A stretch of 64,000 nt of DNA from positions 1,035,320 to 1,099,319 of the forward strand of contig NZ_JACHGE010000001.1 in the NCBI RefSeq assembly GCF_014202225.1, written 5' to 3'. The notes beneath the pieces were generated by a model. That model was not told the DNA's origin. It was given only the letters and a program-made list of their open reading frames with translations, and did not search any database. The translations under genes were made by a program, and so were the position numbers. This document shows positions 1 through 64,000 of the stretch, one piece after another. The DNA is from Algibacter amylolyticus. Lineage in GTDB: Bacteria; Bacteroidota; Bacteroidia; Flavobacteriales; Flavobacteriaceae. Positions within the stretch are counted from its first letter, which is position 1. Each line of letters starts with the position of its first letter.

Positions 1-131
1 CAACCAATACAGCACAATGTTTATTAGAGCCAGCAAAAAAAATTGCCATGTCTCATAAATGGCCATCAGATCCTAAAGCACCAACGCGTCAAGTTGGTTT
101 TGTTAGTGTTAATTTCAAATTAAGCCAGTAA
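1..131 (+). CDS. energy transducer TonB-like protein, C-terminal end (5' truncated)
   Basis: Only the last 42 residues are inside the window, read in the frame that begins at base 3 and stops at 129-131. The fragment begins TNTAQCLLEPAKKIAM and ends VGFVSVNFKLSQ. This pattern (a conserved Cys in TNTA-CLL, then A--KW, then a P-KQVG---Y/VNF strand) is what I recall from the C-terminal domain of TonB-like proteins that follow exbD genes in flavobacteria, where folC is often the next gene. It would couple proton motive force to outer-membrane receptors. The stop lies 4 bases before the folC start, which suggests one transcription unit. The assignment rests on a short tail and should be checked against the upstream sequence. 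Confidence 0.6.
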   Translation, partial: TNTAQCLLEPAKKIAMSHKWPSDPKAPTRQVGFVSVNFKLSQ

Positions 132-135
132 GTAC

Positions 136-1353
136 ATGACATATCAAGATACACTTAATTGGATGTTTTCTCAACTTCCAATGTATCAACGCCAAGGAGT
201 ATCTGCTTATAAAGTAGATTTGTCCAACACGGTTTTGCTAATAAATCATTTAAATAATCCACACGATAAGTTTAAGTCCGTTCATGTAGCCGGAACTAAC
301 GGAAAAGGTTCTACTAGCCACATGTTAGCATCTGTTCTTCAAGAATCGGGCTATAAGGTTGGTTTGTATACCTCTCCGCATTTAAAGGATTTTAGAGAGC
401 GTATTAAAATAAATGGTAAAGAAGTTAGCGAGGAATTTGTTGTGGATTTTATAAAACAAAATAAAGGGTTTTTCGAGGCTAATAGCTTATCTTTTTTTGA
501 AATGACTGTTGGTATGGCATTCGATTATTTTTCGCAAGAAAATGTAGATATTGCTATTGTTGAGGTTGGTTTAGGAGGCCGATTAGATTCTACTAACGTC
601 ATAACACCTGAAGTTTCTGTAATTACAAACATAGGTTTAGATCATACACAATTTTTAGGAAATACCTTAGAAGCTATCGCTTTTGAAAAAGGTGGTATTA
701 TTAAAAAAAATGTTCCTGTGGTAATTGGCGAGACACAACAAGAAACAGAGCAGGTTTTTAAAGACTTAGCGCAAAAACAACAATCTAAAATTGTATTTGC
801 AGATCAGGTAGAAGTTGAGGTTTTAAAATCTGATTTAATGGGAAGTTATCAAGAAAAAAATATAAAAACAGTTATTCAATCTGTAAAGGAACTTCAAAGC
901 ATCGGGTATCGAATAACAAATAAAAATTTAAAAGAAGGCTTACTTCGTGTTGTTAATAATACAGGATTACTTGGGCGTTGGCAAATTTTAAATACGAGTC
1001 CAAAGGTAGTTTGCGATACTGGTCATAATAAAGAAGGTTTAACTTATGTTATGAATCAGCTTAAAAATGAAGTTTTCAATACTCTGCATATTGTTTTTGG
1101 AGTAGTAAATGATAAAGATTTAAGTACAATTGTAGATTTATTACCAAAAAATGCAAGGTATTACTTTTGTAAACCAAATATTTCTCGCGGATTAAGTGCA
1201 AAGGTTTTAAAACAGAGAATGGCGGAGTATGGTTTGAGTGGTGAAGCTTATGGTTCTGTTAATGAAGCTTATAAGTTTGCTTTAAAAGCTGCAAAAAAAG
1301 AAGATTTTATTTTTGTTGGTGGCAGTACTTTTGTTGTTGCAGAAATAATTTAA
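136..1353 (+). CDS. folC: bifunctional folylpolyglutamate synthase / dihydrofolate synthase
   Basis: This 405-residue protein adds glutamate to dihydropteroate and to folates (cytoplasm, ATP-dependent, Mur ligase fold). The P-loop GTNGKGST is at residues 53-60, followed by the family sequence GLYTSPHLKDFRERI; EVGLGGRLDSTNV and ITNIGLDHTQFLG mark the central ligase domain and VVCDTGHNKEGL the C-terminal domain. The length is normal for the family. The ATG at 136 follows the previous stop by 4 bases, so it is probably cotranscribed with the TonB-like gene. The main alternative within the superfamily, a Mur ligase, is excluded by the folate-type P-loop and by the lack of a MurC/D/E/F N-terminal domain. 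Confidence 0.95.
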   Translation: MTYQDTLNWMFSQLPMYQRQGVSAYKVDLSNTVLLINHLNNPHDKFKSVHVAGTNGKGSTSHMLASVLQESGYKVGLYTSPHLKDFRERIKINGKEVSEEFVVDFIKQNKGFFEANSLSFFEMTVGMAFDYFSQENVDIAIVEVGLGGRLDSTNVITPEVSVITNIGLDHTQFLGNTLEAIAFEKGGIIKKNVPVVIGETQQETEQVFKDLAQKQQSKIVFADQVEVEVLKSDLMGSYQEKNIKTVIQSVKELQSIGYRITNKNLKEGLLRVVNNTGLLGRWQILNTSPKVVCDTGHNKEGLTYVMNQLKNEVFNTLHIVFGVVNDKDLSTIVDLLPKNARYYFCKPNISRGLSAKVLKQRMAEYGLSGEAYGSVNEAYKFALKAAKKEDFIFVGGSTFVVAEII

Positions 1354-1373
1354 AAATTTTTTAAAAAAAGTTT

Positions 1374-1402
1374 TTGCAATGTTAAAAACTAGTTTATATT
1401 TG
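1374..1402 (+). promoter_or_regulatory. flavobacterial promoter of tRNA-Val
   Basis: TTG at 1374-1376 and TATATTTG at 1395-1402 are separated by 18 bases. This fits the Bacteroidota housekeeping consensus TTG-N17-19-TAnnTTTG exactly. The tRNA begins 38 bases after the -7 element, so the primary transcript would carry a short 5' leader. It starts 20 bases after the folC stop. Confidence 0.8.
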
Positions 1403-1439
1403 CACACCGATAACAAAGGCATATAGCTTTTTAAAGATC

Positions 1440-1514
1440 GGGCGCGTAGCTCAGTTGGTTCAGAGCACTTGGTTTACACCCAAGGGGTCAGGGGTTCGAA
1501 TCCCTTCGCGCCCA
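1440..1514 (+). tRNA. tRNA-Val (anticodon TAC)
   Basis: The acceptor stem GGGCGCG (1440-1446) pairs with CGCGCCC (1507-1513), followed by discriminator A. The D arm contains GCTC-AGTTGGTTC-AGAGC. The anticodon arm is CTTGG-TTTACAC-CCAAG, giving anticodon TAC. The T arm is AGGGG-TTCGAAT-CCCTT. The 3' CCA is not encoded (ACAA follows), so it must be added enzymatically. A perfect upstream promoter and a downstream hairpin make this a single-gene transcription unit. Confidence 0.97.
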
Positions 1515-1525
1515 CAACAATTAAG

Positions 1526-1558
1526 ATTCCGATTTGATTATTCAAATCGGAATTTTTT
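1526..1558 (+). terminator. intrinsic terminator after tRNA-Val
   Basis: A perfect 12-base stem, ATTCCGATTTGA (1526-1537) with TCAAATCGGAAT (1542-1553), encloses a 4-base loop and is followed by a T run. It lies 11 bases after the tRNA. Confidence 0.85.
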
Positions 1559-1737
1559 GTTTTATAATATGTTGTGTTTTTATATGTCTATTGAAACTCA
1601 TATTTTATTGCGTTACCACTTTTTTTACTTAGATTATGGTATAAAACCATAAAACTTTAATCTTCCTGTTTTTTTTATAAGGTATATCTTAATGAGGTTT
1701 CAGGTTTTTTTTTACTTTTAAGGAAATCTCTCGGTCT

Positions 1738-2508
1738 ATGGAAACGCTAAATATTAAACATGCCTATAAGGAAATATTTAAATCTCACGATAATCCAACG
1801 TTAGAAAAGCATATTGAGAAAATAATAGAGCTAGATGTTTACTTGCCTTATAGTTCAACGTTTTTCTGTATTACCAATACGCAAAATCTGTCCTTCGAGT
1901 ACATAAGTAAGAATATGAAAGCCTGTTTGGGTATAGATAATAACGATCTTAAATCATTAGGTATGCGATACTTTTGGAGCAGAATTCATCCAGACGATCT
2001 AGAAATCTGGCTTAGTGCTCTAAATGAGTTAATGAAGTTTACATTAAAAGAAATATCTATTGAAGATAGAATGAGAGCTAGTTATACATGGAATTATCGA
2101 TTTAGAGACGCTAATGATAATTATGTAAATGTAATTCAGAATACCACGCCACTAGAATTCGATAGCGACAATAAGCCTATTATTGGGTTAGCGCATTATA
2201 CGGTGTTGTCTCATCAAATTGAAATGCAGATTTGTGCTTCGGCCAAATTATTGAATGCTAATAACGAATATGAAACTATTTATTTTAATAATTTTTCTCA
2301 AAAATTATTATCTGACTGTATTAGTAACAGAGAACGCGATATTATAAGACTTTTAATTTTGAATTATTCGAGTAAAACGATAGGGAAAAGTCTCGGTATT
2401 ACAGCAAATACAGTGGATACGCATAGAAGGAATATTTTAAGAAAATTAAATATTTCTTCAACCGGAGAACTTATAGGTATGCTTAAAATGAACAAAAACC
2501 TTATTTAA
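1738..2508 (+). CDS. LuxR-family transcriptional regulator with PAS-like sensor domain
   Basis: This is a 256-residue soluble regulator. Residues about 40-165 look like a PAS fold: FEYISKNMKACLGID, then RIHPDDLEIW (the R-HP-D signature of PAS_3-type domains), then YRFRDANDNYVNV and a C-terminal strand with PIIGLAHYT. Residues about 193-250 form a LuxR/GerE helix-turn-helix: SNRERDIIRLLILNYSSKTIGKSLGITANTVDTHRRNIL in two adjacent blocks. The ligand of the PAS-like domain cannot be read from sequence. The gene is monocistronic; 200 bases of AT-rich DNA precede it and a bidirectional hairpin follows. Its target genes are unknown. Confidence 0.85.
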   Translation: METLNIKHAYKEIFKSHDNPTLEKHIEKIIELDVYLPYSSTFFCITNTQNLSFEYISKNMKACLGIDNNDLKSLGMRYFWSRIHPDDLEIWLSALNELMKFTLKEISIEDRMRASYTWNYRFRDANDNYVNVIQNTTPLEFDSDNKPIIGLAHYTVLSHQIEMQICASAKLLNANNEYETIYFNNFSQKLLSDCISNRERDIIRLLILNYSSKTIGKSLGITANTVDTHRRNILRKLNISSTGELIGMLKMNKNLI

Positions 2509-2603
2509 AAATTGTACTACTCAAATTGAGTATTGTGCAGTACTAATTTAATATGCATCTTTACAGTGCTATTAATTAGTTCTTAGGGAGAATTATATTA
2601 AAT

Positions 2604-2639
2604 AAAGTGTCAGTTTGGAATTTTCAAACTGGCACTTTT
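2604..2639. terminator. bidirectional terminator between luxR-type gene and murF
   Basis: A 14-base stem (2604-2617 with 2625-2638, one G-T pair) closes a 7-base loop. It has A tracts on the left and T tracts on the right, so it can serve both the plus-strand regulator and the converging murF. Confidence 0.75.
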
Positions 2640-2642
2640 ACT

Positions 2643-3926
2643 TTATGGTAAGAATTTTAATGTGCGCTCTAACGCCATGCCTCTGGAACCTTTTATTAAA
2701 ATGGTAGAGTCTTCTATAGATTTTATATTAAACCCTTCTGTAAAGGTGTTAAATGATTCAAATTGTATGGCTTTAGTAGTGTTGGTCTCAGCGAGATTAA
2801 AGTTTTCTCCAATAAATATAATTTGATCTATATCTAGCGATTGCGCTAAATTAGCAATGGTTTGATGTTCTTCAATAGCGGAGTTTCCAAGTTCAAACAT
2901 ATCACCAAGAATAGCTATTTTTTTACCATCTTGTTTTTCGAAATTTAATAAAGCTGCTTGCATGCTTGTTGGGTTAGCGTTATAAGCATCTAAAATTATT
3001 TTATTCGAGTCTTGGTTTATTATTTGCGAACGATTGTTTGAAGGTATATAGTTTTCAATAGCATCTTTTAAATCTAAATCTTTAACTTTAAAGAAGTGTC
3101 CTATAGTAATAGCTGCTGCTATATTATTAAAATTGTAGTCGCCAATAAGCTGGCTTTTAATTTCTAAGGTATTATATAAGCTTTTTACAAAAGGTTGTGC
3201 TTCAATAAAACTTATGGAGACATCTGTGTTTTCGGTTTTGTTTCCAAACGTATATCTATTGGTATTTTTTGTTTTTTTCTTTTGTATGGCATCACTAAGG
3301 TTAACGAAAATGGTCTTCTTGTTAGTAGTTAAATAATTATACATTTCGCTTTTACCTTCAATAACCCCTTGAATACCTCCAAAACCTTCTAAATGTGCTT
3401 TCCCGAAATTTGTAATGTAGCCATAATCAGGATGCGCTATACCGCATAAAAATTCAATTTCTTTTAAGTGATTCGCTCCCATTTCTACAATACCAATTTG
3501 AGTATCTTTAGTCATTGATAAGAGCGTAAGCGGTACACCAATGTGGTTATTTAGGTTGCCAATGGTAGCTGTTGTATTATATTTTTTAGATAATACAGCG
3601 TTAATTAATTCTTTGGTAGTTGTTTTACCGTTGCTCCCCGTTAACGCTACAATAGGTGTTTTTAAATAGTTCCTATGGAAGGCGGCTAGTTCTTGTAAAG
3701 TTTTTAAAACATCTTCTACGAGAATTGTTTTGCTAGATGTGTTGTACTGCTCTTCGTCAATTACAGCAAATTTTGCACCGCTTTTAATAGCAGCATCGGC
3801 ATAACTATTACCGTTATAATTATCGCCTTTTAGAGCGAAAAATAAATCATTTGATTTTATTTTTCTTGTATCTGTGCATACGGCATTGCATTCTAAAAAT
3901 AGGGTGTGTAAATCTGCTAGTTTCAA
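2643..3926 (-). CDS. murF: UDP-N-acetylmuramoyl-tripeptide--D-alanyl-D-alanine ligase
   Basis: MurF adds D-Ala-D-Ala to the UDP-MurNAc-tripeptide, the last cytoplasmic step of the peptidoglycan precursor. The 427-residue product shows the MurF N-terminal signature DTRKIKSNDLFFALKGDNYNG, the P-loop TGSNGKTTTKE (GSNGKTTT at 97-104), NNHIGVPLTLL, EMGANHLKEI, YGYITNFGKAHLEGFGG, and the C-terminal DAYNANPTSM and AILGDMFELG. The only start that includes the normal N-terminus is TTG at 3926; no in-frame ATG lies upstream. A terminator for gldJ sits at 3963-3994, so murF probably has its own promoter in the short gap or depends on readthrough. Confidence 0.95.
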   Translation of the reverse strand: MKLADLHTLFLECNAVCTDTRKIKSNDLFFALKGDNYNGNSYADAAIKSGAKFAVIDEEQYNTSSKTILVEDVLKTLQELAAFHRNYLKTPIVALTGSNGKTTTKELINAVLSKKYNTTATIGNLNNHIGVPLTLLSMTKDTQIGIVEMGANHLKEIEFLCGIAHPDYGYITNFGKAHLEGFGGIQGVIEGKSEMYNYLTTNKKTIFVNLSDAIQKKKTKNTNRYTFGNKTENTDVSISFIEAQPFVKSLYNTLEIKSQLIGDYNFNNIAAAITIGHFFKVKDLDLKDAIENYIPSNNRSQIINQDSNKIILDAYNANPTSMQAALLNFEKQDGKKIAILGDMFELGNSAIEEHQTIANLAQSLDIDQIIFIGENFNLAETNTTKAIQFESFNTFTEGFNIKSIEDSTILIKGSRGMALERTLKFLP

Positions 3927-3962
3927 AAAAAAGTGTTTTTAATAATCTAAATAAATTTAAAT

Positions 3963-3994
3963 AAAAAAGTCCTAACTCGCGCTAGGACTTTTCC
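3963..3994 (-). terminator. intrinsic terminator of gldJ
   Basis: Read on the minus strand, AAAAGTCCTA (3992-3983) and TAGGACTTTT (3974-3965) form a 10-base stem around an 8-base GC-rich loop, followed by T residues. It lies 22 bases after the gldJ stop and upstream of murF. Confidence 0.8.
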
Positions 3995-4015
3995 ATTATT
4001 TTATAAAACTAAAAT

Positions 4016-5710
4016 TTAGTTTTTCTTTTTCTGTTTTCCTTTACTTTTAGATCCAACTCTAGACATTGCACATCTAAAACCAATGTAATCTGTTGCCATA
4101 TCTTGTGGGAAGTAACGTCGTTGTGCTGGGTCTAGCCAGTACTCTCTGTCTTTCCATGATCCACCTTTGTAAACTCTTACTTCATCATTAATTAAAGAGG
4201 TTCTGTTGTTTCCTTTGTCGTATTCTCTAACAATATTTCCTAATGAATCTCTTGTGATAGAGTGTTTAGGTGAATTGTACATTTGTCTTGTTGTAGAAGC
4301 TTCTTGACCATCAATACCTTCATCATCATTAAAACTTTCGTAGTTTCTAGATGAGCGTCTGTCACCATCTCTAAAGTTTATTTCGTTACTTTTATCGAAG
4401 TTTGAACGTAAATATGTTTCGTTTTCATCAACAGGCACTTGTAATATTTCACCTGGCAAATTTCTAGCAATCACTTTTCCGTTTGATAGGGTATCATAAA
4501 CGATATCATCAGAAGTTACAATTTTTACTGTACCGTCTTCATTTAATGCGTTTTTTGTGTAAACGTTTCCACGATAGTAGTTAAAGTCATTAAACTCATC
4601 ATCTATTATAGGTCTGTAAACATCTGCAACCCATTCGGCTACATTACCAGCCATGTCGTATAAACCAAAATCATTTGGATCGTAAGATTTAACTTGGTTA
4701 GTAATATCTGCACCATCATCAGACCAACCAGCAATTCCACCGTAATCACCTTTACCTTGCTTGAAATTAGCCATTTGGTCACCACGAATTTTACGTTTTC
4801 CAGAACGTGTGTACTGTCCGTCCCATGGATATTTTTTGCGTCCACGGTATAGGTTGTAGCTTCTGATTTCACTTAAACCTAAAGCAGCATATTCCCACTC
4901 AGTTTCAGTTGGAAGTCTGTATTTTGGAGAAATGATACCTGTTTCACGAGTAGCATAAATGCCAGTTTCGTTTCCGTCAGCATCAGTTCTTGAATTTCTC
5001 TTGCTACGTCCATCACCATTTATAATTTCTTCATTACCACCGTAAGTTAATGTTGGAGCATTAATATAGGTGTCTGTACTAAAAGTTTGTTCAGAATCTA
5101 CGTCTGTAATTTTAGCACCACGTTTAATGTATCCAGCTTTTTCTAAGTTGTACTCATTAACACGGTCCGAACGCCAGTTAGCAAACTCAACAGCTTGAAT
5201 CCAGCTTACACCAACAACAGGGTACTCACCATATCCAGGGTGACGTAAATAGTTATCCGTCATTACTTCGTTGAATCCTAAACGGTTTCTCCAAACTAAT
5301 GTATCTGGTAAAGCACCATGATAAATGGCTCTAAAATTTTCGTCAGATGGCGGGTAAACACGTTTAATCCAATCTAAGTACTCCATATACATAGCATTGG
5401 TTACCTCGGTTTCGTCCATGTAAAATGATTGCACATGTTGTTGATTAGGACTATTGTTCCAATCATGCATAACATCATCTTGAACTCGACCTTTGGTAAA
5501 TGTACCACCTTCAACAAACACTAAACCTGGGGAGGTTTCTTGTTCTTTAAAGTCTGTATTGTATTGGAAACCACCGTCTCTGTCGTTGATATTCCATCCA
5601 GTAGCTCTGGAGCTATTTTTTGAACTCGAAGATTTTTTGCAACTCGTTGAAGCCACTGTTAGCGCTAAAACTAACAAAATCTTGAATGCTACTACTTTTT
5701 TCATATTCAT
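4016..5710 (-). CDS. gldJ: gliding motility lipoprotein GldJ
   Basis: GldJ is an outer-membrane-associated lipoprotein needed for flavobacterial gliding and for stability of other Gld/T9SS parts (known from Flavobacterium johnsoniae). The 564-residue product has a lipoprotein signal (KKVVAFKILLVLALTVASTSC, Cys near residue 25) and a formylglycine-generating-enzyme (SUMF1-like) fold without an evident catalytic pair: LVFVEGGTFTKG, YMDETEVTNAMYMEYL, YPVVGVSWIQAVEFANW, YRLPTETEWEYAA, GLYDMAGNVAEWVAD, VYKGGSWKD and a closing YIGFRCAMS. GldK, a related protein, is the main alternative, but a position divergent from porU-porV is the gldJ arrangement. A second ATG at 5704 is equally possible. Confidence 0.92.
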   Translation of the reverse strand: MNMKKVVAFKILLVLALTVASTSCKKSSSSKNSSRATGWNINDRDGGFQYNTDFKEQETSPGLVFVEGGTFTKGRVQDDVMHDWNNSPNQQHVQSFYMDETEVTNAMYMEYLDWIKRVYPPSDENFRAIYHGALPDTLVWRNRLGFNEVMTDNYLRHPGYGEYPVVGVSWIQAVEFANWRSDRVNEYNLEKAGYIKRGAKITDVDSEQTFSTDTYINAPTLTYGGNEEIINGDGRSKRNSRTDADGNETGIYATRETGIISPKYRLPTETEWEYAALGLSEIRSYNLYRGRKKYPWDGQYTRSGKRKIRGDQMANFKQGKGDYGGIAGWSDDGADITNQVKSYDPNDFGLYDMAGNVAEWVADVYRPIIDDEFNDFNYYRGNVYTKNALNEDGTVKIVTSDDIVYDTLSNGKVIARNLPGEILQVPVDENETYLRSNFDKSNEINFRDGDRRSSRNYESFNDDEGIDGQEASTTRQMYNSPKHSITRDSLGNIVREYDKGNNRTSLINDEVRVYKGGSWKDREYWLDPAQRRYFPQDMATDYIGFRCAMSRVGSKSKGKQKKKN

Positions 5711-5744
5711 ACCTTTAAGTAAGCTAATAATAATTTTGGTGCTG

Positions 5745-5773
5745 CAATATAAGAATTTAACCTAATAACGCAA
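5745..5773 (-). promoter_or_regulatory. candidate gldJ promoter
   Basis: On the minus strand TTG (5773-5771) is followed after 19 bases by TATATTG (5751-5745), one base short of TAnnTTTG. It lies 35 bases upstream of the gldJ start, inside the 265-base divergent region shared with porU. On the plus strand TATTTTTG at 5903-5910 could be the porU -7 element, but no matching -33 element is seen. Confidence 0.45.
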
Positions 5774-5975
5774 GCTGTTTTTTGCATTTTAACCAAAAAA
5801 CCACGTATTTCGTCCTGTTTTTTGTGTATTATAACGATGATTTAATACTGCTCAATCATTGTTTTGTGTTTTATTAACGCACGATTTACTAATTTATTAT
5901 TGTATTTTTGAATCAGTTTTTAAAATTGTTATTTTTTATTGATAATAACAATTGCCTAACGACGTTATTTTAGCA

Positions 5976-8900
5976 ATGAAGAAGACTATTTTATTTTTAC
6001 TGTTGACGATCTCAACAGTGGTGTTTGCACAACAAAAAAAGTATAGTATAACTTGGGGTGATACTCAAATCCTAACAATAGCTGATTTTGCTATGGAAGT
6101 ACCTGCGTTTGATGCAGAGTACTTTAACTATGATTTGGATAAAGGCCTTTTGTTTAATCACCAATGGGAAACCGATGCCGTAATTAATGAAGCATCGGTA
6201 ACTATTAGTAATGTAGTATACGCAACAATTTCTAAATCGGAATTAAAAGATTTAGATGCTGCTAAAATTCCTAGCGAGTTAAATTTTAGTTTAAAAAATT
6301 CTTCAGCTAGAGATAAAAAATATATCGGTTTACAATTGTCTCCAATTATAGAAGAAGATAACGGGAGATTTAAAAAGGTTACTTCCTTTCAATTAAGTTA
6401 TAAGACAGGAAGTAATTTAAATAGCAAGGTTTCATCGAAATTTAGTGGTTCAAAAGCTATTTCTAATTCTGTTTTAAGTTCTGGCGATTGGTATCGATTT
6501 TATATTGATGCAACGGGAGTCTTTAAGTTGAATAAAAGGTTTTTACAATCTTTAGGTATTAACGTTAATAGTGTAGATCCTAGAACAATTAAATTATATG
6601 GACATGGTGGAGAAATGATTCCTTATGCCAATGCTGTAGATTATCCTTTTGATGTTCCGGAAAATGCTATAGAATTTGTTGGAGAAGAGGATGGGGTTAT
6701 AGATGATAGTGATTATATTCTATTCTACGGACAAGGACCTGCTGGCTATGAGTATTTTAGCGAAAAGAGTCATATTAATTGTTATACCGATAAAACATAC
6801 TATTATATTAATGTGAGTTCTGGTAACGGTAAGCGTATTCAAAGTTTTAATCAGCCAACTGGTAGTGTGGATATGGTGATTGAATCTTATGATGATTACC
6901 AATTTCATGAGGTAGATGATTATAACCTTATCTCATTGGGTAGACGTTGGTTTGGTGATAAATTTGATGTTGAAAGCAGTAAAGAGTTCGAATTCGATTT
7001 TACGGGTTTAGTGACCTCAGAACCTATTAGTTTAAAGGTACTTGTAGCTACGGCGTCTGGTAGTTCAAGTGAAATGAAAGTGAGTGTTAATGGGACTGCT
7101 GTATCCACCTTGGGAATTTCTGGAGTAACGTCTCCAACACTAGCAAATGGTGCTACTTATTCTGGTAGTTTAAATGTAGATTCATCTACTATTAAAGTAG
7201 GATTAGATTTTAATAATCTAGGAAACCCTAGCGTTGTGGGCTATTTAGATTATATCGCTGTAGAAGGTAAGCGCGCATTAAATTTTGATGGAAATCAGTT
7301 TCTGTTTAAAAATAAAATGGTGTCTTCTGTTTCAGGAATTGGACAATATAATATTACAAATGCGTCTAAGCTTATGGAGGTTTGGGATGTAACAGATATA
7401 TACAACGTATCAAAAGCTAGTAATGATTCGGGCGAATCAACATTTAGTTTTACTTCCAACTTAGGGACTTTAAAATCTTACGTGGCTGTGCCTTCTTCTA
7501 ATTATCTTGAGGCTAAAACCGATTCGCAAACTACTATAGTTAATCAGAATATTAAAGGAACTATTTTTCAAAATAGTCAAGGTGCTTTTCAGGATATAGA
7601 TTATGTTATTGTAACTCCTAATAACATGTATAATCAAGCAGAGCGTTTAGCTCAGATCAATAGAAATCAATATGGGTTAAATGTTAAAGTGGTAGGTCTA
7701 GATGAGATTTATAATGAGTTTAGTTCGGGAAATCAAGATATTGGTGCTATAAGGAATATGGTTAAATATGTGTATGATAACGCCAGCACACCAGAAAATA
7801 GAATTAAATATTTATGCCTGTTCGGTGATGGCTCATATGATTATAAGGATAGGGTTTCGGGTAACACTAATATTGTGCCTTCTTGGTATTCTTACAATAG
7901 TTTTAGTTTAGCAACATCCTTTGTGTCTGATGATTTTTACGGCATGATGGACGAAAATGAAGGTGCCATGAGCTCTAACGATAAATTAGATATTGCTATT
8001 GGTAGAATTTTAGCCGATACGCCGCAACGAGGGGTAGAAATGGTAGATAAAGTTGAGTCTTATTATATAAAGGAGGCTTATGGAAGTTGGAGAAACAATT
8101 TTGTGGTCATGTCAGATGACAATGATTCTAAGCTTAACGGAACTTTACAGGCTACGACAGATGAAATTGGCGATTTGGTTTCCGATGAAAAACCGTATGT
8201 TAATGTTATTAAAATTCATTCTGATGCTTTTAAGCAAGAATCATCGGCGGGTGGGGATAGATATCCCGTTGTAACCTCCGAAATAGTAAGTGCTATGGAT
8301 AATGGTGCCTTAGTTGTAAATTATTTTGGACATGGAGGAGAAGATGGCTTAGCAGAAGAGCGCATTTTTCTAAAAAACGATATAACAGATCTTCGTAATG
8401 TCTGCAAATTAAATTGTTTTGTAACGGTAACCTGCGAGTTTACGCGTTTTGATAATCCGTTAAGAGAAACTGCAGGCGAGTTTACCTTTTGGAATAAAGA
8501 AACCGGTGCTATTGGTTTAATAACCACAACACGTCAAGTTTTTGTTAATTTTGGTATTAATTTTAATAAAGAATTAGGGCAGTATCTATATTCCTACAGC
8601 GATGACGATACTTACGAGGATTACGAATATCCAACTATGGCCGAGGCATTACGATTGGCAAAAAACGATCCGGTAATTACTGGTAATAGTCAAAAAAGTT
8701 TAGTGTTTTTTATTGGTGATCCAGCCATGAAGTTGGCATTCCCGAAACCAAATATTAGGCTTACTAAAATTAACGATATGCCTATTGCAACAGCAACTGA
8801 CACCCTTAAAGGATTGAGTTATGTTAAGTTAGCAGGCGAGGTTATAGATATTTCCGGTAATTTATTAACTACATACAACGGCACATTATCTACCACTATT

Positions 8901-9860
8901 TATGATAAAGAAGTGAATAGAAAAACCTTAGGTAACGATGGTGTTTCTGATAGTGGCGGTGTGATAATTATGGACTTTAAGACCTTAGGAGAAATTATTT
9001 TTAGAGGGCAAGCATCGGTTACTAATGGTTTATTTGAATTCGATTTTGTTGTGCCTAAAGACATTGGGATACCCGTTGGGTTTGGTAAAGTAAGTTTTTA
9101 TGCAAAAAATGAAGCCTTAACCGAAGATAAAACAGGAGCAAGTGTAAATACAATAAGAATTGGTGGTTTAAATGAAGATGCGCCAGAAGATAATACCGGT
9201 CCTTTAGTTACATTATACATGAATGATGAAAATTTCGTGACAGGCGGAATTACAAACGAATCGCCTACATTATTAGCAAAATTAGAAGATGCTAACGGAA
9301 TTAATACAGCCAGTGGTATAGGGCATGATATTGTTGGTGTTTTAGATGGCGATGAAACAAACCCTGTAATTTTAAACGATTATTATCAAACCGAAGTGGA
9401 TGATTATACTAAAGGTACAGTAAGTTTTCCTTTTAAAGATTTAGAACCAGGTTTACATACGCTAACAGTAAAAGCTTGGGATGTTTATAATAACTCTTCT
9501 ATTTCTGAAATTCAGTTTATGGTGTTCGATAAAGATCAAGGTTTAGTAATAAATAATGTGCTTAATTACCCAAATCCATTTGTAAATTATACAGAATTTT
9601 GGTTCAATCACAATAGTTCGGAACCTTTAGACGTTTCTATACAGATATTCACCGTTACCGGGAAAATTATTAGAACGCTTAACGGGCAAACTTCTGGAGG
9701 TATAAAAACAACAAGTTCGTTGTCTCGAGATATCGTTTGGGATGGAAGAGATGATTTTGGTGGTAAAATAGGTAAAGGCGTTTATATTTATAAACTAAAA
9801 GTACGTTCTAGTTTATTGAACAAAACGGTCGAAAAAATTGAAAAACTCGTCATATTATAA
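5976..9860 (+). CDS. porU: type IX secretion system sortase PorU
   Basis: PorU is the cell-surface, gingipain-like (C25) peptidase that removes the C-terminal signal of T9SS cargo and attaches the cargo to the surface. The start was set at the ATG at 5976, which gives a clean signal peptide (MKKTILFLLLTISTVVFAQQ); the upstream TTG at 5952 would put eight extra residues before it. The protein has 1294 residues: an N-terminal domain, a C25 domain with LFGDGSYDYKDR, the putative catalytic His786 in YFGHGGEDG and Cys820 in TVTCEFTRFDNP, IGDPAMKL at its end, and a beta-sandwich tail with YPNPF, FTVTGKIIRTL and GKGVYIYKLKV that resembles a sorting domain. porV follows after 34 bases. Confidence 0.95.
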   Translation: MKKTILFLLLTISTVVFAQQKKYSITWGDTQILTIADFAMEVPAFDAEYFNYDLDKGLLFNHQWETDAVINEASVTISNVVYATISKSELKDLDAAKIPSELNFSLKNSSARDKKYIGLQLSPIIEEDNGRFKKVTSFQLSYKTGSNLNSKVSSKFSGSKAISNSVLSSGDWYRFYIDATGVFKLNKRFLQSLGINVNSVDPRTIKLYGHGGEMIPYANAVDYPFDVPENAIEFVGEEDGVIDDSDYILFYGQGPAGYEYFSEKSHINCYTDKTYYYINVSSGNGKRIQSFNQPTGSVDMVIESYDDYQFHEVDDYNLISLGRRWFGDKFDVESSKEFEFDFTGLVTSEPISLKVLVATASGSSSEMKVSVNGTAVSTLGISGVTSPTLANGATYSGSLNVDSSTIKVGLDFNNLGNPSVVGYLDYIAVEGKRALNFDGNQFLFKNKMVSSVSGIGQYNITNASKLMEVWDVTDIYNVSKASNDSGESTFSFTSNLGTLKSYVAVPSSNYLEAKTDSQTTIVNQNIKGTIFQNSQGAFQDIDYVIVTPNNMYNQAERLAQINRNQYGLNVKVVGLDEIYNEFSSGNQDIGAIRNMVKYVYDNASTPENRIKYLCLFGDGSYDYKDRVSGNTNIVPSWYSYNSFSLATSFVSDDFYGMMDENEGAMSSNDKLDIAIGRILADTPQRGVEMVDKVESYYIKEAYGSWRNNFVVMSDDNDSKLNGTLQATTDEIGDLVSDEKPYVNVIKIHSDAFKQESSAGGDRYPVVTSEIVSAMDNGALVVNYFGHGGEDGLAEERIFLKNDITDLRNVCKLNCFVTVTCEFTRFDNPLRETAGEFTFWNKETGAIGLITTTRQVFVNFGINFNKELGQYLYSYSDDDTYEDYEYPTMAEALRLAKNDPVITGNSQKSLVFFIGDPAMKLAFPKPNIRLTKINDMPIATATDTLKGLSYVKLAGEVIDISGNLLTTYNGTLSTTIYDKEVNRKTLGNDGVSDSGGVIIMDFKTLGEIIFRGQASVTNGLFEFDFVVPKDIGIPVGFGKVSFYAKNEALTEDKTGASVNTIRIGGLNEDAPEDNTGPLVTLYMNDENFVTGGITNESPTLLAKLEDANGINTASGIGHDIVGVLDGDETNPVILNDYYQTEVDDYTKGTVSFPFKDLEPGLHTLTVKAWDVYNNSSISEIQFMVFDKDQGLVINNVLNYPNPFVNYTEFWFNHNSSEPLDVSIQIFTVTGKIIRTLNGQTSGGIKTTSSLSRDIVWDGRDDFGGKIGKGVYIYKLKVRSSLLNKTVEKIEKLVIL

Positions 9861-9894
9861 AAAAAATTATATTTGCTAAACTAAAAAAGATTTC

Positions 9895-11136
9895 ATGAAG
9901 AATAGATTATTGCTATTTATAGCCTTTGCTTTTGTTTTTAAAGGTTATTCACAAGAAACAACCGTAGTTGTACCATATGAGAATTCTAGTAGTGTTATTA
10001 CAACAGGAATTCCGTTTCTACTTATAGCATCAGATGCTCGTGCAGCTGGTATGGGAGATATGGGTGTTGCAACCTCTGTTGATGCTTTTTCACAACAATG
10101 GAATTCGTCAAAATACGCCTTTTCAGAAGCTAAATCTGGTGTGGGTGTAAGTTATACACCATATTTAAGTAAATTGGTTAACGACATCTTTTTAGGGAAT
10201 TTCACATACTTTAATCGTCTAGACGATCGTAGTGCATTTGCAGCAAGTTTAAGATATTTTTCTCTAGGATCTATTGAGTTTGTTGACGGACCTGATGATA
10301 CACCAAGAGAGCAAAAACCAAATGAGTTTTCATTAGATGCATCATACGCGTTACGTTTATCGGATCAATTTTCAATGTCGGTACTTATGCGTTATTTACG
10401 TTCAGATTTAAGAATTCAAGGCGTTGGTGGGGATATTACACCTGCAAGTACGTTTGGCGTAGATCTTTCTGGATATTACCAAAGTGAAGAAGAAGCTTAT
10501 TCAGATTTTAATGGACGTTGGAGAGCAGGTTTTGCTATTCAAAATATTGGTCCAAAATTTAAATATGATGAAGGCGGCGAAGAAAATTTTCAGCCTACAA
10601 ATTTACGTATAGGAACTGGGTTCGATTTTATTTTCGACGATTATAATAAAATATCTGTAACTGCAGAAATTGCTAAACTATTGGTGCCAACACCTCCGCA
10701 ATTAGGAAGAGAAACCGTTTTTGAAGATGTTAATGGTAACGGTACTTATGAAGAAGATGAAGATACTTTTATTAGGGAAACAGATAACGTTATCTATAAA
10801 GGAAAATCTCAAGATGTAAACTTTTTATCAGGAATGTTTCAGTCTTTTGGAGATGCACCAGGTGGATTTAGCGAAGAGTTAAAAGAGTTTACATGGGCTT
10901 TAGGAGCAGAATATGTATATCAAGATTCATTTGCATTTAGAACAGGTTATTTTAATGAAAGTGAGGAGAAAGGAGCTAGAAAATTTTTAGCTTTAGGAGC
11001 AGGGTTTAAAGCAAATGTTGTAAATATTGATTTATCATACTTGTTCTCGGCATCAAAAGTGCAAAGTCCATTAGAAAATACATTACGTTTCTCTTTAACC
11101 TTTAACTTTGGTGCAGGGGAATATTTGGAATACTAG
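9895..11136 (+). CDS. porV: type IX secretion system outer membrane channel protein PorV
   Basis: PorV (LptO) is an FadL-like outer-membrane beta barrel that shuttles folded T9SS cargo from the Sov/SprA translocon to PorU. The 413-residue protein begins with a signal peptide (MKNRLLLFIAFAFVFKGYSQ), then the family opening TGIPFLLIASDARAAGMGDMGVATSVDAFSQQWN. Alternating aromatic strands follow and it ends with a barrel-closing strand, LRFSLTFNFGAGEYLEY. The acidic segment EDVNGNGTYEEDEDTF resembles a calcium-binding type loop. It is directly downstream of porU, the usual gene order; a hairpin terminator follows. Confidence 0.95.
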   Translation: MKNRLLLFIAFAFVFKGYSQETTVVVPYENSSSVITTGIPFLLIASDARAAGMGDMGVATSVDAFSQQWNSSKYAFSEAKSGVGVSYTPYLSKLVNDIFLGNFTYFNRLDDRSAFAASLRYFSLGSIEFVDGPDDTPREQKPNEFSLDASYALRLSDQFSMSVLMRYLRSDLRIQGVGGDITPASTFGVDLSGYYQSEEEAYSDFNGRWRAGFAIQNIGPKFKYDEGGEENFQPTNLRIGTGFDFIFDDYNKISVTAEIAKLLVPTPPQLGRETVFEDVNGNGTYEEDEDTFIRETDNVIYKGKSQDVNFLSGMFQSFGDAPGGFSEELKEFTWALGAEYVYQDSFAFRTGYFNESEEKGARKFLALGAGFKANVVNIDLSYLFSASKVQSPLENTLRFSLTFNFGAGEYLEY

Positions 11137-11160
11137 AATTTTTAAAAATAATTTATATTA

Positions 11161-11196
11161 AAAAACTATTGTCTTAATTGACAATAGTTTTTTGTT
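11161..11196 (+). terminator. intrinsic terminator after porV
   Basis: AAAAACTATTGTC (11161-11173) pairs with GACAATAGTTTTT across a 6-base loop and runs into a T tract. It closes the porU-porV unit. Confidence 0.85.
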
Positions 11197-11231
11197 TTTG
11201 GAATTTAGTATTTGCTTTTTTAGAATTTAAT

Positions 11232-11256
11232 TACCTCGTAGGCTTGACTAGAGGTA
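11232..11256 (+). promoter_or_regulatory. hairpin in the cdd leader
   Basis: TACCTC (11232-11237) pairs with GAGGTA (11251-11256), and after a bulged base TAG pairs with CTA around a 6-base loop. It ends 21 bases before the cdd ATG. It has no T tract, so it is not a terminator. Whether it acts on translation is unknown. Confidence 0.3.
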
Positions 11257-11277
11257 GTTTATTAAATACATTTGATT

Positions 11278-11760
11278 ATGAAGGAAATAAAAATAGAGTC
11301 TAGGTTATACGTTTTTGATAGCTTACAAGAACTTCCTAAAGACGTATTGTCCCTTATGGAAAAGGCTGTTCAGGCAAGAGAAAAAGCATATGCACCATAT
11401 TCCAACTTTAATGTAGGTGCCGCCATACTTTTAGATAATAACGAGATTGTATGTGGAAGTAATCAAGAAAATGCGTCATACCCTTCAGGTTTGTGTGCAG
11501 AGCGTACGGCTATTTATTATGCAGGGTCACAATTTCCCGGAGCAAAAATGGTTCGTATGGCTATTACTGCAGGATCTAAAACCAGTAAAACTACAAAGCC
11601 TATTCCGCCTTGTGGTGCGTGCAGACAAGCCATAGCCGAATATGAAATAAAACAAGACGCTCCAATAGAGATCTATTTTATGGGCGAAACCGGTGCTATT
11701 GCTAAATCAAACTCGCTTGCAAACTTGTTACCTTTAATGTTTGATAAATCAGTACTCTAA
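11278..11760 (+). CDS. cdd: cytidine deaminase
   Basis: This enzyme deaminates cytidine and deoxycytidine to uridine and deoxyuridine in pyrimidine salvage. The 160-residue protein shows the zinc and catalytic motifs SGLCAERTA (Cys-Ala-Glu) and PPCGACRQAIAEY (PCxxC), plus AYAPYSNFNVGAA near the N-terminus, all typical of the homotetrameric class. The ATG at 11278 was chosen over an upstream TTG at 11272. The gene stands alone between the porV terminator and the pdhA promoter. Confidence 0.95.
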   Translation: MKEIKIESRLYVFDSLQELPKDVLSLMEKAVQAREKAYAPYSNFNVGAAILLDNNEIVCGSNQENASYPSGLCAERTAIYYAGSQFPGAKMVRMAITAGSKTSKTTKPIPPCGACRQAIAEYEIKQDAPIEIYFMGETGAIAKSNSLANLLPLMFDKSVL

Positions 11761-11876
11761 CCGCTTTATATTTAAGATATTTTAGTTTTTATCAGTAAAT
11801 TATAATAATTAGTGAAACTAAATTAGCTTACGATCCTATTTTTTCATTTTTTTTGTATTTTAGTCATATTGTGTTT

Positions 11877-11905
11877 TTGCAATACGGCACAAAGTGTTAC
11901 TTTTG
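11877..11905 (+). promoter_or_regulatory. flavobacterial promoter of pdhA-pdhC
   Basis: TTG (11877-11879), 18 bases, then TACTTTTG (11898-11905) match the Bacteroidota consensus exactly. Transcription would begin near 11911, about 35 bases before the ATG at 11946. The site lies inside the longest possible reading frame of pdhA (from 11853), which shows that the longer start is not used. Confidence 0.75.
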
Positions 11906-11945
11906 TGTTCCGCTAATTATATTAATAGTACTCAAAAAGTATTCA

Positions 11946-12944
11946 ATGAAAAAAATCACAAAAGAGGTTTACCTAAAATGGTACGAAGAGATGTTATTCT
12001 GGAGAAAGTTTGAAGATAAACTTGCCGCAGTATACATTCAACAAAAAGTAAGAGGATTTCTTCATTTGTATAATGGTCAAGAAGCTGTTTTAGCTGGTGC
12101 TTTACATGCTATGGACTTGACAAAAGATAAAATGATTACCGCTTATCGTAACCACGTACAACCAATAGGTATGGGAGTTGATCCTAAACGTGTTATGGCA
12201 GAATTATTTGGAAAAGTAACTGGAACATCTCAAGGTATGGGAGGTTCTATGCATATTTTCTCTAAAGAATTTAGATTTTATGGTGGTCATGGTATTGTTG
12301 GAGGTCAAATTCCTTTGGGTGCTGGTATTGCTTTTGGAGATAAATATCATGGTGTAGACGGTGTAACAATTTGTTGCTTTGGTGATGGTGCTGCTCGTCA
12401 AGGGTCACTTCACGAAACGTTTAATTTAGCGATGTTATGGAATTTACCAGTAGTATTTGTTTGTGAAAACAACGGGTACGCTATGGGAACTTCGGTAGAA
12501 AGAACAGCAAACCATACCGAAATATGGAAATTAGGTTTAGGCTACGATATGCCTTGTGGACCTGTTGATGGAATGAATCCTATTAAAGTTGCCGAAGCTT
12601 TCGATGAAGCTATTACAAGAGCACGTAAAGGTGGCGGACCAACATTTTTAGAGTTAAAAACATACCGTTATAGAGGACACTCTATGTCCGATGCACAGCA
12701 TTACAGAACGAAAGATGAAGTAAATGAATACAAGAAAATAGATCCTATTACGCAAGTTAAGGATGTTATTCTTGAAAAGAAATTTGCTACAGAGGACGAT
12801 ATTAAAGTAATTGATAAGCGCGTAAAAGAACGTGTTGCTGAATGTGAGAAATTCGCTGAAGAATCTCCATTCCCAGATAAGCAACAACTATACGATATGG
12901 TTTACGAGCAAGAAGATTATCCATTCATTCAACACAAAATATAA
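11946..12944 (+). CDS. pdhA: pyruvate dehydrogenase E1 component, alpha subunit
   Basis: E1-alpha binds thiamine diphosphate and, with E1-beta, decarboxylates pyruvate and acetylates the lipoyl group of E2. The 332-residue protein contains the ThDP motif from GDGAARQG (GDG at 146-148) to ENN (174-176), the phosphorylation-loop-like YRYRGHSMSDAQHYR and the family start KEVYLKWYEEMLFWRKFEDK. The start was moved to the ATG at 11946 because a consensus promoter lies at 11877-11905 and the extra 31 residues are unlike the family. pdhC follows after 3 bases. No E1-beta gene is present, so that subunit must be encoded elsewhere. Confidence 0.95.
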   Translation: MKKITKEVYLKWYEEMLFWRKFEDKLAAVYIQQKVRGFLHLYNGQEAVLAGALHAMDLTKDKMITAYRNHVQPIGMGVDPKRVMAELFGKVTGTSQGMGGSMHIFSKEFRFYGGHGIVGGQIPLGAGIAFGDKYHGVDGVTICCFGDGAARQGSLHETFNLAMLWNLPVVFVCENNGYAMGTSVERTANHTEIWKLGLGYDMPCGPVDGMNPIKVAEAFDEAITRARKGGGPTFLELKTYRYRGHSMSDAQHYRTKDEVNEYKKIDPITQVKDVILEKKFATEDDIKVIDKRVKERVAECEKFAEESPFPDKQQLYDMVYEQEDYPFIQHKI

Positions 12945-12947
12945 GAT

Positions 12948-14591
12948 ATGGCAATAGTTGTAAATATGCCCCGTTTAAGCGATACCATGGAAGAAGGTAC
13001 CGTTGCTACTTGGTTAAAAAAAGTAGGAGATAAGATAGAAGAAGGAGATATTTTAGCTGAAATCGAAACCGATAAAGCGACCATGGAATTCGAATCTTTT
13101 AACGAAGGTACACTACTTCATATTGGTGTTCAAGAAGGTGAAACTACAAAGGTAGATGAGCTTTTAGCTATAATTGGTGACGAAGGTGAAGATATATCTG
13201 GCCTTTTAAATGGTGGTGGTAACGCTTCCGCGGAAGCAAAAGAAGAAACAGCAGAAGCTGAATCTACTCAAGAAGCTCCTGCAGAAACAGCTGCGGCTCC
13301 TGCTGCAAGTGCCGCATTACCTGAAGGTGTTATAGTAGTAACTATGCCACGATTAAGTGATACTATGGAAGAAGGAACTGTGGCAACATGGTTAAAGAAA
13401 GTGGGAGATACTGTTGAAGAAGGCGATATTTTAGCTGAAATTGAAACAGATAAAGCAACCATGGAATTTGAATCTTTCCAATCTGGTACGTTATTAGAAA
13501 TAGGATTACAAGAAGGAGAATCTGCAAAAGTAGATGCTCTATTAGCAATAATAGGTCCTGCAGGAACAGATGTTTCTGGTGTGGCTTCTAGTTTTTCAGC
13601 ATCGGCAGCTCCTGCAAAAGAAGCTCCAAAAGCCGAAGCTAAAAAGGAAGCTCCAAAAGCAGCGTCTACTGCAGCATCGGCTCCTAAAAAAGCAAGTGCT
13701 CCGGCACCAACACCGGTTACAGAAAATGGACGTGTGTTTGTGTCTCCATTGGCTAAGAAATTAGCAGAAGATAAAGGGATCAACTTAACTAAAGTTCAAG
13801 GTTCAGGTGAAAATGGACGTATCGTTAAACGCGATATCGAAAATTACGAACCTGCCGCCGCCGCACCAACTAGTTCTGCTGCTGTTACAAGTTTTGCTGT
13901 AGCAGGAGAAGAAAACACAGAAGAAGTTAAAAATTCTTCTATGCGTAAGGCTATTGCGAAAGCTTTAGGATCATCTAAGTTTACAGCACCGCATTTCTAC
14001 TTAAATATCGAGGTCGATATGGATAATGCTATGGCTTCTCGTAAAATAATCAATGCCATTCCAGATACAAAAGTGTCATTTAATGATATGGTTGTTAAAG
14101 CTTGTGCTATGGCGTTATTAAAGCACCCACAAGTTAATACAACTTGGAGTGATAATGTAACTAAAATACACAGCCACATTCACGTAGGTGTAGCAGTAGC
14201 TGTAGATGATGGTTTGGTTGTACCTGTAATTAAGCATACCAATGCGTTAAGTTTAACACAAATTGGATCTTCGGTAAGAGATTTAGCCGGTAAAGCTAGA
14301 AACAAAAAAATTAAGCCAGATGAAATGTCTGGAAGTACATTTACGGTTTCTAACTTAGGAATGTTTGGTATTCAGAGTTTTACATCAATTATTAACCAGC
14401 CAAATTCTGCAATTTTATCTGTAGGAGCTATTGTGCAAAAGCCTGTAGTTAAAGATGGTCAAATAGTAGTTGGTAATACTATGATGCTTACCTTGGCATG
14501 CGATCACAGAACAGTAGATGGAGCTGTGGGAGCACAATTTTTACAAACATTAAAAACGTTTATTGAAAACCCTGTAACTATGATAGCATAG
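12948..14591 (+). CDS. pdhC: pyruvate dehydrogenase E2 component, dihydrolipoyllysine acetyltransferase
   Basis: E2 forms the core of the pyruvate dehydrogenase complex and transfers acetyl groups to CoA. The 547-residue product has two lipoyl domains (about 1-80 and 127-206; the lipoylated lysines are K43 and K169 in the repeated ETDKATMEFES), Ala/Pro-rich linkers, a peripheral-subunit-binding domain (about 262-300, VSPLAKKLAEDKGINL), and a catalytic domain with the HxxxDG site (DHRTVDG, H520 and D524). The linkers create long antisense open frames that are not genes. It is translated directly after pdhA and closed by a strong terminator. Confidence 0.96.
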   Translation: MAIVVNMPRLSDTMEEGTVATWLKKVGDKIEEGDILAEIETDKATMEFESFNEGTLLHIGVQEGETTKVDELLAIIGDEGEDISGLLNGGGNASAEAKEETAEAESTQEAPAETAAAPAASAALPEGVIVVTMPRLSDTMEEGTVATWLKKVGDTVEEGDILAEIETDKATMEFESFQSGTLLEIGLQEGESAKVDALLAIIGPAGTDVSGVASSFSASAAPAKEAPKAEAKKEAPKAASTAASAPKKASAPAPTPVTENGRVFVSPLAKKLAEDKGINLTKVQGSGENGRIVKRDIENYEPAAAAPTSSAAVTSFAVAGEENTEEVKNSSMRKAIAKALGSSKFTAPHFYLNIEVDMDNAMASRKIINAIPDTKVSFNDMVVKACAMALLKHPQVNTTWSDNVTKIHSHIHVGVAVAVDDGLVVPVIKHTNALSLTQIGSSVRDLAGKARNKKIKPDEMSGSTFTVSNLGMFGIQSFTSIINQPNSAILSVGAIVQKPVVKDGQIVVGNTMMLTLACDHRTVDGAVGAQFLQTLKTFIENPVTMIA

Positions 14592-14619
14592 ATATTAAGT
14601 TTTTAATTTATAATATAAG

Positions 14620-14653
14620 AACCTGTATCATTAGTTTGATACAGGTTTTTTTT
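14620..14653 (+). terminator. intrinsic terminator after pdhC
   Basis: The 11-base stem AACCTGTATCA/TGATACAGGTT with a 6-base loop is followed by eight T residues. It lies 28 bases after the pdhC stop. Confidence 0.9.
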
Positions 14654-14678
14654 ATCTTTAAATTTTAATAAAAACACC

Positions 14679-15710
14679 ATGAAAAAAATATTCAGTCTTT
14701 TAGTACTAGCACTTATTTTAAGTTGCGGCGGACAAAAAAAAATTATCGAAACCAATCCCGATGCTATTAAACCAGTAGCGCAAACTACAGAGGAATCTAT
14801 AAGTAAATCCGTTTCAAATTCAAGTAGTTTGGTGTCTAACACTATTTCTTTAGAAACTATAAAGGCGAGTCTAGAGTATTTGGCTTCAGATGAATTGGAA
14901 GGTAGAAATACAGGCTCTAAAGGCATTGAAAAAGCAGCTGTTTTTATTGAAAATCATTTCAAAGCAAATCATATTAAACCTTATTTTGAAACCTATCGCG
15001 ATAGTTTCAATATTGAAACAGTAATAGGATATAACGTGGTTGGGTATTTAGAAGGTAACGACCCAAAACTTAAAAATGAGTTTGTAATTCTTGGTGCGCA
15101 TTACGATCATATTGGAACAGCAAAAGCTGTAAATGGCGATGTAATTGCCAATGGCGCTAACGATGATGCCTCTGGAACAGTTGCCGTTTTAGAATGGGCA
15201 AAACACTTTGCAAAAACCAAAAGTAATAAACGTAGTGTGCTATTCACCTTGTATGCCGCCGAAGAAATGGGGCTTAAAGGTTCAGAGCATTTAGCGAAAC
15301 GCTTAAAAAAACAAAATATAGATTTATATACCATGATTAATTTCGAAATGATTGGTGTGCCAAGAGCAACAACCGAAATTATGGCCTATATGTCTGGATA
15401 CGAAAAATCTAATTTAGCAAAGCAACTTAATGTTTATGGCGGTTCCGAAATGATAGGGTTCTTTCCAAAGGCAAAGGAATTTAATTTGTTTCAACGCTCG
15501 GATAACTACCCGTTTTACAACGCCTTTAAAGTGCCTGCTCACGCTATTTCTACTTTCGATTTTACCAATTTTGAATACTATCATCATGTAGATGATGAAG
15601 CCGATAAAATGGATTTTAATCACATGACAAATTTTATAAGTAAAATGGTTCCGGCCTTAGAAGGCATGATAAATGCACCAACTAAAGTAATAAAAATGAA
15701 TAATGAGTAA
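14679..15710 (+). CDS. M28 family metallopeptidase, lipoprotein
   Basis: This is a 343-residue zinc aminopeptidase-like protein. The N-terminus MKKIFSLLVLALILSC gives a lipobox with Cys16, so it is probably anchored in an envelope membrane. The M28 metal ligands can be read in order: GAHYDHIG (His), ANDDASGT (bridging Asp), YAAEEMGLKGSEH (Glu-Glu), NFEMIG and a late HHVDDEAD (His). EYLASDELEGRNTGS is the common start of the peptidase domain. The substrate (peptides or amino acids) cannot be told. The next gene overlaps its end by 8 bases, so the two are translationally coupled. Confidence 0.9.
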   Translation: MKKIFSLLVLALILSCGGQKKIIETNPDAIKPVAQTTEESISKSVSNSSSLVSNTISLETIKASLEYLASDELEGRNTGSKGIEKAAVFIENHFKANHIKPYFETYRDSFNIETVIGYNVVGYLEGNDPKLKNEFVILGAHYDHIGTAKAVNGDVIANGANDDASGTVAVLEWAKHFAKTKSNKRSVLFTLYAAEEMGLKGSEHLAKRLKKQNIDLYTMINFEMIGVPRATTEIMAYMSGYEKSNLAKQLNVYGGSEMIGFFPKAKEFNLFQRSDNYPFYNAFKVPAHAISTFDFTNFEYYHHVDDEADKMDFNHMTNFISKMVPALEGMINAPTKVIKMNNE

Positions 15711-16386
15711 ACATATAATTATAACAGGAACAAGCCGCGGTATTGGTTTCGAGCTAGTACAACTCTTTGCAAAAGCAGGACATAAAGTTTTAGCGCTTTC
15801 GCGGAATGAGAAGCCGGTTCAAAGCTTGAAATTAGATAATGTAACTGCATTTTCGTTCAACTTGAATGATGCTAAGGCTTATAGTCATGTTGAAGATTTT
15901 ATAGCCAAAGAATGGAAGCATGTAGATGTTTTAATAAATAACGCTGGTGCTTTATTAAATAAACCGTTTGCAGAAATTACTATGGATGAGTTTGAGGCTG
16001 TTTATAAAACCAATGTTTTTGGAGTAGCAGAGTTAACACGAAAAGTAATTCCGTTTATGGTTAATAATAGTCATGTTGTTACCATTAGCTCAATGGGCGG
16101 TGTACAAGGTAGTATGAAGTTTCCTGGGTTAGCGGCCTATAGTTCTAGTAAAGCTGCGGTAATTACTTTAACCGAGTTACTAGCCGAAGAGTATAAAGAA
16201 TCTGGAATAGCATTTAATGTTTTGGCTTTAGGCGCTGTACAAACCGAAATGTTAGAAGAAGCCTTTCCAGGCTATCAAGCACCTACAACAGCTATAGAAA
16301 TGGCGGAATATATTCTTGATTTTTCATTAACCGGGAATAAGTATTATAATGGTAAACTGTTGCAAGTTTCTAATTCTACGCCTTAA
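15703..16386 (+). CDS. SDR family NAD(P)-dependent oxidoreductase
   Basis: This 227-residue short-chain dehydrogenase has the nucleotide-binding motif TGTSRGIG (residues about 8-15), the NNAG motif, a catalytic Ser in ISSMGG and the YSSSK active-site pair (YxxxK). Its substrate is not evident. The ATG overlaps the end of the M28 peptidase gene and the stop is 3 bases before the HAD gene, so the three genes look like one operon. Confidence 0.9.
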   Translation: MSKHIIITGTSRGIGFELVQLFAKAGHKVLALSRNEKPVQSLKLDNVTAFSFNLNDAKAYSHVEDFIAKEWKHVDVLINNAGALLNKPFAEITMDEFEAVYKTNVFGVAELTRKVIPFMVNNSHVVTISSMGGVQGSMKFPGLAAYSSSKAAVITLTELLAEEYKESGIAFNVLALGAVQTEMLEEAFPGYQAPTTAIEMAEYILDFSLTGNKYYNGKLLQVSNSTP

Positions 16387-16389
16387 TTT

Positions 16390-17025
16390 ATGAGTAAATA
16401 CAAATGTATAATTTTCGATTGCGATGGCGTTTTAATTGATAGCGAACCTATTGCTATAGGTGTTTTGGTTGAAATGGCTAATTATTTAGGTGCTAATATG
16501 GAGCTTGATGCTGCTATGATTGCATTAAAAGGGAAATCTTTTAAATACTGTACTAATTATATTTCGCAACGTATTGAAAAACCATTACCTATTCATTTTG
16601 AACAAGATTATCGTATTAATACGTTTGAAGCCTTCCGGAAAAATATTCAACCAATAAAAGGTATAAAAGCAGTTCTCGAAAACATAAACGTACCGTTCTG
16701 TGTAGCATCAAGTGGACCCGAAAATAAAATTCGGTTAAACTTAGAGCTTACGGGGCTACTTCCTTTTTTTGAAGGGCATATCTTTAGTTGTTATGCGATA
16801 CAAAAATGGAAGCCAGAGCCCGATGTATTTCTATGGGCAGCAGAAACCATGGGGTTTAAACCAGAAGACTGTTTGGTGGTAGAGGATAGTTTGTCGGGAG
16901 TTAGAGCTGCTAATACAGGCGGTTTTGATGTTTTTGGTTATACAGAGCACGACTATGGTAATGCGCTAAGTAAAGAAGCTACAAAGACATTTAATAGCAT
17001 GGACAAGCTTTTAAAAATGTTATAA
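16390..17025 (+). CDS. HAD family hydrolase, beta-phosphoglucomutase-like
   Basis: A 211-residue HAD phosphatase of the subfamily I type with an alpha-helical cap. Motif I is IIFDCDGVLIDSE, motif II is VASSGP, motif III is around KWKPEPD and motif IV is VVEDSLSGVRAA. DGVLIDSEP is common to beta-phosphoglucomutase, phosphoglycolate phosphatase and 2-deoxyglucose-6-phosphatase homologues, so the substrate is unresolved. It is the last gene of the M28-SDR-HAD run and converges with the YdeI-like gene. Confidence 0.9.
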   Translation: MSKYKCIIFDCDGVLIDSEPIAIGVLVEMANYLGANMELDAAMIALKGKSFKYCTNYISQRIEKPLPIHFEQDYRINTFEAFRKNIQPIKGIKAVLENINVPFCVASSGPENKIRLNLELTGLLPFFEGHIFSCYAIQKWKPEPDVFLWAAETMGFKPEDCLVVEDSLSGVRAANTGGFDVFGYTEHDYGNALSKEATKTFNSMDKLLKML

Positions 17026-17046
17026 TTCGCTACTGTTAGTTAAAGG

Positions 17047-17691
17047 CTATTTGTTTTGCAATTGTTTGTGCGAACCATCGCAATTTGGTTTTCGTTTTGA
17101 TAGTCCGCAAGTACAATCATTAAAACCAAATCCCTTTAAAATTCGCGCTTCACATTTAAGTATTCTTGAAGTTCGTGTTTTCGATTGTTTGGCACTGGTA
17201 AAATGCAAAATATAACCACGTTGTCTACCCTTAGTTAGTTCTTTAAAAGCAGTTTCAAATTCAGGCTTTTCTAAAAATTCAGATTTTAATTCTTCAGGAT
17301 AGTTTAACTCATCGGTCTTATCAATTTTAACTTGTATTCCTGCTTCTTCAATGGCGATAGCTTCGTAAATATAACGTTTCAATATAGCTTCTAAAGCTAT
17401 AACTTCTTTTGTGCTTGTAAACGGAATAAGCTTTGTTGATCTTGAATTAGGACCTGGTTTCTTTAGGATGCCTTCTGTGTCTTTTAGTATAGCGCCTTTA
17501 AAAAAACTTAACGAGCAAAAGGCCTTAAAACCTCCAATTATTACAATGTTTTTACCTTTAAAAGAGTAACACGGGTTTCGCCATTTAAAATCTTCAGAAA
17601 GTCCGCAACTTATTATAATTGTTCTTAAAAGTTCTAATTCCGACTTCCAAGTTTTTACATGTTCTAAATATTTGTCAACTTTCGGGTTCAT
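17047..17691 (-). CDS. DUF1801/YdeI family protein with C-terminal CDGSH iron-sulfur motif
   Basis: The 214-residue protein has three parts. Residues about 15-115 resemble DUF1801 (YdhG-like: WRNPCYSFKGKNIVIIGGFKAFCSLSFFKGA). Residues about 145-190 are the YdeI/OmdA-type tail (ELKSEFLEKPEFETAFKEL, GRQRGYILHFTSAKQSKTRTSRI). The last 22 residues carry C193-x-C195-x2-S-x3-P-x-C204-D-G-S-H208, the exact ligand pattern of CDGSH proteins that hold a 2Fe-2S cluster. The role of YdeI proteins is poorly known (a link to bacteriocin tolerance is reported for some), and the Fe-S tail is inferred from the motif only. Confidence 0.8.
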   Translation of the reverse strand: MNPKVDKYLEHVKTWKSELELLRTIIISCGLSEDFKWRNPCYSFKGKNIVIIGGFKAFCSLSFFKGAILKDTEGILKKPGPNSRSTKLIPFTSTKEVIALEAILKRYIYEAIAIEEAGIQVKIDKTDELNYPEELKSEFLEKPEFETAFKELTKGRQRGYILHFTSAKQSKTRTSRILKCEARILKGFGFNDCTCGLSKRKPNCDGSHKQLQNK

Positions 17692-17812
17692 ATTTTAAGG
17701 TATCTTTAATTGCAAAAGATTTAAATGCACTTAACTACTAAATTATAATTTTTTCTATAAAAGTCTATGTTGCTAAGTGTTTCTTTTAAGGAATTCCATT
17801 ATTTTAGCTGTA

Positions 17813-18409
17813 ATGCAAAATGAGCTCCAAAAATATATACCTACAAATGCAGTTCTTCCAGTTTTAAATCTTTTAGAACGGGACGATTTGTTGGTTAAAA
17901 TTAAAAATGAGCGTAAAACAAGGCATGGTGATTATAGAAAATTACCAAATGGCAAGCATCAAATTACAATAAATTCAAACTTAAATACCTATCGCTTTTT
18001 AATAACGCTTATTCATGAAATTGCCCATTTGGAGGCTTTTAAAGCTTATGGGACCTTTATAAAACCGCATGGTTTGGAGTGGAAACAAACATTTCAGCAT
18101 TTAATGCTACCGTTTTTAAACCCAAAGATATTTCCAGATGCCTTATTGCCTTTATTGGCAAAACATTTTAAAAACCCTAAAGCATCTAGCGATACAGATG
18201 CGTCATTGGCCTTAGCTTTAAAGCAATTTGACGAACCCAATAATAAAACCTTTATTTTTGAAGTACCTTTGGGTGTAAGTTTTAAACTTTATAATGGTAA
18301 GGTTTTTAAAATGGGTGAAAAACGTGTTAAACGTTATGAGTGCATTGAAATTAAAACAGGTCGTTTATACCTTTTTAATCCAAATGCAGAAGTAGAATTA
18401 ATAAATTAA
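17813..18409 (+). CDS. SprT-like zinc-binding protein
   Basis: This 198-residue protein has a SprT-type metallopeptidase motif: LITLIHEIAHLEAF (HExxH) followed by HGLEWKQTF, in which a His can be the third zinc ligand. LPNGKHQITINSNLN precedes it, as in SprT-like proteins of Bacteroidota. The ATG at 17813 was chosen because the upstream GTG at 17777 adds 12 residues with no family match. It ends 3 bases before manC. Proteolysis of DNA-protein crosslinks is known for eukaryotic Spartan, but that role is not shown for short bacterial members. Confidence 0.8.
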   Translation: MQNELQKYIPTNAVLPVLNLLERDDLLVKIKNERKTRHGDYRKLPNGKHQITINSNLNTYRFLITLIHEIAHLEAFKAYGTFIKPHGLEWKQTFQHLMLPFLNPKIFPDALLPLLAKHFKNPKASSDTDASLALALKQFDEPNNKTFIFEVPLGVSFKLYNGKVFKMGEKRVKRYECIEIKTGRLYLFNPNAEVELIN

Positions 18410-18412
18410 AAT

Positions 18413-19492
18413 ATGAATAAAAACTATTATGCCATATTAATGGCCGGAGGAGTAGGGTCACGATTTTGGCCAGTAAGCACACAGGATTTTCCAAAGCAGT
18501 TTCATGATATGTTAGGAACGGGCGATACGCTTATTCAAAAAACATTTCATCGTTTGGCAGATTTAATTCCGAAGGAAAATATTTTTATTTTAACAAACGA
18601 GCAATATAACGATTTAGTTTTAGAGCAATTACCGGAAGTTGAGCAGCGTCAAGTGGTTTTAGAACCTGCAATGCGTAACACAGCGCCTTGTATTTTATAC
18701 GCCTCGTTAAAAATTCAGAAAGAAAACCCAGATGCGGTTATGATTGTGGCACCAAGTGATCATTGGATTGAGGACGAAAAAACATTTGCGAGCAATGTGC
18801 AACAAGCCTTCGAGTATTGTTCTGAAAATGATGCATTAATGACTTTAGGAATTCAACCTACTTTTCCTAACACAGGTTACGGTTATATTGAGTTTGATAA
18901 GTCTTCCGCGAAAGCGATAAAATCGGTAAATCAATTTAGAGAAAAACCAGATTACGAAACAGCAAAAGACTTTATTTCTAAAGGTAATTTTTTATGGAAT
19001 GCTGGTATTTTTATGTGGAGCGCAAAGAGTGTAGTTAAAGCATTTAAAAGTAATCAACCAGAATTGTTTGAGCTATTCGAAAAAGGCATATCGGTGTATA
19101 ATACCGAATTTGAAGACGACTTTATTCGTGATAATTATCCTAAGGCAGAAAATATATCGGTGGATTATGCTATTATGGAAAAATCTACCAATGTTCATGT
19201 TATTGCGGCAGAATTTGATTGGAACGATTTAGGAACTTGGGGAAGTTTATACGACAAGTTGGATAAGGATGAAGCTAACAATGCTGTGGTAAATGCTAGG
19301 ACTTTGGCCGAAGATGCTTCGGGAAATATGATAAGAACAAAAAAAGATAAAATTGTTGTTATTGATGGCTTACAAGATTATATTGTTGTGGATAAAGAAG
19401 AAGTTTTGCTTATCTTTCCTAAGTCTAAAGAACAAGATATAAAGAAAACACTCCAACAAGTAAAAGATAAATTTGGAGAGCAATACGGTTAA
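18413..19492 (+). CDS. manC: mannose-1-phosphate guanylyltransferase
   Basis: The enzyme makes GDP-mannose from mannose-1-phosphate and GTP for glycan synthesis. The 359-residue product shows the nucleotidyltransferase motif MAGGVGSRFWPVS and FPKQF, then EPAMRNTAP, VAPSDHWI, GYGYIEF, FREKPD, NFLWNAGIFMW and FDWNDLGTWGSL. It has only the short GMP domain and a beta-helix end, with no fused isomerase domain. The symbol manC is a family name; the fused ManC type of enterobacteria is longer. It is flanked at 3-base (upstream) and 2-base (downstream) spacing by the SprT-like and DUF389 genes. Confidence 0.93.
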   Translation: MNKNYYAILMAGGVGSRFWPVSTQDFPKQFHDMLGTGDTLIQKTFHRLADLIPKENIFILTNEQYNDLVLEQLPEVEQRQVVLEPAMRNTAPCILYASLKIQKENPDAVMIVAPSDHWIEDEKTFASNVQQAFEYCSENDALMTLGIQPTFPNTGYGYIEFDKSSAKAIKSVNQFREKPDYETAKDFISKGNFLWNAGIFMWSAKSVVKAFKSNQPELFELFEKGISVYNTEFEDDFIRDNYPKAENISVDYAIMEKSTNVHVIAAEFDWNDLGTWGSLYDKLDKDEANNAVVNARTLAEDASGNMIRTKKDKIVVIDGLQDYIVVDKEEVLLIFPKSKEQDIKKTLQQVKDKFGEQYG

Positions 19493-19494
19493 TT

Positions 19495-20976
19495 ATGAGT
19501 GAAGAGAGTAAGTTTAATTTCTCTGAAGAAGAGGAAAAGGCAGAAGCTTTAAAAAAGGAACAGAGCGTTGAGCAGTCTAAAGAAAATGTAAAAAAGGATG
19601 CTCAAGGTCTTTTTACCAGTATCTCAAAATTTTTAAGCGAGCTTTTAGATTTCAGAGATGACACCGACAGAGACGCTACAATTCAAGCAATAAAAGGTGA
19701 TATTCCATTTAAAGGTGCTACAGCTTGGATTTTAATTTGTTCCATATTTGTAGCCTCTATTGGTTTAAACGCAAACTCTACAGCTGTGGTAATTGGTGCC
19801 ATGTTAATTTCGCCATTAATGGGGCCTATTTTGGGTATTGGCTTATCTATTGCTATAAACGATATTGATACGCTTAAAAAATCGCTTATAAACTTAGTAA
19901 CAATGATTGTTTTAAGTTTAATGACAGCGTTTTTGTTTTTTAAATTTTTTCCAACTGCAGATATTATGACGACCGAGCTTTTTGGTCGTACCAAACCCGA
20001 TTTACGTGATGTTTTAATTGCCTTTTTTGGTGGTGCTGCCTTAATTATAGCACGGACTAAAAAAGGAACGATTGCTTCGGTCATTTTTGGTGTTGCTATT
20101 GCAACAGCATTAATGCCACCATTATGTACGGCTGGTTATGGATTAGCGCACAATTGGGACTACTTTATTGGAGCCATGTATTTGTTTACCATAAATACCA
20201 TTTTTATTGCTCTAGCAACCTTTTTAGTGCTAAAAATATTAAGGTTCCCAATGTTAAGGTATGCGAATTCTAAAAAAAGAAAAAGAATTGCACAGTTGGC
20301 TTCTTTAATTGCTGTTTTGGTTATGGCACCTGCAATTTGGACCTTTGTTAACTTTATAACGCAATCTGGTTTAGAGGGCGATTATAATAATTTTATGGAA
20401 ACCGAGGTTAAATCTAACCACGAGTTATGGTTGCAAAAAGGAATACCAAACTGGGAAGAAAAAACAATTACCCTTTATTTTAATGGTGAAGTTCCAGATG
20501 CTACTATAGCAGATTTGGAAAATGAAATTAAAACTTACGAAAAAATAAAAGATTACAGTTTAGTAATTCAGGGGAATAAAAATAGAAGTATCGATAAAAT
20601 TTCTGATGCTTACGATAGAGCCATACGCGATTTAGACCAAAAGGATATAATTATTACTGGATTACAGAATCAAATTGAAGGTTTGCAGGTAAATATTACC
20701 AATTTAAATAAACAATTAGAGTCGAAAACAATATCTAATACCATTCCGTTTTCTAGTTTATCTCGCGATGCCAAGGTGAGGTTTAAAGATTTGGAATACT
20801 TTGGGTATTCTAATATGTTAGAGTCTAAAGATTTTATTAATATCGATACGGTTTCGGTAGTGCGTTTAAAGTGGAACACGAATTTACCAGACAGCATTCA
20901 AGTAAAAAAGGAAGAAGAATTAAAAACTTGGATAAGCACGCAATTAAACAAATCCAATATCTTAATTTTAAAATAA
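19495..20976 (+). CDS. DUF389 domain-containing membrane protein
   Basis: The 493-residue protein has a charged, coiled N-terminus (about 1-45), then a membrane domain with roughly six segments between residues 75 and 285. This contains the DUF389 signature VVIGAMLISPLMGPILGIGL, the GGAALIIARTK loop and ALMPPLCTAGYG. The C-terminal 200 residues are soluble with a predicted coiled coil (ITGLQNQIEGLQVNITNLNKQLES). DUF389 proteins have no established function; a transport or channel role is only a guess. It is the last gene of the SprT-manC-DUF389 run and is closed by a strong hairpin. Confidence 0.85.
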   Translation: MSEESKFNFSEEEEKAEALKKEQSVEQSKENVKKDAQGLFTSISKFLSELLDFRDDTDRDATIQAIKGDIPFKGATAWILICSIFVASIGLNANSTAVVIGAMLISPLMGPILGIGLSIAINDIDTLKKSLINLVTMIVLSLMTAFLFFKFFPTADIMTTELFGRTKPDLRDVLIAFFGGAALIIARTKKGTIASVIFGVAIATALMPPLCTAGYGLAHNWDYFIGAMYLFTINTIFIALATFLVLKILRFPMLRYANSKKRKRIAQLASLIAVLVMAPAIWTFVNFITQSGLEGDYNNFMETEVKSNHELWLQKGIPNWEEKTITLYFNGEVPDATIADLENEIKTYEKIKDYSLVIQGNKNRSIDKISDAYDRAIRDLDQKDIIITGLQNQIEGLQVNITNLNKQLESKTISNTIPFSSLSRDAKVRFKDLEYFGYSNMLESKDFINIDTVSVVRLKWNTNLPDSIQVKKEEELKTWISTQLNKSNILILK

Positions 20977-21000
20977 ATCTATTTTCGTTAAATAATTTAT

Positions 21001-21044
21001 AATGAATAAAACCTTCTTGAAAAATTAGGTTTTATTCATTTTCT
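21001..21044. terminator. shared hairpin between DUF389 gene and mlaF-like gene
   Basis: A perfect 14-base stem (21001-21014 with 21027-21040) closes a 12-base loop. The right arm contains the stop codon and last codons of the minus-strand ABC ATPase gene. On the plus strand the hairpin lies 25 bases after the DUF389 stop and is followed by TTTTCTTC. Confidence 0.7.
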
Positions 21045-21799
21045 TCAATGTACATTTTACGTACTTTTTTAAATAAGTTTGAAGAATAAACAAAATCGGT
21101 AACGACTTCGTTATCTGTTTTAAAAATGGTTTTGTTCGATCCTTCCCATGCTTTTAATCCATTTCTTAGGAAAACAATTTTTTCACCAATTTCCATAACC
21201 GAGTTCATGTCATGCGAATTTATTACTGTGGTAATTTGATATTCGTCTGTAATTTCTTGAATAAGGTTATCAATAACTATGGCTGTTTTTGGATCTAAAC
21301 CTGAGTTAGGTTCATCACAAAATAAATACTTGGGGTTGTTAACGATAGCGCGAGCAATAGCAACACGTTTTTGCATCCCTCCGGAAGCTTCACTTGGCAT
21401 TTTATTATGTGCAGTATCAAGATTAACGCGCTTTAAAACAAAGTTTACGCGGTCTTCCATTTCGCTTTTACTTTGATTAGTAAACATTTTAAGCGGAAAC
21501 ATGACGTTTTGTGCAATAGTCATAGAATCGAATAAGGCACTGCCTTGAAATACCATGCCTATTTCTGCACGTATATTTCTCTTTTCGTCTTCGGTTAGTT
21601 TTGCGAATACCTTACCATCATAAGCTATCGCGCCTTGTTCGTAGTCAAATAAACCTAATAGGCACTTTAAAAATACAGTTTTACCAGAACCACTTTGCCC
21701 AATAATTAAATTTGTTTTGCCTTTTTCAAAAGTTGTACTAATACCTTTTAAAACTTCAACGTCTCCAAATGACTTATGTAAATTAGTAACTTCTATCAT
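21032..21799 (-). CDS. ABC transporter ATP-binding protein, MlaF-like
   Basis: This is a 255-residue ATPase of the Mkl/MlaF type, which powers phospholipid traffic between inner and outer membranes in MCE systems. Walker A is GQSGSGKT (34-41), the Q-loop is VFQGSALF, the signature is SGGMQKRVAIARA (from 139; SGGMQ is typical of MlaF) and Walker B is YLFCDEP (158-164) with NSGLDP. The start overlaps the permease stop by 4 bases, so the two are co-translated. No MCE (MlaD) gene is next to it; it is probably encoded elsewhere. Confidence 0.92.
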   Translation of the reverse strand: MIEVTNLHKSFGDVEVLKGISTTFEKGKTNLIIGQSGSGKTVFLKCLLGLFDYEQGAIAYDGKVFAKLTEDEKRNIRAEIGMVFQGSALFDSMTIAQNVMFPLKMFTNQSKSEMEDRVNFVLKRVNLDTAHNKMPSEASGGMQKRVAIARAIVNNPKYLFCDEPNSGLDPKTAIVIDNLIQEITDEYQITTVINSHDMNSVMEIGEKIVFLRNGLKAWEGSNKTIFKTDNEVVTDFVYSSNLFKKVRKMYIEENE

Positions 21800-22536
21800 G
21801 AGCTTAGTAACATTTGGGTTAGGAAATAGTTTAAAATAATAATAACAACACTAGTCCATACAAACGATGTCGTACTTGCTTTACCTACTTCTAACGCACC
21901 ACCTTTCATATAATAGCCATGAAACGATGGGATGGTTGCCAATATAAAGGCAAAAACAATAGTTTTTATAAATGCATATATGACATGGAAAGTTTCAAAA
22001 TCTGTTTGGATACCTACATTGTAATCTTCTAACGAGCTAAAGCCTCCATATACACATGCGGCCATTCCTCCTAAAATACCTAAAAACATAGCAATTGATA
22101 TAATAAAAGGATATAAAAGCAAGGCTATAAATTTAGGGAAAACTAAATAGTTAAGGGAGTTAATTCCCATAACTTCTAGTGCGTCAATTTGTTCGGTAAC
22201 ACGCATGGTACCTATGCTTGATGTTATAAATGAACCAACTTTACCTGCCATAATTATAGACATAAATGTTGGCGCAAATTCTAATATAATAGATTGCCTC
22301 GTTGCAAAACCAACAAGGTATTTAGGTATTAATGGGCTATCAATATTTAATGCTGTTTGTATGGTTACAACACCTCCAACAAAAAAGGAAATAAAGGCAA
22401 CAATGCCCAAAGAGCCAATTATTAAATCGTCTATATCTTTAAGTATTAATTGTTTCATTACCGTCCATTTGGTTGGTTTACGAAACATTTCTACTATCAT
22501 TAAAAAGTAAGCACCTATGTTATGCAGATAAGTCAT
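21796..22536 (-). CDS. MlaE-like ABC transporter permease
   Basis: This 246-residue membrane protein is the permease partner of the following ATPase. It shows the MlaE family sequences FVGGVVTIQTA, EFAPTFMSIIMAGKVGSFITSSIGTMRVTEQIDALEVMGINS (in parts) and LGILGGMAACVYGG, with about five or six membrane segments. The start was set at the ATG at 22536; a TTG two codons upstream is the other option. MlaE proteins carry lipids to or from the outer membrane together with an MCE protein. Confidence 0.92.
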   Translation of the reverse strand: MTYLHNIGAYFLMIVEMFRKPTKWTVMKQLILKDIDDLIIGSLGIVAFISFFVGGVVTIQTALNIDSPLIPKYLVGFATRQSIILEFAPTFMSIIMAGKVGSFITSSIGTMRVTEQIDALEVMGINSLNYLVFPKFIALLLYPFIISIAMFLGILGGMAACVYGGFSSLEDYNVGIQTDFETFHVIYAFIKTIVFAFILATIPSFHGYYMKGGALEVGKASTTSFVWTSVVIIILNYFLTQMLLSS

Positions 22537-22647
22537 ATACAAATTTGTAAATGCTAAAGTAAAAAAAAGTTAGTGGTATTTAACTTTAATTTAAAATAAT
22601 GATGGATTAATTATGTGTATTTTTGGCTTTATAAATTTAATTCTAGA

Positions 22648-24270
22648 ATGAAATATATTTTTTCCTTTTTGTTAGTTTTTACATTAAGCTTACCTGTGGT
22701 AGCACAAAACGATAATCCGAAATTGGTTGTTGGTATTGTTGTAGATCAAATGCGTTACGATTATTTAACTCGATTTTATAGTAAATATGGCGATGGTGGT
22801 TTTAAACGTATGATGAACGAAGGATTTAATTGTAAAAACAATCATTATAATTATGTGCCAACTTACACAGCACCAGGGCATACATCGATATATACGGGTA
22901 CTACACCAAAATATCATGGAATTATAGGTAATAATTTTTACGACAGAGAGATAAAAAAAATGGTGTATTGTGCAGGTGATGAAAACGTTGATCCTATAGG
23001 CACAGAAAGTAAGGCCGGTAAAATGTCTCCACACCGTATGAAAACAACAACATTTGCTGACGAAAACAGATTGTTTACACAAATGCGAGGAAAAACAATT
23101 GGTATTTCAATAAAAGATAGAGGTGCAATTTTACCAGCTGGTCATACCGCCAATGCAGCTTATTGGTTTAACGGAAGCGATGAAGGGTACTTTATTAGTA
23201 GTTCTTTTTATATGAATAGCTTACCTAAATGGGTAAATAAATTTAACGATTCTAATATTGCTGAATCGTATTTAAAGCCATGGAATACCTTATATAATAT
23301 TTCAACTTATACTGAAAGTGGTTCAGATTTAAATGATTTTGAAGGCACTTTTAAAGGCAAAGAAACAGCAACATTTCCTTATGACTTAGGTGCTTTAAAA
23401 GATAAAAATGGAAATTTTGATATTATTAAAGGAACGCCTTACGGGAATAGTATTGTCGCAGATTTTGCCATAGCTGCTATAAAAGGTGAAGCTTTAGGTG
23501 AAGATGAGATTACCGATGTTTTAACGGTAAGCTTTTCAAGTACCGATTATGTTGGTCATAAATTTGGAGTAAACTCAAAAGAGGTTGAGGATACTTATAT
23601 TCGTTTAGATAAGGATTTAGAGCGATTATTCCAGGCACTAGATAAAGAGGTAGGCAAAGGTGAGTATACTGTTTTCTTAACAGCAGATCATGCAGCTATT
23701 GATGTGCCATCTTATTTACAATCTGTAAAAATTCCTGCAGGATACGTAAATAACTCCGAACGTAAAAAGCAGTTTAATGCGTTTTTAATTGATACTTACG
23801 GTACAACTGAGGTTTTAGAGAATATAAGTAACGACCAAATTTTCTTAAATAGAGAAAAAATTAAAGCCTTAAATTTAAATTTGAAGGATGTGCAAGAAGC
23901 CATAGTAAATGAGCAAATAACATACAAAAATATATACAAAGCCTATACTGCAACAAGCATGGGTTCTGTAAATTTTGTTGAAGGTATTGAAGCGCTTATG
24001 CAAAAAGGGTTTAACCAAAAAGCATCTGGCGATGTCCTGTTATTAAACGATCCGGCATATATTTCTTATAGTAAAGTGGGGTCTACACATGGTAGTGGCT
24101 TAAATTATGATACCCACGTACCTTTATTGTTTTTCGGAAAAGGAATTAAGAAAGGAGAAACTTTTAAAAAGACCGAAATAACAGATATTGCACCAACCAT
24201 GTCTGCACTTATAGGAACTAGTTTTCCAAACTTTTCAATAGGACAACCTTTAGAATTTGTTTTAAATTAA
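22648..24270 (+). CDS. PafA-like alkaline phosphatase
   Basis: The 540-residue secreted phosphatase begins with a signal peptide (MKYIFSFLLVFTLSLPVVAQ). The metal and catalytic residues of the alkaline phosphatase superfamily are present: VVDQMRYDYL (Asp33), the nucleophile Thr79 in TYTAPGHTSIYTG, the K-x-R pair in SIKDRGAI that marks PafA-type phosphate monoesterases, STDYVGHKFG and TADHAAIDVPSY, and a late GSTHGSGLNYDTHVPLLFFG. PafA enzymes release phosphate from many monoesters in the periplasm. The ATG at 22648 was chosen because it starts the signal peptide. The nuclease gene overlaps its stop by one base, which fits a joint role in scavenging phosphate from nucleic acids. Confidence 0.9.
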   Translation: MKYIFSFLLVFTLSLPVVAQNDNPKLVVGIVVDQMRYDYLTRFYSKYGDGGFKRMMNEGFNCKNNHYNYVPTYTAPGHTSIYTGTTPKYHGIIGNNFYDREIKKMVYCAGDENVDPIGTESKAGKMSPHRMKTTTFADENRLFTQMRGKTIGISIKDRGAILPAGHTANAAYWFNGSDEGYFISSSFYMNSLPKWVNKFNDSNIAESYLKPWNTLYNISTYTESGSDLNDFEGTFKGKETATFPYDLGALKDKNGNFDIIKGTPYGNSIVADFAIAAIKGEALGEDEITDVLTVSFSSTDYVGHKFGVNSKEVEDTYIRLDKDLERLFQALDKEVGKGEYTVFLTADHAAIDVPSYLQSVKIPAGYVNNSERKKQFNAFLIDTYGTTEVLENISNDQIFLNREKIKALNLNLKDVQEAIVNEQITYKNIYKAYTATSMGSVNFVEGIEALMQKGFNQKASGDVLLLNDPAYISYSKVGSTHGSGLNYDTHVPLLFFGKGIKKGETFKKTEITDIAPTMSALIGTSFPNFSIGQPLEFVLN

Positions 24271-25079
24271 TGAGCAAACGTACACTATCTTCCATTGTTG
24301 TTTTGGTTATCGTTTTGGCTGTTTATGGCTATGAGTATTTTTTAGGTGAAGAAGAAAAAGCCGAAATTATTACTGAAGGTCAAACAACTAAAAGTGATAC
24401 CAACGAGTATTTTTTACCAACTTCGACAACAGGACAAATAGTGCATCATAATGGTTATTCATTGTCGTATAACGAGAAACATGAACAAGCGGAATGGGTT
24501 GCATACGAATTAAAAAAAGCGCATCTATCTAATACGAATCATAAACGGCCTTATTTTGAAATTGATAAAGCTGTAAAAACAGGTGCGGCAAGCTGGAGAA
24601 ACTATAAAAAATCGGGTTACGATCGCGGACATCTTTGTCCTGCTGGAGACAGACGTTATACTAAAGCGGCGCACGACGAAACTTTTTTAACGAGTAATAT
24701 TAGTCCGCAAGAACATCAATTCAATGCCGGAATTTGGAATAGTTTGGAGCAAAAAGTGAGGTATTGGGCAAGTAAGTACGACGGTGTTTTTGTTGTAACC
24801 GGAGGTGTTTTAAACGGTAATATGAAGTCTATAGGCACAGAGCAGGTTTCTGTTCCAAATCAGTTTTACAAGGTGTTAATTGATACCAATTCTGGAACCA
24901 CTAAAATGATTGCGTTTTTAATGCCACACGAGGCTTCTAACAAGCCTTTGTACGATTTTGTAGTGTCTGTTGATGAGGTTGAAGAATTAACAGGAATAGA
25001 CTTTTTCCCTGAGTTGGAAGATTCCATAGAGAATAAACTAGAAGCTTCAAGTAGTTATAAAGGTTGGAGTTTTAAATAA
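24270..25079 (+). CDS. DNA/RNA non-specific endonuclease
   Basis: This is a 269-residue beta-beta-alpha metal nuclease of the NUC1/EndA type. The active site is YDRGHLCPAGDRR (D118-R-G-H121, His as general base), followed by ETFLTSNISPQEHQFNAGIWNSLEQKVR with the metal-binding Asn. Residues 8-25 form one hydrophobic segment, so the protein is anchored or exported. Its ATG overlaps the phosphatase stop (TAATG), which suggests coupled expression. Degradation of extracellular nucleic acid for phosphate or nucleosides is an inference from this pairing. Confidence 0.9.
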   Translation: MSKRTLSSIVVLVIVLAVYGYEYFLGEEEKAEIITEGQTTKSDTNEYFLPTSTTGQIVHHNGYSLSYNEKHEQAEWVAYELKKAHLSNTNHKRPYFEIDKAVKTGAASWRNYKKSGYDRGHLCPAGDRRYTKAAHDETFLTSNISPQEHQFNAGIWNSLEQKVRYWASKYDGVFVVTGGVLNGNMKSIGTEQVSVPNQFYKVLIDTNSGTTKMIAFLMPHEASNKPLYDFVVSVDEVEELTGIDFFPELEDSIENKLEASSSYKGWSFK

Positions 25080-25103
25080 TATATTCCATCGAAAGAGGGA
25101 ATC

Positions 25104-25325
25104 TTATTTTTGATTTTCTTGATGCTTTACAAGTTCAACCATATAATAAGCGCGTCCTTTAATATAGGAACAGCTATGCGTCTGGGTACTATTAGCACCA
25201 TTTGGAACAACACAATTTTTATTAGCCAATTTGTTATTTATTTTAATAACCTCAGGTTCGGGCTTCTTTTTCGTTAAAAAGAATAAGCCAATACCTAAAA
25301 ATAATATGAGAGCAAAAATTTTCAT
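25104..25325 (-). CDS. small membrane-anchored protein of unknown function
   Basis: The 73-residue product begins MKIFALILFLGIGLFFLTKKK, one membrane segment or uncleaved signal, followed by a short polar domain with two cysteines (NCVV and HSCSY). I do not recognise the family. The ATG at 25325 was preferred over an upstream start because the membrane segment then begins at the N-terminus. It lies 4 bases after the glycosyltransferase stop in the same direction and is probably cotranscribed with it. Confidence 0.55.
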   Translation of the reverse strand: MKIFALILFLGIGLFFLTKKKPEPEVIKINNKLANKNCVVPNGANSTQTHSCSYIKGRAYYMVELVKHQENQK

Positions 25326-25329
25326 TTTG

Positions 25330-26178
25330 TTATTTGAATTTATTAAGCATGCCTTTCCATCGTAAATTTCTAATAAATACACCTTCTTGCTTGTTAACTA
25401 AGTAGGCTGTTTTTTCGTTTTTAGCTTTAAAATATCCACTCATATAATCTTTAAATAATGAAAAGCTTCCTTTTTTGTAAGCTAGTTTTAAGGCGGAAAT
25501 TAATGTAATTACAAAGCCATATCGCATTTTATACATAGCCTCACCTTGCAAATACTTTGATGCTTTATTATAACTAACGCCAGTTGGCTTTAAATGTTTT
25601 ACATGTAATGACTCATCAGTTAAAATTTTCCAGCCGTAATATTTAGCTAGCAACTCATCAACGGTATCCCAACCCATAGATCGTTTAAGTTTACCTATTT
25701 CGAGAAAACAATCTTGCCTGTAGGCCTTTAAAGCGCCACGAATATGGTCTCTGTTAGTTAAGTTTTCTAAAACCCATTGGTTGTTTTTTTCAATGTAACA
25801 AAATCCCGAAGCCATTCCTAATTTAGGATTGCTTTTAAAATGAATCGCTAATTTTTCCAGGTAGTTTTCAGGAAAAATTAAATCGGCGTCAAATTTACAT
25901 AGTATATCGTAGGCGCTATCTAAGGTTTCGTAACCTTTATAAAATGCATTTATAATTTTGGAACCCGGTAAATGTTGATTGGACGATTTATTGTTTACTA
26001 TTGAAATAAAGGAATACGTTTTAATATAATCATCAATAATTGACTGCGTAGCATCGGTAGAATTATCATTAACTACAACAATTTGCTTTGGTTTTAAAGT
26101 TTGATTAACCAAAGACTGAAGCGTAAGACCAATGGAATCGGCTTCGTTGTGAGCAGGAATGATGATGTAAAAATCCAT
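25330..26178 (-). CDS. glycosyltransferase family 2 protein
   Basis: The 282-residue protein has a GT-A fold: FYIIIPAHNEADSIGLTLQSL at the N-terminus, QIVVVNDNSTDATQ and the DxD-type CKFDADLIFP. A later WDTVDELLAKYYGW supplies acceptor-side residues. No membrane segment is evident except a weak one near residue 230. The sugar and acceptor are unknown. It follows the methyltransferase and FabH-like genes in the same direction, with gaps of about 84 bases, so they may work on one glycolipid or lipid product. Confidence 0.88.
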   Translation of the reverse strand: MDFYIIIPAHNEADSIGLTLQSLVNQTLKPKQIVVVNDNSTDATQSIIDDYIKTYSFISIVNNKSSNQHLPGSKIINAFYKGYETLDSAYDILCKFDADLIFPENYLEKLAIHFKSNPKLGMASGFCYIEKNNQWVLENLTNRDHIRGALKAYRQDCFLEIGKLKRSMGWDTVDELLAKYYGWKILTDESLHVKHLKPTGVSYNKASKYLQGEAMYKMRYGFVITLISALKLAYKKGSFSLFKDYMSGYFKAKNEKTAYLVNKQEGVFIRNLRWKGMLNKFK

Positions 26179-26262
26179 GTTGTAAATGTCAATAATTAAA
26201 CTCCAAATCGCAATTTTTATGGTAATTATGTTCTTGGAATTTAATTTTTGGCTATCGGAACT

Positions 26263-26784
26263 TTAAATTCTTTCGGCGTAAACTATGTAATATCTAGGTG
26301 TAAACCATCTTAAAATAGGACGGATACCAATTTTTTTAGTTGGGTTGGTCCATTTTTTTCTGTCAATAATTTTCCAACCTGCTTTTTCTAATAGCCAATC
26401 GAACTGCCAATCTTCAAACTCATGGTAATGTCTGTCTAACATATCAGTCTTGCTTCGGTAAGCCGAAGAAAACCATAGTTTTAGGGGGATGCTAGCCACT
26501 AATTTATCTGATTGAATAGATTTTAAAACTGTAAAAGGGGAGAGTAAGTGTTCGAAAATTTCGAATGCTGTTACAACATCTGCTTTCGAATTTTCAATGG
26601 TTGATGTGTCTAGATCTAAATCTTCACCTTTAGTGTTTTCAACAGAAAAACCATGTTCTTCCATGATTTTAGAAAACGGATTTACAACCCCCAAATCTAA
26701 AATAGATTGGGAGTTGTTTACATGTTTCTCTAAAAACTCAATGGTATGTTTAAAGCGTTTATTCGGAAAAGTTTTCTCGTACAT
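26263..26784 (-). CDS. class I SAM-dependent methyltransferase
   Basis: The protein is 173 residues, short for the family. Motif I is degenerate but visible as SILDLGVVNPFSKIMEEHG, motif II as GEDLDLDTST, and the post-II block as ADVVTAFEIFEHLLSPFTVLKSI, followed by LVASIPLKLW. DRHYHEFEDWQFDWLLEKAGWKI is the usual C-terminal part of Methyltransf_23-type proteins. The substrate is unknown. It lies between the GT2 and FabH-like genes. Confidence 0.8.
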   Translation of the reverse strand: MYEKTFPNKRFKHTIEFLEKHVNNSQSILDLGVVNPFSKIMEEHGFSVENTKGEDLDLDTSTIENSKADVVTAFEIFEHLLSPFTVLKSIQSDKLVASIPLKLWFSSAYRSKTDMLDRHYHEFEDWQFDWLLEKAGWKIIDRKKWTNPTKKIGIRPILRWFTPRYYIVYAERI

Positions 26785-26867
26785 AAAATTATATTATTTT
26801 TCATTTCCACCTTTCATCTTCAACAATAAAAATGCTGGCAGAAATCACAAAATAATCAATTAAAACA

Positions 26868-27926
26868 TTACTGCTTATAAACAATAGCATTAATATTCAT
26901 TCCGGCGCCTACACTCGCAAAAAGGATAATATCACCTTTGTTAATTTCTTGGTTTTCTAACTTGCCGTTTAAAATTATATCGTAAAGCGTAGGTATTGTG
27001 GCCACGCTAGAATTTCCTAATTTACCAATACTCATAGGCATTATACCTTCTGGCATTTCCATATTATAAAGTTCGTAAAAACGCTTAACAATGGCTTCGT
27101 CCATTTTTTCATTAGCCTGGTGAATCAATACTTTTTTAACCTGTGTAATATCAATTCCACTGCTATCTAAACACGATTTCATGGCAACCGGTACGTTTGT
27201 TAATGCAAATTCGTAAATTTTACGACCATACATTTTTATATAGCGACGGTGATCATTAGTGTTTTGATTATTGGTTTCTCCAAAGTAAATATAGTGTGCT
27301 TCGTCTAGAGAAAAGGTAGCTGAGTCGTGAGCAATAATTCCGCCTTCATCATTGGTGCGTTCAATGACTACAGCGCCAGCACCATCACTATAAATCATGG
27401 AATCTCTATCATGCGGATCTAAAATACGCGATAAGGTTTCGGCACCAATTACTAAACATTTATTGGCAATACCTGCTTTTATAAATGCATTAGCTTGAAT
27501 AACACCTTGCACCCAACCAGGGCATCCAAAAAGTAAATCGTAACCCACACATTTAGGATTTTTAATTTGCAATAAATGCTTAACTCTAGAGGCAATACTT
27601 GGTACTGTATCACTTTGAATGCTGTCATGCCTTACATCTCCATAATTGTGTGCAACTATAATATAATCTAGTTCTTCACGATTAATTTTAGCACTTTCAA
27701 TTGCTTTTTCGGCAGCAAAAGAAGCGAGGTCTGATGTGTTAAGATGATTCTTAGCGTAACGACGTTCATCTATACCAGTTATTGCTTTAAATTTTTTAAC
27801 AATGACCTCATTTGGTGCCTTTATAGAACTACCATCGGTATTTAAAAATTCGTGATTATGAAAGTTTTCATTGGTTGCAATCTTGGAAGGAATATAGCTT
27901 CCTGTACCAGTTATTTTAATATTCAT
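26868..27926 (-). CDS. 3-oxoacyl-ACP synthase III family protein (FabH-like)
   Basis: The 352-residue ketosynthase has the Cys-His-Asn triad of the KAS III group: Cys135 in LLFGCPGWVQG, His269 in LIHQANEKM and Asn305 in KLGNSSVATIP. The N-terminus INIKITGTGSYIP-type start and GIDERRYAKN are normal. It is divergent from housekeeping FabH near the active site, and no other fab gene is adjacent, so it may belong to a specialised lipid or polyene pathway. It might act with the methyltransferase and glycosyltransferase downstream, but this is inferred from position only. Confidence 0.85.
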   Translation of the reverse strand: MNIKITGTGSYIPSKIATNENFHNHEFLNTDGSSIKAPNEVIVKKFKAITGIDERRYAKNHLNTSDLASFAAEKAIESAKINREELDYIIVAHNYGDVRHDSIQSDTVPSIASRVKHLLQIKNPKCVGYDLLFGCPGWVQGVIQANAFIKAGIANKCLVIGAETLSRILDPHDRDSMIYSDGAGAVVIERTNDEGGIIAHDSATFSLDEAHYIYFGETNNQNTNDHRRYIKMYGRKIYEFALTNVPVAMKSCLDSSGIDITQVKKVLIHQANEKMDEAIVKRFYELYNMEMPEGIMPMSIGKLGNSSVATIPTLYDIILNGKLENQEINKGDIILFASVGAGMNINAIVYKQ

Positions 27927-28030
27927 AAAATAGAAATTTACTATTGTGTTATGCGTGCATACTAAATTACGCGGTTCTCAGTTAATAGCTATTCAATATT
28001 GATTAAAATTACGATGTTCAACATGTTATT

Positions 28031-30880
28031 TTAGGCTTCGGCATAAGCCTCAATTGGTACGCAAGAACAAATTAAGTTTCTGTCTCCGTAAGCATCGTCC
28101 ACACGTCTTACACTTGGCCAAAACTTATTATCTCTTACATACTCTAGTGGGAAGGCTGCTGCTTCACGAGAATAAGGGAAGTCCCAGTTGTTTGCTGTAA
28201 TCATATGTAGTGTATGTGGAGCGTTTTTTAATACGTTATTTGCATCCTCTTTAGTTACGCTGTCTATTTCTTTTTTTATTGAAATCATAGCATCACAAAA
28301 GCGATCTATTTCTGCTTTGCTTTCACTTTCTGTAGGCTCAATCATTAAAGTTCCTGCTACCGGAAAAGATACTGTTGGCGCATGGAAACCATAATCCATT
28401 AATCGTTTTGCGATATCTGTAACCTCAATGCCGTTTGCTTTAAACGGACGACAATCTACAATCATTTCATGAGCTGCACGACCGCGTTCGCCTGAATATA
28501 ATGTATCAAAATTACCCTGTAAGCGTTGCTTAATATAGTTAGCATTTAAAATGGCAATCTTTGTAGATTCTGTTAAGCCATGTGCACCAAGCATTTTAAT
28601 GTAACCATAAGATATTAAACAGGCTAGAGCAGAGCCAAAAGGCGCTGCCGAAATAGCAGTAATAGCTTGTTTACCTCCAACTTTTACTAATGGACTTCCA
28701 GGTAAAAATGGTACCAGTTGTTTAGCAACACAAATTGGACCTACACCTGGACCACCACCACCATGCGGTATGGCAAACGTTTTGTGTAAGTTAAGGTGAC
28801 AAACATCGGCACCAATATGTCCTGGGTTGGTTAAACCAACTTGAGCATTCATATTTGCACCATCCATGTATACTTGTCCGCCGTTATCATGTATTATTTT
28901 AGTAATTTCTTTAATAGCCGATTCGTAAACACCATGTGTAGATGGATAGGTTACCATTAAGGCTGAAAGATTATCTTTATGAAGTTCTGCCTTTTCACGT
29001 AAATCGTCAACATCAATATTACCTTCGGCAGTCGATTTTGTTACCACAACTTTCATGCCTGCCATAACCGCACTTGCAGGGTTTGTACCATGTGCAGACG
29101 ATGGGATTAAGCATATGTTTCTGTGGTGATCGTTACGCGATTCGTGATACGCTTTTATTACCATTAAACCAGCAAATTCACCCTGTGCACCAGAGTTTGG
29201 TTGTAATGATGTTGCAGCAAAACCAGTAATTTCTGTTAACTGGTCTTCAAGTTCTTTTAAAATAGTTAAATAACCTTTGGCTTGTTTTAAAGGCGCAAAA
29301 GGATGAATATTACCCCATTTAAACCAACTTAAAGGAAGCATTTCTGAAGCCGCATTTAGTTTCATGGTGCAAGAACCTAATGAAATCATAGAGTGGTTTA
29401 ATGCTAAATCTTTACGCTCTAAAGATTTTATGTAGCGCATTAATTCTGTTTCAGAATGGTGTGTGTTAAAAACAACATCGGTTAAAAAATCAGATTGTCT
29501 TTGTATTGTTTCCGAAATGTTGTTGGCTTGTTCTATTTCAGAAATTGTAATCGTTTCCTTTTTAGCAGCTTCGGCAAATATGGCAATTAAATAATTGATA
29601 TCGCGAATAGAGGTTGTTTCGTTAATTGAAATCGTAACTGTTTTTGAATCTGGATAAAATAAATTAGCCTTCTTTTTTGTAGCTACCTTTTTTATTTTTT
29701 TAGCTTTTGTTTTTATTTGAAGGGTATCAAAGTAAGAGGTGTTTATTTGATTGTATCCTAACTTCTGTAGAGCACTTGCTAAAGTTGCTGTTTTATTATG
29801 AATTTTATTGGCGATAAATTTTAAGCCTTTAGGACCATGATAAACGCCATACATACTTGCCATAACCGCCAATAAAACTTGAGCGGTACAGATATTAGAT
29901 GTTGCCTTATCTCGCTTAATATGCTGTTCTCTGGTTTGTAAAGCCATACGTAAAGCGCGGTTACCATTGGCATCTTTAGTAACACCAATAATACGTCCTG
30001 GTAAATCGCGTTTATAAGCTTCTTTAGTTGCAAAATAAGCGGCGTGAGGACCACCATATCCCATCGGGATTCCAAAACGTTGTGTAGTTCCAACCACAAC
30101 ATCTGCTCCAAATTTACCTGGAGCTTCTAGTTTTACTAAACTTAAAAAATCGGCTGCAACAGCTACTTTAATGCGAGCATCACTAGCTTTACTTATAAAA
30201 GATTTTATATCGGTAATTTGCCCGTCTTTTCCTGGGTATTGCAATATGGCTCCAAAAAATTCTTCCGAAAAATCAAAAGCTTCTTCCTTGCCTATTACAA
30301 GTTCAATTCCAATAGGATTTGCTCTAGTTTTTAATAAAGATAAGGTTTGTGGCAATATGTTTTCGGAAACAAAAAACTTATTGATACCTGCTTTTTTCTG
30401 ATCGCGTTCGCGAACGGCAAAAAGTAAACTCATGGCCTCGGCAGCAGCAGTACTTTCATCTAGTAAAGAGGCGTTTGCAATTTCCATTCCCGTTAGGTCT
30501 ATAACCATGGTTTGGAAATTTAATAAGGCCTCTAATCTACCTTGAGCAATTTCGGCTTGGTAAGGCGTGTATGCTGTGTACCAACCCGGATTTTCTAGAA
30601 TGTTTCTTTGAATTACAGCTGGCAAAATAGTAGGGTGGTAGCCTAAACCTATATATGTTTTATATGCTTTATTTTTTTTAGATAAATCATGGATATGAAG
30701 TAAATACTCATGCTCCGTCATTGGTTCATCTAAATTTAACTCTTTTTTTAAACGAATATCGTCAGGTATAGTTTCGTAAATTAATTCATCTAACGTATCT
30801 AAACCAATAGTGTTTAACATTTGTTTTTGGTCATCTTCCCTAGGACCGATATGACGCAAAGCGAAAGCGTTTGTATTCAT
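28031..30880 (-). CDS. gcvP: glycine dehydrogenase (decarboxylating), P protein of the glycine cleavage system
   Basis: GcvP is the PLP enzyme that decarboxylates glycine and passes the aminomethyl group to the lipoyl H protein. The 949-residue product is the single-chain form with N and C halves (no P1/P2 split). Motifs: [14 protein letters not shown] at the N-terminus, [46 protein letters not shown], and the PLP lysine K700 in [17 protein letters not shown] lysine-rich stretch near residue 395 replaces a variable loop. It is a single gene; gcvT and gcvH are not in the window, and no glycine riboswitch is seen upstream. Confidence 0.96.
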
Positions 30881-30906
30881 TAAGCAAAAATCTTTTATAT
30901 ATTTCG

Positions 30907-30914
30907 CAAAAATA
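30907..30914 (-). promoter_or_regulatory. candidate -7 element of gcvP
   Basis: On the minus strand TATTTTTG lies 26 bases upstream of the gcvP ATG. No TTG is found 17-19 bases further upstream, so only half of the consensus is met. Confidence 0.35.
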
Positions 30915-31000
30915 CATAATATTAGATGTGTTTTATAGAGCGTTTTGGAAAGTTTTTAACTATTACTAAACGTTATCAACACTTTAGTTACATTTGCTAT

Positions 31001-31819
31001 ATGCAGTTATTAAAGCAGCTTTTTAACTTTTATATAAATAGTAGTATTCACGTCGCTTTTTCGGTGGTTTCCTTAACGTGGATTACGTTTTTAACGGTTG
31101 GGTTTCCTGCAAGTCATACCGTTTTACTTTTTTTGTTTTTTGCTACTATTACAGGTTATAATTTTGTGAAGTATTTTGGGGTAGCAAAATTTCATCATAG
31201 ACGTTTAACCAATTGGCTAAAATGGATACAGTTATTATCCTTTATTTGCTTTTTATTGATGTGTTATTACGCGTTAAAACTAGAAGTTAGAACGTATGTT
31301 TTTCTTTTGGCTTTAGCTGTGTTAACCGTTTTTTATGCCATTCCTGTTTTTTCAAAGCAAAAAAGTAACTTAAGAAACGTAAGTGGGATTAAGGTGTATT
31401 TAATAGCTTTAGTTTGGGCTGGAGTAACTGTTTTTGTGCCAATAATAAATGCCGATTATTCTGTTAATGCAGATGTGATAATTTTGGGTGTACAGCGTTT
31501 TTTATATGTACTAATATTAATGCTGCCGTTCGAGATACGAGATTTAAAGTATGATGCTCTTAACCTCTCTACAATACCACAAAAATTAGGTGTCAAAAAA
31601 ACTAAAAACCTAGGTGTGTTACTATTGGTTGGCTTTTTCGTATTAGAATTTCTAAAAAAAGAGACTCATGGAAACACCATTTTAGCATTACTCATTATAA
31701 CTATATTAACCGCAATTTTTGTGCGTTTAAGTAAAATAGACCAAAATAAATATTATTGTTCTTTTTGGGTAGAAGGATTGCCCATTTTATGGCTTCTTTT
31801 AGTATTTCTAATTAATTAG
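31001..31819 (+). CDS. UbiA-like polytopic membrane protein
   Basis: The 272-residue protein has about eight membrane segments and no large soluble part. The layout and the sequence ITGYNFVKYFG, FYAIPVF and LPFEIRDLKYDALNLSTIPQKLGVKKTKNLG (in parts) resemble the UbiA prenyltransferase superfamily, where the last block corresponds to the second Asp-rich motif. The first motif (NDxxDxxxD) is not conserved, so activity is uncertain. The start was set at the ATG at 31001, just before the first membrane helix. Its 3' end overlaps the anti-sigma gene tail to tail by 8 bases. Confidence 0.6.
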   Translation: MQLLKQLFNFYINSSIHVAFSVVSLTWITFLTVGFPASHTVLLFLFFATITGYNFVKYFGVAKFHHRRLTNWLKWIQLLSFICFLLMCYYALKLEVRTYVFLLALAVLTVFYAIPVFSKQKSNLRNVSGIKVYLIALVWAGVTVFVPIINADYSVNADVIILGVQRFLYVLILMLPFEIRDLKYDALNLSTIPQKLGVKKTKNLGVLLLVGFFVLEFLKKETHGNTILALLIITILTAIFVRLSKIDQNKYYCSFWVEGLPILWLLLVFLIN

Positions 31820-32072
31820 AAACTTCTTTTAAAGCCTGATTAAAATCTTCTCTCATGGCTTCTTTACATTTTTTATCTAAACACTCAACTTCTGCTTTTT
31901 TAATAGTTTTTGTAAGTTTGGCATTGTTAGAAGAATACTTTCTACAAGCTCTACAAAAAATTAAATGCAAGTTTAGCAATATCTTTTCCTTTAAGCTGGC
32001 ATTTTTGTACTGTGTTTTATCACAAACATGATTTGCTTCTTCGCAAGGAATCATAAATCTTATATTACTCAT
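31812..32072 (-). CDS. putative zinc-binding anti-sigma factor
   Basis: The 86-residue protein has CEEANHVCD near the N-terminus and HLIFCRACRKYS about 25 residues later. This spacing of C/H residues resembles the zinc-finger anti-sigma (zf-HC2/ZAS) motif HxxxCxxC. There is no membrane segment, so it would be a soluble regulator. The ATG at 32072 follows the stop of the ECF sigma gene by 2 bases, which supports the pairing. Confidence 0.7.
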   Translation of the reverse strand: MSNIRFMIPCEEANHVCDKTQYKNASLKEKILLNLHLIFCRACRKYSSNNAKLTKTIKKAEVECLDKKCKEAMREDFNQALKEVSN

Positions 32073-32074
32073 AA

Positions 32075-32626
32075 TTAAAACCAATTTTCTTTTAAGCAAT
32101 CAGCCATGGCTGTTCTAGCTCTGTGGATGATAACCCATAGATTAGACGCTGTAATATTTAATTCATTACAAATAACTTCTGTTTCATAACCAAGTATGGT
32201 TTTCATTTTAAAAACTTCAGATTGTTTTGTTGGCAATTTACCCAAACAGTTGTGTATTGCGTCGCCTAATTCGTTGTTTTGTAAGGTGTCTTCTGCTGTT
32301 TTGTCAAACGGATCTGCTACACGTTCTTCTAGCCAATCACCTTCACTTTCGCTATCGTTATAATTAATTCTTACTTCGGCTTTTCCCTTGTTAGAATTAA
32401 TTTTGCGGTAGTGATCTATAATTTTTCGCTTTAAAATTGAAATGAGCCAAGTACGTTCGCTAGCCTCTCCCTTAAAGTTTTTCATAGACTTTAAACCCGC
32501 CAAAAACGTGTCTTGCACCAAGTCTTGAGCCTTATCTCTATCACTTACACGCGTTATGGTGTAATTAAAGAGGTAATCGGCATATAAGTCGATCCACTTA
32601 TCAGGATTAATAATTTGTTTTTGCAT
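32075..32626 (-). CDS. ECF-family RNA polymerase sigma factor
   Basis: The 183-residue sigma factor has region 2 (LFNYTITRVSDRDKAQDLVQDTFLAGLKSMKNFKGEASERTWLISILKRKIIDHYRK, in parts; the -10 recognition region) and region 4 (CLGKLPTKQSEVFKMKTILGYETEVICNELNITASNLWVIIHRARTAMADCL, in parts). It lacks region 3. The ATG at 32626 was chosen because the extra 16 residues of the longer form do not fit the family. It is cotranscribed with the anti-sigma gene and divergent from the secreted paralogue at 32786; whether it drives that gene is not known. Confidence 0.9.
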   Translation of the reverse strand: MQKQIINPDKWIDLYADYLFNYTITRVSDRDKAQDLVQDTFLAGLKSMKNFKGEASERTWLISILKRKIIDHYRKINSNKGKAEVRINYNDSESEGDWLEERVADPFDKTAEDTLQNNELGDAIHNCLGKLPTKQSEVFKMKTILGYETEVICNELNITASNLWVIIHRARTAMADCLKENWF

Positions 32627-32785
32627 AGTTTTATGGTAAAAATAGACAATTTTCAGAATAGTAGGTAATCCCATTAAATATTTTATTAATTACTTGCTTA
32701 TTTAGAGGGTTGAGTGTTATTGAGGGTTGTAATTTTATGTGTTTAGTTTTTAAAATTTTTATTTTGCCTCGTTAAATAAGGAAGC

Positions 32786-33877
32786 ATGCCCCCAAAAGAA
32801 AAATATTATTTATACTTATTTCTATTTCTATTTAAATTTTCAGCTTTTTCGCAAGTTGGAATTGGAACAACCGATATAGATGCTTCAGCAATTCTAGAAG
32901 TTTATGCAAATGATAAAGGCGTTCTTTTTCCTAATGTTGCATTAATGTCTAACACAGATCAAACAACTATACCAAGTCCTGTTGATGGGGTATTGGTCTA
33001 TAATACTGGCTTGGGTGCTTTAGCTTATGTTGGGTACGTGTTTTGGAATGGAAGTGAATGGCGTACTTTATTGAATAAATCTTCGGGTTCAGGTAGTATT
33101 GATTATCTTAATTGTTCAAATGTTTCGTTGGCACCTTCCAGTTATTCAAGCGGAGTTGCGTATAATGGAACAATGACTATTTCTTATTTAGGAGGAGATG
33201 GAGGTACTTTTCCTGAACAATCTATAGGCCCAATAAACGGATTAACAGCAACTTTAGCTGCCGGAAATTTTAATACCGGGGCAGGAGATTTAGTTTATAG
33301 CGTAACTGGCACGCCTACAATTACAAGCCCAAATACAACTAGTTTTAATGTAAATACAGGAGGACAAAGTTGTACAGCTATCGTGGGCGGTGAAAAACGT
33401 TTGATAAGTGATTATGCGCAAGTAAGTTTTGATGCCTATGGAAGCGGATCTAGGGGTATTTCATTAAATGGTGAGTTAGCCACAATTTTACCTGGTTCAA
33501 TAAATGTAGCGAGAGTTAAAAGATTAGATGATGGTGTGTTTAGGGTAGATTTTGTAGAGCCTTTTGATGATACTGCTTATGTTGTATCTGGTTTTGGGTT
33601 TGAACCTGGTTATTATAACAATGACTCTAGGCAGCCTTATTTGTATGTGCCTAACTACACGCGTTCAACGAATGATTTAGGTGATGCCATATTAGCTGAT
33701 AACGATGTTAGGCCCACTAACCCAACTAATAGTGCTTATGGTTTGGAAACCAGGCAAACGGTAGTAAAGTCTGATGGGTATACTTCGGCAGTTGCACGAT
33801 ATAGAACGCATTTTTATTTTATTGAAGGTTATTCACATTATCCTTTAGCGGGAGCTTCTTTAAGTATAACAAGGTAA
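32786..33877 (+). CDS. secreted protein of unknown function, paralogue A
   Basis: The 363-residue protein has a signal peptide (YLYLFLFLFKFSAFSQ) and the common Bacteroidota surface-protein opening VGIGTTDIDASAILEVYANDKGVLFPNVAL, followed by DGVLVYNTG and FWNGSEWRTL. This opening is often found at the start of tail-fibre-like or fibrillar surface proteins. The rest (about 115-363) is not recognised; it contains a Gly-rich repeat-like region (ISYLGGDGGTF, SFDAYGSGSRGISLNGELATILPG in parts). No T9SS sorting tail is seen. The next gene is about 80 percent identical by eye. Confidence 0.65.
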   Translation: MPPKEKYYLYLFLFLFKFSAFSQVGIGTTDIDASAILEVYANDKGVLFPNVALMSNTDQTTIPSPVDGVLVYNTGLGALAYVGYVFWNGSEWRTLLNKSSGSGSIDYLNCSNVSLAPSSYSSGVAYNGTMTISYLGGDGGTFPEQSIGPINGLTATLAAGNFNTGAGDLVYSVTGTPTITSPNTTSFNVNTGGQSCTAIVGGEKRLISDYAQVSFDAYGSGSRGISLNGELATILPGSINVARVKRLDDGVFRVDFVEPFDDTAYVVSGFGFEPGYYNNDSRQPYLYVPNYTRSTNDLGDAILADNDVRPTNPTNSAYGLETRQTVVKSDGYTSAVARYRTHFYFIEGYSHYPLAGASLSITR

Positions 33878-33991
33878 GTTGGTTTGAAGGATTTTAATTA
33901 GAGATAAATTGAGAAGGGGGAATTGTAAATCAGTGTTAATCGCTTGCTTTAGTGGTGTTTATGAGAGAGCAAGAGGTTTTAAAATAAATAT

Positions 33992-35107
33992 ATGAAATTC
34001 AAAATATTAATAAATATGTTCCAAATCAGATTTTATATAATACTATTATTTATAATGGTATTTAATCTCTCGGCTTTTGCTCAAGTAGGAATTGGTACTG
34101 CTACTGTTGATGCGTCTGCAATGCTAGAAGTTCATGCTGACGATAAAGGCGTTCTTTTTCCAAATGTAGCTTTAGTATCAAATACAGATCAAACCACTGT
34201 AGCAAATCCTGCCGATGGTTTATTGATATATAATACAGGGCTTGCGGCCTTAAATTATGTTGGCTATTTGTTTTGGAACGGTAGTGAGTGGCGAACTTTA
34301 GCAGATCAGTCTATTGGTTCTGGAACTATTGATAACTTAAATTGTTCAAATGCATCATTAGCGCCTTCAAGATATACAAGTGGAGTTTCGTATAATGGAA
34401 CAATGACTATTTCTTATTTAGGAGGCGATGGAGGTGCTTTTCCTGCGCAATCTATTGGGCCTATAAATGGATTAACAGCAACTTTGGCTCCTGGTAATTT
34501 TAATACAGGAGCAGGAGATTTAGTGTATAGTGTCTCAGGTACACCTACAGTTACTAGTCCTTACACCACCAGTTTTAATATAAATATAGGTGGGCAAAGT
34601 TGTACTGCTATTGTTGGTGGTGAAAAACGCCAGATAAGCGAATATGCGCAAGTAAGTTTTGATGCTTATGGTAGTGGCTCTAGAGGTATTTCTTTAGATG
34701 GTGAGTTGGCTACTATTTTGCCAGGTTCTATCAATATAGCGCGAGTTAAAAGGATGGATGATGGTGTGTTTAGAGTAGATTTTATTATTCCTTTTGTCGA
34801 TACAGCCTACGTTGTATCTGGGTTTGGGTTCGAGCCAGGTTATTACAATAATAACAATACCCAACCTTATTTGTATGTGCCAAACTATACACGTTCCACA
34901 AATGATTTAGGCGATGCTATTCTGGGTGATACAGATGTTAGACCTACAAACCCTACCAATAGTTCTTATGGTTTAGAAACTAGACAAACAGTAGTTAAGC
35001 CAGATGGATATACGTCAGCAGTGGCACGTTATACCACTCACTTTTACTTTATAGAAGGGTATGGGCATTACCCATTAGCAGGAGCTTCTTTAAGTATTAC
35101 AAGGTGA
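33992..35107 (+). CDS. secreted protein of unknown function, paralogue B
   Basis: This 371-residue protein is a close tandem copy of the preceding gene: the two share VGIGT--VDASA-LEV-A-DKGVLFPNVAL, the SYLGGDGG block, GEKR-IS-YAQVSFDAYGSGSRGISL, YLYVPNYTRSTNDLGDAIL and the C-terminus HYPLAGASLSITR. The signal peptide differs (FYIILLFIMVFNLSAFAQ). A start nine residues later, at 34019, is also possible. Differences are scattered, as expected after a duplication with later drift. The function is unknown; both copies end without a recognised anchor. Confidence 0.65.
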   Translation: MKFKILINMFQIRFYIILLFIMVFNLSAFAQVGIGTATVDASAMLEVHADDKGVLFPNVALVSNTDQTTVANPADGLLIYNTGLAALNYVGYLFWNGSEWRTLADQSIGSGTIDNLNCSNASLAPSRYTSGVSYNGTMTISYLGGDGGAFPAQSIGPINGLTATLAPGNFNTGAGDLVYSVSGTPTVTSPYTTSFNINIGGQSCTAIVGGEKRQISEYAQVSFDAYGSGSRGISLDGELATILPGSINIARVKRMDDGVFRVDFIIPFVDTAYVVSGFGFEPGYYNNNNTQPYLYVPNYTRSTNDLGDAILGDTDVRPTNPTNSSYGLETRQTVVKPDGYTSAVARYTTHFYFIEGYGHYPLAGASLSITR

Positions 35108-35158
35108 GTTTGCTAGATAAAGCTTATTTTTGATTTTAAAGATGTAACTCTCACTTAT

Positions 35159-36079
35159 ATGGTTAAGAACATACTAAATATTAGTATTTATTCTAATGAC
35201 TACTACGCAAATATTAAAATCCTTTTACTATTTAACCTAATTACTTTTGTTTTTTTTAGTATTTGTACCGCGGTTTTAAATGGGTTTAAATTTGATTCAT
35301 TTATATATCTGTTTTGGGTAGTAATAAGTTTTTTAGCGATTGTTAGTCATTTAAGAACCAAATTTTCTTTAAAAACCTTTAAAATCATAGCCTTTTATTT
35401 TGTTTTAGGATTGGTTATTACTACTTGTTTTTTCTCTTTAAGGTATGATAACAAAATAGATAACGGCTATTATTTTTTGGGGTTAATTACTATTTTACCT
35501 ATTATTTTTGATATTAGAACTGATAAGAAAAAATTTATATTACTTGTTCTAGCCTCTGTTATTTCTGTAATTGTATTAAATACTTTTAGTTTAGGTGATA
35601 AATATTTGATACTTAGCAGCTCCACATCTATTGAGTTATTGCGGTATTATAATATTAGTTTTGCTATGCTTACCGTTATATACACTACTGTTTTTTTTGT
35701 GCAAAAAGATGTTCATTTTCAAGAGACAAAATCCAAAGTAAATAAAATTGAAAAGTCGCTTCGTGGTTTAAATAAACAATTTACGAAACAAGAAATTTCA
35801 GATTTATTATCCATAGCAAAAATGAATTCGGTTTTATTTTTGGAAAAATTTGAAATTTATTTTCCGGAATTTTTGAAAAATATTCAAAAAGGAAGTGGTT
35901 CTTTCAATACCATGGACTTGTATGTTTTAGCACTAATAAAGATTGGGTTAGATACCAAAGAAATAGCAGTTGTTTCTAATACTACCATTAAATCGGTAGA
36001 AAGTAGAAAGTACAGATTAAAGAAACGGCTTGAAATAGAATCGAATGTTAAAATAGATGATTATATAAAGACCTTGTAA
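35159..36079 (+). CDS. membrane-anchored LuxR-like transcriptional regulator
   Basis: The 306-residue protein has about six membrane segments in residues 20-185, then a linker with a coiled-coil-like stretch (FQETKSKVNKIEKSLRGLNKQFTKQEI in parts), and a C-terminal helix-turn-helix (about 248-300: MDLYVLALIKIGLDTKEIAVVSN, then TTIKSVESRKYRLKKRL), which is LuxR/GerE-like. Such membrane-bound regulators are common in Bacteroidota. It is downstream of the two secreted paralogues in the same direction, 51 bases after the second, and might sense or control them; this is inferred from position. Confidence 0.75.
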   Translation: MVKNILNISIYSNDYYANIKILLLFNLITFVFFSICTAVLNGFKFDSFIYLFWVVISFLAIVSHLRTKFSLKTFKIIAFYFVLGLVITTCFFSLRYDNKIDNGYYFLGLITILPIIFDIRTDKKKFILLVLASVISVIVLNTFSLGDKYLILSSSTSIELLRYYNISFAMLTVIYTTVFFVQKDVHFQETKSKVNKIEKSLRGLNKQFTKQEISDLLSIAKMNSVLFLEKFEIYFPEFLKNIQKGSGSFNTMDLYVLALIKIGLDTKEIAVVSNTTIKSVESRKYRLKKRLEIESNVKIDDYIKTL

Positions 36080-36107
36080 TAGTTGTTATACCTCCTTTTA
36101 ACGGTTG

Positions 36108-36503
36108 TTAATTCAAATAAATCATAATAAAAGTTGTACTGAAATATACCCAGAAAATTGAAAATAGGATATGCATTAGTGTTTCAAACTTTTTGCCTTT
36201 CCAAAGTTTTTTAGAATAGACAAAAAACTGAAAAAACAGTCTGAAACTCCAGAATACACCTAAACCTAAACATATTTTTCGACCTAAACTAGTTTCTATA
36301 AGCGCTGTTGAGCTTGTTAAACAGAGTAAACCCATTAAGAAAATAGTTAATGCAATAAAAAACGTGTGTGTTGTCATCATCTGCTTATTGATTAAGCTTA
36401 ATGATTTCAAATTGGTTTCCCATTTAAAATATTTATAGAAAAAGATATGAATTAGGGCTAACAGGATAAGTAAAACACCTATTAATTTTAAATGAATATA
36501 CAT
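36108..36503 (-). CDS. small polytopic membrane protein
   Basis: The 131-residue protein has about four membrane segments (around 5-25, 45-65, 75-95 and 108-128). I recognise no family. It is the last gene of the GbsR-led minus-strand operon, 20 bases after the methyltransferase gene. A role in membrane composition is possible from the company it keeps but is not shown. Confidence 0.6.
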   Translation of the reverse strand: MYIHLKLIGVLLILLALIHIFFYKYFKWETNLKSLSLINKQMMTTHTFFIALTIFLMGLLCLTSSTALIETSLGRKICLGLGVFWSFRLFFQFFVYSKKLWKGKKFETLMHILFSIFWVYFSTTFIMIYLN

Positions 36504-36523
36504 GTTTTTTGTAATTTAAAGGT

Positions 36524-37276
36524 TTAAGGTTTACTGCTAAAAACAGACATAAATGGGGTGAATTTATTCTCGCTAAATGTTGAGAATCCAGCGTTTTTAT
36601 ATGCTTTTTTCCATGTGGTTTTTGAAAAAAAATGGGTGAACCCAATTGAGAATGCTAAGAAATTTGGAAAATCTCTTAAATGCTCAACCATAATTACTGT
36701 ACCGTCGGGTTTACATACTCTGTGGCATTCTTTTAAAAACATCACTTTTTCTTTATGAGATCTTATTTCATGAGCCGCAGAAAGTAAAAAAATAGCATCA
36801 ATTGAATTATCTTTTAATGGAATAAGACCAGACTTTATTTGTTGTGTGTTTGGATACACCAAACTTACTTTTCTAGCTCTTACAATAGCAGGTTCTGTAT
36901 GTTGTTCGGCATGATAAAAATCAAAAACTTTTAAATTTGAAATAGGGAAATGGTTTTTAAGAATGAAGCTAGTTTCATCAAAACCAGCATTAATGTTTAT
37001 AATCTGTTTTGACTTAGAATCACTAAAGTTTAATGTATTTATCCATTCAAATTTGTAATACCCTGAAAAGTCATATACATAAGCAGATACAATTAAAGGC
37101 ATTAGCAAACCATAACCAAAAGCAGCAACAATTAACCAATATAAGGTAGTTGACCATTGAAACACAACATAGCTTAGTGTTATTAGTATTAAAACACTTA
37201 AACCGTAAATATAAAAATGTCTGTTAAAGCTTAATATATTTAGTACACCTTGAAACTTTTTTCTATTTATTTCCAT
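36524..37276 (-). CDS. membrane-associated SAM-dependent methyltransferase
   Basis: The 250-residue protein starts with two membrane segments (about 20-60), then a class I methyltransferase fold: IININAGFDETSFIL (degenerate motif I), LKVFDFYHAEQHTEPAIVRARK (motif II region), IPLKDNSIDAIFLLSAAHEIRSHKEKVMFLKECHRVCKPDGTVIMVEH (in parts; post-I to motif III) and a closing helix-strand pair. A UbiE-like architecture with a membrane anchor suggests a lipid or quinone-like substrate, but this is an inference. Its start overlaps the upstream gene (DUF2071) by 10 bases. Confidence 0.75.
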   Translation of the reverse strand: MEINRKKFQGVLNILSFNRHFYIYGLSVLILITLSYVVFQWSTTLYWLIVAAFGYGLLMPLIVSAYVYDFSGYYKFEWINTLNFSDSKSKQIININAGFDETSFILKNHFPISNLKVFDFYHAEQHTEPAIVRARKVSLVYPNTQQIKSGLIPLKDNSIDAIFLLSAAHEIRSHKEKVMFLKECHRVCKPDGTVIMVEHLRDFPNFLAFSIGFTHFFSKTTWKKAYKNAGFSTFSENKFTPFMSVFSSKP

Positions 37277-38007
37277 AATTCTTTTCTTCCTTTTTTCCAG
37301 TAATAGGGTATGTTTTCAATAATAAAAGCATTGGCTAATACAGGTGTTTTTAAATTTAGTGATTCTAAAAAATTAATATGATAGTTATTGATTTTTACAG
37401 GTTTGGGTTTCCAGTTTTGCCTTACACCTTCAATAATTAAAATTTCTTTTGTTTTTTCATTATATGTAAACGTAAAGGGCAGCGGTCCTGCAAAACGTCG
37501 GGCTTCTTGCCAGGTTTTAAATGGTGAGTGTTTTGGTAATTGTAGGTCTTCATTTTCTGTGGCATCTATTTCAATTTTAAAGTCTGATTTTATAGAAATA
37601 ATTTCGTTTATATTGCCTTTTAATGTCTGCGTTATATCGGTTGTTGTATAGTTGTAATGCGTAAAAAAATTACCCATTAACGCCATTTTCTTTTTGTTTG
37701 TTTCAGATTTTAAAATGAAGAGGCCTCGTAAGCGTTTGCCTTCTTTGTTAGTGTAACGCACAAATATCCTAAAGCCAATCAAAAAGAAATTATTACCCAT
37801 AAATTTCGGGAATCCTTTAGGACGTAATTGTTTGGTTTGTACCATGGCTGCTGCAACAAAAGCATATGTGTTGTTATGCGTGTCTAACTCTAAACACTCA
37901 GGTAACATGTTTTGTAATTCTTCTTTAGGAACAGCGAAGGTTAATACAAGAGAACTTTTAAAGAAAGCTTCAACTGCAAAAGGATGGTTTTTAAGGAAAG
38001 CTAACAT
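37267..38007 (-). CDS. DUF2071-like / acetoacetate decarboxylase-fold protein
   Basis: The 246-residue protein resembles DUF2071 (YqjF-like) proteins: VLTFAVPKEELQNMLPECLELDTHNNTYAFVAAAMVQTK (in parts), FRIFVRYTNKEGKRLRGLFILKSETNK (in parts), and a C-terminal strand region with FTFTYN. DUF2071 is thought to share the acetoacetate decarboxylase fold, but the lysine needed for that reaction cannot be assigned here and no function is established. It overlaps the DoxX-like gene by 17 bases at its start and the methyltransferase by 10 bases at its end, which shows tight translational coupling. Confidence 0.65.
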   Translation of the reverse strand: MLAFLKNHPFAVEAFFKSSLVLTFAVPKEELQNMLPECLELDTHNNTYAFVAAAMVQTKQLRPKGFPKFMGNNFFLIGFRIFVRYTNKEGKRLRGLFILKSETNKKKMALMGNFFTHYNYTTTDITQTLKGNINEIISIKSDFKIEIDATENEDLQLPKHSPFKTWQEARRFAGPLPFTFTYNEKTKEILIIEGVRQNWKPKPVKINNYHINFLESLNLKTPVLANAFIIENIPYYWKKGRKELWK

Positions 38008-38377
38008 AGTTGTGTGTTTTAAAATTTGTATGGTAAACTACAGCAATAAATAATAGAGCGAATAAAGAATTGAATGTGCCCCAAAGCAATAAATCTTGCG
38101 CTAGTACAAACTCTATTAAGTTCATAATTGCAACGATACATATTTGGGTTATTGCATTTAGTTTAAGTTTGTAATGGCTTAAGATCCATATAGCCATACA
38201 TACTTCGGCTACTCCGATTAAAATAGTAATAGCTCGTGAATTTGCATTACCTATAATGCGTTCTACAATTTCTTGATGACGTGGAACAAGGTTTAGAATT
38301 TTACAAAACATTCCGTTTATAACCCAAACCAAGGCTATAATAATATGTAACAAGTTATATAATTTTTGTGTTTTCAT
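37991..38377 (-). CDS. DoxX-like membrane protein
   Basis: The 128-residue protein has four membrane segments with the DoxX-like layout: YNLLHIIIALVWVINGMFCKI, then IGNANSRAITILIGVAEVCMAIWIL, then two closing helices. DoxX-like proteins have no clear biochemical role. Its ATG overlaps the stop of the upstream gene by 4 bases (38374-38377), and its stop lies inside the next gene. Confidence 0.7.
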   Translation of the reverse strand: MKTQKLYNLLHIIIALVWVINGMFCKILNLVPRHQEIVERIIGNANSRAITILIGVAEVCMAIWILSHYKLKLNAITQICIVAIMNLIEFVLAQDLLLWGTFNSLFALLFIAVVYHTNFKTHNYVSFP

Positions 38378-38745
38378 GAGTTTATTAATTGGGTTTTATA
38401 AGTCACATAAACAAAATACGACGCTATTATGGATGGAAAGATTACAAAAGCTTCAATGCCATAACTGTTAAAGAATGATATTAATAAAGCTAAAGCTGAA
38501 AAGTATATTAGCACTAATAACCAATAAATAATTAGTAATCTTTTTTCTGATTTGTGTCTAGAATTTATAAGGAAGAGACTAATAAGTGCCATAAAAGGTT
38601 GACCGATGCCAAGTGCTATCATGGATATTAAGCTATACTCTGATAGATTTTCAATAGGATAGTTGAAAACATAATTAAGAGGTAAAGCCCAAATAGATAT
38701 GCATAACAAATACATGACTAGGTTTGTAAAGTGTATTATTTTCAT
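38374..38745 (-). CDS. small polytopic membrane protein
   Basis: The 123-residue protein has four predicted membrane segments (about 7-25, 38-60, 70-92 and 98-116). No family is recognised. It is the first gene after the GbsR/MarR regulator; the second copy of the candidate operator (38759-38784) lies 13 bases before its ATG, so it is probably a direct target. Confidence 0.6.
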   Translation of the reverse strand: MKIIHFTNLVMYLLCISIWALPLNYVFNYPIENLSEYSLISMIALGIGQPFMALISLFLINSRHKSEKRLLIIYWLLVLIYFSALALLISFFNSYGIEAFVIFPSIIASYFVYVTYKTQLINS

Positions 38746-38758
38746 TTTTAATATTATT

Positions 38759-38784
38759 AAACTTTCAGAAATTACTGAAACTTA
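38759..38784 (-). promoter_or_regulatory. candidate GbsR/MarR operator 2
   Basis: An imperfect palindrome with arms ACTTTCAG and CTGAAA. It matches operator 1 (39326-39351) at 22 of 26 positions when both are read on the plus strand. It lies in the 52-base gap between the regulator gene and the first membrane-protein gene, 13 bases upstream of that ATG. Two independent occurrences around one regulator gene support a real binding site. Confidence 0.65.
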
Positions 38785-38797
38785 GTTTTAAATTTTT

Positions 38798-39301
38798 TTA
38801 TTTTATCAATTTCATTAAAGACTTAGTGATCCAAGTTTGTTCTTGATTAACAATTTTGTTCATCATAGAATCTGCTGTTTCGGCCAAATCGTGTAAAGCT
38901 TTGGTTTGTTTAATAAGTTCCTTCGTTTTTTCGGTGCCATCATCTTTTATGGACGATACCTCTTTTAAAATTTTAATTACCGGTTTAATTTCTCGTCTGC
39001 TACGTTGTTTTGCAATATGTCTTGCTAGTTCTTGAACATCTTTTTCTGTGGTAAAATACTCTTTACGCTCACCAGGAATTAACTCTTTAGTTACAATACC
39101 CCAATCCATTAATTGGCGTAAATTCATGCTTGTGTTTCCTCTAGAAATTTTTAACTCTTCCATGATTTCTTCCATGGATAGCGCTTTTGTAGAAATAAAA
39201 AGCAACGATTGAATTTGAGCCATAGCCTTGTTTATGCCCCATAATGTGCCTAAACTTCCCCATGTGCTAATAAATTTTTCTTTTGCCTCTTGATATTCCA
39301 T
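38798..39301 (-). CDS. GbsR/MarR family transcriptional regulator
   Basis: This 167-residue protein belongs to the GbsR group of MarR-like winged-helix regulators: AKEKFISTWGSLGTLWGINKAMAQIQSLLFIS, then the recognition part LSMEEIMEELKISRGNTSMNLRQLMDWGIV (in parts) and the wing KELIPGERKEYFTTEKD. The C-terminal half is helical and likely dimerises. It heads a minus-strand operon of membrane proteins, DUF2071 and a methyltransferase. A near-perfect palindrome overlaps its own promoter and recurs before the next gene, so it probably represses itself and the operon. The ligand is unknown. Confidence 0.88.
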   Translation of the reverse strand: MEYQEAKEKFISTWGSLGTLWGINKAMAQIQSLLFISTKALSMEEIMEELKISRGNTSMNLRQLMDWGIVTKELIPGERKEYFTTEKDVQELARHIAKQRSRREIKPVIKILKEVSSIKDDGTEKTKELIKQTKALHDLAETADSMMNKIVNQEQTWITKSLMKLIK

Positions 39302-39305
39302 GTCA

Positions 39306-39313
39306 CAAAGATA
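39306..39313 (-). promoter_or_regulatory. candidate -7 element of the gbsR-type gene
   Basis: On the minus strand TATCTTTG fits TAnnTTTG and ends 4 bases before the ATG at 39301. The corresponding -33 position, 19 bases upstream, is CTG inside the palindrome 39326-39351. The transcript may have almost no leader. The overlap of palindrome and -33 element is consistent with repression. Confidence 0.5.
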
Positions 39314-39325
39314 ATAAAACTTTTT

Positions 39326-39351
39326 AAACTTTCAGTAATTATTGAAAGTTT
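39326..39351 (-). promoter_or_regulatory. candidate GbsR/MarR operator 1
   Basis: A 26-base near-perfect inverted repeat with arms AAACTTTCA and TGAAAGTTT; only one pair of symmetric positions breaks the symmetry. It lies 24 bases upstream of the regulator ATG and covers the expected -33 region. A second copy lies at 38759-38784. Confidence 0.7.
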
Positions 39352-39354
39352 ATT

Positions 39355-39394
39355 CTAAAAAGAAAGCTGATCGTTAAGATTCAGCTTTTCTTTT
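39355..39394 (-). terminator. intrinsic terminator of the M3 peptidase gene
   Basis: On the minus strand AAAGCTGA pairs with TCAGCTTT (one bulged base) and CTTTTT follows. It lies 8 bases after the peptidase stop and ends next to operator 1, isolating the GbsR operon from readthrough. Confidence 0.75.
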
Positions 39395-39401
39395 TAATAA
39401 T

Positions 39402-41435
39402 TTATATTAATCCTGCGCGTCTTAATAACGCTTCAGGTTTTGGTTCTTGTCCTCTAAAACGCTTGTAAAGCGTCATTGGGTTTTCTGTTCCGCCTTGGCT
39501 TAATACGTTGTCTTTAAATTTTGTGGCAACTGTTTTATTGAAAATGCCTTCTTCTTTAAAATACTCAAAAGCATCTGCATCTAAAACTTCGGCCCATTTG
39601 TAGCTGTAATAGCCCGATGAATATCCACCTTGAAAAATATGAGAAAACGCGGTGCTCATACAGGTTTCTTTGGTGGCTGGGTATAAGGATGTATTTTTAA
39701 ACATGTCCGTTTCAAAAGCTTTAACATCTGTTATGTTTGAAGGATCTTGACCATGCCAACTCATATCTAATAAGCCAAAACTTAATTGACGCAAGGTTTG
39801 CATACCTTCATGAAACGTAGCCGATTCTTTTATTTTTTCTACCAATTCCATTGGGATAACTTCTCCGGTTTTATAATGCGTGGCAAAAAGCTCCAGGGCT
39901 TCTTTCTCGAAACACCAGTTTTCCATAACTTGGCTTGGTAACTCTACAAAATCCCAAAATACACTCGTCCCAGAAAGGCTAGGGTAAGTGGTGTTAGCCA
40001 ACATACCATGTAATGCATGTCCGAATTCGTGAAACAAAGTTGTAACCTCATTAAAAGTTAATAATGAAGGTTTGCTTTTTGTTGGTTTTGTAAAGTTGCA
40101 AACTATAGAAACGTGCGGTCTGCTATTTTCGCCATTTACAATGTATTGTGGTTTGTATGAGGTCATCCACGCGCCATTTCGCTTTCCTGGTCTTGGAAAA
40201 AAATCGGCATAAAAAATAGAAATAAACTTGCCATTAGTATCTGTAACTTTATATGTTAAAACATCGTCATGGTATTTGTCAATGGTGTCAATTTCTTCAA
40301 ATTTTAAATCGAATAATTTATTAGCTATTGTAAACGCACCATTAATAACGTTTTCTAATTTAAAGTACGGTTTAAGTTTTTCGTCATCTAAACTATAAAG
40401 TTTCTGCTTTAACTTTTCAGAATAATATGAGCTATCCCATTTTTCTAAGCGATCGATATTATCGAGTTCTTTAGCAAAGTTTTCAAGGTTTTTAAATTCC
40501 TGTTGTGCTGCTGGTTTTGCTTTTTCTAATAATTCATTCGAAAAATTAAGAACTGTTTCAGGCGTTTGGGCCATACGCTCTTCTAAAACAAAATGTGCAT
40601 GAGTTTTGTAACCCAATAATTTAGCACGCTCGTGCCTAAGTTTTGTGATTTGTAATACGTTATCTTGATTATCTAATGCATCGTTTTTAAACGCTTTACT
40701 ACCTGCTGCTAAGGTTATTCTTTTTCTTAGTTCTCTATTATCTGCATAGGTTACAAACGGTATGTAACTCGGATAGTCTAAAGTAAATAACCAGCCTTCT
40801 TTATCTTTAGATTCTGCTAATTGCTTTGCGGCTTCTATTGTGCCTTCTGGTAGTCCAGATAAATCAGCCTCGTTTGTAATAAGCATTTCAAACTTGTTGG
40901 TTTCAGCTAAAACATTTTCACCAAATTTTAAACTTAACTGACTTAGTTTTTTATCAATGTCTCTAAGTTTGTCTTTTTTGTCTTCAGGTAAGTTGGCTCC
41001 GTTTCTAGAGAAACCTTTATATTTTTTATCTAGAAGTGTGGTTTGCTCAACCGTTAAATTTAACTCTGATTTAGCATCATACACAGCCTTAACTCGCTTA
41101 AATAAATCTTCATTTAAAGTAATGTCGTTACTGAATTCTGATAGTAAAGGCGATACTTCTTGAGCTATTTTTTGAATGTCTTCATTCGTTTCGGCCGAAT
41201 TTAAATTAAAGAAAATACTAGAAATTCTATCCAGTTGCTCTCCAGAAAAATCGAGAGCTACAATAGTGTTCTCGAAGGTTGGACTTTCAGGATTGTTTAC
41301 AATGGCATCAATTTCATTTTTAGCCATTTTTATTGCCTCTGTTATGGTTGGTAGGTAATCAGAAGTTTCAATTATTCTGAAGGGAGGCGTGTTATATTTG
41401 GTTTTAAACGGTGTAAGTAGAGTTTTTTTTATCAT
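39402..41435 (-). CDS. M3 family metallopeptidase (oligopeptidase A / Dcp type)
   Basis: The 677-residue cytoplasmic zinc peptidase has the M3 active site TLFHEFGHALHG (H469-E-F-G-H473) and the third ligand Glu about 25 residues later (SVFWDFVELPSQVMENW). The N-terminal helical domain (MAKNEIDAIVNNPESPTFENTIVALD in parts) and ETCMSTAFSHIFQGGYSSGYYSYKWAEVLDADAF (in parts) are typical of Dcp/OpdA. It cleaves short oligopeptides. No signal peptide is present. It is a single gene between its own terminator and the purE side. Confidence 0.93.
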   Translation of the reverse strand: MIKKTLLTPFKTKYNTPPFRIIETSDYLPTITEAIKMAKNEIDAIVNNPESPTFENTIVALDFSGEQLDRISSIFFNLNSAETNEDIQKIAQEVSPLLSEFSNDITLNEDLFKRVKAVYDAKSELNLTVEQTTLLDKKYKGFSRNGANLPEDKKDKLRDIDKKLSQLSLKFGENVLAETNKFEMLITNEADLSGLPEGTIEAAKQLAESKDKEGWLFTLDYPSYIPFVTYADNRELRKRITLAAGSKAFKNDALDNQDNVLQITKLRHERAKLLGYKTHAHFVLEERMAQTPETVLNFSNELLEKAKPAAQQEFKNLENFAKELDNIDRLEKWDSSYYSEKLKQKLYSLDDEKLKPYFKLENVINGAFTIANKLFDLKFEEIDTIDKYHDDVLTYKVTDTNGKFISIFYADFFPRPGKRNGAWMTSYKPQYIVNGENSRPHVSIVCNFTKPTKSKPSLLTFNEVTTLFHEFGHALHGMLANTTYPSLSGTSVFWDFVELPSQVMENWCFEKEALELFATHYKTGEVIPMELVEKIKESATFHEGMQTLRQLSFGLLDMSWHGQDPSNITDVKAFETDMFKNTSLYPATKETCMSTAFSHIFQGGYSSGYYSYKWAEVLDADAFEYFKEEGIFNKTVATKFKDNVLSQGGTENPMTLYKRFRGQEPKPEALLRRAGLI

Positions 41436-41492
41436 TTCTTTAATGAATGTGTTAAAAAAAATATTTATTATGTATGCATAGTAAATATTATA

Positions 41493-41586
41493 TATTTTTG
41501 CACTCGATAATACGAAGAGTGACTAACTCATGAGAATTATTTGTTAATAGCTAAAAAGCCCTGAATAACTTCGGGGCTTTTTTTAT
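41493..41586 (+). ncRNA. candidate small transcript or terminator unit between the M3 gene and purE
   Basis: Plus-strand TATTTTTG (41493-41500) fits a -7 element, although no TTG is found at the -33 position. About 50 bases later a strong hairpin, AAAAAGCCC-(11)-GGGGCTTTTTTT, begins at 41553 and ends at the 3' end of purE. A transcript from about 41507 to 41586 would contain only a five-codon frame. The hairpin surely also terminates purE on the minus strand (A tract on the plus strand). The small RNA is speculative; the hairpin is clear. Confidence 0.3.
41553..41586. terminator. bidirectional terminator downstream of purE
   Basis: AAAAAGCCC and GGGGCTTTTTTT pair around an 11-base spacer (one extra G). 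It has T tracts on both strands and overlaps the last bases of purE. Confidence 0.8.
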
Positions 41587-42062
41587 TGTAAATCTTTAGC
41601 AGATTCGTTTACTTTTATTTTTAGACCTTTCTTGTAAGCAATTATTTTATCTAGTACACATTTGTCGCTAGTTCCAATAATTTGAGCAGCAAGAATTCCG
41701 GCATTTTTCGCGCCGTTTAAAGCTACTGTAGCTACAGGCACACCACCTGGCATTTGTAAAATAGAAAGTACAGAGTCCCAACCATCAATAGAGTTGCTGC
41801 TTTTTACAGGCACACCTATTACAGGTAATGGCGATAAAGAAGCAATCATACCAGGCAAGTGCGCAGCACCACCAGCACCAGCAATTACTACAGCAAAACC
41901 TCTAGTGTGTGCATGTTTACCGTAATCGAATAGTTTTTCGGGTGTACGGTGTGCCGAAACTATATCTACTTCAACTTCAATATCAAAACCATTTAAGATG
42001 TCTATGGCTTCTTGCATAACAGGAAGATCACTTTTACTTCCCATAACAACTCCTACTTTCAT
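41583..42062 (-). CDS. purE: 5-(carboxyamino)imidazole ribonucleotide mutase
   Basis: PurE (class I) converts N5-CAIR to CAIR in purine synthesis. The 159-residue protein has VGVVMGSKSDLPVMQEA, the catalytic-loop SAHRTPEKLFDYG and AGAGGAAHLPGMIASLSPLPVIGVPV (in parts), with VPVATVALNGAKNAGILA near the end. It follows purK in the same direction after a 68-base gap, so the two purine genes probably form one unit. Confidence 0.96.
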   Translation of the reverse strand: MKVGVVMGSKSDLPVMQEAIDILNGFDIEVEVDIVSAHRTPEKLFDYGKHAHTRGFAVVIAGAGGAAHLPGMIASLSPLPVIGVPVKSSNSIDGWDSVLSILQMPGGVPVATVALNGAKNAGILAAQIIGTSDKCVLDKIIAYKKGLKIKVNESAKDLQ

Positions 42063-42130
42063 ATAAATTACAATTTTTTAAATTTCAAAAACCTAAAGAT
42101 TATTAATCAGGATTTTGTTTTTATTGATGT

Positions 42131-43288
42131 TTATTCGCTTATAACTTTTATACTTTTCTTTACTAATTCTGCAACCCGTCTTGCCTCATTTAAATCTTCA
42201 TTTACAATAGTTACATGTCCCATTTTTCTAAATGGTCGTGTTTCTTTTTTACCGTAAATATGTGGGGTTACACCATCTAGCTTCATGATGTTTTCAATGT
42301 TTTGATAAACCACGTTACCTGTATAACCTTCTGCGCCAACTAGGTTTACCATAACTCCGCCAACTTTACTATCGGTTCTTCCTAAAGGTAAATCTAAAAT
42401 AGCTCTAATATGCTGTTCAAACTGCGACGTATAACTTGCTTCTATGGTTTGGTGCCCAGAATTATGAGGTCTAGGTGCTACTTCATTAACTAAAATATCG
42501 TCGTTTTCTGTCTGAAACATTTCAACAGCCAATAAGCCAACATGATTAAATGCTTTCGACGTTTTTAAAGCTACTTCTTCGGCTTTTTTTGCAACACTAT
42601 CAGGAATTCTAGCTGGACAAATTACGTACTCAACTTGATTAGCTTCTGGGTGAAATTCCATTTCAACAACCGGGTAGGTTTTTATTTCGCCCGATGCGCT
42701 TCTTGCCACAATAACAGCTAATTCGTTTTTAAAAGGAATTAGTTCTTCGGCAATACATTCGCCTTTAGGTAACCCTTCAAGGTCTTCTAATGTTCTAACC
42801 ACTTTTACACCATTACCATCGTAACCAAACTGGGCAGCCTTCCAAACAAAAGGAAAGTGCAAACCGCCATTTACAATAGCATCTTCGATTTCCGATAGGT
42901 AAGCAAACCTTGTAAAATCGGATGTTGGGATGTTTTGATCGCGATAAAATAATTTTTGTTTCGCCTTATTTTGAATTTGACGTAATGTTTTTGATGCTGG
43001 ATACACTTTTACACCCTCTTTCTCAAGAGTTTCTAGGGCATCAACGTTTACGTTTTCAATTTCGATAGTTAAAATATCTACTTGTTTACCAAAATTATAA
43101 ACAGCATCATAATCCATTAAATCTCCTAAATGAAATTCGTTACTAGCTATCTTAGAAGGCGCTTCGTTACTAGAATCTAGAACGGCTGTGAAAATGTCAA
43201 ACTTTCTAGTATTGTAAAGTAACATTTTGCCTAATTGACCACCACCAAGAATACCAAGTTTAAATTTTGAAGAAAAATAATTTGTCAT
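42131..43288 (-). CDS. purK: 5-(carboxyamino)imidazole ribonucleotide synthase
   Basis: PurK, an ATP-grasp enzyme, carboxylates AIR with bicarbonate to give N5-CAIR for PurE. The 385-residue protein begins FKLGILGGGQLGKMLLYNTRKFD, and shows the ATP-grasp blocks FPFVWKAAQFGYDGNGVKVV, ECIAEELIPFKNELAVIVARSASGE (in parts) and NEVAPRPHNSGHQTIEA. The ATG at 43288 was used because the family begins just before LGILGGGQLG; a longer frame to 43324 adds 12 unrelated residues and runs over a likely promoter. Confidence 0.95.
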   Translation of the reverse strand: MTNYFSSKFKLGILGGGQLGKMLLYNTRKFDIFTAVLDSSNEAPSKIASNEFHLGDLMDYDAVYNFGKQVDILTIEIENVNVDALETLEKEGVKVYPASKTLRQIQNKAKQKLFYRDQNIPTSDFTRFAYLSEIEDAIVNGGLHFPFVWKAAQFGYDGNGVKVVRTLEDLEGLPKGECIAEELIPFKNELAVIVARSASGEIKTYPVVEMEFHPEANQVEYVICPARIPDSVAKKAEEVALKTSKAFNHVGLLAVEMFQTENDDILVNEVAPRPHNSGHQTIEASYTSQFEQHIRAILDLPLGRTDSKVGGVMVNLVGAEGYTGNVVYQNIENIMKLDGVTPHIYGKKETRPFRKMGHVTIVNEDLNEARRVAELVKKSIKVISE

Positions 43289-43321
43289 GATTTTTACTGC
43301 TAATACGCTATTAAAGTTACG

Positions 43322-43329
43322 CAAAAATA
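43322..43329 (-). promoter_or_regulatory. candidate -7 element of purK-purE
   Basis: On the minus strand TATTTTTG lies 33 bases upstream of the purK ATG. A -33 TTG is not seen, so support is partial. It would be inside the longer reading frame, which argues for the start at 43288. Confidence 0.35.
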
Positions 43330-43462
43330 CACTTAAATCTTAAATTAGTCGAGAAATCATAAATCAAAAAAATAGGATTGCTAAATTTAACTGTAATAGG
43401 TGTGTTTTATTCTTTTTACACGTCAATTTCGCCTAAAAACTAAATGTATTAAGTATATTGAT

Positions 43463-43470
43463 TATCTTTG
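43463..43470 (+). promoter_or_regulatory. candidate -7 element of hpt-adk
   Basis: TATCTTTG fits TAnnTTTG and lies 21 bases before the TTG start codon of the fused gene. No TTG is seen 17-19 bases upstream. The resulting leader would be about 15 bases. Confidence 0.4.
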
Positions 43471-43491
43471 CAACTTTAAAAATTATTTCCC

Positions 43492-44601
43492 TTGATAAAG
43501 CTACACGATAAATATTTTAAACCCTTTGTTTCTGCCAAAGAGATAGACGCTGCTTTACAACGTATGGCTAATGAAATTGCAGCAGATGTTGGCGACGAAA
43601 TACCAGTGTTTGTTGGTGTTTTAAATGGCTCGTTTATGGTGGTTAGCGACTTTGTTAAAAAGTATCCTAAACCGTGCGAAGTAACATTTATAAAATTAGC
43701 ATCGTACGAGGGTGTTAAATCTAGCGATGATATACAAAGGCTAATTGGTTTAACACAAGATTTAACAGGGCGAACCGTAATAATTTTAGAAGATATTATA
43801 GATACGGGAAAAACACTGGCTGAAATTCACAGAATTTTTAAAAACGAAAACGTAAAGGCATTAAAAATAGCAACCCTATTTTACAAGCCCGAAGCGTATA
43901 AAAAAGATTTTAAATTACATTATATAGGTATTGAAATTCCTAATAAATTTATAGTAGGCTACGGCTTAGATTATGATGGTTTAGGAAGAGATTTACCAGA
44001 AGTCTATCAAATTAAACAAACTCAACACATGACTAACTTAGTATTATTTGGCCCTCCAGGAGCAGGTAAAGGAACACAAGCAGAATTTTTAAAAGAGAAA
44101 TATAATTTAGTACATATTTCTACAGGTGATGTATTTAGATACAACATGAAAAATGATACTGCTTTGGGTATGCTGGCTAAATCTTTTATTGAGAAAGGAC
44201 AGTTGGTGCCAGACCAAGTTACTATAGATATGTTAAATGCAGAGGTAGAAAAAAATGCCGATGCAAATGGATTCATTTTTGATGGTTTTCCACGTACTAA
44301 CGCTCAAGCAGAAGCTTTAGATAAGTTAATGGATAGCAAAGATTCTCAAATTAATGCAATGATAGCCTTAGAGGTTGATGATGAAGTTTTAGTAAAGCGT
44401 TTACTAGAAAGAGGGAAAACTAGCGGAAGAAAAGATGATGCCGATGAAACTGTTATTAGAAACAGAATTAAAGTGTATTACGACGAAACAGCTATTTTAA
44501 AAGATTATTACGCAGCTCAAGATAAATATTTTGGTGTTGATGGTATTGGCGGTATCGAAGAAATTACAGAACGCTTAAGTACTGTAATCAATAAATTATA
44601 A
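43492..44601 (+). CDS. hypoxanthine phosphoribosyltransferase-adenylate kinase fusion protein
   Basis: This 369-residue protein joins two complete enzymes. Residues 1-179 are hypoxanthine phosphoribosyltransferase (PRPP motif VIILEDIIDTGKTL, about 96-109; salvage of hypoxanthine to IMP). Residues 180-369 are adenylate kinase (P-loop GPPGAGKGT, 187-195; FDGFPRT; short LID with RLLERGKTSGRKDDADETV in parts). The junction has a nine-residue linker, then a Met at residue 180 that is the usual Adk start. No stop codon lies between them. The start is TTG at 43492: an in-frame stop lies just upstream and no ATG precedes the conserved IKLHDKYF. Internal initiation at 44029 could also give free Adk. 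Confidence 0.9.
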   Translation: MIKLHDKYFKPFVSAKEIDAALQRMANEIAADVGDEIPVFVGVLNGSFMVVSDFVKKYPKPCEVTFIKLASYEGVKSSDDIQRLIGLTQDLTGRTVIILEDIIDTGKTLAEIHRIFKNENVKALKIATLFYKPEAYKKDFKLHYIGIEIPNKFIVGYGLDYDGLGRDLPEVYQIKQTQHMTNLVLFGPPGAGKGTQAEFLKEKYNLVHISTGDVFRYNMKNDTALGMLAKSFIEKGQLVPDQVTIDMLNAEVEKNADANGFIFDGFPRTNAQAEALDKLMDSKDSQINAMIALEVDDEVLVKRLLERGKTSGRKDDADETVIRNRIKVYYDETAILKDYYAAQDKYFGVDGIGGIEEITERLSTVINKL

Positions 44602-44621
44602 ATTCCTGCATAATTAGGAAT
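44602..44621 (+). repeat. degenerate copy of an ATTCCTGC...GGAATC intergenic repeat
   Basis: ATTCCTGC at 44602-44609 and AGGAAT at 44616-44621 form a small hairpin directly after the hpt-adk stop. Bases 44616-44630 are identical to 59893-59907, and 57754-57773 holds a perfect-stem version. Confidence 0.5.
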
Positions 44622-44630
44622 CTCATTATT

Positions 44631-44668
44631 AAAAACTATAACTTTTAAAATAGAAGTTATAGTTTTTG
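44631..44668 (+). terminator. intrinsic terminator after hpt-adk
   Basis: A 14-base stem (44631-44644 with 44654-44667) encloses a 9-base loop and ends in a T tract. Confidence 0.8.
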
Positions 44669-44776
44669 TATTTTTAATATAAACTTAAATCATTACAGAG
44701 GGTTTAAAATTAAATAGAGTGTAGCCAGTGGCTGTCGCGTATTTTGGTTTTATAGCTTCAATAAAAATAAATTACT

Positions 44777-45775
44777 ATGACTGAGGGAAACTTTGTAGAC
44801 TACGTAAAAATGTTCGTGTCTTCCGGAAACGGAGGTAAAGGCTCTGTGCATTTACATCGCGAAAAATATATTACAAAAGGTGGTCCAGATGGAGGAGATG
44901 GTGGTCGTGGAGGTCATGTTATTGTTCGTGGTAAATCAAATTTATGGACTTTATTACACCTAAAGTTTAAAAAACATAGTAGAGCAGGACATGGAGAGCA
45001 CGGAAGTAGTGGTCGTAGTTTTGGATCCGATGGTGAAGATGTTTATATCGATGTACCTTTAGGAACCGTAATTCGAGATACAGAAACGAATGAAATTCTT
45101 TTCGAAATTACTTTCGATGGCGAGGAAGTTATATTAGCCCAAGGTGGTAAAGGTGGTCTGGGAAACTGGCACTTTAAATCCTCTACAAACCAAACACCAC
45201 GTTACGCTCAACCAGGAATACCAATGGAAGAGAAGTACGTAACTATGGAGTTAAAGGTACTTGCCGATGTTGGTCTTGTAGGGTTTCCAAATGCTGGAAA
45301 ATCAACCTTACTATCTGTAGTTACATCTGCAAAACCTAAAATTGCCGATTACGAGTTTACAACACTTAAACCCAATTTAGGTATTGTAAAATATCGCGAT
45401 TTCCAAACGTTTGTTATGGCAGATATTCCTGGAATTATCGAAGGCGCAGCCGAAGGTAAAGGTCTTGGACATTATTTTTTACGCCATATAGAGCGTAATT
45501 CTATTTTGTTGTTTATGATACCTGCAGATGCCGACGATATTAGAAAACAATACGATATTCTGTTAGATGAGCTTCGTCGTTACAACCCAGAAATGCTGGA
45601 TAAAGAGCGTATTATCGCCATATCAAAATGCGATATGCTAGACGATGAGTTACAAGCAGAAATGAAAATAGAACTCGATAACGAACTACCAATTCCATAT
45701 ATGTTTATATCTTCTGTGACCCAAAAAGGCATTACCGAACTTAAAGATGTTTTATGGAAAATGTTGAACGATTAA
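44777..45775 (+). CDS. obg: GTPase Obg
   Basis: Obg/CgtA is an essential GTPase that acts on the 50S ribosomal subunit. The 332-residue protein has the glycine-rich Obg fold (1-158; [30 protein letters not shown]), then the G domain with G1 GFPNAGKST (169-177), the switch [18 protein letters not shown], and SKCDM as G4. It lacks the OCT extension of some firmicutes. The start matches the family ([15 protein letters not shown]). It lies downstream of hpt-adk as a separate unit. Confidence 0.96.
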
Positions 45776-45783
45776 AATAATTT

Positions 45784-45920
45784 GGGCGCCTGCCTGCCGG
45801 CAGGCAGGTTACCCTAAGGGTCGGGCTTGGAGCTTGTCTTGAGTTAAGTCGAAAGGTTGCAAGTCCTCGCACTTCCGTCGTCAGGCTGTGGGCTTTCCTC
45901 TGCAATCCCTAACGCGGGCA
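45784..45920 (+). repeat. GC-rich intergenic repeat, copy 1 with nested insertions
   Basis: This 137-base segment is GC-rich in AT-rich surroundings. It aligns with 56172-56264: both begin GGGCG, share ACCC-AAGGGTCGGGCTT, CAAGTCCTCGCAC, GGCTGTGGGCT and CTGCAATCCCTA, and end CGCGGGCAT. Compared with copy 2 it has two extra blocks: a perfect 20-base palindrome CCTGCCTGCCGGCAGGCAGG at 45789-45808 and a 25-30 base block around AGCTTGTCTTGAGTTAAGTC near 45831. Both extra blocks look like small repeats in their own right. It lies between obg and the DUF4136 gene, in no reading frame. The function is unknown. Confidence 0.8.
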
Positions 45921-45984
45921 TTTTAGATAATATTCAACATTGGAATAATTTTTGATTGATTCTATAAATAAAAAAGAACCTGTT

Positions 45985-46509
45985 ATGAAATTTCTAAAAA
46001 TTGCTATTCTAGCTATCTTAATTGTGTCTTGTGCACCAATACGTGTAAATTACGATTACGATAAAACAACGAGCTTTAACAGTTATAAAACCTATCAGTT
46101 TTATGCCGATATGGAAACCGGTTTAAGCGAACTAGATACCAAACGCTTGTTAAACGCAATCGATGCAAAAATGCAATCCAAAGGCTTTAGTTTTTCTGAA
46201 ACTCCAGATTTTTTTATAGATATTAAAAGTCAAGAATATCAAGAGCCACAGCGTCAAACAGTAGGTGTAGGCGTAGGTGGCGGTGGCGGAAATGTTGGTG
46301 GTGGCATTTCAATAGGCCTACCAATTGGTCAAGCCAATGTAAACCGACAAATTACTATCGATTTTGTAGACGAAAATAAAAAGCAACTCTTTTGGCAAGC
46401 CGTTAGCGAATCTAGTTTTAACCCAAAATCCACACCCGAAAAACGTGAAGCACGCTTAAATGCCATTGCAGAAAAGGTGCTTAATAGTTATCCTCCAGAA
46501 AGTAAATAG
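45985..46509 (+). CDS. DUF4136 domain-containing lipoprotein
   Basis: The 174-residue lipoprotein starts MKFLKIAILAILIVSCAP (lipobox Cys16) and continues VNYDYDKTTSFNSYKTYQF, the usual opening of DUF4136 proteins. A glycine-rich turn (GVGVGGGGGNVGGGISIGLP) lies in the middle and FWQAVSESSF-type residues near the end. DUF4136 has no known function. The ATG at 45985 was chosen because it begins the signal peptide. The stop is directly adjacent (0 bases) to the stop of the converging M64 gene. Confidence 0.85.
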   Translation: MKFLKIAILAILIVSCAPIRVNYDYDKTTSFNSYKTYQFYADMETGLSELDTKRLLNAIDAKMQSKGFSFSETPDFFIDIKSQEYQEPQRQTVGVGVGGGGGNVGGGISIGLPIGQANVNRQITIDFVDENKKQLFWQAVSESSFNPKSTPEKREARLNAIAEKVLNSYPPESK

Positions 46510-47898
46510 TTAATTTTTAATCAGCCTTTTACTAGCAATTAATACATTGTTAGCATAGAAGTTTGTTATGTAAATTCCGGTGCTTAAACTGCTAATATTT
46601 ATCTGTTTTGTTTCAAAGTTAGAAATACGTGTCTGTTTAATTTTTTTACCTTCCATACTCATAATTTCAACCTTTAAATTTTGAACGGATGGGCTTTCAA
46701 AACCTATATTTAAAACAGTAGTTGTTGGGTTTGGGTAAAGCGATATGTTGTAATTACTAGACTCGCTTTCAATATCTTCAACACCAAGAGTGGTATAGTT
46801 TATCGTCCAGGTTACCGTATATACATGAAAACTTTCATGATTATCTACTCTTAAAAATGAAGAATTATCATGAATAATGGTTGTTAATGTGTTAGTGCCT
46901 TCAACCAAATCAGTTTCTAGTAAAGTAACATCGTCTACATTACTAGCAAAATTTTCAGTATTAAGTGTCCATTCACTTTCTAAAGTGTTTGGTTCGGGTT
47001 TAATTAAATCAAGCTCAAAATTTAAAGGAAACGTTGGGTTGTTAACCGTGTTTTCTGGTGTATAACCATCTATAGGCGAAATTAAACTATGTATTTTTTC
47101 AATAATACCTTCTTTACAAACCGAACAAAAAGGATAGCCTAAATAACGCATTTTACAAAATTGGTGTGGCCTAAACCAGGTGGCTTGGTTTCCAGAACTT
47201 CCATAGGCGTATTGTCCAACACCATTTGTGCCTATCCAGTTTTTCCATTTAACAGCTTCAGTATTTGTTTCCTGTGTCATGTTTATGGCTTCACTAGCTA
47301 AGGCGTCACCTGGATAGTATTCGTCTTTTAAATCAAAAAGGGAGTGCCCTAATTCGTGAATTACAATTTCATCGGCACTTGTACCTGCAGAGGCAACCGC
47401 ATAAGCACCACCAGCACCACCATATTCAGGAGAATTTACTATAATAATTGGTTGGTCATATTCAGGCAAATGCTCTGCTAAAATACTGTAAATTGTGCTA
47501 GAACTATAGGTGTAAAGTAACCTGTGATAGCCTCCAACATCAAAAGAGGTATTAAAGTGGGTATCCACTTCTGCAACATCAAATACCGGTTCTGTTACGT
47601 CGCTAGCAGTTCCTGGATGGTCGGTACCACTTTCGGTTGATGGTACTTTAATGGCGTAAACATTAAAGTAATCGGCATATTCTTTAAACGGACTTTGGCT
47701 AAACATAGAATTTGTAAAACTAGTGGCGTTTTCAACAAATGTATTCAATTCAGAAGCCGTGTAGCCATCTCCCATAAACACTAAATTAATGCGCTTGCTT
47801 TTATCTCCAGTAAGTTTTATGGATTCTACATCAAACTCTTGAGCAGACAGCCAAAGCGTATTACAGATAAATATTAAAAAGCAGAAACAAGATTTCAT
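46510..47898 (-). CDS. M64 family peptidase with T9SS sorting domain
   Basis: The 462-residue secreted peptidase has a signal peptide (CFCFLIFICNTLWLSAQ), then the M64 (IgA peptidase-like) domain: INLVFMGDGYTASEL, the zinc site VIHELGHSLFDLKDEY (H181-E-L-G-H185) and WFRPHQFCKMRYLGYPFCSVC. The C-terminal ~75 residues are a type A T9SS sorting domain: YNISLYPNPTTTVLNI, VEIMSMEGKKI and LSTGIYITNF, ending RLIKN. It should therefore be exported by the T9SS and processed by PorU, encoded at 6-10 kb. The ATG at 47898 sits 1 base after the stop of the upstream lipoprotein gene. Confidence 0.9.
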   Translation of the reverse strand: MKSCFCFLIFICNTLWLSAQEFDVESIKLTGDKSKRINLVFMGDGYTASELNTFVENATSFTNSMFSQSPFKEYADYFNVYAIKVPSTESGTDHPGTASDVTEPVFDVAEVDTHFNTSFDVGGYHRLLYTYSSSTIYSILAEHLPEYDQPIIIVNSPEYGGAGGAYAVASAGTSADEIVIHELGHSLFDLKDEYYPGDALASEAINMTQETNTEAVKWKNWIGTNGVGQYAYGSSGNQATWFRPHQFCKMRYLGYPFCSVCKEGIIEKIHSLISPIDGYTPENTVNNPTFPLNFELDLIKPEPNTLESEWTLNTENFASNVDDVTLLETDLVEGTNTLTTIIHDNSSFLRVDNHESFHVYTVTWTINYTTLGVEDIESESSNYNISLYPNPTTTVLNIGFESPSVQNLKVEIMSMEGKKIKQTRISNFETKQINISSLSTGIYITNFYANNVLIASKRLIKN

Positions 47899-47899
47899 A

Positions 47900-48391
47900 C
47901 TACTTAATTTGGGTTTTAATGAGGGGTGTATTTTTAGCAAAGTTACTAATTGTTATGTATTTCGTACTATTTTGAAGCTGTAACCTAATAGAAAACTGCG
48001 CTTTATCGGTTTTTATAACTTCTGTTTTAAATTTTTTTGAGTCGTCAACAAATTCAATAGGTCTAGCTAATGGATTTTTAATAAGTTGTTGTTTTACTAT
48101 TTTAGATCTTTTATTGAGCTCACTTAATATTAAATCGCCTTCAACGCCTTGATCAATAGGTAAAATGGTTTGCTTTTTTAATGAAGCCTCAACTACTTTT
48201 TTATTAATAAACTGAATGGTTCTGTTTCTATTTAAATCTTTTTCAATAGTATAATTTAAAAACAAAACTTTTGGAGAGCCATTAATTACAGTTCCATCTT
48301 TAAAAGAAGAATTACTGCTCTTACATCCAAAAAACAAACAAAGCATTACTATTAAAAGTATTGTTATTTTGTATGTTGCTTTCTGTTTCAA
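47900..48391 (-). CDS. lipoprotein of unknown function
   Basis: The 163-residue product begins KITILLIVMLCLFFGCKSS, a signal with lipobox Cys23. The rest is polar with a weak beta pattern and no family I recognise. The only start that keeps the whole signal is TTG at 48391. It ends 1 base before the M64 peptidase ATG, so the two are probably co-expressed; it could be a partner or inhibitor of the peptidase, which is only an inference from position. Confidence 0.65.
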   Translation of the reverse strand: MKQKATYKITILLIVMLCLFFGCKSSNSSFKDGTVINGSPKVLFLNYTIEKDLNRNRTIQFINKKVVEASLKKQTILPIDQGVEGDLILSELNKRSKIVKQQLIKNPLARPIEFVDDSKKFKTEVIKTDKAQFSIRLQLQNSTKYITISNFAKNTPLIKTQIK

Positions 48392-48437
48392 AAGGATTAT
48401 GTCGTGGTTTTGGGTTTGCGTTCTGCAAAGTTAAGCA

Positions 48438-48472
48438 TAAAAAAAAGAGGTTTTTAAAACCTCTTTTTTTTA
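48438..48472 (-). terminator. intrinsic terminator of the DoxX gene
   Basis: AAAAAGAGGTTTT pairs with AAAACCTCTTTTT, flanked by A and T tracts on both sides. It lies 9 bases after the DoxX stop and could work on either strand. Confidence 0.85.
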
Positions 48473-48480
48473 AACCATCT

Positions 48481-48852
48481 TCAACTAAGCAAGGTTTTGT
48501 ATTTGTCTTTGTAGCCGTATAGAACAGCAATATTTAATACTAATAAAACTAAAGCTCCGGGAATACTTCCTGGCGCTAAAGTAGCATGAAATAAAACTGC
48601 ATTTACAGATACACTCATTAATATTAAAGCCAATAAAGCACCAAATTTGTTAAAAATTAAGGCTAAACCAGCAACAATTTCAACAAGAGCTACAAGCGTT
48701 AATGTTTTAGAGTTTACTAAGGCGCCAAAATAAGCACCTGCATCGGCAGGCATGTCGCCCATGGGCATAAAATTAAGGAATTTGTTTAATCCGAAAACCA
48801 AAACGAACAGCCCTAGAACTATTCTTAGGCCCATAAAAACTTTTGAATTCAT
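48481..48852 (-). CDS. DoxX family membrane protein
   Basis: The 123-residue protein has four membrane helices with the DoxX pattern: VFMGLRIVLGLFVLVFGLNKFLNFMP, then AYFGALVNSKTLTLVALVEIVAGLALIF (in parts), then two final helices. Members are linked to redox or membrane stress in some bacteria, but this one has no defined role. It is 98 bases downstream of the macroglobulin gene on the same strand, with its own terminator. Confidence 0.85.
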   Translation of the reverse strand: MNSKVFMGLRIVLGLFVLVFGLNKFLNFMPMGDMPADAGAYFGALVNSKTLTLVALVEIVAGLALIFNKFGALLALILMSVSVNAVLFHATLAPGSIPGALVLLVLNIAVLYGYKDKYKTLLS

Positions 48853-48950
48853 AATGTATTATGTATTAGTTAGTAATCTGAAAGATAGTAAATTGTAAAT
48901 AAAACTACCTTCAGGTTTGTCGCAACGAACAGAACTAACTAACATTCTTT

Positions 48951-51900
48951 TTATTTTACACTAATTCTAACACCTTCACTATGGCTGCTAAACTCTGGTG
49001 CATACATACTTTGAATGGTGGTAATGCCATTGCTCATATTACCAGCATTATTTACGCGTAAATCATATTCAAAAACATAAACACCTTTAGGTAAGTAGTC
49101 AAAAAAGAAGTTTGTTGATGCATCTTTTGTGCTTTCGTAGTAGCCCAAACCATCTTGCCATTTGTATTTTGAAATGACATTTACTGGCTCTAATCCAGAA
49201 GCGCGCATATCTTTCATGTGTAAAAACTCCATATTTCTATCGCTACGTAACTCTATGCGAACACGAACCAAGTCGCCCACTTTTAAATCGGTTTCAGAAT
49301 TAATTTCTGATATTTCTTCACCAGTATCAGTATTACTTTTTAAGAATAACTTTTTGCTAAGTTTAAGTGGCGTTTCAGCCGTGGTTATTTTATCTAAATC
49401 TTCAAAATATTGCCAGTATAAACTCCCCCAAGCAATACCTTTACCTTTTTTAGAGATTTTTACTTCGCCCATTTCTGGTTTAATTTCGGCAGTATTCCAA
49501 GCTGTTTTATAGTAGCCTGTTCCTGCCTCAATTTTTACACTTTCTAATTTTGAAGGCGCTATGGCTTGTCCACCTATAACCACATCTACCATATCGGTTA
49601 CGGATAACCAATCGCTTCCTTGAAGCAGTAATGCGTAAACAGCTTCGGTAGTTGCTTTTGTGGTTTTCCAACGGTTAGTTTGCTTGTTTTTAAGTAACCA
49701 TATCTTTAGGTTATCAATAGTTTCGGTATCGTTTTCAATGTCGCCAAAGGCTTCAATTAACAAGGCTTGAGTTTCAATTGGTGCTTGATACCAATGCCAT
49801 GAATTGGTGTTGGATTTCCAATACATACCCAATTCTTCTGAAGTAATACTGGTTTCTTTTAGCGATTTTAAAATTTTTAAAGCCGTTTTACTATCGCTAT
49901 TTCTATGCGATACCAAGGCCATTAATCCCTTAGAATATAATGAACGGTTTAACCAATATTTGCCAATTTGCGTTTGGTAGTAATCGATTATAGTTTCTAC
50001 TTCCTTCGATTTTTTAACGTCGCTAAAAAAGCTTCGCATGTATAAATAATGCAATTGTGTGTAACTTAAATGGTCTTTAGTTAAATCGACGTTTTTATTA
50101 TATTTTTTAAGGTCTTTATACTCTTTTACAAATTCTTTATCCAAATATGAAATGGCATTTTCTATCATGTTTGAATGCGTATTTGTTTTAACATTAAGTT
50201 TGTTTAAATGCCCAAAACCAGTAATAATATGCTGTGTGATGTATCTATTCTCATAACCACCATCAAACCAAGCCCAAGCGCCAGAAGACAATTGATTGCT
50301 TTCTAGTTTTTGGATAGCCGATTGCAATTCATTATTCATTTTGTTTAAATCGAATAATAAAGCAATGCGTTTTTTCTGTTCTGTTTCCCTTTGCGCATCG
50401 CGTAACCAAGGCGTTTCTTGAATTAGAATAGATTTTAATTCTTCATTCTTTTCTAGGTTAGAAAGTAATGCATCGGTATTTTTCCATTGGTTGAAGACTT
50501 CTTGAATTCTCGGGTTTGAATTTGCAATGTGGCTTGCCAACGCATTTGCATAATATCTTGAGAATGTTTGCTCGTTGCACTCATAAGGATATTCCATTAA
50601 ATAGGGTAAAGCTTGTACAGCATACCATGCCGGATTGGAAGTCATTTCTAGAGTTAACTTATGGTTTGTAAGCGATATTGAGGTATTAGACATTAACTTA
50701 TCTAATGTGAAGGTTTTTGTTTGATTGCTTCTAACCCACATTGGTAAGGTTTCGGTAACCAACATACGGTTGCTTAAAACGGGTAACGCATTTTGCTCAC
50801 CATCACTAAAGGTATCCGATTTTGCAATAATTTTATATTGTACAGCCTGTACACCTTCAGGAATATTTAACAACCATGATACTTGGGTGTTACCTTTGGC
50901 ATCAACGGTAAATACTTTGTTGTTTTCTGAATTACCAAGATTAGAATCAATAGTTTTTCCAGAAACAGCATCGGTTAATATTAACACGGCTTGTCCAGTT
51001 AATTGGTTTTCGGTAAGATTAGCAATTTTTGTACTAATAGTAATCTTATCGCCTTCGCGTAAAAAACGAGGTGCATTAGGAATAACCATCAATTCTTTTT
51101 GGGTTACTGTACTAAATGATTGTATTGCGCTTTCTAAAGTTTTTGTATGCGCTAAAAGTTGCAATTTCCATTGGGTTAAAGCCTCGGGTGTTGTAAAGCT
51201 GAAACTTACATGGCCTTTATCATCTGTTTTTAACTGCGGAAAGAAGAAGGCTGTTTCCTGTAAGTTTTTACGAATTTGGATGTTATCGAAATTGGTTTTT
51301 TCTTCATTTAAAATAACGTCTTCATCCAATTGTTGCATTGGAGCTGCTGCTACCTCTTGTTTATTGGAGCTATATCCTATAACCACAGCATCGTCTAGTG
51401 CGCTTTCCTCTAGTTCCATCTCATTAGCCACAATTTGAACTCCCGCAACCTGACCACTTAATTTCTTGGACATACTAGCACTTCTTCGATATCTTAATGC
51501 ATATTTATACCCAAAATTAAAGCCAAACCAATTCCATTGGTCAAAATGTTGTTGTGGGTAGCTATATCCTGAATTAATATTGTAAACTCTAAAATTCTCA
51601 ATACCAAAACTTTGGTTTGCTCTACGATAGCTATAGGCGCTGTATATTCTGTTTTGAATCGGGTTAAAGTTCCAGTTATGTGGTTTAAATTGGTCTAAGG
51701 ATGCATCGTACATACTTGCCAATATTTCAGAACTTACTTTTTCGCCATCGGGCCCTTTAATTTTAAACTGCCAAGTTTCATTGGTTCCGGGTTGTAGCTT
51801 ATCTCTAAACGTTAGGGTTTCAATGGCTAAATTATTTTTAGGATAGGGCACCGAAATAGCTTGAGAACCCGATAGGAAACTATTAAAAGCAGCAAAACTG

Positions 51901-54900
51901 TAATGTACAACAAAACCACCTATGTCGGCTTTTGTAACAGGAACAGAAATGGTTTTTTTATTAGCATTTAGTTGTACAATTTCTGTTGTAATAATGTTTT
52001 TGTTTTTCTCGATAGAAACGGTAACCGAAATATTTTCGGCAGCCGAACCTATGGTAATATTAGCGGTGTCTCCAACGCTGTATTCTTTTTTATCTGTTGC
52101 AATGGTTAATAGCTTATTATCGGCTGGAACCTTATCGGCGGCACTAAACAAGGTGGTTTTTACTTCGTCTTTTACCAATTGTCCAAATTTATCTTTGCTT
52201 TCTAGTGTGATAATATATTCACCAGATTGCCATTTTTTAATTTTACCTAGAGCGATGGTTTTAGTGTTTTTTGTGTTAAATGGTTTTTCTAAAACTAACT
52301 CGCCTTTATCCCAATTACTAGAGTTGTGCTCATTGTTATAAGCCTCGTGTGGGAACATGTCTTTAAACACAGTTTTGGAAATTTCTTGGTAGTCTGGTGC
52401 ACTCCATGGTCGCGCTCTTAAAACCGTATTTGGAGCTTGTAGTTTGTACATTTTTACAGTACCTGTAGCAGGGACAAATTCACCATTTAAGTTTTTAGTA
52501 TCGATAGTAAGGTTATGAGAGTTGTTGCTTTTATCCAGTACACTATCAATGCTTAAATTAGCAAGTAAAGCATGATAACCTACGTTTACAACCGTTGTTG
52601 CACTTCTTGTTTCGCCGTTTAAATCGGTAACATCGGCAGTAATTTCATAATTAAAAACAGGTAGACTATTTTTATCTACACTTTGGTCAGGAATGGCTTT
52701 AAAAACAATTTCAAATTCACCATTGGCATTGGTTACTGTTTCGCCATGTGTGATTTCTTGAGGCTCGCTATTTATATATGGTCTGTACCAAAAGTACCAG
52801 CGTGGGTATTGCACTTTACGGTGCACACGATACACGACTTTGGCATCGGTAATGTTACTTCCGGCATAGGCTAAGGCGTTTCCTTTTACGGTAATAGCGT
52901 CGTTAATTTTAAAAGTTTCAGTTACAGGTGTAAATTTAGTTTCAAACTTTGGACGCTTGTATTCTTCAACCGAAAAACTAGCATTACTTCTTAAGTATTT
53001 ATTAGATTCTGTGTTAAACTCAATGCGGTATACACCAGTTAAACCGCTGCTTGGTAAAATAAATTCACCTGCAACAGAGCCGAATTCGTTGGTTTTAAAG
53101 GTTAATGTTTTAAGTACTTCGTTGTTTACATTATATAATTTGGCATACACCATTTCATTGGCTAAAACTTCAGACTTACCATTAAAAGTTTCCATGGCAA
53201 TGGCTTTAAAATATACGGTTTGCCCTGGGCGGTAAATACTGCGGTCTGTAAATAAAAAGGATTTATAAGATACTTTCTCTTCAAGCTGTTTGTAGGTTTG
53301 GTTAATATAAAAATCGCCAAAGTAAGCAACATCGTTATCGCGTTGTACTTTTAAATTAACGTTGCGGTACCAGCTGTTATCCTTGTTAATTTTAATTTCG
53401 CCTAAGTTATTTGTGGTATAGGTTTTAGTAATTACTTTATTAACTCTAGTGGAGTAAGACACCTCTACTTTAGTATTGGTAATAGGTGCTCCGTTATTTC
53501 GGTTAATAATTTGAAATATTTTATGGTCTAAAGCCTCAGTTTCAACATAAGCTATATTGGTAACTTGCAGAGTAGCAAAAGCAAAAGCATCTTCATTCTC
53601 TTCAATAAACCCAACAACTAAATATCTGCCAGCATCAAGATTAGGGATAAAAACTTCGGTAGTATGTCTTTGGTAATCGGCTTCGTTTTTTAAATTACTC
53701 TTCCAAATTTTATTGGCATACAAGTTTTTAATAAACTCACGTTGCTCATCTTGTCTATATATGTTTGAAAAGGTTTTATATTGTTTTTCCGAAACCTTAT
53801 ACGCATTAAACTTAATGGCGTTTAAATTTTTATAACTTAGTAGTAATCTGGCATTTTGTTCAATTGGTAAAAAGTTTTCGGTCGTAATTTGAAACGAAAA
53901 TTGTTCAATTTGAGATTTCAAAATAGCACAGTTTACGGCACCTTTACTTTCAGGGAATTTTGAAATAGCCTGTTCACAAATCTCTAAAGCCTCTTTGGCT
54001 TTCCAACGCTGTTCCTCGTTAGTTTGAGGTTGGTAAGTTTGACTTTGCTGATAGTAAATAGAAGCGGTTTCAAAATGATATAAACCAGACACTTCATTAT
54101 TTTTTAAACGGTCTTCTTCAATTTTAAAAGCCTTTAATAAAAGAGCTTCACTATCTTGAAAAGTAGCATGTGCCTTTACAAATTTTAAGCGTTCAATATT
54201 TACATGGGCTAAAGCTAGTGGCAATTCATCTTTTAAATGAAACCGAATTAAATCTTGGTATATTTTTAAAGCGTTAAGCTGTAAGGATGTGGTGTCTTTA
54301 GAGTCTATTTGTAAAGCAGAAAACGTTTTGGAATCGGCTAAAAAATCGACATTATCAATTTCAAATTTGTAGGCAGGTTTGGTAATTTGGGTTTCATTAG
54401 TCTTGTAAAATTCTAAGGCATTATGGCTCAAAAAATCAAACAATGTAGGTCGGTATATTTTAGAGTCTTTCTGCTCATGCAATAAAACACTATAATTTAC
54501 TAAAGGTTCCTGTTGTAGCATAAGCCCGTTTGCCAAGGACGCCTTGTAGTGTAAATGGATTTCGTTAAAAAGTGTTTGTAAATCCCAAGTTCTAAAATCT
54601 GTACCATCAACTTTTTTATCCGTTTTTGTACGGTTATAAAACTGCCATCTGTATTGGTTAAAATACTGCCAATATAAATTAGCAAGTAGGTTTTCTAGAA
54701 TATTTTTAACAGGGAAATTGCTAGTTGCTATTTGGCTTTTAAAATCGTTAATAATATTTAATTGAGCATCCTCCTCTAAACTTAAAGCGTACTTACTTTT
54801 AAAAATTAACGTTTTTATTAATTGCGGGTGGTTAGTGTCTTTTGTGGCTTGTTTTTCAATATCGTCAATAACTTTTAAAGCAGATTGTGGTAAACCTTCG

Positions 54901-55007
54901 GCCTCAAATTTGTCAATTTTAGCCCATAAATCCTTATAGTTTGGAGATTGTGCTTGAGATAAAGTTGAGAAAAGTAGGATCATAAATAGAAATAGTGAAC
55001 GCTTCAT
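48951..55007 (-). CDS. alpha-2-macroglobulin family protein
   Basis: The 2018-residue exported protein starts with a signal peptide (KRSLFLFMILLFSTLSQAQ). Residues about 20-450 are helical and TPR-like. Macroglobulin (MG) domains follow: MG2 with FTDRSIYRPGQTVYFKAI and SGLTGVYRIEF, then further beta-sandwiches. The A2M block starts near residue 1240 (AFFFPQLKTDDKGHVSFSF, PEALTQWKL), and the complement-like helical domain carries YECNEQ (Cys1477, Gln1480), compatible with a CxEQ thioester. Just before A2M are LSGQVAGVQI and DDAVVIGYSSNKQE (near 1182 and 1206), which resemble SusC-type TonB-receptor motifs. Bacterial macroglobulins trap proteases in the envelope. No pbpC is adjacent. Confidence 0.92.
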   Translation of the reverse strand: MKRSLFLFMILLFSTLSQAQSPNYKDLWAKIDKFEAEGLPQSALKVIDDIEKQATKDTNHPQLIKTLIFKSKYALSLEEDAQLNIINDFKSQIATSNFPVKNILENLLANLYWQYFNQYRWQFYNRTKTDKKVDGTDFRTWDLQTLFNEIHLHYKASLANGLMLQQEPLVNYSVLLHEQKDSKIYRPTLFDFLSHNALEFYKTNETQITKPAYKFEIDNVDFLADSKTFSALQIDSKDTTSLQLNALKIYQDLIRFHLKDELPLALAHVNIERLKFVKAHATFQDSEALLLKAFKIEEDRLKNNEVSGLYHFETASIYYQQSQTYQPQTNEEQRWKAKEALEICEQAISKFPESKGAVNCAILKSQIEQFSFQITTENFLPIEQNARLLLSYKNLNAIKFNAYKVSEKQYKTFSNIYRQDEQREFIKNLYANKIWKSNLKNEADYQRHTTEVFIPNLDAGRYLVVGFIEENEDAFAFATLQVTNIAYVETEALDHKIFQIINRNNGAPITNTKVEVSYSTRVNKVITKTYTTNNLGEIKINKDNSWYRNVNLKVQRDNDVAYFGDFYINQTYKQLEEKVSYKSFLFTDRSIYRPGQTVYFKAIAMETFNGKSEVLANEMVYAKLYNVNNEVLKTLTFKTNEFGSVAGEFILPSSGLTGVYRIEFNTESNKYLRSNASFSVEEYKRPKFETKFTPVTETFKINDAITVKGNALAYAGSNITDAKVVYRVHRKVQYPRWYFWYRPYINSEPQEITHGETVTNANGEFEIVFKAIPDQSVDKNSLPVFNYEITADVTDLNGETRSATTVVNVGYHALLANLSIDSVLDKSNNSHNLTIDTKNLNGEFVPATGTVKMYKLQAPNTVLRARPWSAPDYQEISKTVFKDMFPHEAYNNEHNSSNWDKGELVLEKPFNTKNTKTIALGKIKKWQSGEYIITLESKDKFGQLVKDEVKTTLFSAADKVPADNKLLTIATDKKEYSVGDTANITIGSAAENISVTVSIEKNKNIITTEIVQLNANKKTISVPVTKADIGGFVVHYSFAAFNSFLSGSQAISVPYPKNNLAIETLTFRDKLQPGTNETWQFKIKGPDGEKVSSEILASMYDASLDQFKPHNWNFNPIQNRIYSAYSYRRANQSFGIENFRVYNINSGYSYPQQHFDQWNWFGFNFGYKYALRYRRSASMSKKLSGQVAGVQIVANEMELEESALDDAVVIGYSSNKQEVAAAPMQQLDEDVILNEEKTNFDNIQIRKNLQETAFFFPQLKTDDKGHVSFSFTTPEALTQWKLQLLAHTKTLESAIQSFSTVTQKELMVIPNAPRFLREGDKITISTKIANLTENQLTGQAVLILTDAVSGKTIDSNLGNSENNKVFTVDAKGNTQVSWLLNIPEGVQAVQYKIIAKSDTFSDGEQNALPVLSNRMLVTETLPMWVRSNQTKTFTLDKLMSNTSISLTNHKLTLEMTSNPAWYAVQALPYLMEYPYECNEQTFSRYYANALASHIANSNPRIQEVFNQWKNTDALLSNLEKNEELKSILIQETPWLRDAQRETEQKKRIALLFDLNKMNNELQSAIQKLESNQLSSGAWAWFDGGYENRYITQHIITGFGHLNKLNVKTNTHSNMIENAISYLDKEFVKEYKDLKKYNKNVDLTKDHLSYTQLHYLYMRSFFSDVKKSKEVETIIDYYQTQIGKYWLNRSLYSKGLMALVSHRNSDSKTALKILKSLKETSITSEELGMYWKSNTNSWHWYQAPIETQALLIEAFGDIENDTETIDNLKIWLLKNKQTNRWKTTKATTEAVYALLLQGSDWLSVTDMVDVVIGGQAIAPSKLESVKIEAGTGYYKTAWNTAEIKPEMGEVKISKKGKGIAWGSLYWQYFEDLDKITTAETPLKLSKKLFLKSNTDTGEEISEINSETDLKVGDLVRVRIELRSDRNMEFLHMKDMRASGLEPVNVISKYKWQDGLGYYESTKDASTNFFFDYLPKGVYVFEYDLRVNNAGNMSNGITTIQSMYAPEFSSHSEGVRISVK

Positions 55008-55188
55008 GTGTATAAATTTGTCTCTAATATATATTCAAATTCCGTTCCAAAACATACTAAATGAGTTATTGGATACGTTGAGTGAGTGAAGTTAATCATT
55101 TTGTAGGTAAAACAGTCATTGTGCTTTTTACTAATCCAATAAAAGTTTAAGATTATCATAAACCTGTGCAAACAAAAACTAGAAAGCT

Positions 55189-55196
55189 TATTTTTG
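55189..55196 (+). promoter_or_regulatory. candidate -7 element of the TPR gene
   Basis: TATTTTTG fits TAnnTTTG and lies 19 bases before the ATG at 55216. No -33 TTG is seen. The 208-base divergent gap to the macroglobulin gene holds nothing else that I recognise. Confidence 0.35.
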
Positions 55197-55215
55197 TGTT
55201 TCTATTAAAATTATT

Positions 55216-56166
55216 ATGAGAAAATTACTGTTTCTTTTAGTGCTTCCTATGGTGTGTTTCTCTCAAGGTAAACTTGAAGAAATCTCCAATTTCATCAAGG
55301 AAAAGCAGTTTGAAAAAGCAGAATATCAACTTAAAGAGTACCTCAAATCACATCCCGATAATTTAAATGCTACCGAGCTTTTGGGCGATGCCTATGGCCA
55401 TCAAAAAAAGTGGGATCAGGCCATAGTCGAATACAAAAAACTGGTAGAGCTTGAACCCAAAACAGCCAATTATCATTACAAATACGGTGGTGTTTTAGGT
55501 ATGAAAGCCTTACAGAATAAGCTAAAAGCCATAGGTTTAATTGGCGATATAAAAACCGCATTTACAACGGCGGCCGAATTAGATAAAAACCACATAGAAA
55601 CCCGTTGGGCCTTAGTGGAACTGTATATGCAGTTACCCGGAATTTTTGGCGGCAGCAAGAGCAAATCCTTACACTATGCCCAAGAACTAGAAAATCTATC
55701 GAAGGTAGATGGTTACTTGGCAAAAGGCTATGTTTACGAATATGATAACGAACCAGATTTAGCCGAAAAATATTATAAAATGGCCATTCAAACAGGAGGT
55801 TCGCTAACCTGTTTTAACAAGTTAACTACGCTTTACGAAAAGGAAAAACAACCCGAAAAAGCCATAAAAACCATAGAGGAAGCGCAGCAAAAACACCAGC
55901 GTAATGCCTTACATTATCAAATAGGCAAGGTGGCTGCCGAGTATAATATCGAGCTTCAAAAAGGCGAGCAATGTTTACAAACTTATATCAAGAATTATTC
56001 CGAGTCCGATGGCGTTCCAAAAGCGTGGGCGCACTACCGTTTGGCACAAATAAACGTGCATAAAAACAACAAGGAAACAGCCTTAAAACACATCGATATG
56101 GCTCTAGCGCAACTGCCAAAAATTAAACCTTTTAAGGACCAAAAACAGAAAATTTTAAATTTGTAA
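55216..56166 (+). CDS. exported tetratricopeptide repeat protein
   Basis: The 316-residue protein has a signal peptide (MRKLLFLLVLPMVCFSQ) and several TPR units: FEKAEYQLKEYLKSHPDNLNATELLGDAYGHQKKWDQAIVEYKKLVELEP (in parts), a middle pair around DLAEKYYKMAIQTGG and PEKAIKTIEEAQQKH, and a final KETALKHIDMALAQLP. TPRs mediate protein contacts; the partner is unknown. It is divergent from the macroglobulin gene, and the GC-rich repeat copy 2 begins 5 bases after its stop. Confidence 0.85.
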   Translation: MRKLLFLLVLPMVCFSQGKLEEISNFIKEKQFEKAEYQLKEYLKSHPDNLNATELLGDAYGHQKKWDQAIVEYKKLVELEPKTANYHYKYGGVLGMKALQNKLKAIGLIGDIKTAFTTAAELDKNHIETRWALVELYMQLPGIFGGSKSKSLHYAQELENLSKVDGYLAKGYVYEYDNEPDLAEKYYKMAIQTGGSLTCFNKLTTLYEKEKQPEKAIKTIEEAQQKHQRNALHYQIGKVAAEYNIELQKGEQCLQTYIKNYSESDGVPKAWAHYRLAQINVHKNNKETALKHIDMALAQLPKIKPFKDQKQKILNL

Positions 56167-56171
56167 TAATT

Positions 56172-56264
56172 GGGCGCTACCCCAAGGGTCGGGCTTTTCG
56201 CTACAAGTCCTCGCACCTCCTTTGTCGGGCTGTGGGCTATCCGCTGCAATCCCTAGCGCGGGCA
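56172..56264 (+). repeat. GC-rich intergenic repeat, copy 2 (uninterrupted)
   Basis: This 93-base segment begins GGGCGCTACCCC and ends CCCTAGCGCGGGCA; GCGCTA and TAGCGC at the two ends are inverted complements. It matches the copy at 45784-45920 over most of its length but lacks the two extra blocks there. Such terminal complementarity allows a closed stem-loop RNA or DNA structure. It lies between the TPR gene and mpl and is not coding. Confidence 0.8.
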
Positions 56265-56394
56265 TACCTGCTAATTTAGGTTTATTAATAAAAAATCTTT
56301 GCATTTTTACGCGTTTACGGTACATTTTTTTAACACCAATCAACTAATCCATAAATAATTTGGAAATTGATTTTTCTAGTTTGATATTTGTTTC

Positions 56395-57750
56395 ATGAAC
56401 GTACATTTTATAGCCATTGGCGGAGCAGCAATGCATAATTTAGCACTTGCTTTACATAATAAAGGATATCACGTAACCGGAAGTGACGACACTATATTCG
56501 ATCCGTCTAAATCAAGATTACAAGCCAAAGGCTTATTGCCCGAAACATTTGGTTGGTTTCCAGAAAAAATAACAGCCAATTTAGACGCTATAGTTTTAGG
56601 TATGCACGCAAAAGCCGATAATCCTGAGTTGCTAAAAGCTCAAGAATTAGGACTAAAAATTTACAGTTACCCAGAGTTTTTGTACGAGCAATCCAAACAT
56701 AAAACCCGTGTTGTTATTGGCGGAAGTCATGGTAAAACAACCATAACATCAATGATTTTGCATGTTATGCATTATCATGATAAAGAAGTCGATTATATGG
56801 TTGGCGCACAATTAGAAGGTTTCGATGTTATGGTAAAACTTACCGAACACAACGATTTTATAGTACTAGAAGGCGACGAGTATTTAAGTTCGCCTATAGA
56901 CCGCCGACCAAAATTTCATTTATACAAACCCAATATAGCCTTGTTAAGCGGTATTGCTTGGGATCATATTAATGTATTTCCTACCTACCAAAACTACGTA
57001 GAGCAGTTTAGTATTTTTGTAGATTCTATTGTAAGTGGCGGAAGCATTAATTACAACGATGAAGATCCAGAAGTAAAACGCGTTGTTGAAGCTAGCGAAA
57101 ACACCATAAGAAAAATAGCCTACCAAACGCCCGATTATACCGTTAGCAACGGACAAACACTTCTGGAAACTCCCGAAGGCGAATTGCCAATAGAGGTTTT
57201 TGGTAAACACAATTTAAACAACCTTGCAGGTGCCAAATGGATTTGCCAGCACATGGGAATAGACGAGGACGATTTTTACGAAGCTATTTCTACGTTTAAA
57301 GGCGCAAGTAAACGTCTAGAAAAAATAGCAGAAAGTAAAACCAGTGTAGCCTTTAAAGATTTTGCACACTCACCAAGTAAGGTAGAAGCTACTACAAACG
57401 CGGTAAAAGAACAGTATAAAAACCGTACCGTTGTGGCCTGTTTAGAATTACATACCTACAGCAGTTTAAATGCCGAGTTTTTAAAAGAATATAAAGGCGC
57501 ACTTGATGCTGCCGATGTTGCGGTGGTATTCTATTCGCCACATGCCGTAGAAATTAAAAAGCTTGAAGCAGTAACGCACCAGCAAATAGCAAATGCGTTT
57601 CAGCGCGACGATTTAATTATTTATACCAATCCAGACGATTTTAAAGACTTTTTATTCAAACAAAACTTTGATAATAAGGCGTTATTGTTAATGAGTTCTG
57701 GTAATTATGGTGGATTGGATTTTGATGCTGTTAAGGGGTTGGTTGGGTAA
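56395..57750 (+). CDS. mpl: UDP-N-acetylmuramate:L-alanyl-gamma-D-glutamyl-meso-diaminopimelate ligase
   Basis: Mpl re-uses murein tripeptide by joining it to UDP-MurNAc during cell-wall recycling. The 451-residue Mur ligase begins VHFIAIGGAAMHNLALALHNKGYHVTGSDD, has the P-loop GGSHGKTT (109-116), GAQLEGF and the Mpl-type DYMVGAQLEGFDVMVKL, LEGDEYLSSPIDRRPKF, LSGIAWDHINVFPT, and DFAHSPSKVEAT. The wording GGSHGKTT and EYLSSPIDRRPKF favours Mpl over MurC (GTHGKTTTT). No murein-peptide permease is adjacent. Confidence 0.9.
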   Translation: MNVHFIAIGGAAMHNLALALHNKGYHVTGSDDTIFDPSKSRLQAKGLLPETFGWFPEKITANLDAIVLGMHAKADNPELLKAQELGLKIYSYPEFLYEQSKHKTRVVIGGSHGKTTITSMILHVMHYHDKEVDYMVGAQLEGFDVMVKLTEHNDFIVLEGDEYLSSPIDRRPKFHLYKPNIALLSGIAWDHINVFPTYQNYVEQFSIFVDSIVSGGSINYNDEDPEVKRVVEASENTIRKIAYQTPDYTVSNGQTLLETPEGELPIEVFGKHNLNNLAGAKWICQHMGIDEDDFYEAISTFKGASKRLEKIAESKTSVAFKDFAHSPSKVEATTNAVKEQYKNRTVVACLELHTYSSLNAEFLKEYKGALDAADVAVVFYSPHAVEIKKLEAVTHQQIANAFQRDDLIIYTNPDDFKDFLFKQNFDNKALLLMSSGNYGGLDFDAVKGLVG

Positions 57751-57753
57751 TTA

Positions 57754-57773
57754 ATTCCTGCGAAGGCAGGAAT
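57754..57773 (+). repeat. ATTCCTGC hairpin repeat
   Basis: ATTCCTGC-GAAG-GCAGGAAT is a perfect 8-base stem with a GAAG tetraloop, directly after the mpl stop. It is the best copy of a short repeat also seen in degenerate form at 44602-44621 and 25082-25097. It may help to end transcription but has only a weak T tract (CTTTAATATTTT). Confidence 0.6.
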
Positions 57774-57837
57774 CTTTAATATTTTAGTTGTAACGTTTTA
57801 CCAAGAAGTAATACTTATAGTTTATACACTTCAAGTA

Positions 57838-59271
57838 ATGAAACTAAAAAGGCGTTTTTATAATTCTTCTATAAATTTTGATAAGTTATCTACAAAGCGC
57901 CTTGTCTTAGGTCTTGTTTTTGGCTTGGTTTCGGCATTAATTATTTATAGTTTCTTTTATGTTGTAAGAGAATCTTTTAGAGTAATGTCTCTTGGATATA
58001 ATGATTATGGATTTTGGAGTTTCCAAGAACATCAATTCATTTTAACTAAAAAGGATAGAGGTTTTTATAATATGTTCTTTTCAGGGTTATCCCTTATTTT
58101 AGGTAATTCAATAGCAATACTTTTTATCCTTAGTAGACCTAATAAGGCCATAAAAAGATTTGATCTTAAAAGGAAAAGAGTATTGAATGATCAAATTTTT
58201 TTAAGCTTCAATTTTATTTATTGGTTTACTAAAATTGGTTTAGTTTTTGGGGTTTTTTCAATGTGTTGTATGGATTTTGAGTTTATACCATACTTTAAAC
58301 CAATTGCATATCTTCTATTAGTTGTTTTGTATTTAGAAACATGGAAAAATTTAGCTCTTTTATTCAAGAGAAAAAAAATAAGAGTCTTACATTTTATTGT
58401 AATGTTTTGTTTTATGATAGGTTTGGCGCAAATAGACGTGGTTGACTACAAAGCAACAGATCAAGCTTCTCTGAAAAACAACCCGAAAATTGATTTTCCT
58501 GAATCAGATTTTTATGATAATGATGATTTTATTAGAAGGGTAGATTTAGAAATAGCACTTAAGTTAAAGTTGAGTGAAACGAATAACTTAGAAATTTATA
58601 CTCCTTACCGAGAAAAAATAGAACTAGAAGAGGTTTTAAACTACATTTTAGCAGAAAAGCAATCAAAAAGAGAAGAACTGATGCCTTTTTTAAGTTTACG
58701 AGTTTTATCAGACGAAAATATAAATGTAAGCTTTATTAAAATGTTAGAAGCAGAAGCCTATTCTGCAGGAATTTATAGAGTATATTATGAGGTTTATAAT
58801 AAAAATTTTTATGAAACTTATTTTGAAAGTGTTGCCTTGACAAGAAAACTAAATAAATCAATATTACAATTTAAAAACAAGACTATAAAAAAGGATACTT
58901 CAAGCCTGATTTCAACTTCATTTCGATTATTACCTCCCGAACAAGATTATGCATCCTACGATACAATTAAGGTTTCTATTCAGCAAGAATTAAGGTTTAA
59001 TAATAAAGTAGTTTCAAAAGAAACTATGGTAAATGAATTTAAGTCTAATTTTGATTCTCATACATTGTTTTTGTACGAAATTAATAGCAAGACAACATAT
59101 CAAGATTATATTAATGTATTATCAGCTCATAATAATGCAGTAAATAGACTTATACTACAAGAGCAAACTATTTTTAAAGAAAGTAGATATAATTACACTA
59201 AGGCGTATTACGATGAGCAGTTAAGATTAAAAAGCAAATATCCTATTAATATTATAGAAATACTTAATTAA
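57838..59271 (+). CDS. membrane protein of unknown function
   Basis: The 477-residue protein has about five membrane segments in the first 200 residues (roughly 22-43, 80-98, 125-143, 148-166 and 183-198) and a polar C-terminal domain of 275 residues rich in charged helices. I recognise no family or catalytic motif. Its codon use looks more AT-rich than mpl upstream, which could mean a recent arrival, but this was judged by eye. It overlaps the converging PaiB-like gene by 8 bases at the stop codons. Confidence 0.6.
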   Translation: MKLKRRFYNSSINFDKLSTKRLVLGLVFGLVSALIIYSFFYVVRESFRVMSLGYNDYGFWSFQEHQFILTKKDRGFYNMFFSGLSLILGNSIAILFILSRPNKAIKRFDLKRKRVLNDQIFLSFNFIYWFTKIGLVFGVFSMCCMDFEFIPYFKPIAYLLLVVLYLETWKNLALLFKRKKIRVLHFIVMFCFMIGLAQIDVVDYKATDQASLKNNPKIDFPESDFYDNDDFIRRVDLEIALKLKLSETNNLEIYTPYREKIELEEVLNYILAEKQSKREELMPFLSLRVLSDENINVSFIKMLEAEAYSAGIYRVYYEVYNKNFYETYFESVALTRKLNKSILQFKNKTIKKDTSSLISTSFRLLPPEQDYASYDTIKVSIQQELRFNNKVVSKETMVNEFKSNFDSHTLFLYEINSKTTYQDYINVLSAHNNAVNRLILQEQTIFKESRYNYTKAYYDEQLRLKSKYPINIIEILN

Positions 59272-59860
59272 AACACTTCTCCAAAAAGGCCTCAACACTT
59301 TCTTTGTTAGCTCTTACCAATTCCGCTTTAGCGTTATCAATATCTTCAGGCTTTTTATCTTGCGAGAGTTTAAATTTACCTTCCCACGAATCAATAGAAA
59401 TTTCAAACATTTCAATATAATTAAGATAGGTATTCATGCTTTTATTATCGGGCTCTAAAACGTATTTATGGTCTGGTGCTTCAAGAAATTCGGTCATTGT
59501 AATTAACGACTGCTTTAAAGCATCTTTGCTTTCAATAGCTTTCACTTTGCCCTTTAAATGTACTTTAATGTAATTCCAGGTTGGTAATTGTTTGGTGGAA
59601 TAAATACTTGGCGAGATGTAGCATTGCGGACCAGAAAAAATAATAGTAATGTCGTTATTGTTTTTTAAAAGTTCCGCTTGCGGGTTGTTAATATCAATAT
59701 GGCCAATAAGTTTACCGCTTTCATTGTAAATTAAAGGCAAATGTGTAATATATGGCACATTATCTTTAACCGAAATTAAGGTGGCTAAAGGGTAGGTTTT
59801 AATCACTTCAATAAGGTGGGTAATAGTATTATCTTGATGATGTTTAGGAGGATAGCTCAA
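59264..59860 (-). CDS. PaiB-like FMN-binding protein
   Basis: The 198-residue protein belongs to the FMN_bind_2 (PaiB) family: SYPPKHHQDN at the N-terminus, TYPLATLISVKDNVPYITHLPLIYN, GHIDINNPQAELLKNN, IFSGPQCYISPSIYSTKQLPTWNYIKVHLKG (in parts) and a C-terminal WEGKFKLSQDK. PaiB of Bacillus is reported as a negative regulator of sporulation and protease genes; enzymatic roles have been proposed for relatives. The conserved start corresponds to TTG at 59860; no in-frame ATG is seen upstream. Confidence 0.85.
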   Translation of the reverse strand: MSYPPKHHQDNTITHLIEVIKTYPLATLISVKDNVPYITHLPLIYNESGKLIGHIDINNPQAELLKNNNDITIIFSGPQCYISPSIYSTKQLPTWNYIKVHLKGKVKAIESKDALKQSLITMTEFLEAPDHKYVLEPDNKSMNTYLNYIEMFEISIDSWEGKFKLSQDKKPEDIDNAKAELVRANKESVEAFLEKCFN

Positions 59861-59892
59861 TGCTTTTGTTGTTTTGTTAGACCTTAAAATAA

Positions 59893-59907
59893 AGGAATCT
59901 CATTATT
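59893..59907 (+). repeat. isolated right half of the GGAATC intergenic repeat
   Basis: AGGAATCTCATTATT here is identical to 44616-44630. The left arm (ATTCC) is absent. It lies in the gap between the PaiB-like gene and radC. Confidence 0.4.
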
Positions 59908-59958
59908 TTTGTTAATAATTCTATTGCTTCTGAAATTTACAATATTTATCTTTAACGA

Positions 59959-60657
59959 ATGCAAGAAAAATCATCGTCATTTTCTATAAAAAACTGGAGT
60001 CAGGACGATCAGCCACGTGAAAAGTTATTATACAAAGGAAAGGCGGCCTTAAGTGATGCCGAACTTGTAGCCATTTTGATTGGTTCTGGAAACCGACAAG
60101 AAAGTGCTGTCGATTTATGTAAACGCATCCTTGCAAGCACCGATAATAATTTAAGTGCCTTAGGAAAACTATCCATTAAACAACTTACCGAATTTAAAGG
60201 AATAGGTGAAGCCAAAGCCATAACTATAATTGCTGCTTTAGAGTTAGGACGCCGAAGAAGAGGTGAAGAAGCCTTAGAAAAAAAGAAAATTACATCTAGC
60301 TCTTCGGTTTTTGAATTGATGCAACCTGTAATTGGCGAGCTCCAGCATGAAGAGTTCTGGATAATATATTTAAACAATTCTAATAAAGTAATTCGTAAAA
60401 ACCAACTTAGTAAAGGCGGTATAACAGGTACTTTAGTGGATGTGCGCTTAGTATTAAAAAACGCGTTAGAGGTAGGAGCTGTAGGCTTAATTTTAGCACA
60501 CAACCATCCATCGGGCGGCTTAAAACCTAGTGAGGCCGATAAACAAATTACCAATAAGTTAAAAACAGCTGCACAAAGTTTAGATATTAAAGTTCTAGAC
60601 CACCTAATTATAACAGAAAAAGCATACTTTAGTTTCGCCGATGAATCACTGCTATGA
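59959..60657 (+). CDS. radC: RadC family protein (JAB domain)
   Basis: The 232-residue protein has the N-terminal helix-hairpin-helix part (SDAELVAILIGSGNRQESAVDLCKRI in parts, then LTEFKGIGEAKAITIIAALELGRR) and the JAMM/MPN metal motif LAHNHPSGGLKPSEADKQIT with VEVGAVG-type Glu upstream. The name RadC is historical; a role in DNA repair is disputed. The length is normal for the UPF0758 family. A short repeat-like stretch separates it from the next gene. Confidence 0.93.
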   Translation: MQEKSSSFSIKNWSQDDQPREKLLYKGKAALSDAELVAILIGSGNRQESAVDLCKRILASTDNNLSALGKLSIKQLTEFKGIGEAKAITIIAALELGRRRRGEEALEKKKITSSSSVFELMQPVIGELQHEEFWIIYLNNSNKVIRKNQLSKGGITGTLVDVRLVLKNALEVGAVGLILAHNHPSGGLKPSEADKQITNKLKTAAQSLDIKVLDHLIITEKAYFSFADESLL

Positions 60658-60719
60658 ACAAAGACAGAAGACCGATGACAGCAGACCGCTTACTGAACAC
60701 TGAATACTGCAAACTGAAA
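60658..60719 (+). repeat. short degenerate repeat stretch between radC and the deacetylase-like gene
   Basis: The stretch has near-repeats of GACCG and of ACTGAA-/ACTGCAA, with a period close to 7-8 bases in the second half (CTGAACACTGAATACTGCAA). It is GC-richer than its surroundings and non-coding. The origin is unknown. Confidence 0.4.
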
Positions 60720-60721
60720 TT

Positions 60722-62023
60722 ATGTTATTAGTTTATACCCATAAAATATCGCCTCGACTCAAATATGTTTTTAAGCATATTTGTACACGAGTTTTAGGCA
60801 TTGAAGTTAGTTTTACAACTAAAATTGAAACGTTTATTGCCCACGATAGCTTGAAAATGTCCTATACGAAACAGCAATTGGGTAACGAGTTTTATATTAA
60901 AAGTCACGATATTTTATTCGAGCAAGGGTTAAATGATATTGATATCCATATCCATACCTGGGAGCATACAAAATGCTTTTTCTACTTAGGCGAAAAAAGC
61001 AGTATTCCTTTTGATGTGTTTTCGGCTTCTTTTTATTTATTATCTAGATACGAAGAGTATTTACCGCATGTAAAAGATGAATACGGACGTTTTACAGCCA
61101 CCGAAAGTTTAGCGTTTCAAGAAGGTTTTTTGCATCAACCAGTAGTCGATATTTGGGCCTATAAATTTAGAGATGCTTTAAAAAAGCAATTTCCAGATTT
61201 CGAATTTCCAACCAGGAGTTATCAAATAAAACCCGTTATAGATGTGCCCTCGGCGTATACTTATAAATTAAAGGGTATTATGAGAACATTGGGTGGCTCT
61301 CTTAAAGATTTAGCTAGGTTAAGGCTTAAAAGTTTGTACACTAGGTTTGCCGTAATTATGGGCTTTAAGCACGATCCTTTTGATACATTTAAGTACTTAA
61401 TAAACCGACAAAAAAGCTCTTCGTTTTCCTTTCTTTTCTTTTTCTTGTTAGGCGATTACTCTACTTACGACAAAGGGATTAACCCAAACAAAAAACGATT
61501 TATATCGCTTATTAAACACGTTGGCGATTATTGCGACGTAGGACTAAAAATTTCCTATTTCGCTCTAGATGATGAAAGCCTTTTAAAGAAAGAAAAACTT
61601 AAAATGGAAGATATTTTAAACAGAAATTTAAAAGCATCTAGACAATCTTTTTCAAAACTTAATTTACCTGAAACTTATAGAAACCTTATTGCCTTAGAAA
61701 TTAAGGAAGATTACACCATGGGTTATGTAAATCATTTAGGGTTTAGAGCCGGCTCTTGTACACCATTTTTGTTTTACGATTTAGATTACGAAGTACAAAC
61801 ACCTTTAAAAATTGTACCTTATCAACTTATGGATTTTACGTTGCTTAAGCAAAAATCTTTATTAGATAAAAAGAAGGTTTTAAACGAGCTTATTTATCAA
61901 ATAAAACAAGTAGACGGTCAATTTGTGCCCATTTTTCATAATTATACGTTTAGCGATTATAAGCGCTGGGACGGGTTTAAAGAATTGTTTAATTTAATTT
62001 TAGATTCACCAAATGAAGCTTAA
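60722..62023 (+). CDS. polysaccharide deacetylase-like protein
   Basis: The 433-residue cytoplasmic protein shows an N-terminal domain (about 1-130; LSRYEEYLPHVKDEYGRF is a known block) and a C-terminal NodB-like barrel region (about 185-430) with PVIDVPSAYTYKLKG, GLKISYFALDDE and AGSCTPFLFYDLD. The canonical HxxxH metal motif is not evident, so activity is doubtful. I assign it to the group of Bacteroidota polysaccharide deacetylase family proteins with an N-terminal DUF7033-like domain. The next gene starts 11 bases before its stop. Confidence 0.7.
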   Translation: MLLVYTHKISPRLKYVFKHICTRVLGIEVSFTTKIETFIAHDSLKMSYTKQQLGNEFYIKSHDILFEQGLNDIDIHIHTWEHTKCFFYLGEKSSIPFDVFSASFYLLSRYEEYLPHVKDEYGRFTATESLAFQEGFLHQPVVDIWAYKFRDALKKQFPDFEFPTRSYQIKPVIDVPSAYTYKLKGIMRTLGGSLKDLARLRLKSLYTRFAVIMGFKHDPFDTFKYLINRQKSSSFSFLFFFLLGDYSTYDKGINPNKKRFISLIKHVGDYCDVGLKISYFALDDESLLKKEKLKMEDILNRNLKASRQSFSKLNLPETYRNLIALEIKEDYTMGYVNHLGFRAGSCTPFLFYDLDYEVQTPLKIVPYQLMDFTLLKQKSLLDKKKVLNELIYQIKQVDGQFVPIFHNYTFSDYKRWDGFKELFNLILDSPNEA

Positions 62024-62702
62024 AGGAATAACAGATGTGTTTTTTGATTTAGACCATACACTTTGGGATTTTGACAAAAATTCGGCATTAACATTTGATA
62101 AAATTTTTAAAATCAATAACGTAAATATAGCTGTTAAAGATTTTTTGGAACATTACGAACCCATTAATTTAAACTATTGGAAACTGTACAGAGAAGAAAA
62201 AATACAAAAGGATACATTACGTTACGGGAGGTTAAACGACACCTTTGAGGCTGTTGGATTTAAGGTTGATACTGGTTTAATAAATAAATTGTCAGATGAT
62301 TATATAACGCATTTATCAAGCTTTAATCATTTATTTGAAAACACCTTCGAGATCCTAGAATATTTAAGCTTAAATTATACGCTACATATAATAACTAATG
62401 GTTTCGATGAGGTTCAATATAAAAAAATGAGTCATTCCAAAATAAATCATTATTTTAAAACTATTACCAATTCGGAAATTGCCGGTGTAAAAAAACCTAA
62501 CCCTAAAATATTTAATTATGCATTAAATTTGGCAAATACCAATGCTAGTAAAAGTGTGATGATAGGTGACAGTTATGAGGCCGATATTATGGGCGCAAAA
62601 AACATAGGAATGGATGTCGTGTTTTTTGATATCAATAATTTGGAGGTAGATAGTAAAATTAAGCAAATTGATAATTTAATACAATTAAAAAAATATCTAT
62701 AA
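62013..62702 (+). CDS. YjjG family noncanonical pyrimidine nucleotidase
   Basis: The 229-residue HAD phosphatase begins DVFFDLDHTLWDFDKNSALTF, the YjjG signature (DLDHTLWDF), with motif II ITNGFDEVQYKKM, motif III GVKKPNPKIF and motif IV VMIGDSYEADIMGAKNIGMD. YjjG removes phosphate from noncanonical pyrimidine nucleotides such as dUMP or 5-halogenated forms, a housecleaning role. It overlaps the preceding gene by 11 bases, so the two are translationally coupled. Confidence 0.9.
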   Translation: MKLKGITDVFFDLDHTLWDFDKNSALTFDKIFKINNVNIAVKDFLEHYEPINLNYWKLYREEKIQKDTLRYGRLNDTFEAVGFKVDTGLINKLSDDYITHLSSFNHLFENTFEILEYLSLNYTLHIITNGFDEVQYKKMSHSKINHYFKTITNSEIAGVKKPNPKIFNYALNLANTNASKSVMIGDSYEADIMGAKNIGMDVVFFDINNLEVDSKIKQIDNLIQLKKYL

Positions 62703-62734
62703 TAGATTAAGTATTAGTTCGTTTTATAAAAAGC

Positions 62735-63292
62735 ATGGAGGGAAAAATATATAAAATATATGGTTTAGTACTTAGTTTAGCGATGTGTTTCTGGTCGTGT
62801 ACAGAAGAAATCGATTTAAACCAAGCTGAAGACTTAGAGCTATCGCCAGTTATTGAAAATAGTTTGCTTTTTTTTGAGGCTCCTGCAAGTGAGTTTTTCG
62901 AGGGAGGAACAGAGGTTAATGAGTCTTCTGATTTTATTGAAGTAGATATTTTTAAAAATAGTTTTAATAGAAGTCATCTTATTAAGGCAGAATTTGTATT
63001 CGAGGTTGTAAACTCTATTGACAGAAGTTATGAGCTGCAAATAGATTTTTTGGATGATTTAGATCAATTGGTACACACCTTTTCTTTTGAAGCATCGGCA
63101 TCACCAGATAATTCGGAGATTTACACAAAATATACAGAGGTTTTTGAAGGTAACACCTTAAGAGCTTTAATGGTTACCGGAAAATTGAGTTTTACTATTA
63201 CCATGCAACCTGGTGATGAGGTTAATGAAAATTCGCCTGGGCGAATAAATATGCAGTCTAAAAGTGTTTTTTATTTTAATATTAAAGACTAA
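62735..63292 (+). CDS. lipoprotein of unknown function
   Basis: The 185-residue product starts with a hydrophobic stretch and lipobox (YGLVLSLAMCFWSC, Cys22), followed by TEEIDL. The remaining sequence is acidic and beta-rich with no recognised domain. It lies 2 bases before a DUF5723-like outer-membrane protein gene and is probably co-expressed with it, so the pair may work together at the outer membrane. Confidence 0.7.
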   Translation: MEGKIYKIYGLVLSLAMCFWSCTEEIDLNQAEDLELSPVIENSLLFFEAPASEFFEGGTEVNESSDFIEVDIFKNSFNRSHLIKAEFVFEVVNSIDRSYELQIDFLDDLDQLVHTFSFEASASPDNSEIYTKYTEVFEGNTLRALMVTGKLSFTITMQPGDEVNENSPGRINMQSKSVFYFNIKD

Positions 63293-63294
63293 TT

Positions 63295-64000
63295 ATGAAA
63301 GCAATTAGCCTGATATTAATACTTACAAGCGTTTTGTGTTTTAGCCAAAACAAACAGCTGTTGTATGGATTTTCAGAAATACCACAATCGCTTCTTTCTA
63401 ACCCTGGAGGAAAAGTAACTAATACAGGTTATTTTGGAATTCCTTTTTTATCCCATTTTCATGTAAATGGAGGTTCGTCTGGAGCAACCGTTTACGATTT
63501 GTTTGCAGCTGATGGTGTCGACTTTAGTACAAAATTTAGGCGGGTTGTCTATGATGCCAAACCAGGTGATTTTTTTACCGCCAATCAACAACTAGAAATA
63601 GTTTCTGGTGGTTTTGCAATTGGGCCTAGTTACAATAAAAACCAATACTTAAGTTTTGGAGTGTATCAAGAATTCGATTTTATAACCTATTTCCCTAAAG
63701 ACATTGCGGTTTTAGCCTTAGAAGGTAATCAAGCTAACATTGGGAGACGGTTTGATGTTAGTAGCGTTAGTGCCTCGGCTGAGGTAATTGCCGTGTGGCA
63801 TGTAGGCTACAACAAAAAAGTAAATGATAAGTTTACCTACGGTGCAAGAGGTAAAATTTATTCTAGTATAATTAACGCAACCTCAAATAAAAACGAAGGT
63901 TACTTTACCACGGTTTTAGGAGGAAATAATTTTTATCAGCATATTTTTAATTTAGATACGGCGCTAAGAACTTCTGGTTATGCCTTAAATGGCGAAGACA
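63295..64000 (+). CDS. DUF5723-like outer-membrane protein (3' truncated by window end)
   Basis: The frame starts ATG at 63295 and continues past the window end; 235 residues are visible. A signal peptide (MKAISLILILTSVLCFSQ) is followed by QLLYGFSEIPQSLLSNPGG, SLLSNPG-type wording common to DUF5723 proteins, then alternating short strands such as NTGYFGIPFLSHFHVNGG and TYGARGKIYSS that suggest a beta barrel. The function is unknown. The gene follows the lipoprotein gene by 2 bases. Confidence 0.75.
   Translation, partial: MKAISLILILTSVLCFSQNKQLLYGFSEIPQSLLSNPGGKVTNTGYFGIPFLSHFHVNGGSSGATVYDLFAADGVDFSTKFRRVVYDAKPGDFFTANQQLEIVSGGFAIGPSYNKNQYLSFGVYQEFDFITYFPKDIAVLALEGNQANIGRRFDVSSVSASAEVIAVWHVGYNKKVNDKFTYGARGKIYSSIINATSNKNEGYFTTVLGGNNFYQHIFNLDTALRTSGYALNGED

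Follow-up and report, generated by a model that had tools for sequence, protein, structure and literature searches.

The window, a stretch of 64,000 nucleotides from the genome of Algibacter amylolyticus, carries on its minus strand the gene of a GbsR/MarR-type regulator (167 amino acids, 38798..39301) followed by a series of tightly packed genes, which we refer to as cargo. Two operator palindromes, neither assigned to a strand, frame the regulator gene: op1 (39326..39351) covers the regulator promoter at its -33 region, and op2 (38759..38784) lies 13 nt 5' of the first cargo ATG, with no primary-type -7 box behind it. The first cargo gene, B123 (38374..38745, minus strand), encodes a small membrane protein with no family above cut-off and is separable from the conserved four-gene module A that follows it on the same strand. 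This module consists of a DoxX_3 protein (37991..38377; PF13781, 59.6 bits, cut-off 25), a DUF2071 protein (37267..38007; PF09844, 58 bits, cut-off 27), the putative methyltransferase MTa with hydrophobic N-terminal segments (36524..37276; Methyltransf_11, 33 bits, cut-off 21.2), and A131, a four-segment membrane protein (36108..36503) that has no family above cut-off and was represented by an alignment of 25 sequences. The genes overlap by 4, 17, and 10 nt in gene order and the last gap measures 20 nt, so the preliminary description of this gene set (overlaps of 4–17 nt except at the last gene) was accurate, as was its placement of op2 in the only real gap of the operon, which is 52 nt long and the only larger one. 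On the right, the variable region is bordered by a gene for an ECF-type sigma factor (32075..32674, minus strand; Sigma70_r2 and r4_2 above cut-off), beside which lies a small anti-sigma-like protein (31812..32099, minus strand; NF052368, 43.1 bits, under the cut-off of 50).

The regulator belongs to the MarR superfamily according to the MarR_2 (29.4 bits, cut-off 27) and HTH_5 (29.5 bits, cut-off 22) models, while its score with PF01047 MarR (13.7 bits) stays under the cut-off of 24.6, and it falls in the GbsR family by its match to the Mj223 template 1KU9 (E 9.8e-19, residues 4–144). Against the PADLOC models, the regulator gave a weak match to CRISPR-associated regulators. Membership of the GbsR family would suit a classical system responding to choline or glycine betaine, and one of the methyltransferase types in the cargo shows weak similarity to sarcosine/dimethylglycine methyltransferase (46.1 bits against a cut-off of 550). 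We nevertheless consider such a system very improbable, as the regulator scores outside the choline branch (CudC NF047500, 51.4 bits vs. a cut-off of 218), it has no aromatic residue at positions 84–156 (the presumed place of the cage, near the linker), 66 of 97 regulator homologues have none in the expected choline-cage stretch at 84–150, and no betaine-synthesis or Opu-type gene was recognized among the cargo families named.

Both palindromes previously pointed out in the window were confirmed: the 26-bp op1, near-perfect and positioned over the -33 element, shares 24 of its 26 positions with its reverse complement, and the second copy, op2, equals op1 at 22 of 26. A relaxed palindrome pattern (≤ 3 mismatches) matched only the places of op1 and op2 in the 64-kb window (4 strand matches, vs. 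0.17 expected by chance, sd 0.55, with 4 also reached in 1 of 100 shuffles). At the same threshold, the whole 4.35-Mb genome contained op1, op2, and one weak place with 3 mismatches, and a backwards control pattern had no match. The regulator promoter is completed by TATCTTTG (39306..39313, minus strand), located 3' of op1 and ending 4 nt 5' of the regulator ATG, which we take to be a Bacteroidetes-type -7 box; op1 therefore covers the -33 region. At 79 of the 80 op1 sites (best 80 of 201 relatives), the corresponding pattern TAnnTTTG lies 37–39 nt after the start of the operator.

The operators are conserved in relatives and exclusive to this regulator. Among the named relatives compared (the best 80 of 201 found), op1 was detected with ≤ 3 mismatches in 80/80 and op2 in 77/80, a positive outcome for the previously proposed check that the palindrome should accompany orthologous regulators. 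These loci do not represent 80 independent cases, since L065 and L066 come from one assembly and are identical over 16.5 kb, and L108/L110 as well as L102/L117 are approximately 97% identical; loci L025–L031 were left out of later counts because the same genomes are present among L039–L118. Across 249 genomes of the family, the palindrome occurred in 35, all of them among the 49 that carry the regulator, and every near-perfect copy (38/38) was located at this regulator gene. Likewise, all 29 palindrome sites that were fetched lie beside a regulator of 43–96% identity. As sequence evidence, the earlier claim that a MarR/GbsR-type regulator with a pair of matching operators precedes tightly packed genes is supported, and both operators are conserved. 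In most loci op2 is situated 12–16 nt 5' of the first cargo start codon. The spacing between op1 and op2 is 565–567 nt in 50 of 77 loci, with 571–574, 580–588, and 656–678 nt also seen; a DNA loop between the two operators is not favored, as these spacings have no common helical phase.

A primary promoter at op2 was searched for with strict and relaxed -7 boxes, both behind op2 and in the interval +250 to +600, and none was conserved: the strict -33/-7 pair was found behind op2 in 0 of 78 sites, the relaxed TAnnTnTG in 4, and TATnnT in 14. What precedes op2 is an A/T tract (A7 TTT AAAA, minus strand, 38786..38799) that overlaps the regulator stop codon. The motif A4+TTTAAA stands before op2 at 38 of 78 sites and before op1 at none of 80, and the tract also precedes copies of a third operator (op3), the tract-plus-palindrome element recurring as this third copy before later modules in 6 loci. 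In addition, the core of op2 is asymmetric, unlike that of op1, and some distant loci have a hairpin with a T run 5' of op2 (clear in L187, L037, L193, and L038, weaker in L036). A terminator as a general feature was rejected, because clear hairpins are confined to these few distant loci; the 45 nt before op2 had a median folding energy of -0.95 kcal/mol (computed without a shuffle control). Nonetheless, the tract and the asymmetry of the core, as well as the terminator-like hairpin in some distant relatives, could mark an unusual promoter belonging to the cargo itself. Op2 and the tract would then constitute an operator-covered, non-standard promoter, perhaps read by the ECF sigma factor encoded at the right border, and the cargo would have its own start without read-through. 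We regard this as possible but doubtful, given that no primary-type -7 box, strict or relaxed, is conserved at the 78 sites and that L177–L179, which have no neighboring sigma gene, still keep the element. As no known promoter type is present at op2, we favor its interpretation as a roadblock.

The regulator and both operators form a constant platform of approximately 620 bp, whereas no fixed operon follows it. DNA homology to the window ends at the first cargo start codon in 75 of 80 relatives (best 80 of 201), with the left homology stopping at +542 to +587, and it resumes near the start of the ECF sigma gene; the closest named relative of this set (best 80 of 201) is 95% identical up to that codon and carries other cargo beyond it. 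More distant pairs show a less abrupt break. Variation is also seen upstream of the regulator. Among 79 complete loci we counted 49 gene orders, in which most genes belong to one of about a dozen families; the number of orders depends on mechanically called ORFs (each missed or spurious one adds a gene order) and on single-linkage BLAST groups that may have lumped or split small membrane proteins. One family, TIGR01777, was identified in the cargo of relatives through a single representative (L045, 264.4 bits, cut-off 207.35). Cargo differed in 24 of 27 close pairs (86–90% identity) and in 6 of 12 closer ones, the pairs being non-independent, so the previously suggested comparison of gene order in related genomes had a negative outcome.

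The preliminary description had proposed one dedicated, ligand-induced membrane-protein/methyltransferase operon serving a single pathway. The window genes are indeed packed as one unit, and the order of module A was constant in 15/15 loci. Such an operon is quite unlikely in view of the cargo changes between close relatives and the separability of B123, a gene that L042 lacks, with the following gene standing directly behind op2 there. Moreover, 11 of 21 genomes with module A have neither this regulator nor its palindrome, and the function of the module therefore does not need the regulator. As for what that function might be, the methyltransferase motifs of MTa could be aligned, its score with the UbiE/MenG quinone methyltransferases is low (TIGR01934, 26.9 bits vs. 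a cut-off of 158.35), and a profile of the MTa alignment matched mainly generic SAM methyltransferases among solved structures (best E 1.4e-5). It is plausible that the cargo chemically modifies a membrane lipid, isoprenoid, or quinone.

The locus might alternatively be an ordinary variable stretch flanked by conserved genes, in which the operators are kept for self-control of the regulator only and the cargo is accidental. Variation upstream of the regulator fits this, as does the right border, where no conserved control sequence was seen. We consider it unlikely, because op2, which the regulator promoter does not need, is retained in 77/80 relatives (best 80 of 201), the cargo is nearly always co-directional (12 of 294 genes opposite) and drawn from the same families, and in more distant genomes the regulator precedes those families although the flanks are different. 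Gaps between cargo genes are ≤ 50 nt in 177 of 204 cases. Variable cargo between conserved flanks is also typical of defense hotspots, but cargo acting against phages is hardly credible here: none of the 9 cargo proteins tested matched a PADLOC model at E 0.01, and the recognized cargo domains are those of metabolic enzymes.

The explanation that we prefer, with a probability of roughly 60%, combines a constant op1-promoter-regulator-op2 platform, exchanged cargo, and repression at both operators. A regulator dimer would bind op1 and stop RNA polymerase at the -33 element, thereby limiting its own synthesis, and would also bind op2, where it would most probably be a roadblock that keeps transcription of the regulator gene from running on into the cargo. 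A signal, probably not choline, would free both operators and switch the cargo on. The cargo itself would come from a restricted repertoire of families, most of them membrane-associated, with module A and B123 as the selection in the window, and recombination in the flanks is the presumed route of exchange. Counting against this explanation, part of the cargo is inherited, since SDR, B, DUF2071, DCC1, and MTa cluster on the flank tree more strongly than do shuffled labels; the less abrupt break in more distant pairs and the genomes that have module A without the regulator also count against it.

Parts of this arrangement have known counterparts. Autoregulated MarR operons likewise have the repressor gene first, an operator on its own promoter, and targets on the same strand, but they usually control one conserved target set, whereas 49 gene orders follow the platform in 79 loci. 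In integrons and polysaccharide loci, too, variable genes stand behind a control region that stays constant; here, the control lies with a dedicated repressor and the operators belonging to it, and no recombinase was recognized among the cargo families named. The regulator family and the fold template (Mj223) are the same as those of B. subtilis GbsR/OpcR, OpuAR, and CudC, from which the present system differs in its score far below the CudC cut-off, the few aromatic residues at the expected choline cage, and the lack of recognized osmoprotectant genes. In B. subtilis, the -35 region is blocked by OpcR, with GbsR acting as a roadblock, and their operators are, as here, A/T-rich inverted repeats, one at -35 and one downstream of the start (PMC7396694). 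The present locus has operators at both of these positions, and the genes under control are not the same from species to species. No description of such a platform was found in the open-licence literature, which is weak evidence of absence.

With odds slightly short of even, the locus may be a repressor-guarded plug-in site, at which the ~620-bp platform and a portable tract-operator element of ~45 bp put incoming membrane-chemistry modules under one signal and related species trade outputs by recombination in constant flanks. This would account for the failure to find a consistent target of Bacteroidetes GbsR proteins; a 2018 survey of the family (PMC6207618) reports no consistent gene context in this group, an inconsistency that takes on a pattern here, with the regulator and operators constant and the output exchanged. 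The analysis provides an exact operator sequence and a defined promoter-repressor unit, and places about a dozen poorly characterized families, including TIGR01777, DUF2071, DCC1-like, DoxX_3, two methyltransferase types, and small membrane proteins, under what appears to be one signal, which, once found, would give all of them one condition together. Natural swap experiments are available in sister species that carry different cargo. These marine bacteria thus seem to retain the switch while exchanging the genes under its control.

The preliminary description had placed a palindrome at 39326-39351, over the -33 region of the promoter of the GbsR/MarR-type regulator gene (38798-39301, minus strand), with a second copy at 38759-38784; both operators (op1 and op2, respectively) were confirmed at these positions, as was the tight packing of the five window genes behind op2 (the cargo). 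When a relaxed pattern was used (≤ 3 mismatches), op1 and op2 were the sole places matched in the window, where 0.17 matches were expected from shuffles and four matches were reached by 1/100 shuffles. The scan of the whole genome at the same threshold added one weak place with 3 mismatches, and a backwards control pattern gave 0 matches genome-wide.

The expected palindrome upstream of orthologous regulators was recovered: in the named relatives compared (the best 80 of 201), op1 was present in 80/80 with ≤ 3 mismatches and in 77/80 with ≤ 1 mismatch, being placed farther upstream (-206) at one locus (L089), while op2 was present in 77/80 and not found in L052, L074, and L089. Among the named loci, 155 matches with ≤ 2 mismatches were obtained for the real pattern vs. 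0 for a halves-swapped control; at exactly 3 mismatches the two were alike (12 vs. 11), and such matches are therefore informative only at the expected place. At the family level, the regulator was detected in 49 of 249 genomes (E 1e-25 or better) and the palindrome (≤ 1 mismatch) in 35, all of them within these 49; the other 14/49 regulator genomes had no palindrome site at this strict threshold. By coordinates, 38/38 listed sites are placed no more than about 100 nt from a regulator gene, and 29/29 fetched sites adjoin a regulator with 43-96% identity.

Among named genomes, Algibacter pectinivorans has the nearest regulator (98% identical). The window protein passes the MarR_2 model (29.4 bits, cut-off 27), and its best match among solved structures is Mj223 (1KU9, E 9.8e-19), which a GbsR-family survey names as the template for GbsR models (PMC6207618). 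A choline cage of the Bacillus subtilis type is unlikely judging by residue content, because the stretch 84-156 is poor in aromatic residues (none in the window regulator; none at 84-150 in 66/97 same-start homologues 164-168 aa long) and the score against the choline-regulator model CudC is far below the cut-off (51.4 vs. 218 bits). One genome carries a distant second GbsR-type match (L229, G000:C1:399086-399421), with 32.3 bits to CudC, also under the cut-off.

The two operators differ in their surroundings. At op1 (79 named loci plus the window), a TAnnTTTG box occurs 37-39 nt past the palindrome start in 79/80 sites, and the complete TTG-17/23-TAnnTTT pair in 68/80, vs. 0/78 behind op2. 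Relaxed boxes gave the same picture (TAnnTnTG, 80/80 at op1 vs. 4/78 at op2; TATnnT, 78/80 vs. 14/78), whereas an upstream A4+TTTAAA tract is found at 38/78 op2 sites vs. 0/80 for op1. The op2 core is asymmetric, most loci have 38-42 nt between the op2 start and the first ATG of the cargo, a third operator copy with a similar A/T tract sits between stacked modules in six loci (L073, L091, L102, L103, L105, L117), and a terminator-like hairpin stands before op2 in distant relatives (clear in L187, L037, L193, and L038, weaker in L036). In the favoured reading, the regulator would occlude the promoter at op1, op2 would serve as a roadblock or, less probably, as an unusual promoter that the ECF sigma factor encoded behind the cargo may read, and a ligand would release repression. 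In B. subtilis, blocking at the -35 region and roadblocking are described for separate members of the GbsR family (PMC7396694), while here both positions occur within one locus.

An M3 peptidase gene, mostly together with purE and purK, lies upstream of the regulator in 69/80 named loci (best 80 of 201), a count in which some loci are incomplete and additional genes may intervene; variable extra genes were seen between M3 and op1 in a number of relatives (e.g., L057, L045). Past the cargo, the order is ECF sigma, anti-sigma-like, a membrane protein without Pfam name, and gcvP, with the sigma/anti-sigma-like pair (31812-32674, minus strand) bordering the variable region on the right. DNA homology to the window, whose first cargo ATG is at +557, stops at +542 to +587 in 75/80 named relatives; in the remaining five it stops at +503/504 and op2 is displaced to about +608 to +629. 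It restarts at +6668 to +6717, near the sigma start, in 69/70 loci where a restart was seen, and at +6537 in L042. A. pectinivorans (L039), the closest of the named relatives, matches the window at 95.0% identity across 7,255 bp ending at +556; its cargo is different (a small membrane protein plus a TIGR01777-type protein), and homology returns from the sigma gene onward (88.7%). Within the variable stretch of the window, on the strand opposite to the cargo, two neighbouring, very similar genes of 363 and 371 aa (32786-33877 and 33992-35107, plus strand) lie between cargo and sigma gene, without Pfam match at E 0.01 and E 1, respectively. An inserted 306-aa protein (35159-36079, plus strand) is hydrophobic in its N-terminal part, and its C-terminal part weakly matches a LuxR-type model (GerE, 18.1 bits, under the cut-off of 23.5).

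The same gene order in relatives was not borne out, as 49 orders were counted among the 79 loci reaching the sigma gene or gcvP (window and some distant loci included), and 24/27 locus pairs at 86-90% identity differ in order. Where the first genes of such pairs are unlike, the break falls ≤ 25 nt from the ATG in 21/23; at ≥ 90% identity, 6/12 pairs differ in order and 3/3 break this close, and among more distant pairs the break is less sharp (137/193, 525/824, 515/810). Turnover was assessed with a right-flank protein tree (74 loci, 200 label shuffles), on which gains are not separable from losses. The 15 occurrences of the putative methyltransferase MTa required 11 changes (shuffled mean 13.8; 3/200 shuffles as low), and the 24 of the cargo family MTc required 20 (20.4; 96/200). 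Clustering beyond that of shuffled labels was seen for the families SDR, B, DUF2071, and DCC1 (1, 1, 3, and 0 of 200), and the small membrane proteins c4TM and tm142 and the desaturase, like MTc, were indistinguishable from such labels (20, 25, and 200 of 200); the cargo is therefore part inherited, part reshuffled. Cargo identity tracked flank identity weakly in MTa (rho 0.26) and more closely in SDR (0.66).

The order DoxX_3, DUF2071, MTa, A131 (module A) is kept in 15/15 loci with MTa. MTa is present in 21 family genomes. In 10 of these the regulator also occurs, never more than about 2.5 kb away; the remaining 11 have neither a regulator at E 1e-25 nor a palindrome near the module, and in nine of them all four genes were recognised in this order (no DoxX gene called in L223, no A131 gene in L225). 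B123, the first cargo gene of the window, is separable from module A, since in L042 the module begins directly behind op2 without it. Further families behind the regulator-operator platform include TIGR01777 (264.4 bits, cut-off 207.35), DCC1-like, FA_desaturase, a second DUF2071 type, and a CMAS-class methyltransferase, the latter directly after the desaturase in 3/5 cases and after tm142 in 11/16. Opposite-strand genes make up 12/294 called cargo genes, and 177/204 cargo gaps are ≤ 50 nt (window not counted in either). None of nine tested cargo proteins matched defence models, and MTa falls well short of the UbiE cut-off (26.9 vs. 158.35 bits). DUF2071 has been linked to the acetoacetate decarboxylase fold minus its catalytic lysine (PMC4520260). 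Taken by sequence family, the cargo fits a possible role in membrane-lipid, isoprenoid, or quinone chemistry. In the small membrane protein A131 (36108-36503, minus strand), histidines 19, 46, and 111 are invariant in 25/25 aligned sequences and could serve metal or heme binding, or catalysis.

In distant genomes of the order, regulators 42-59% identical are again followed by cargo families between different flanks (e.g., L036-L038, L180, L182-L184, L187, L189, L192, L193), with small B-type membrane proteins as the sole recognised cargo in L034, L181, L185, L186, L188, L190, L191, and L194, and no repertoire family recognised in L035; the association therefore tracks the regulator in many, not all, distant genomes. 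The GbsR-family survey describes Bacteroidetes members as lacking a consistent context (PMC6207618).

The platform is a real, conserved regulatory unit, and the comparisons argue strongly for conserved operators with exchanged cargo; the operon behind it would be replaced, perhaps through recombination in the constant flanks. The regulatory unit proposed in the preliminary description thus stands, with the amendment that the genes it controls are exchangeable instead of fixed, which makes it more interesting than was first thought.
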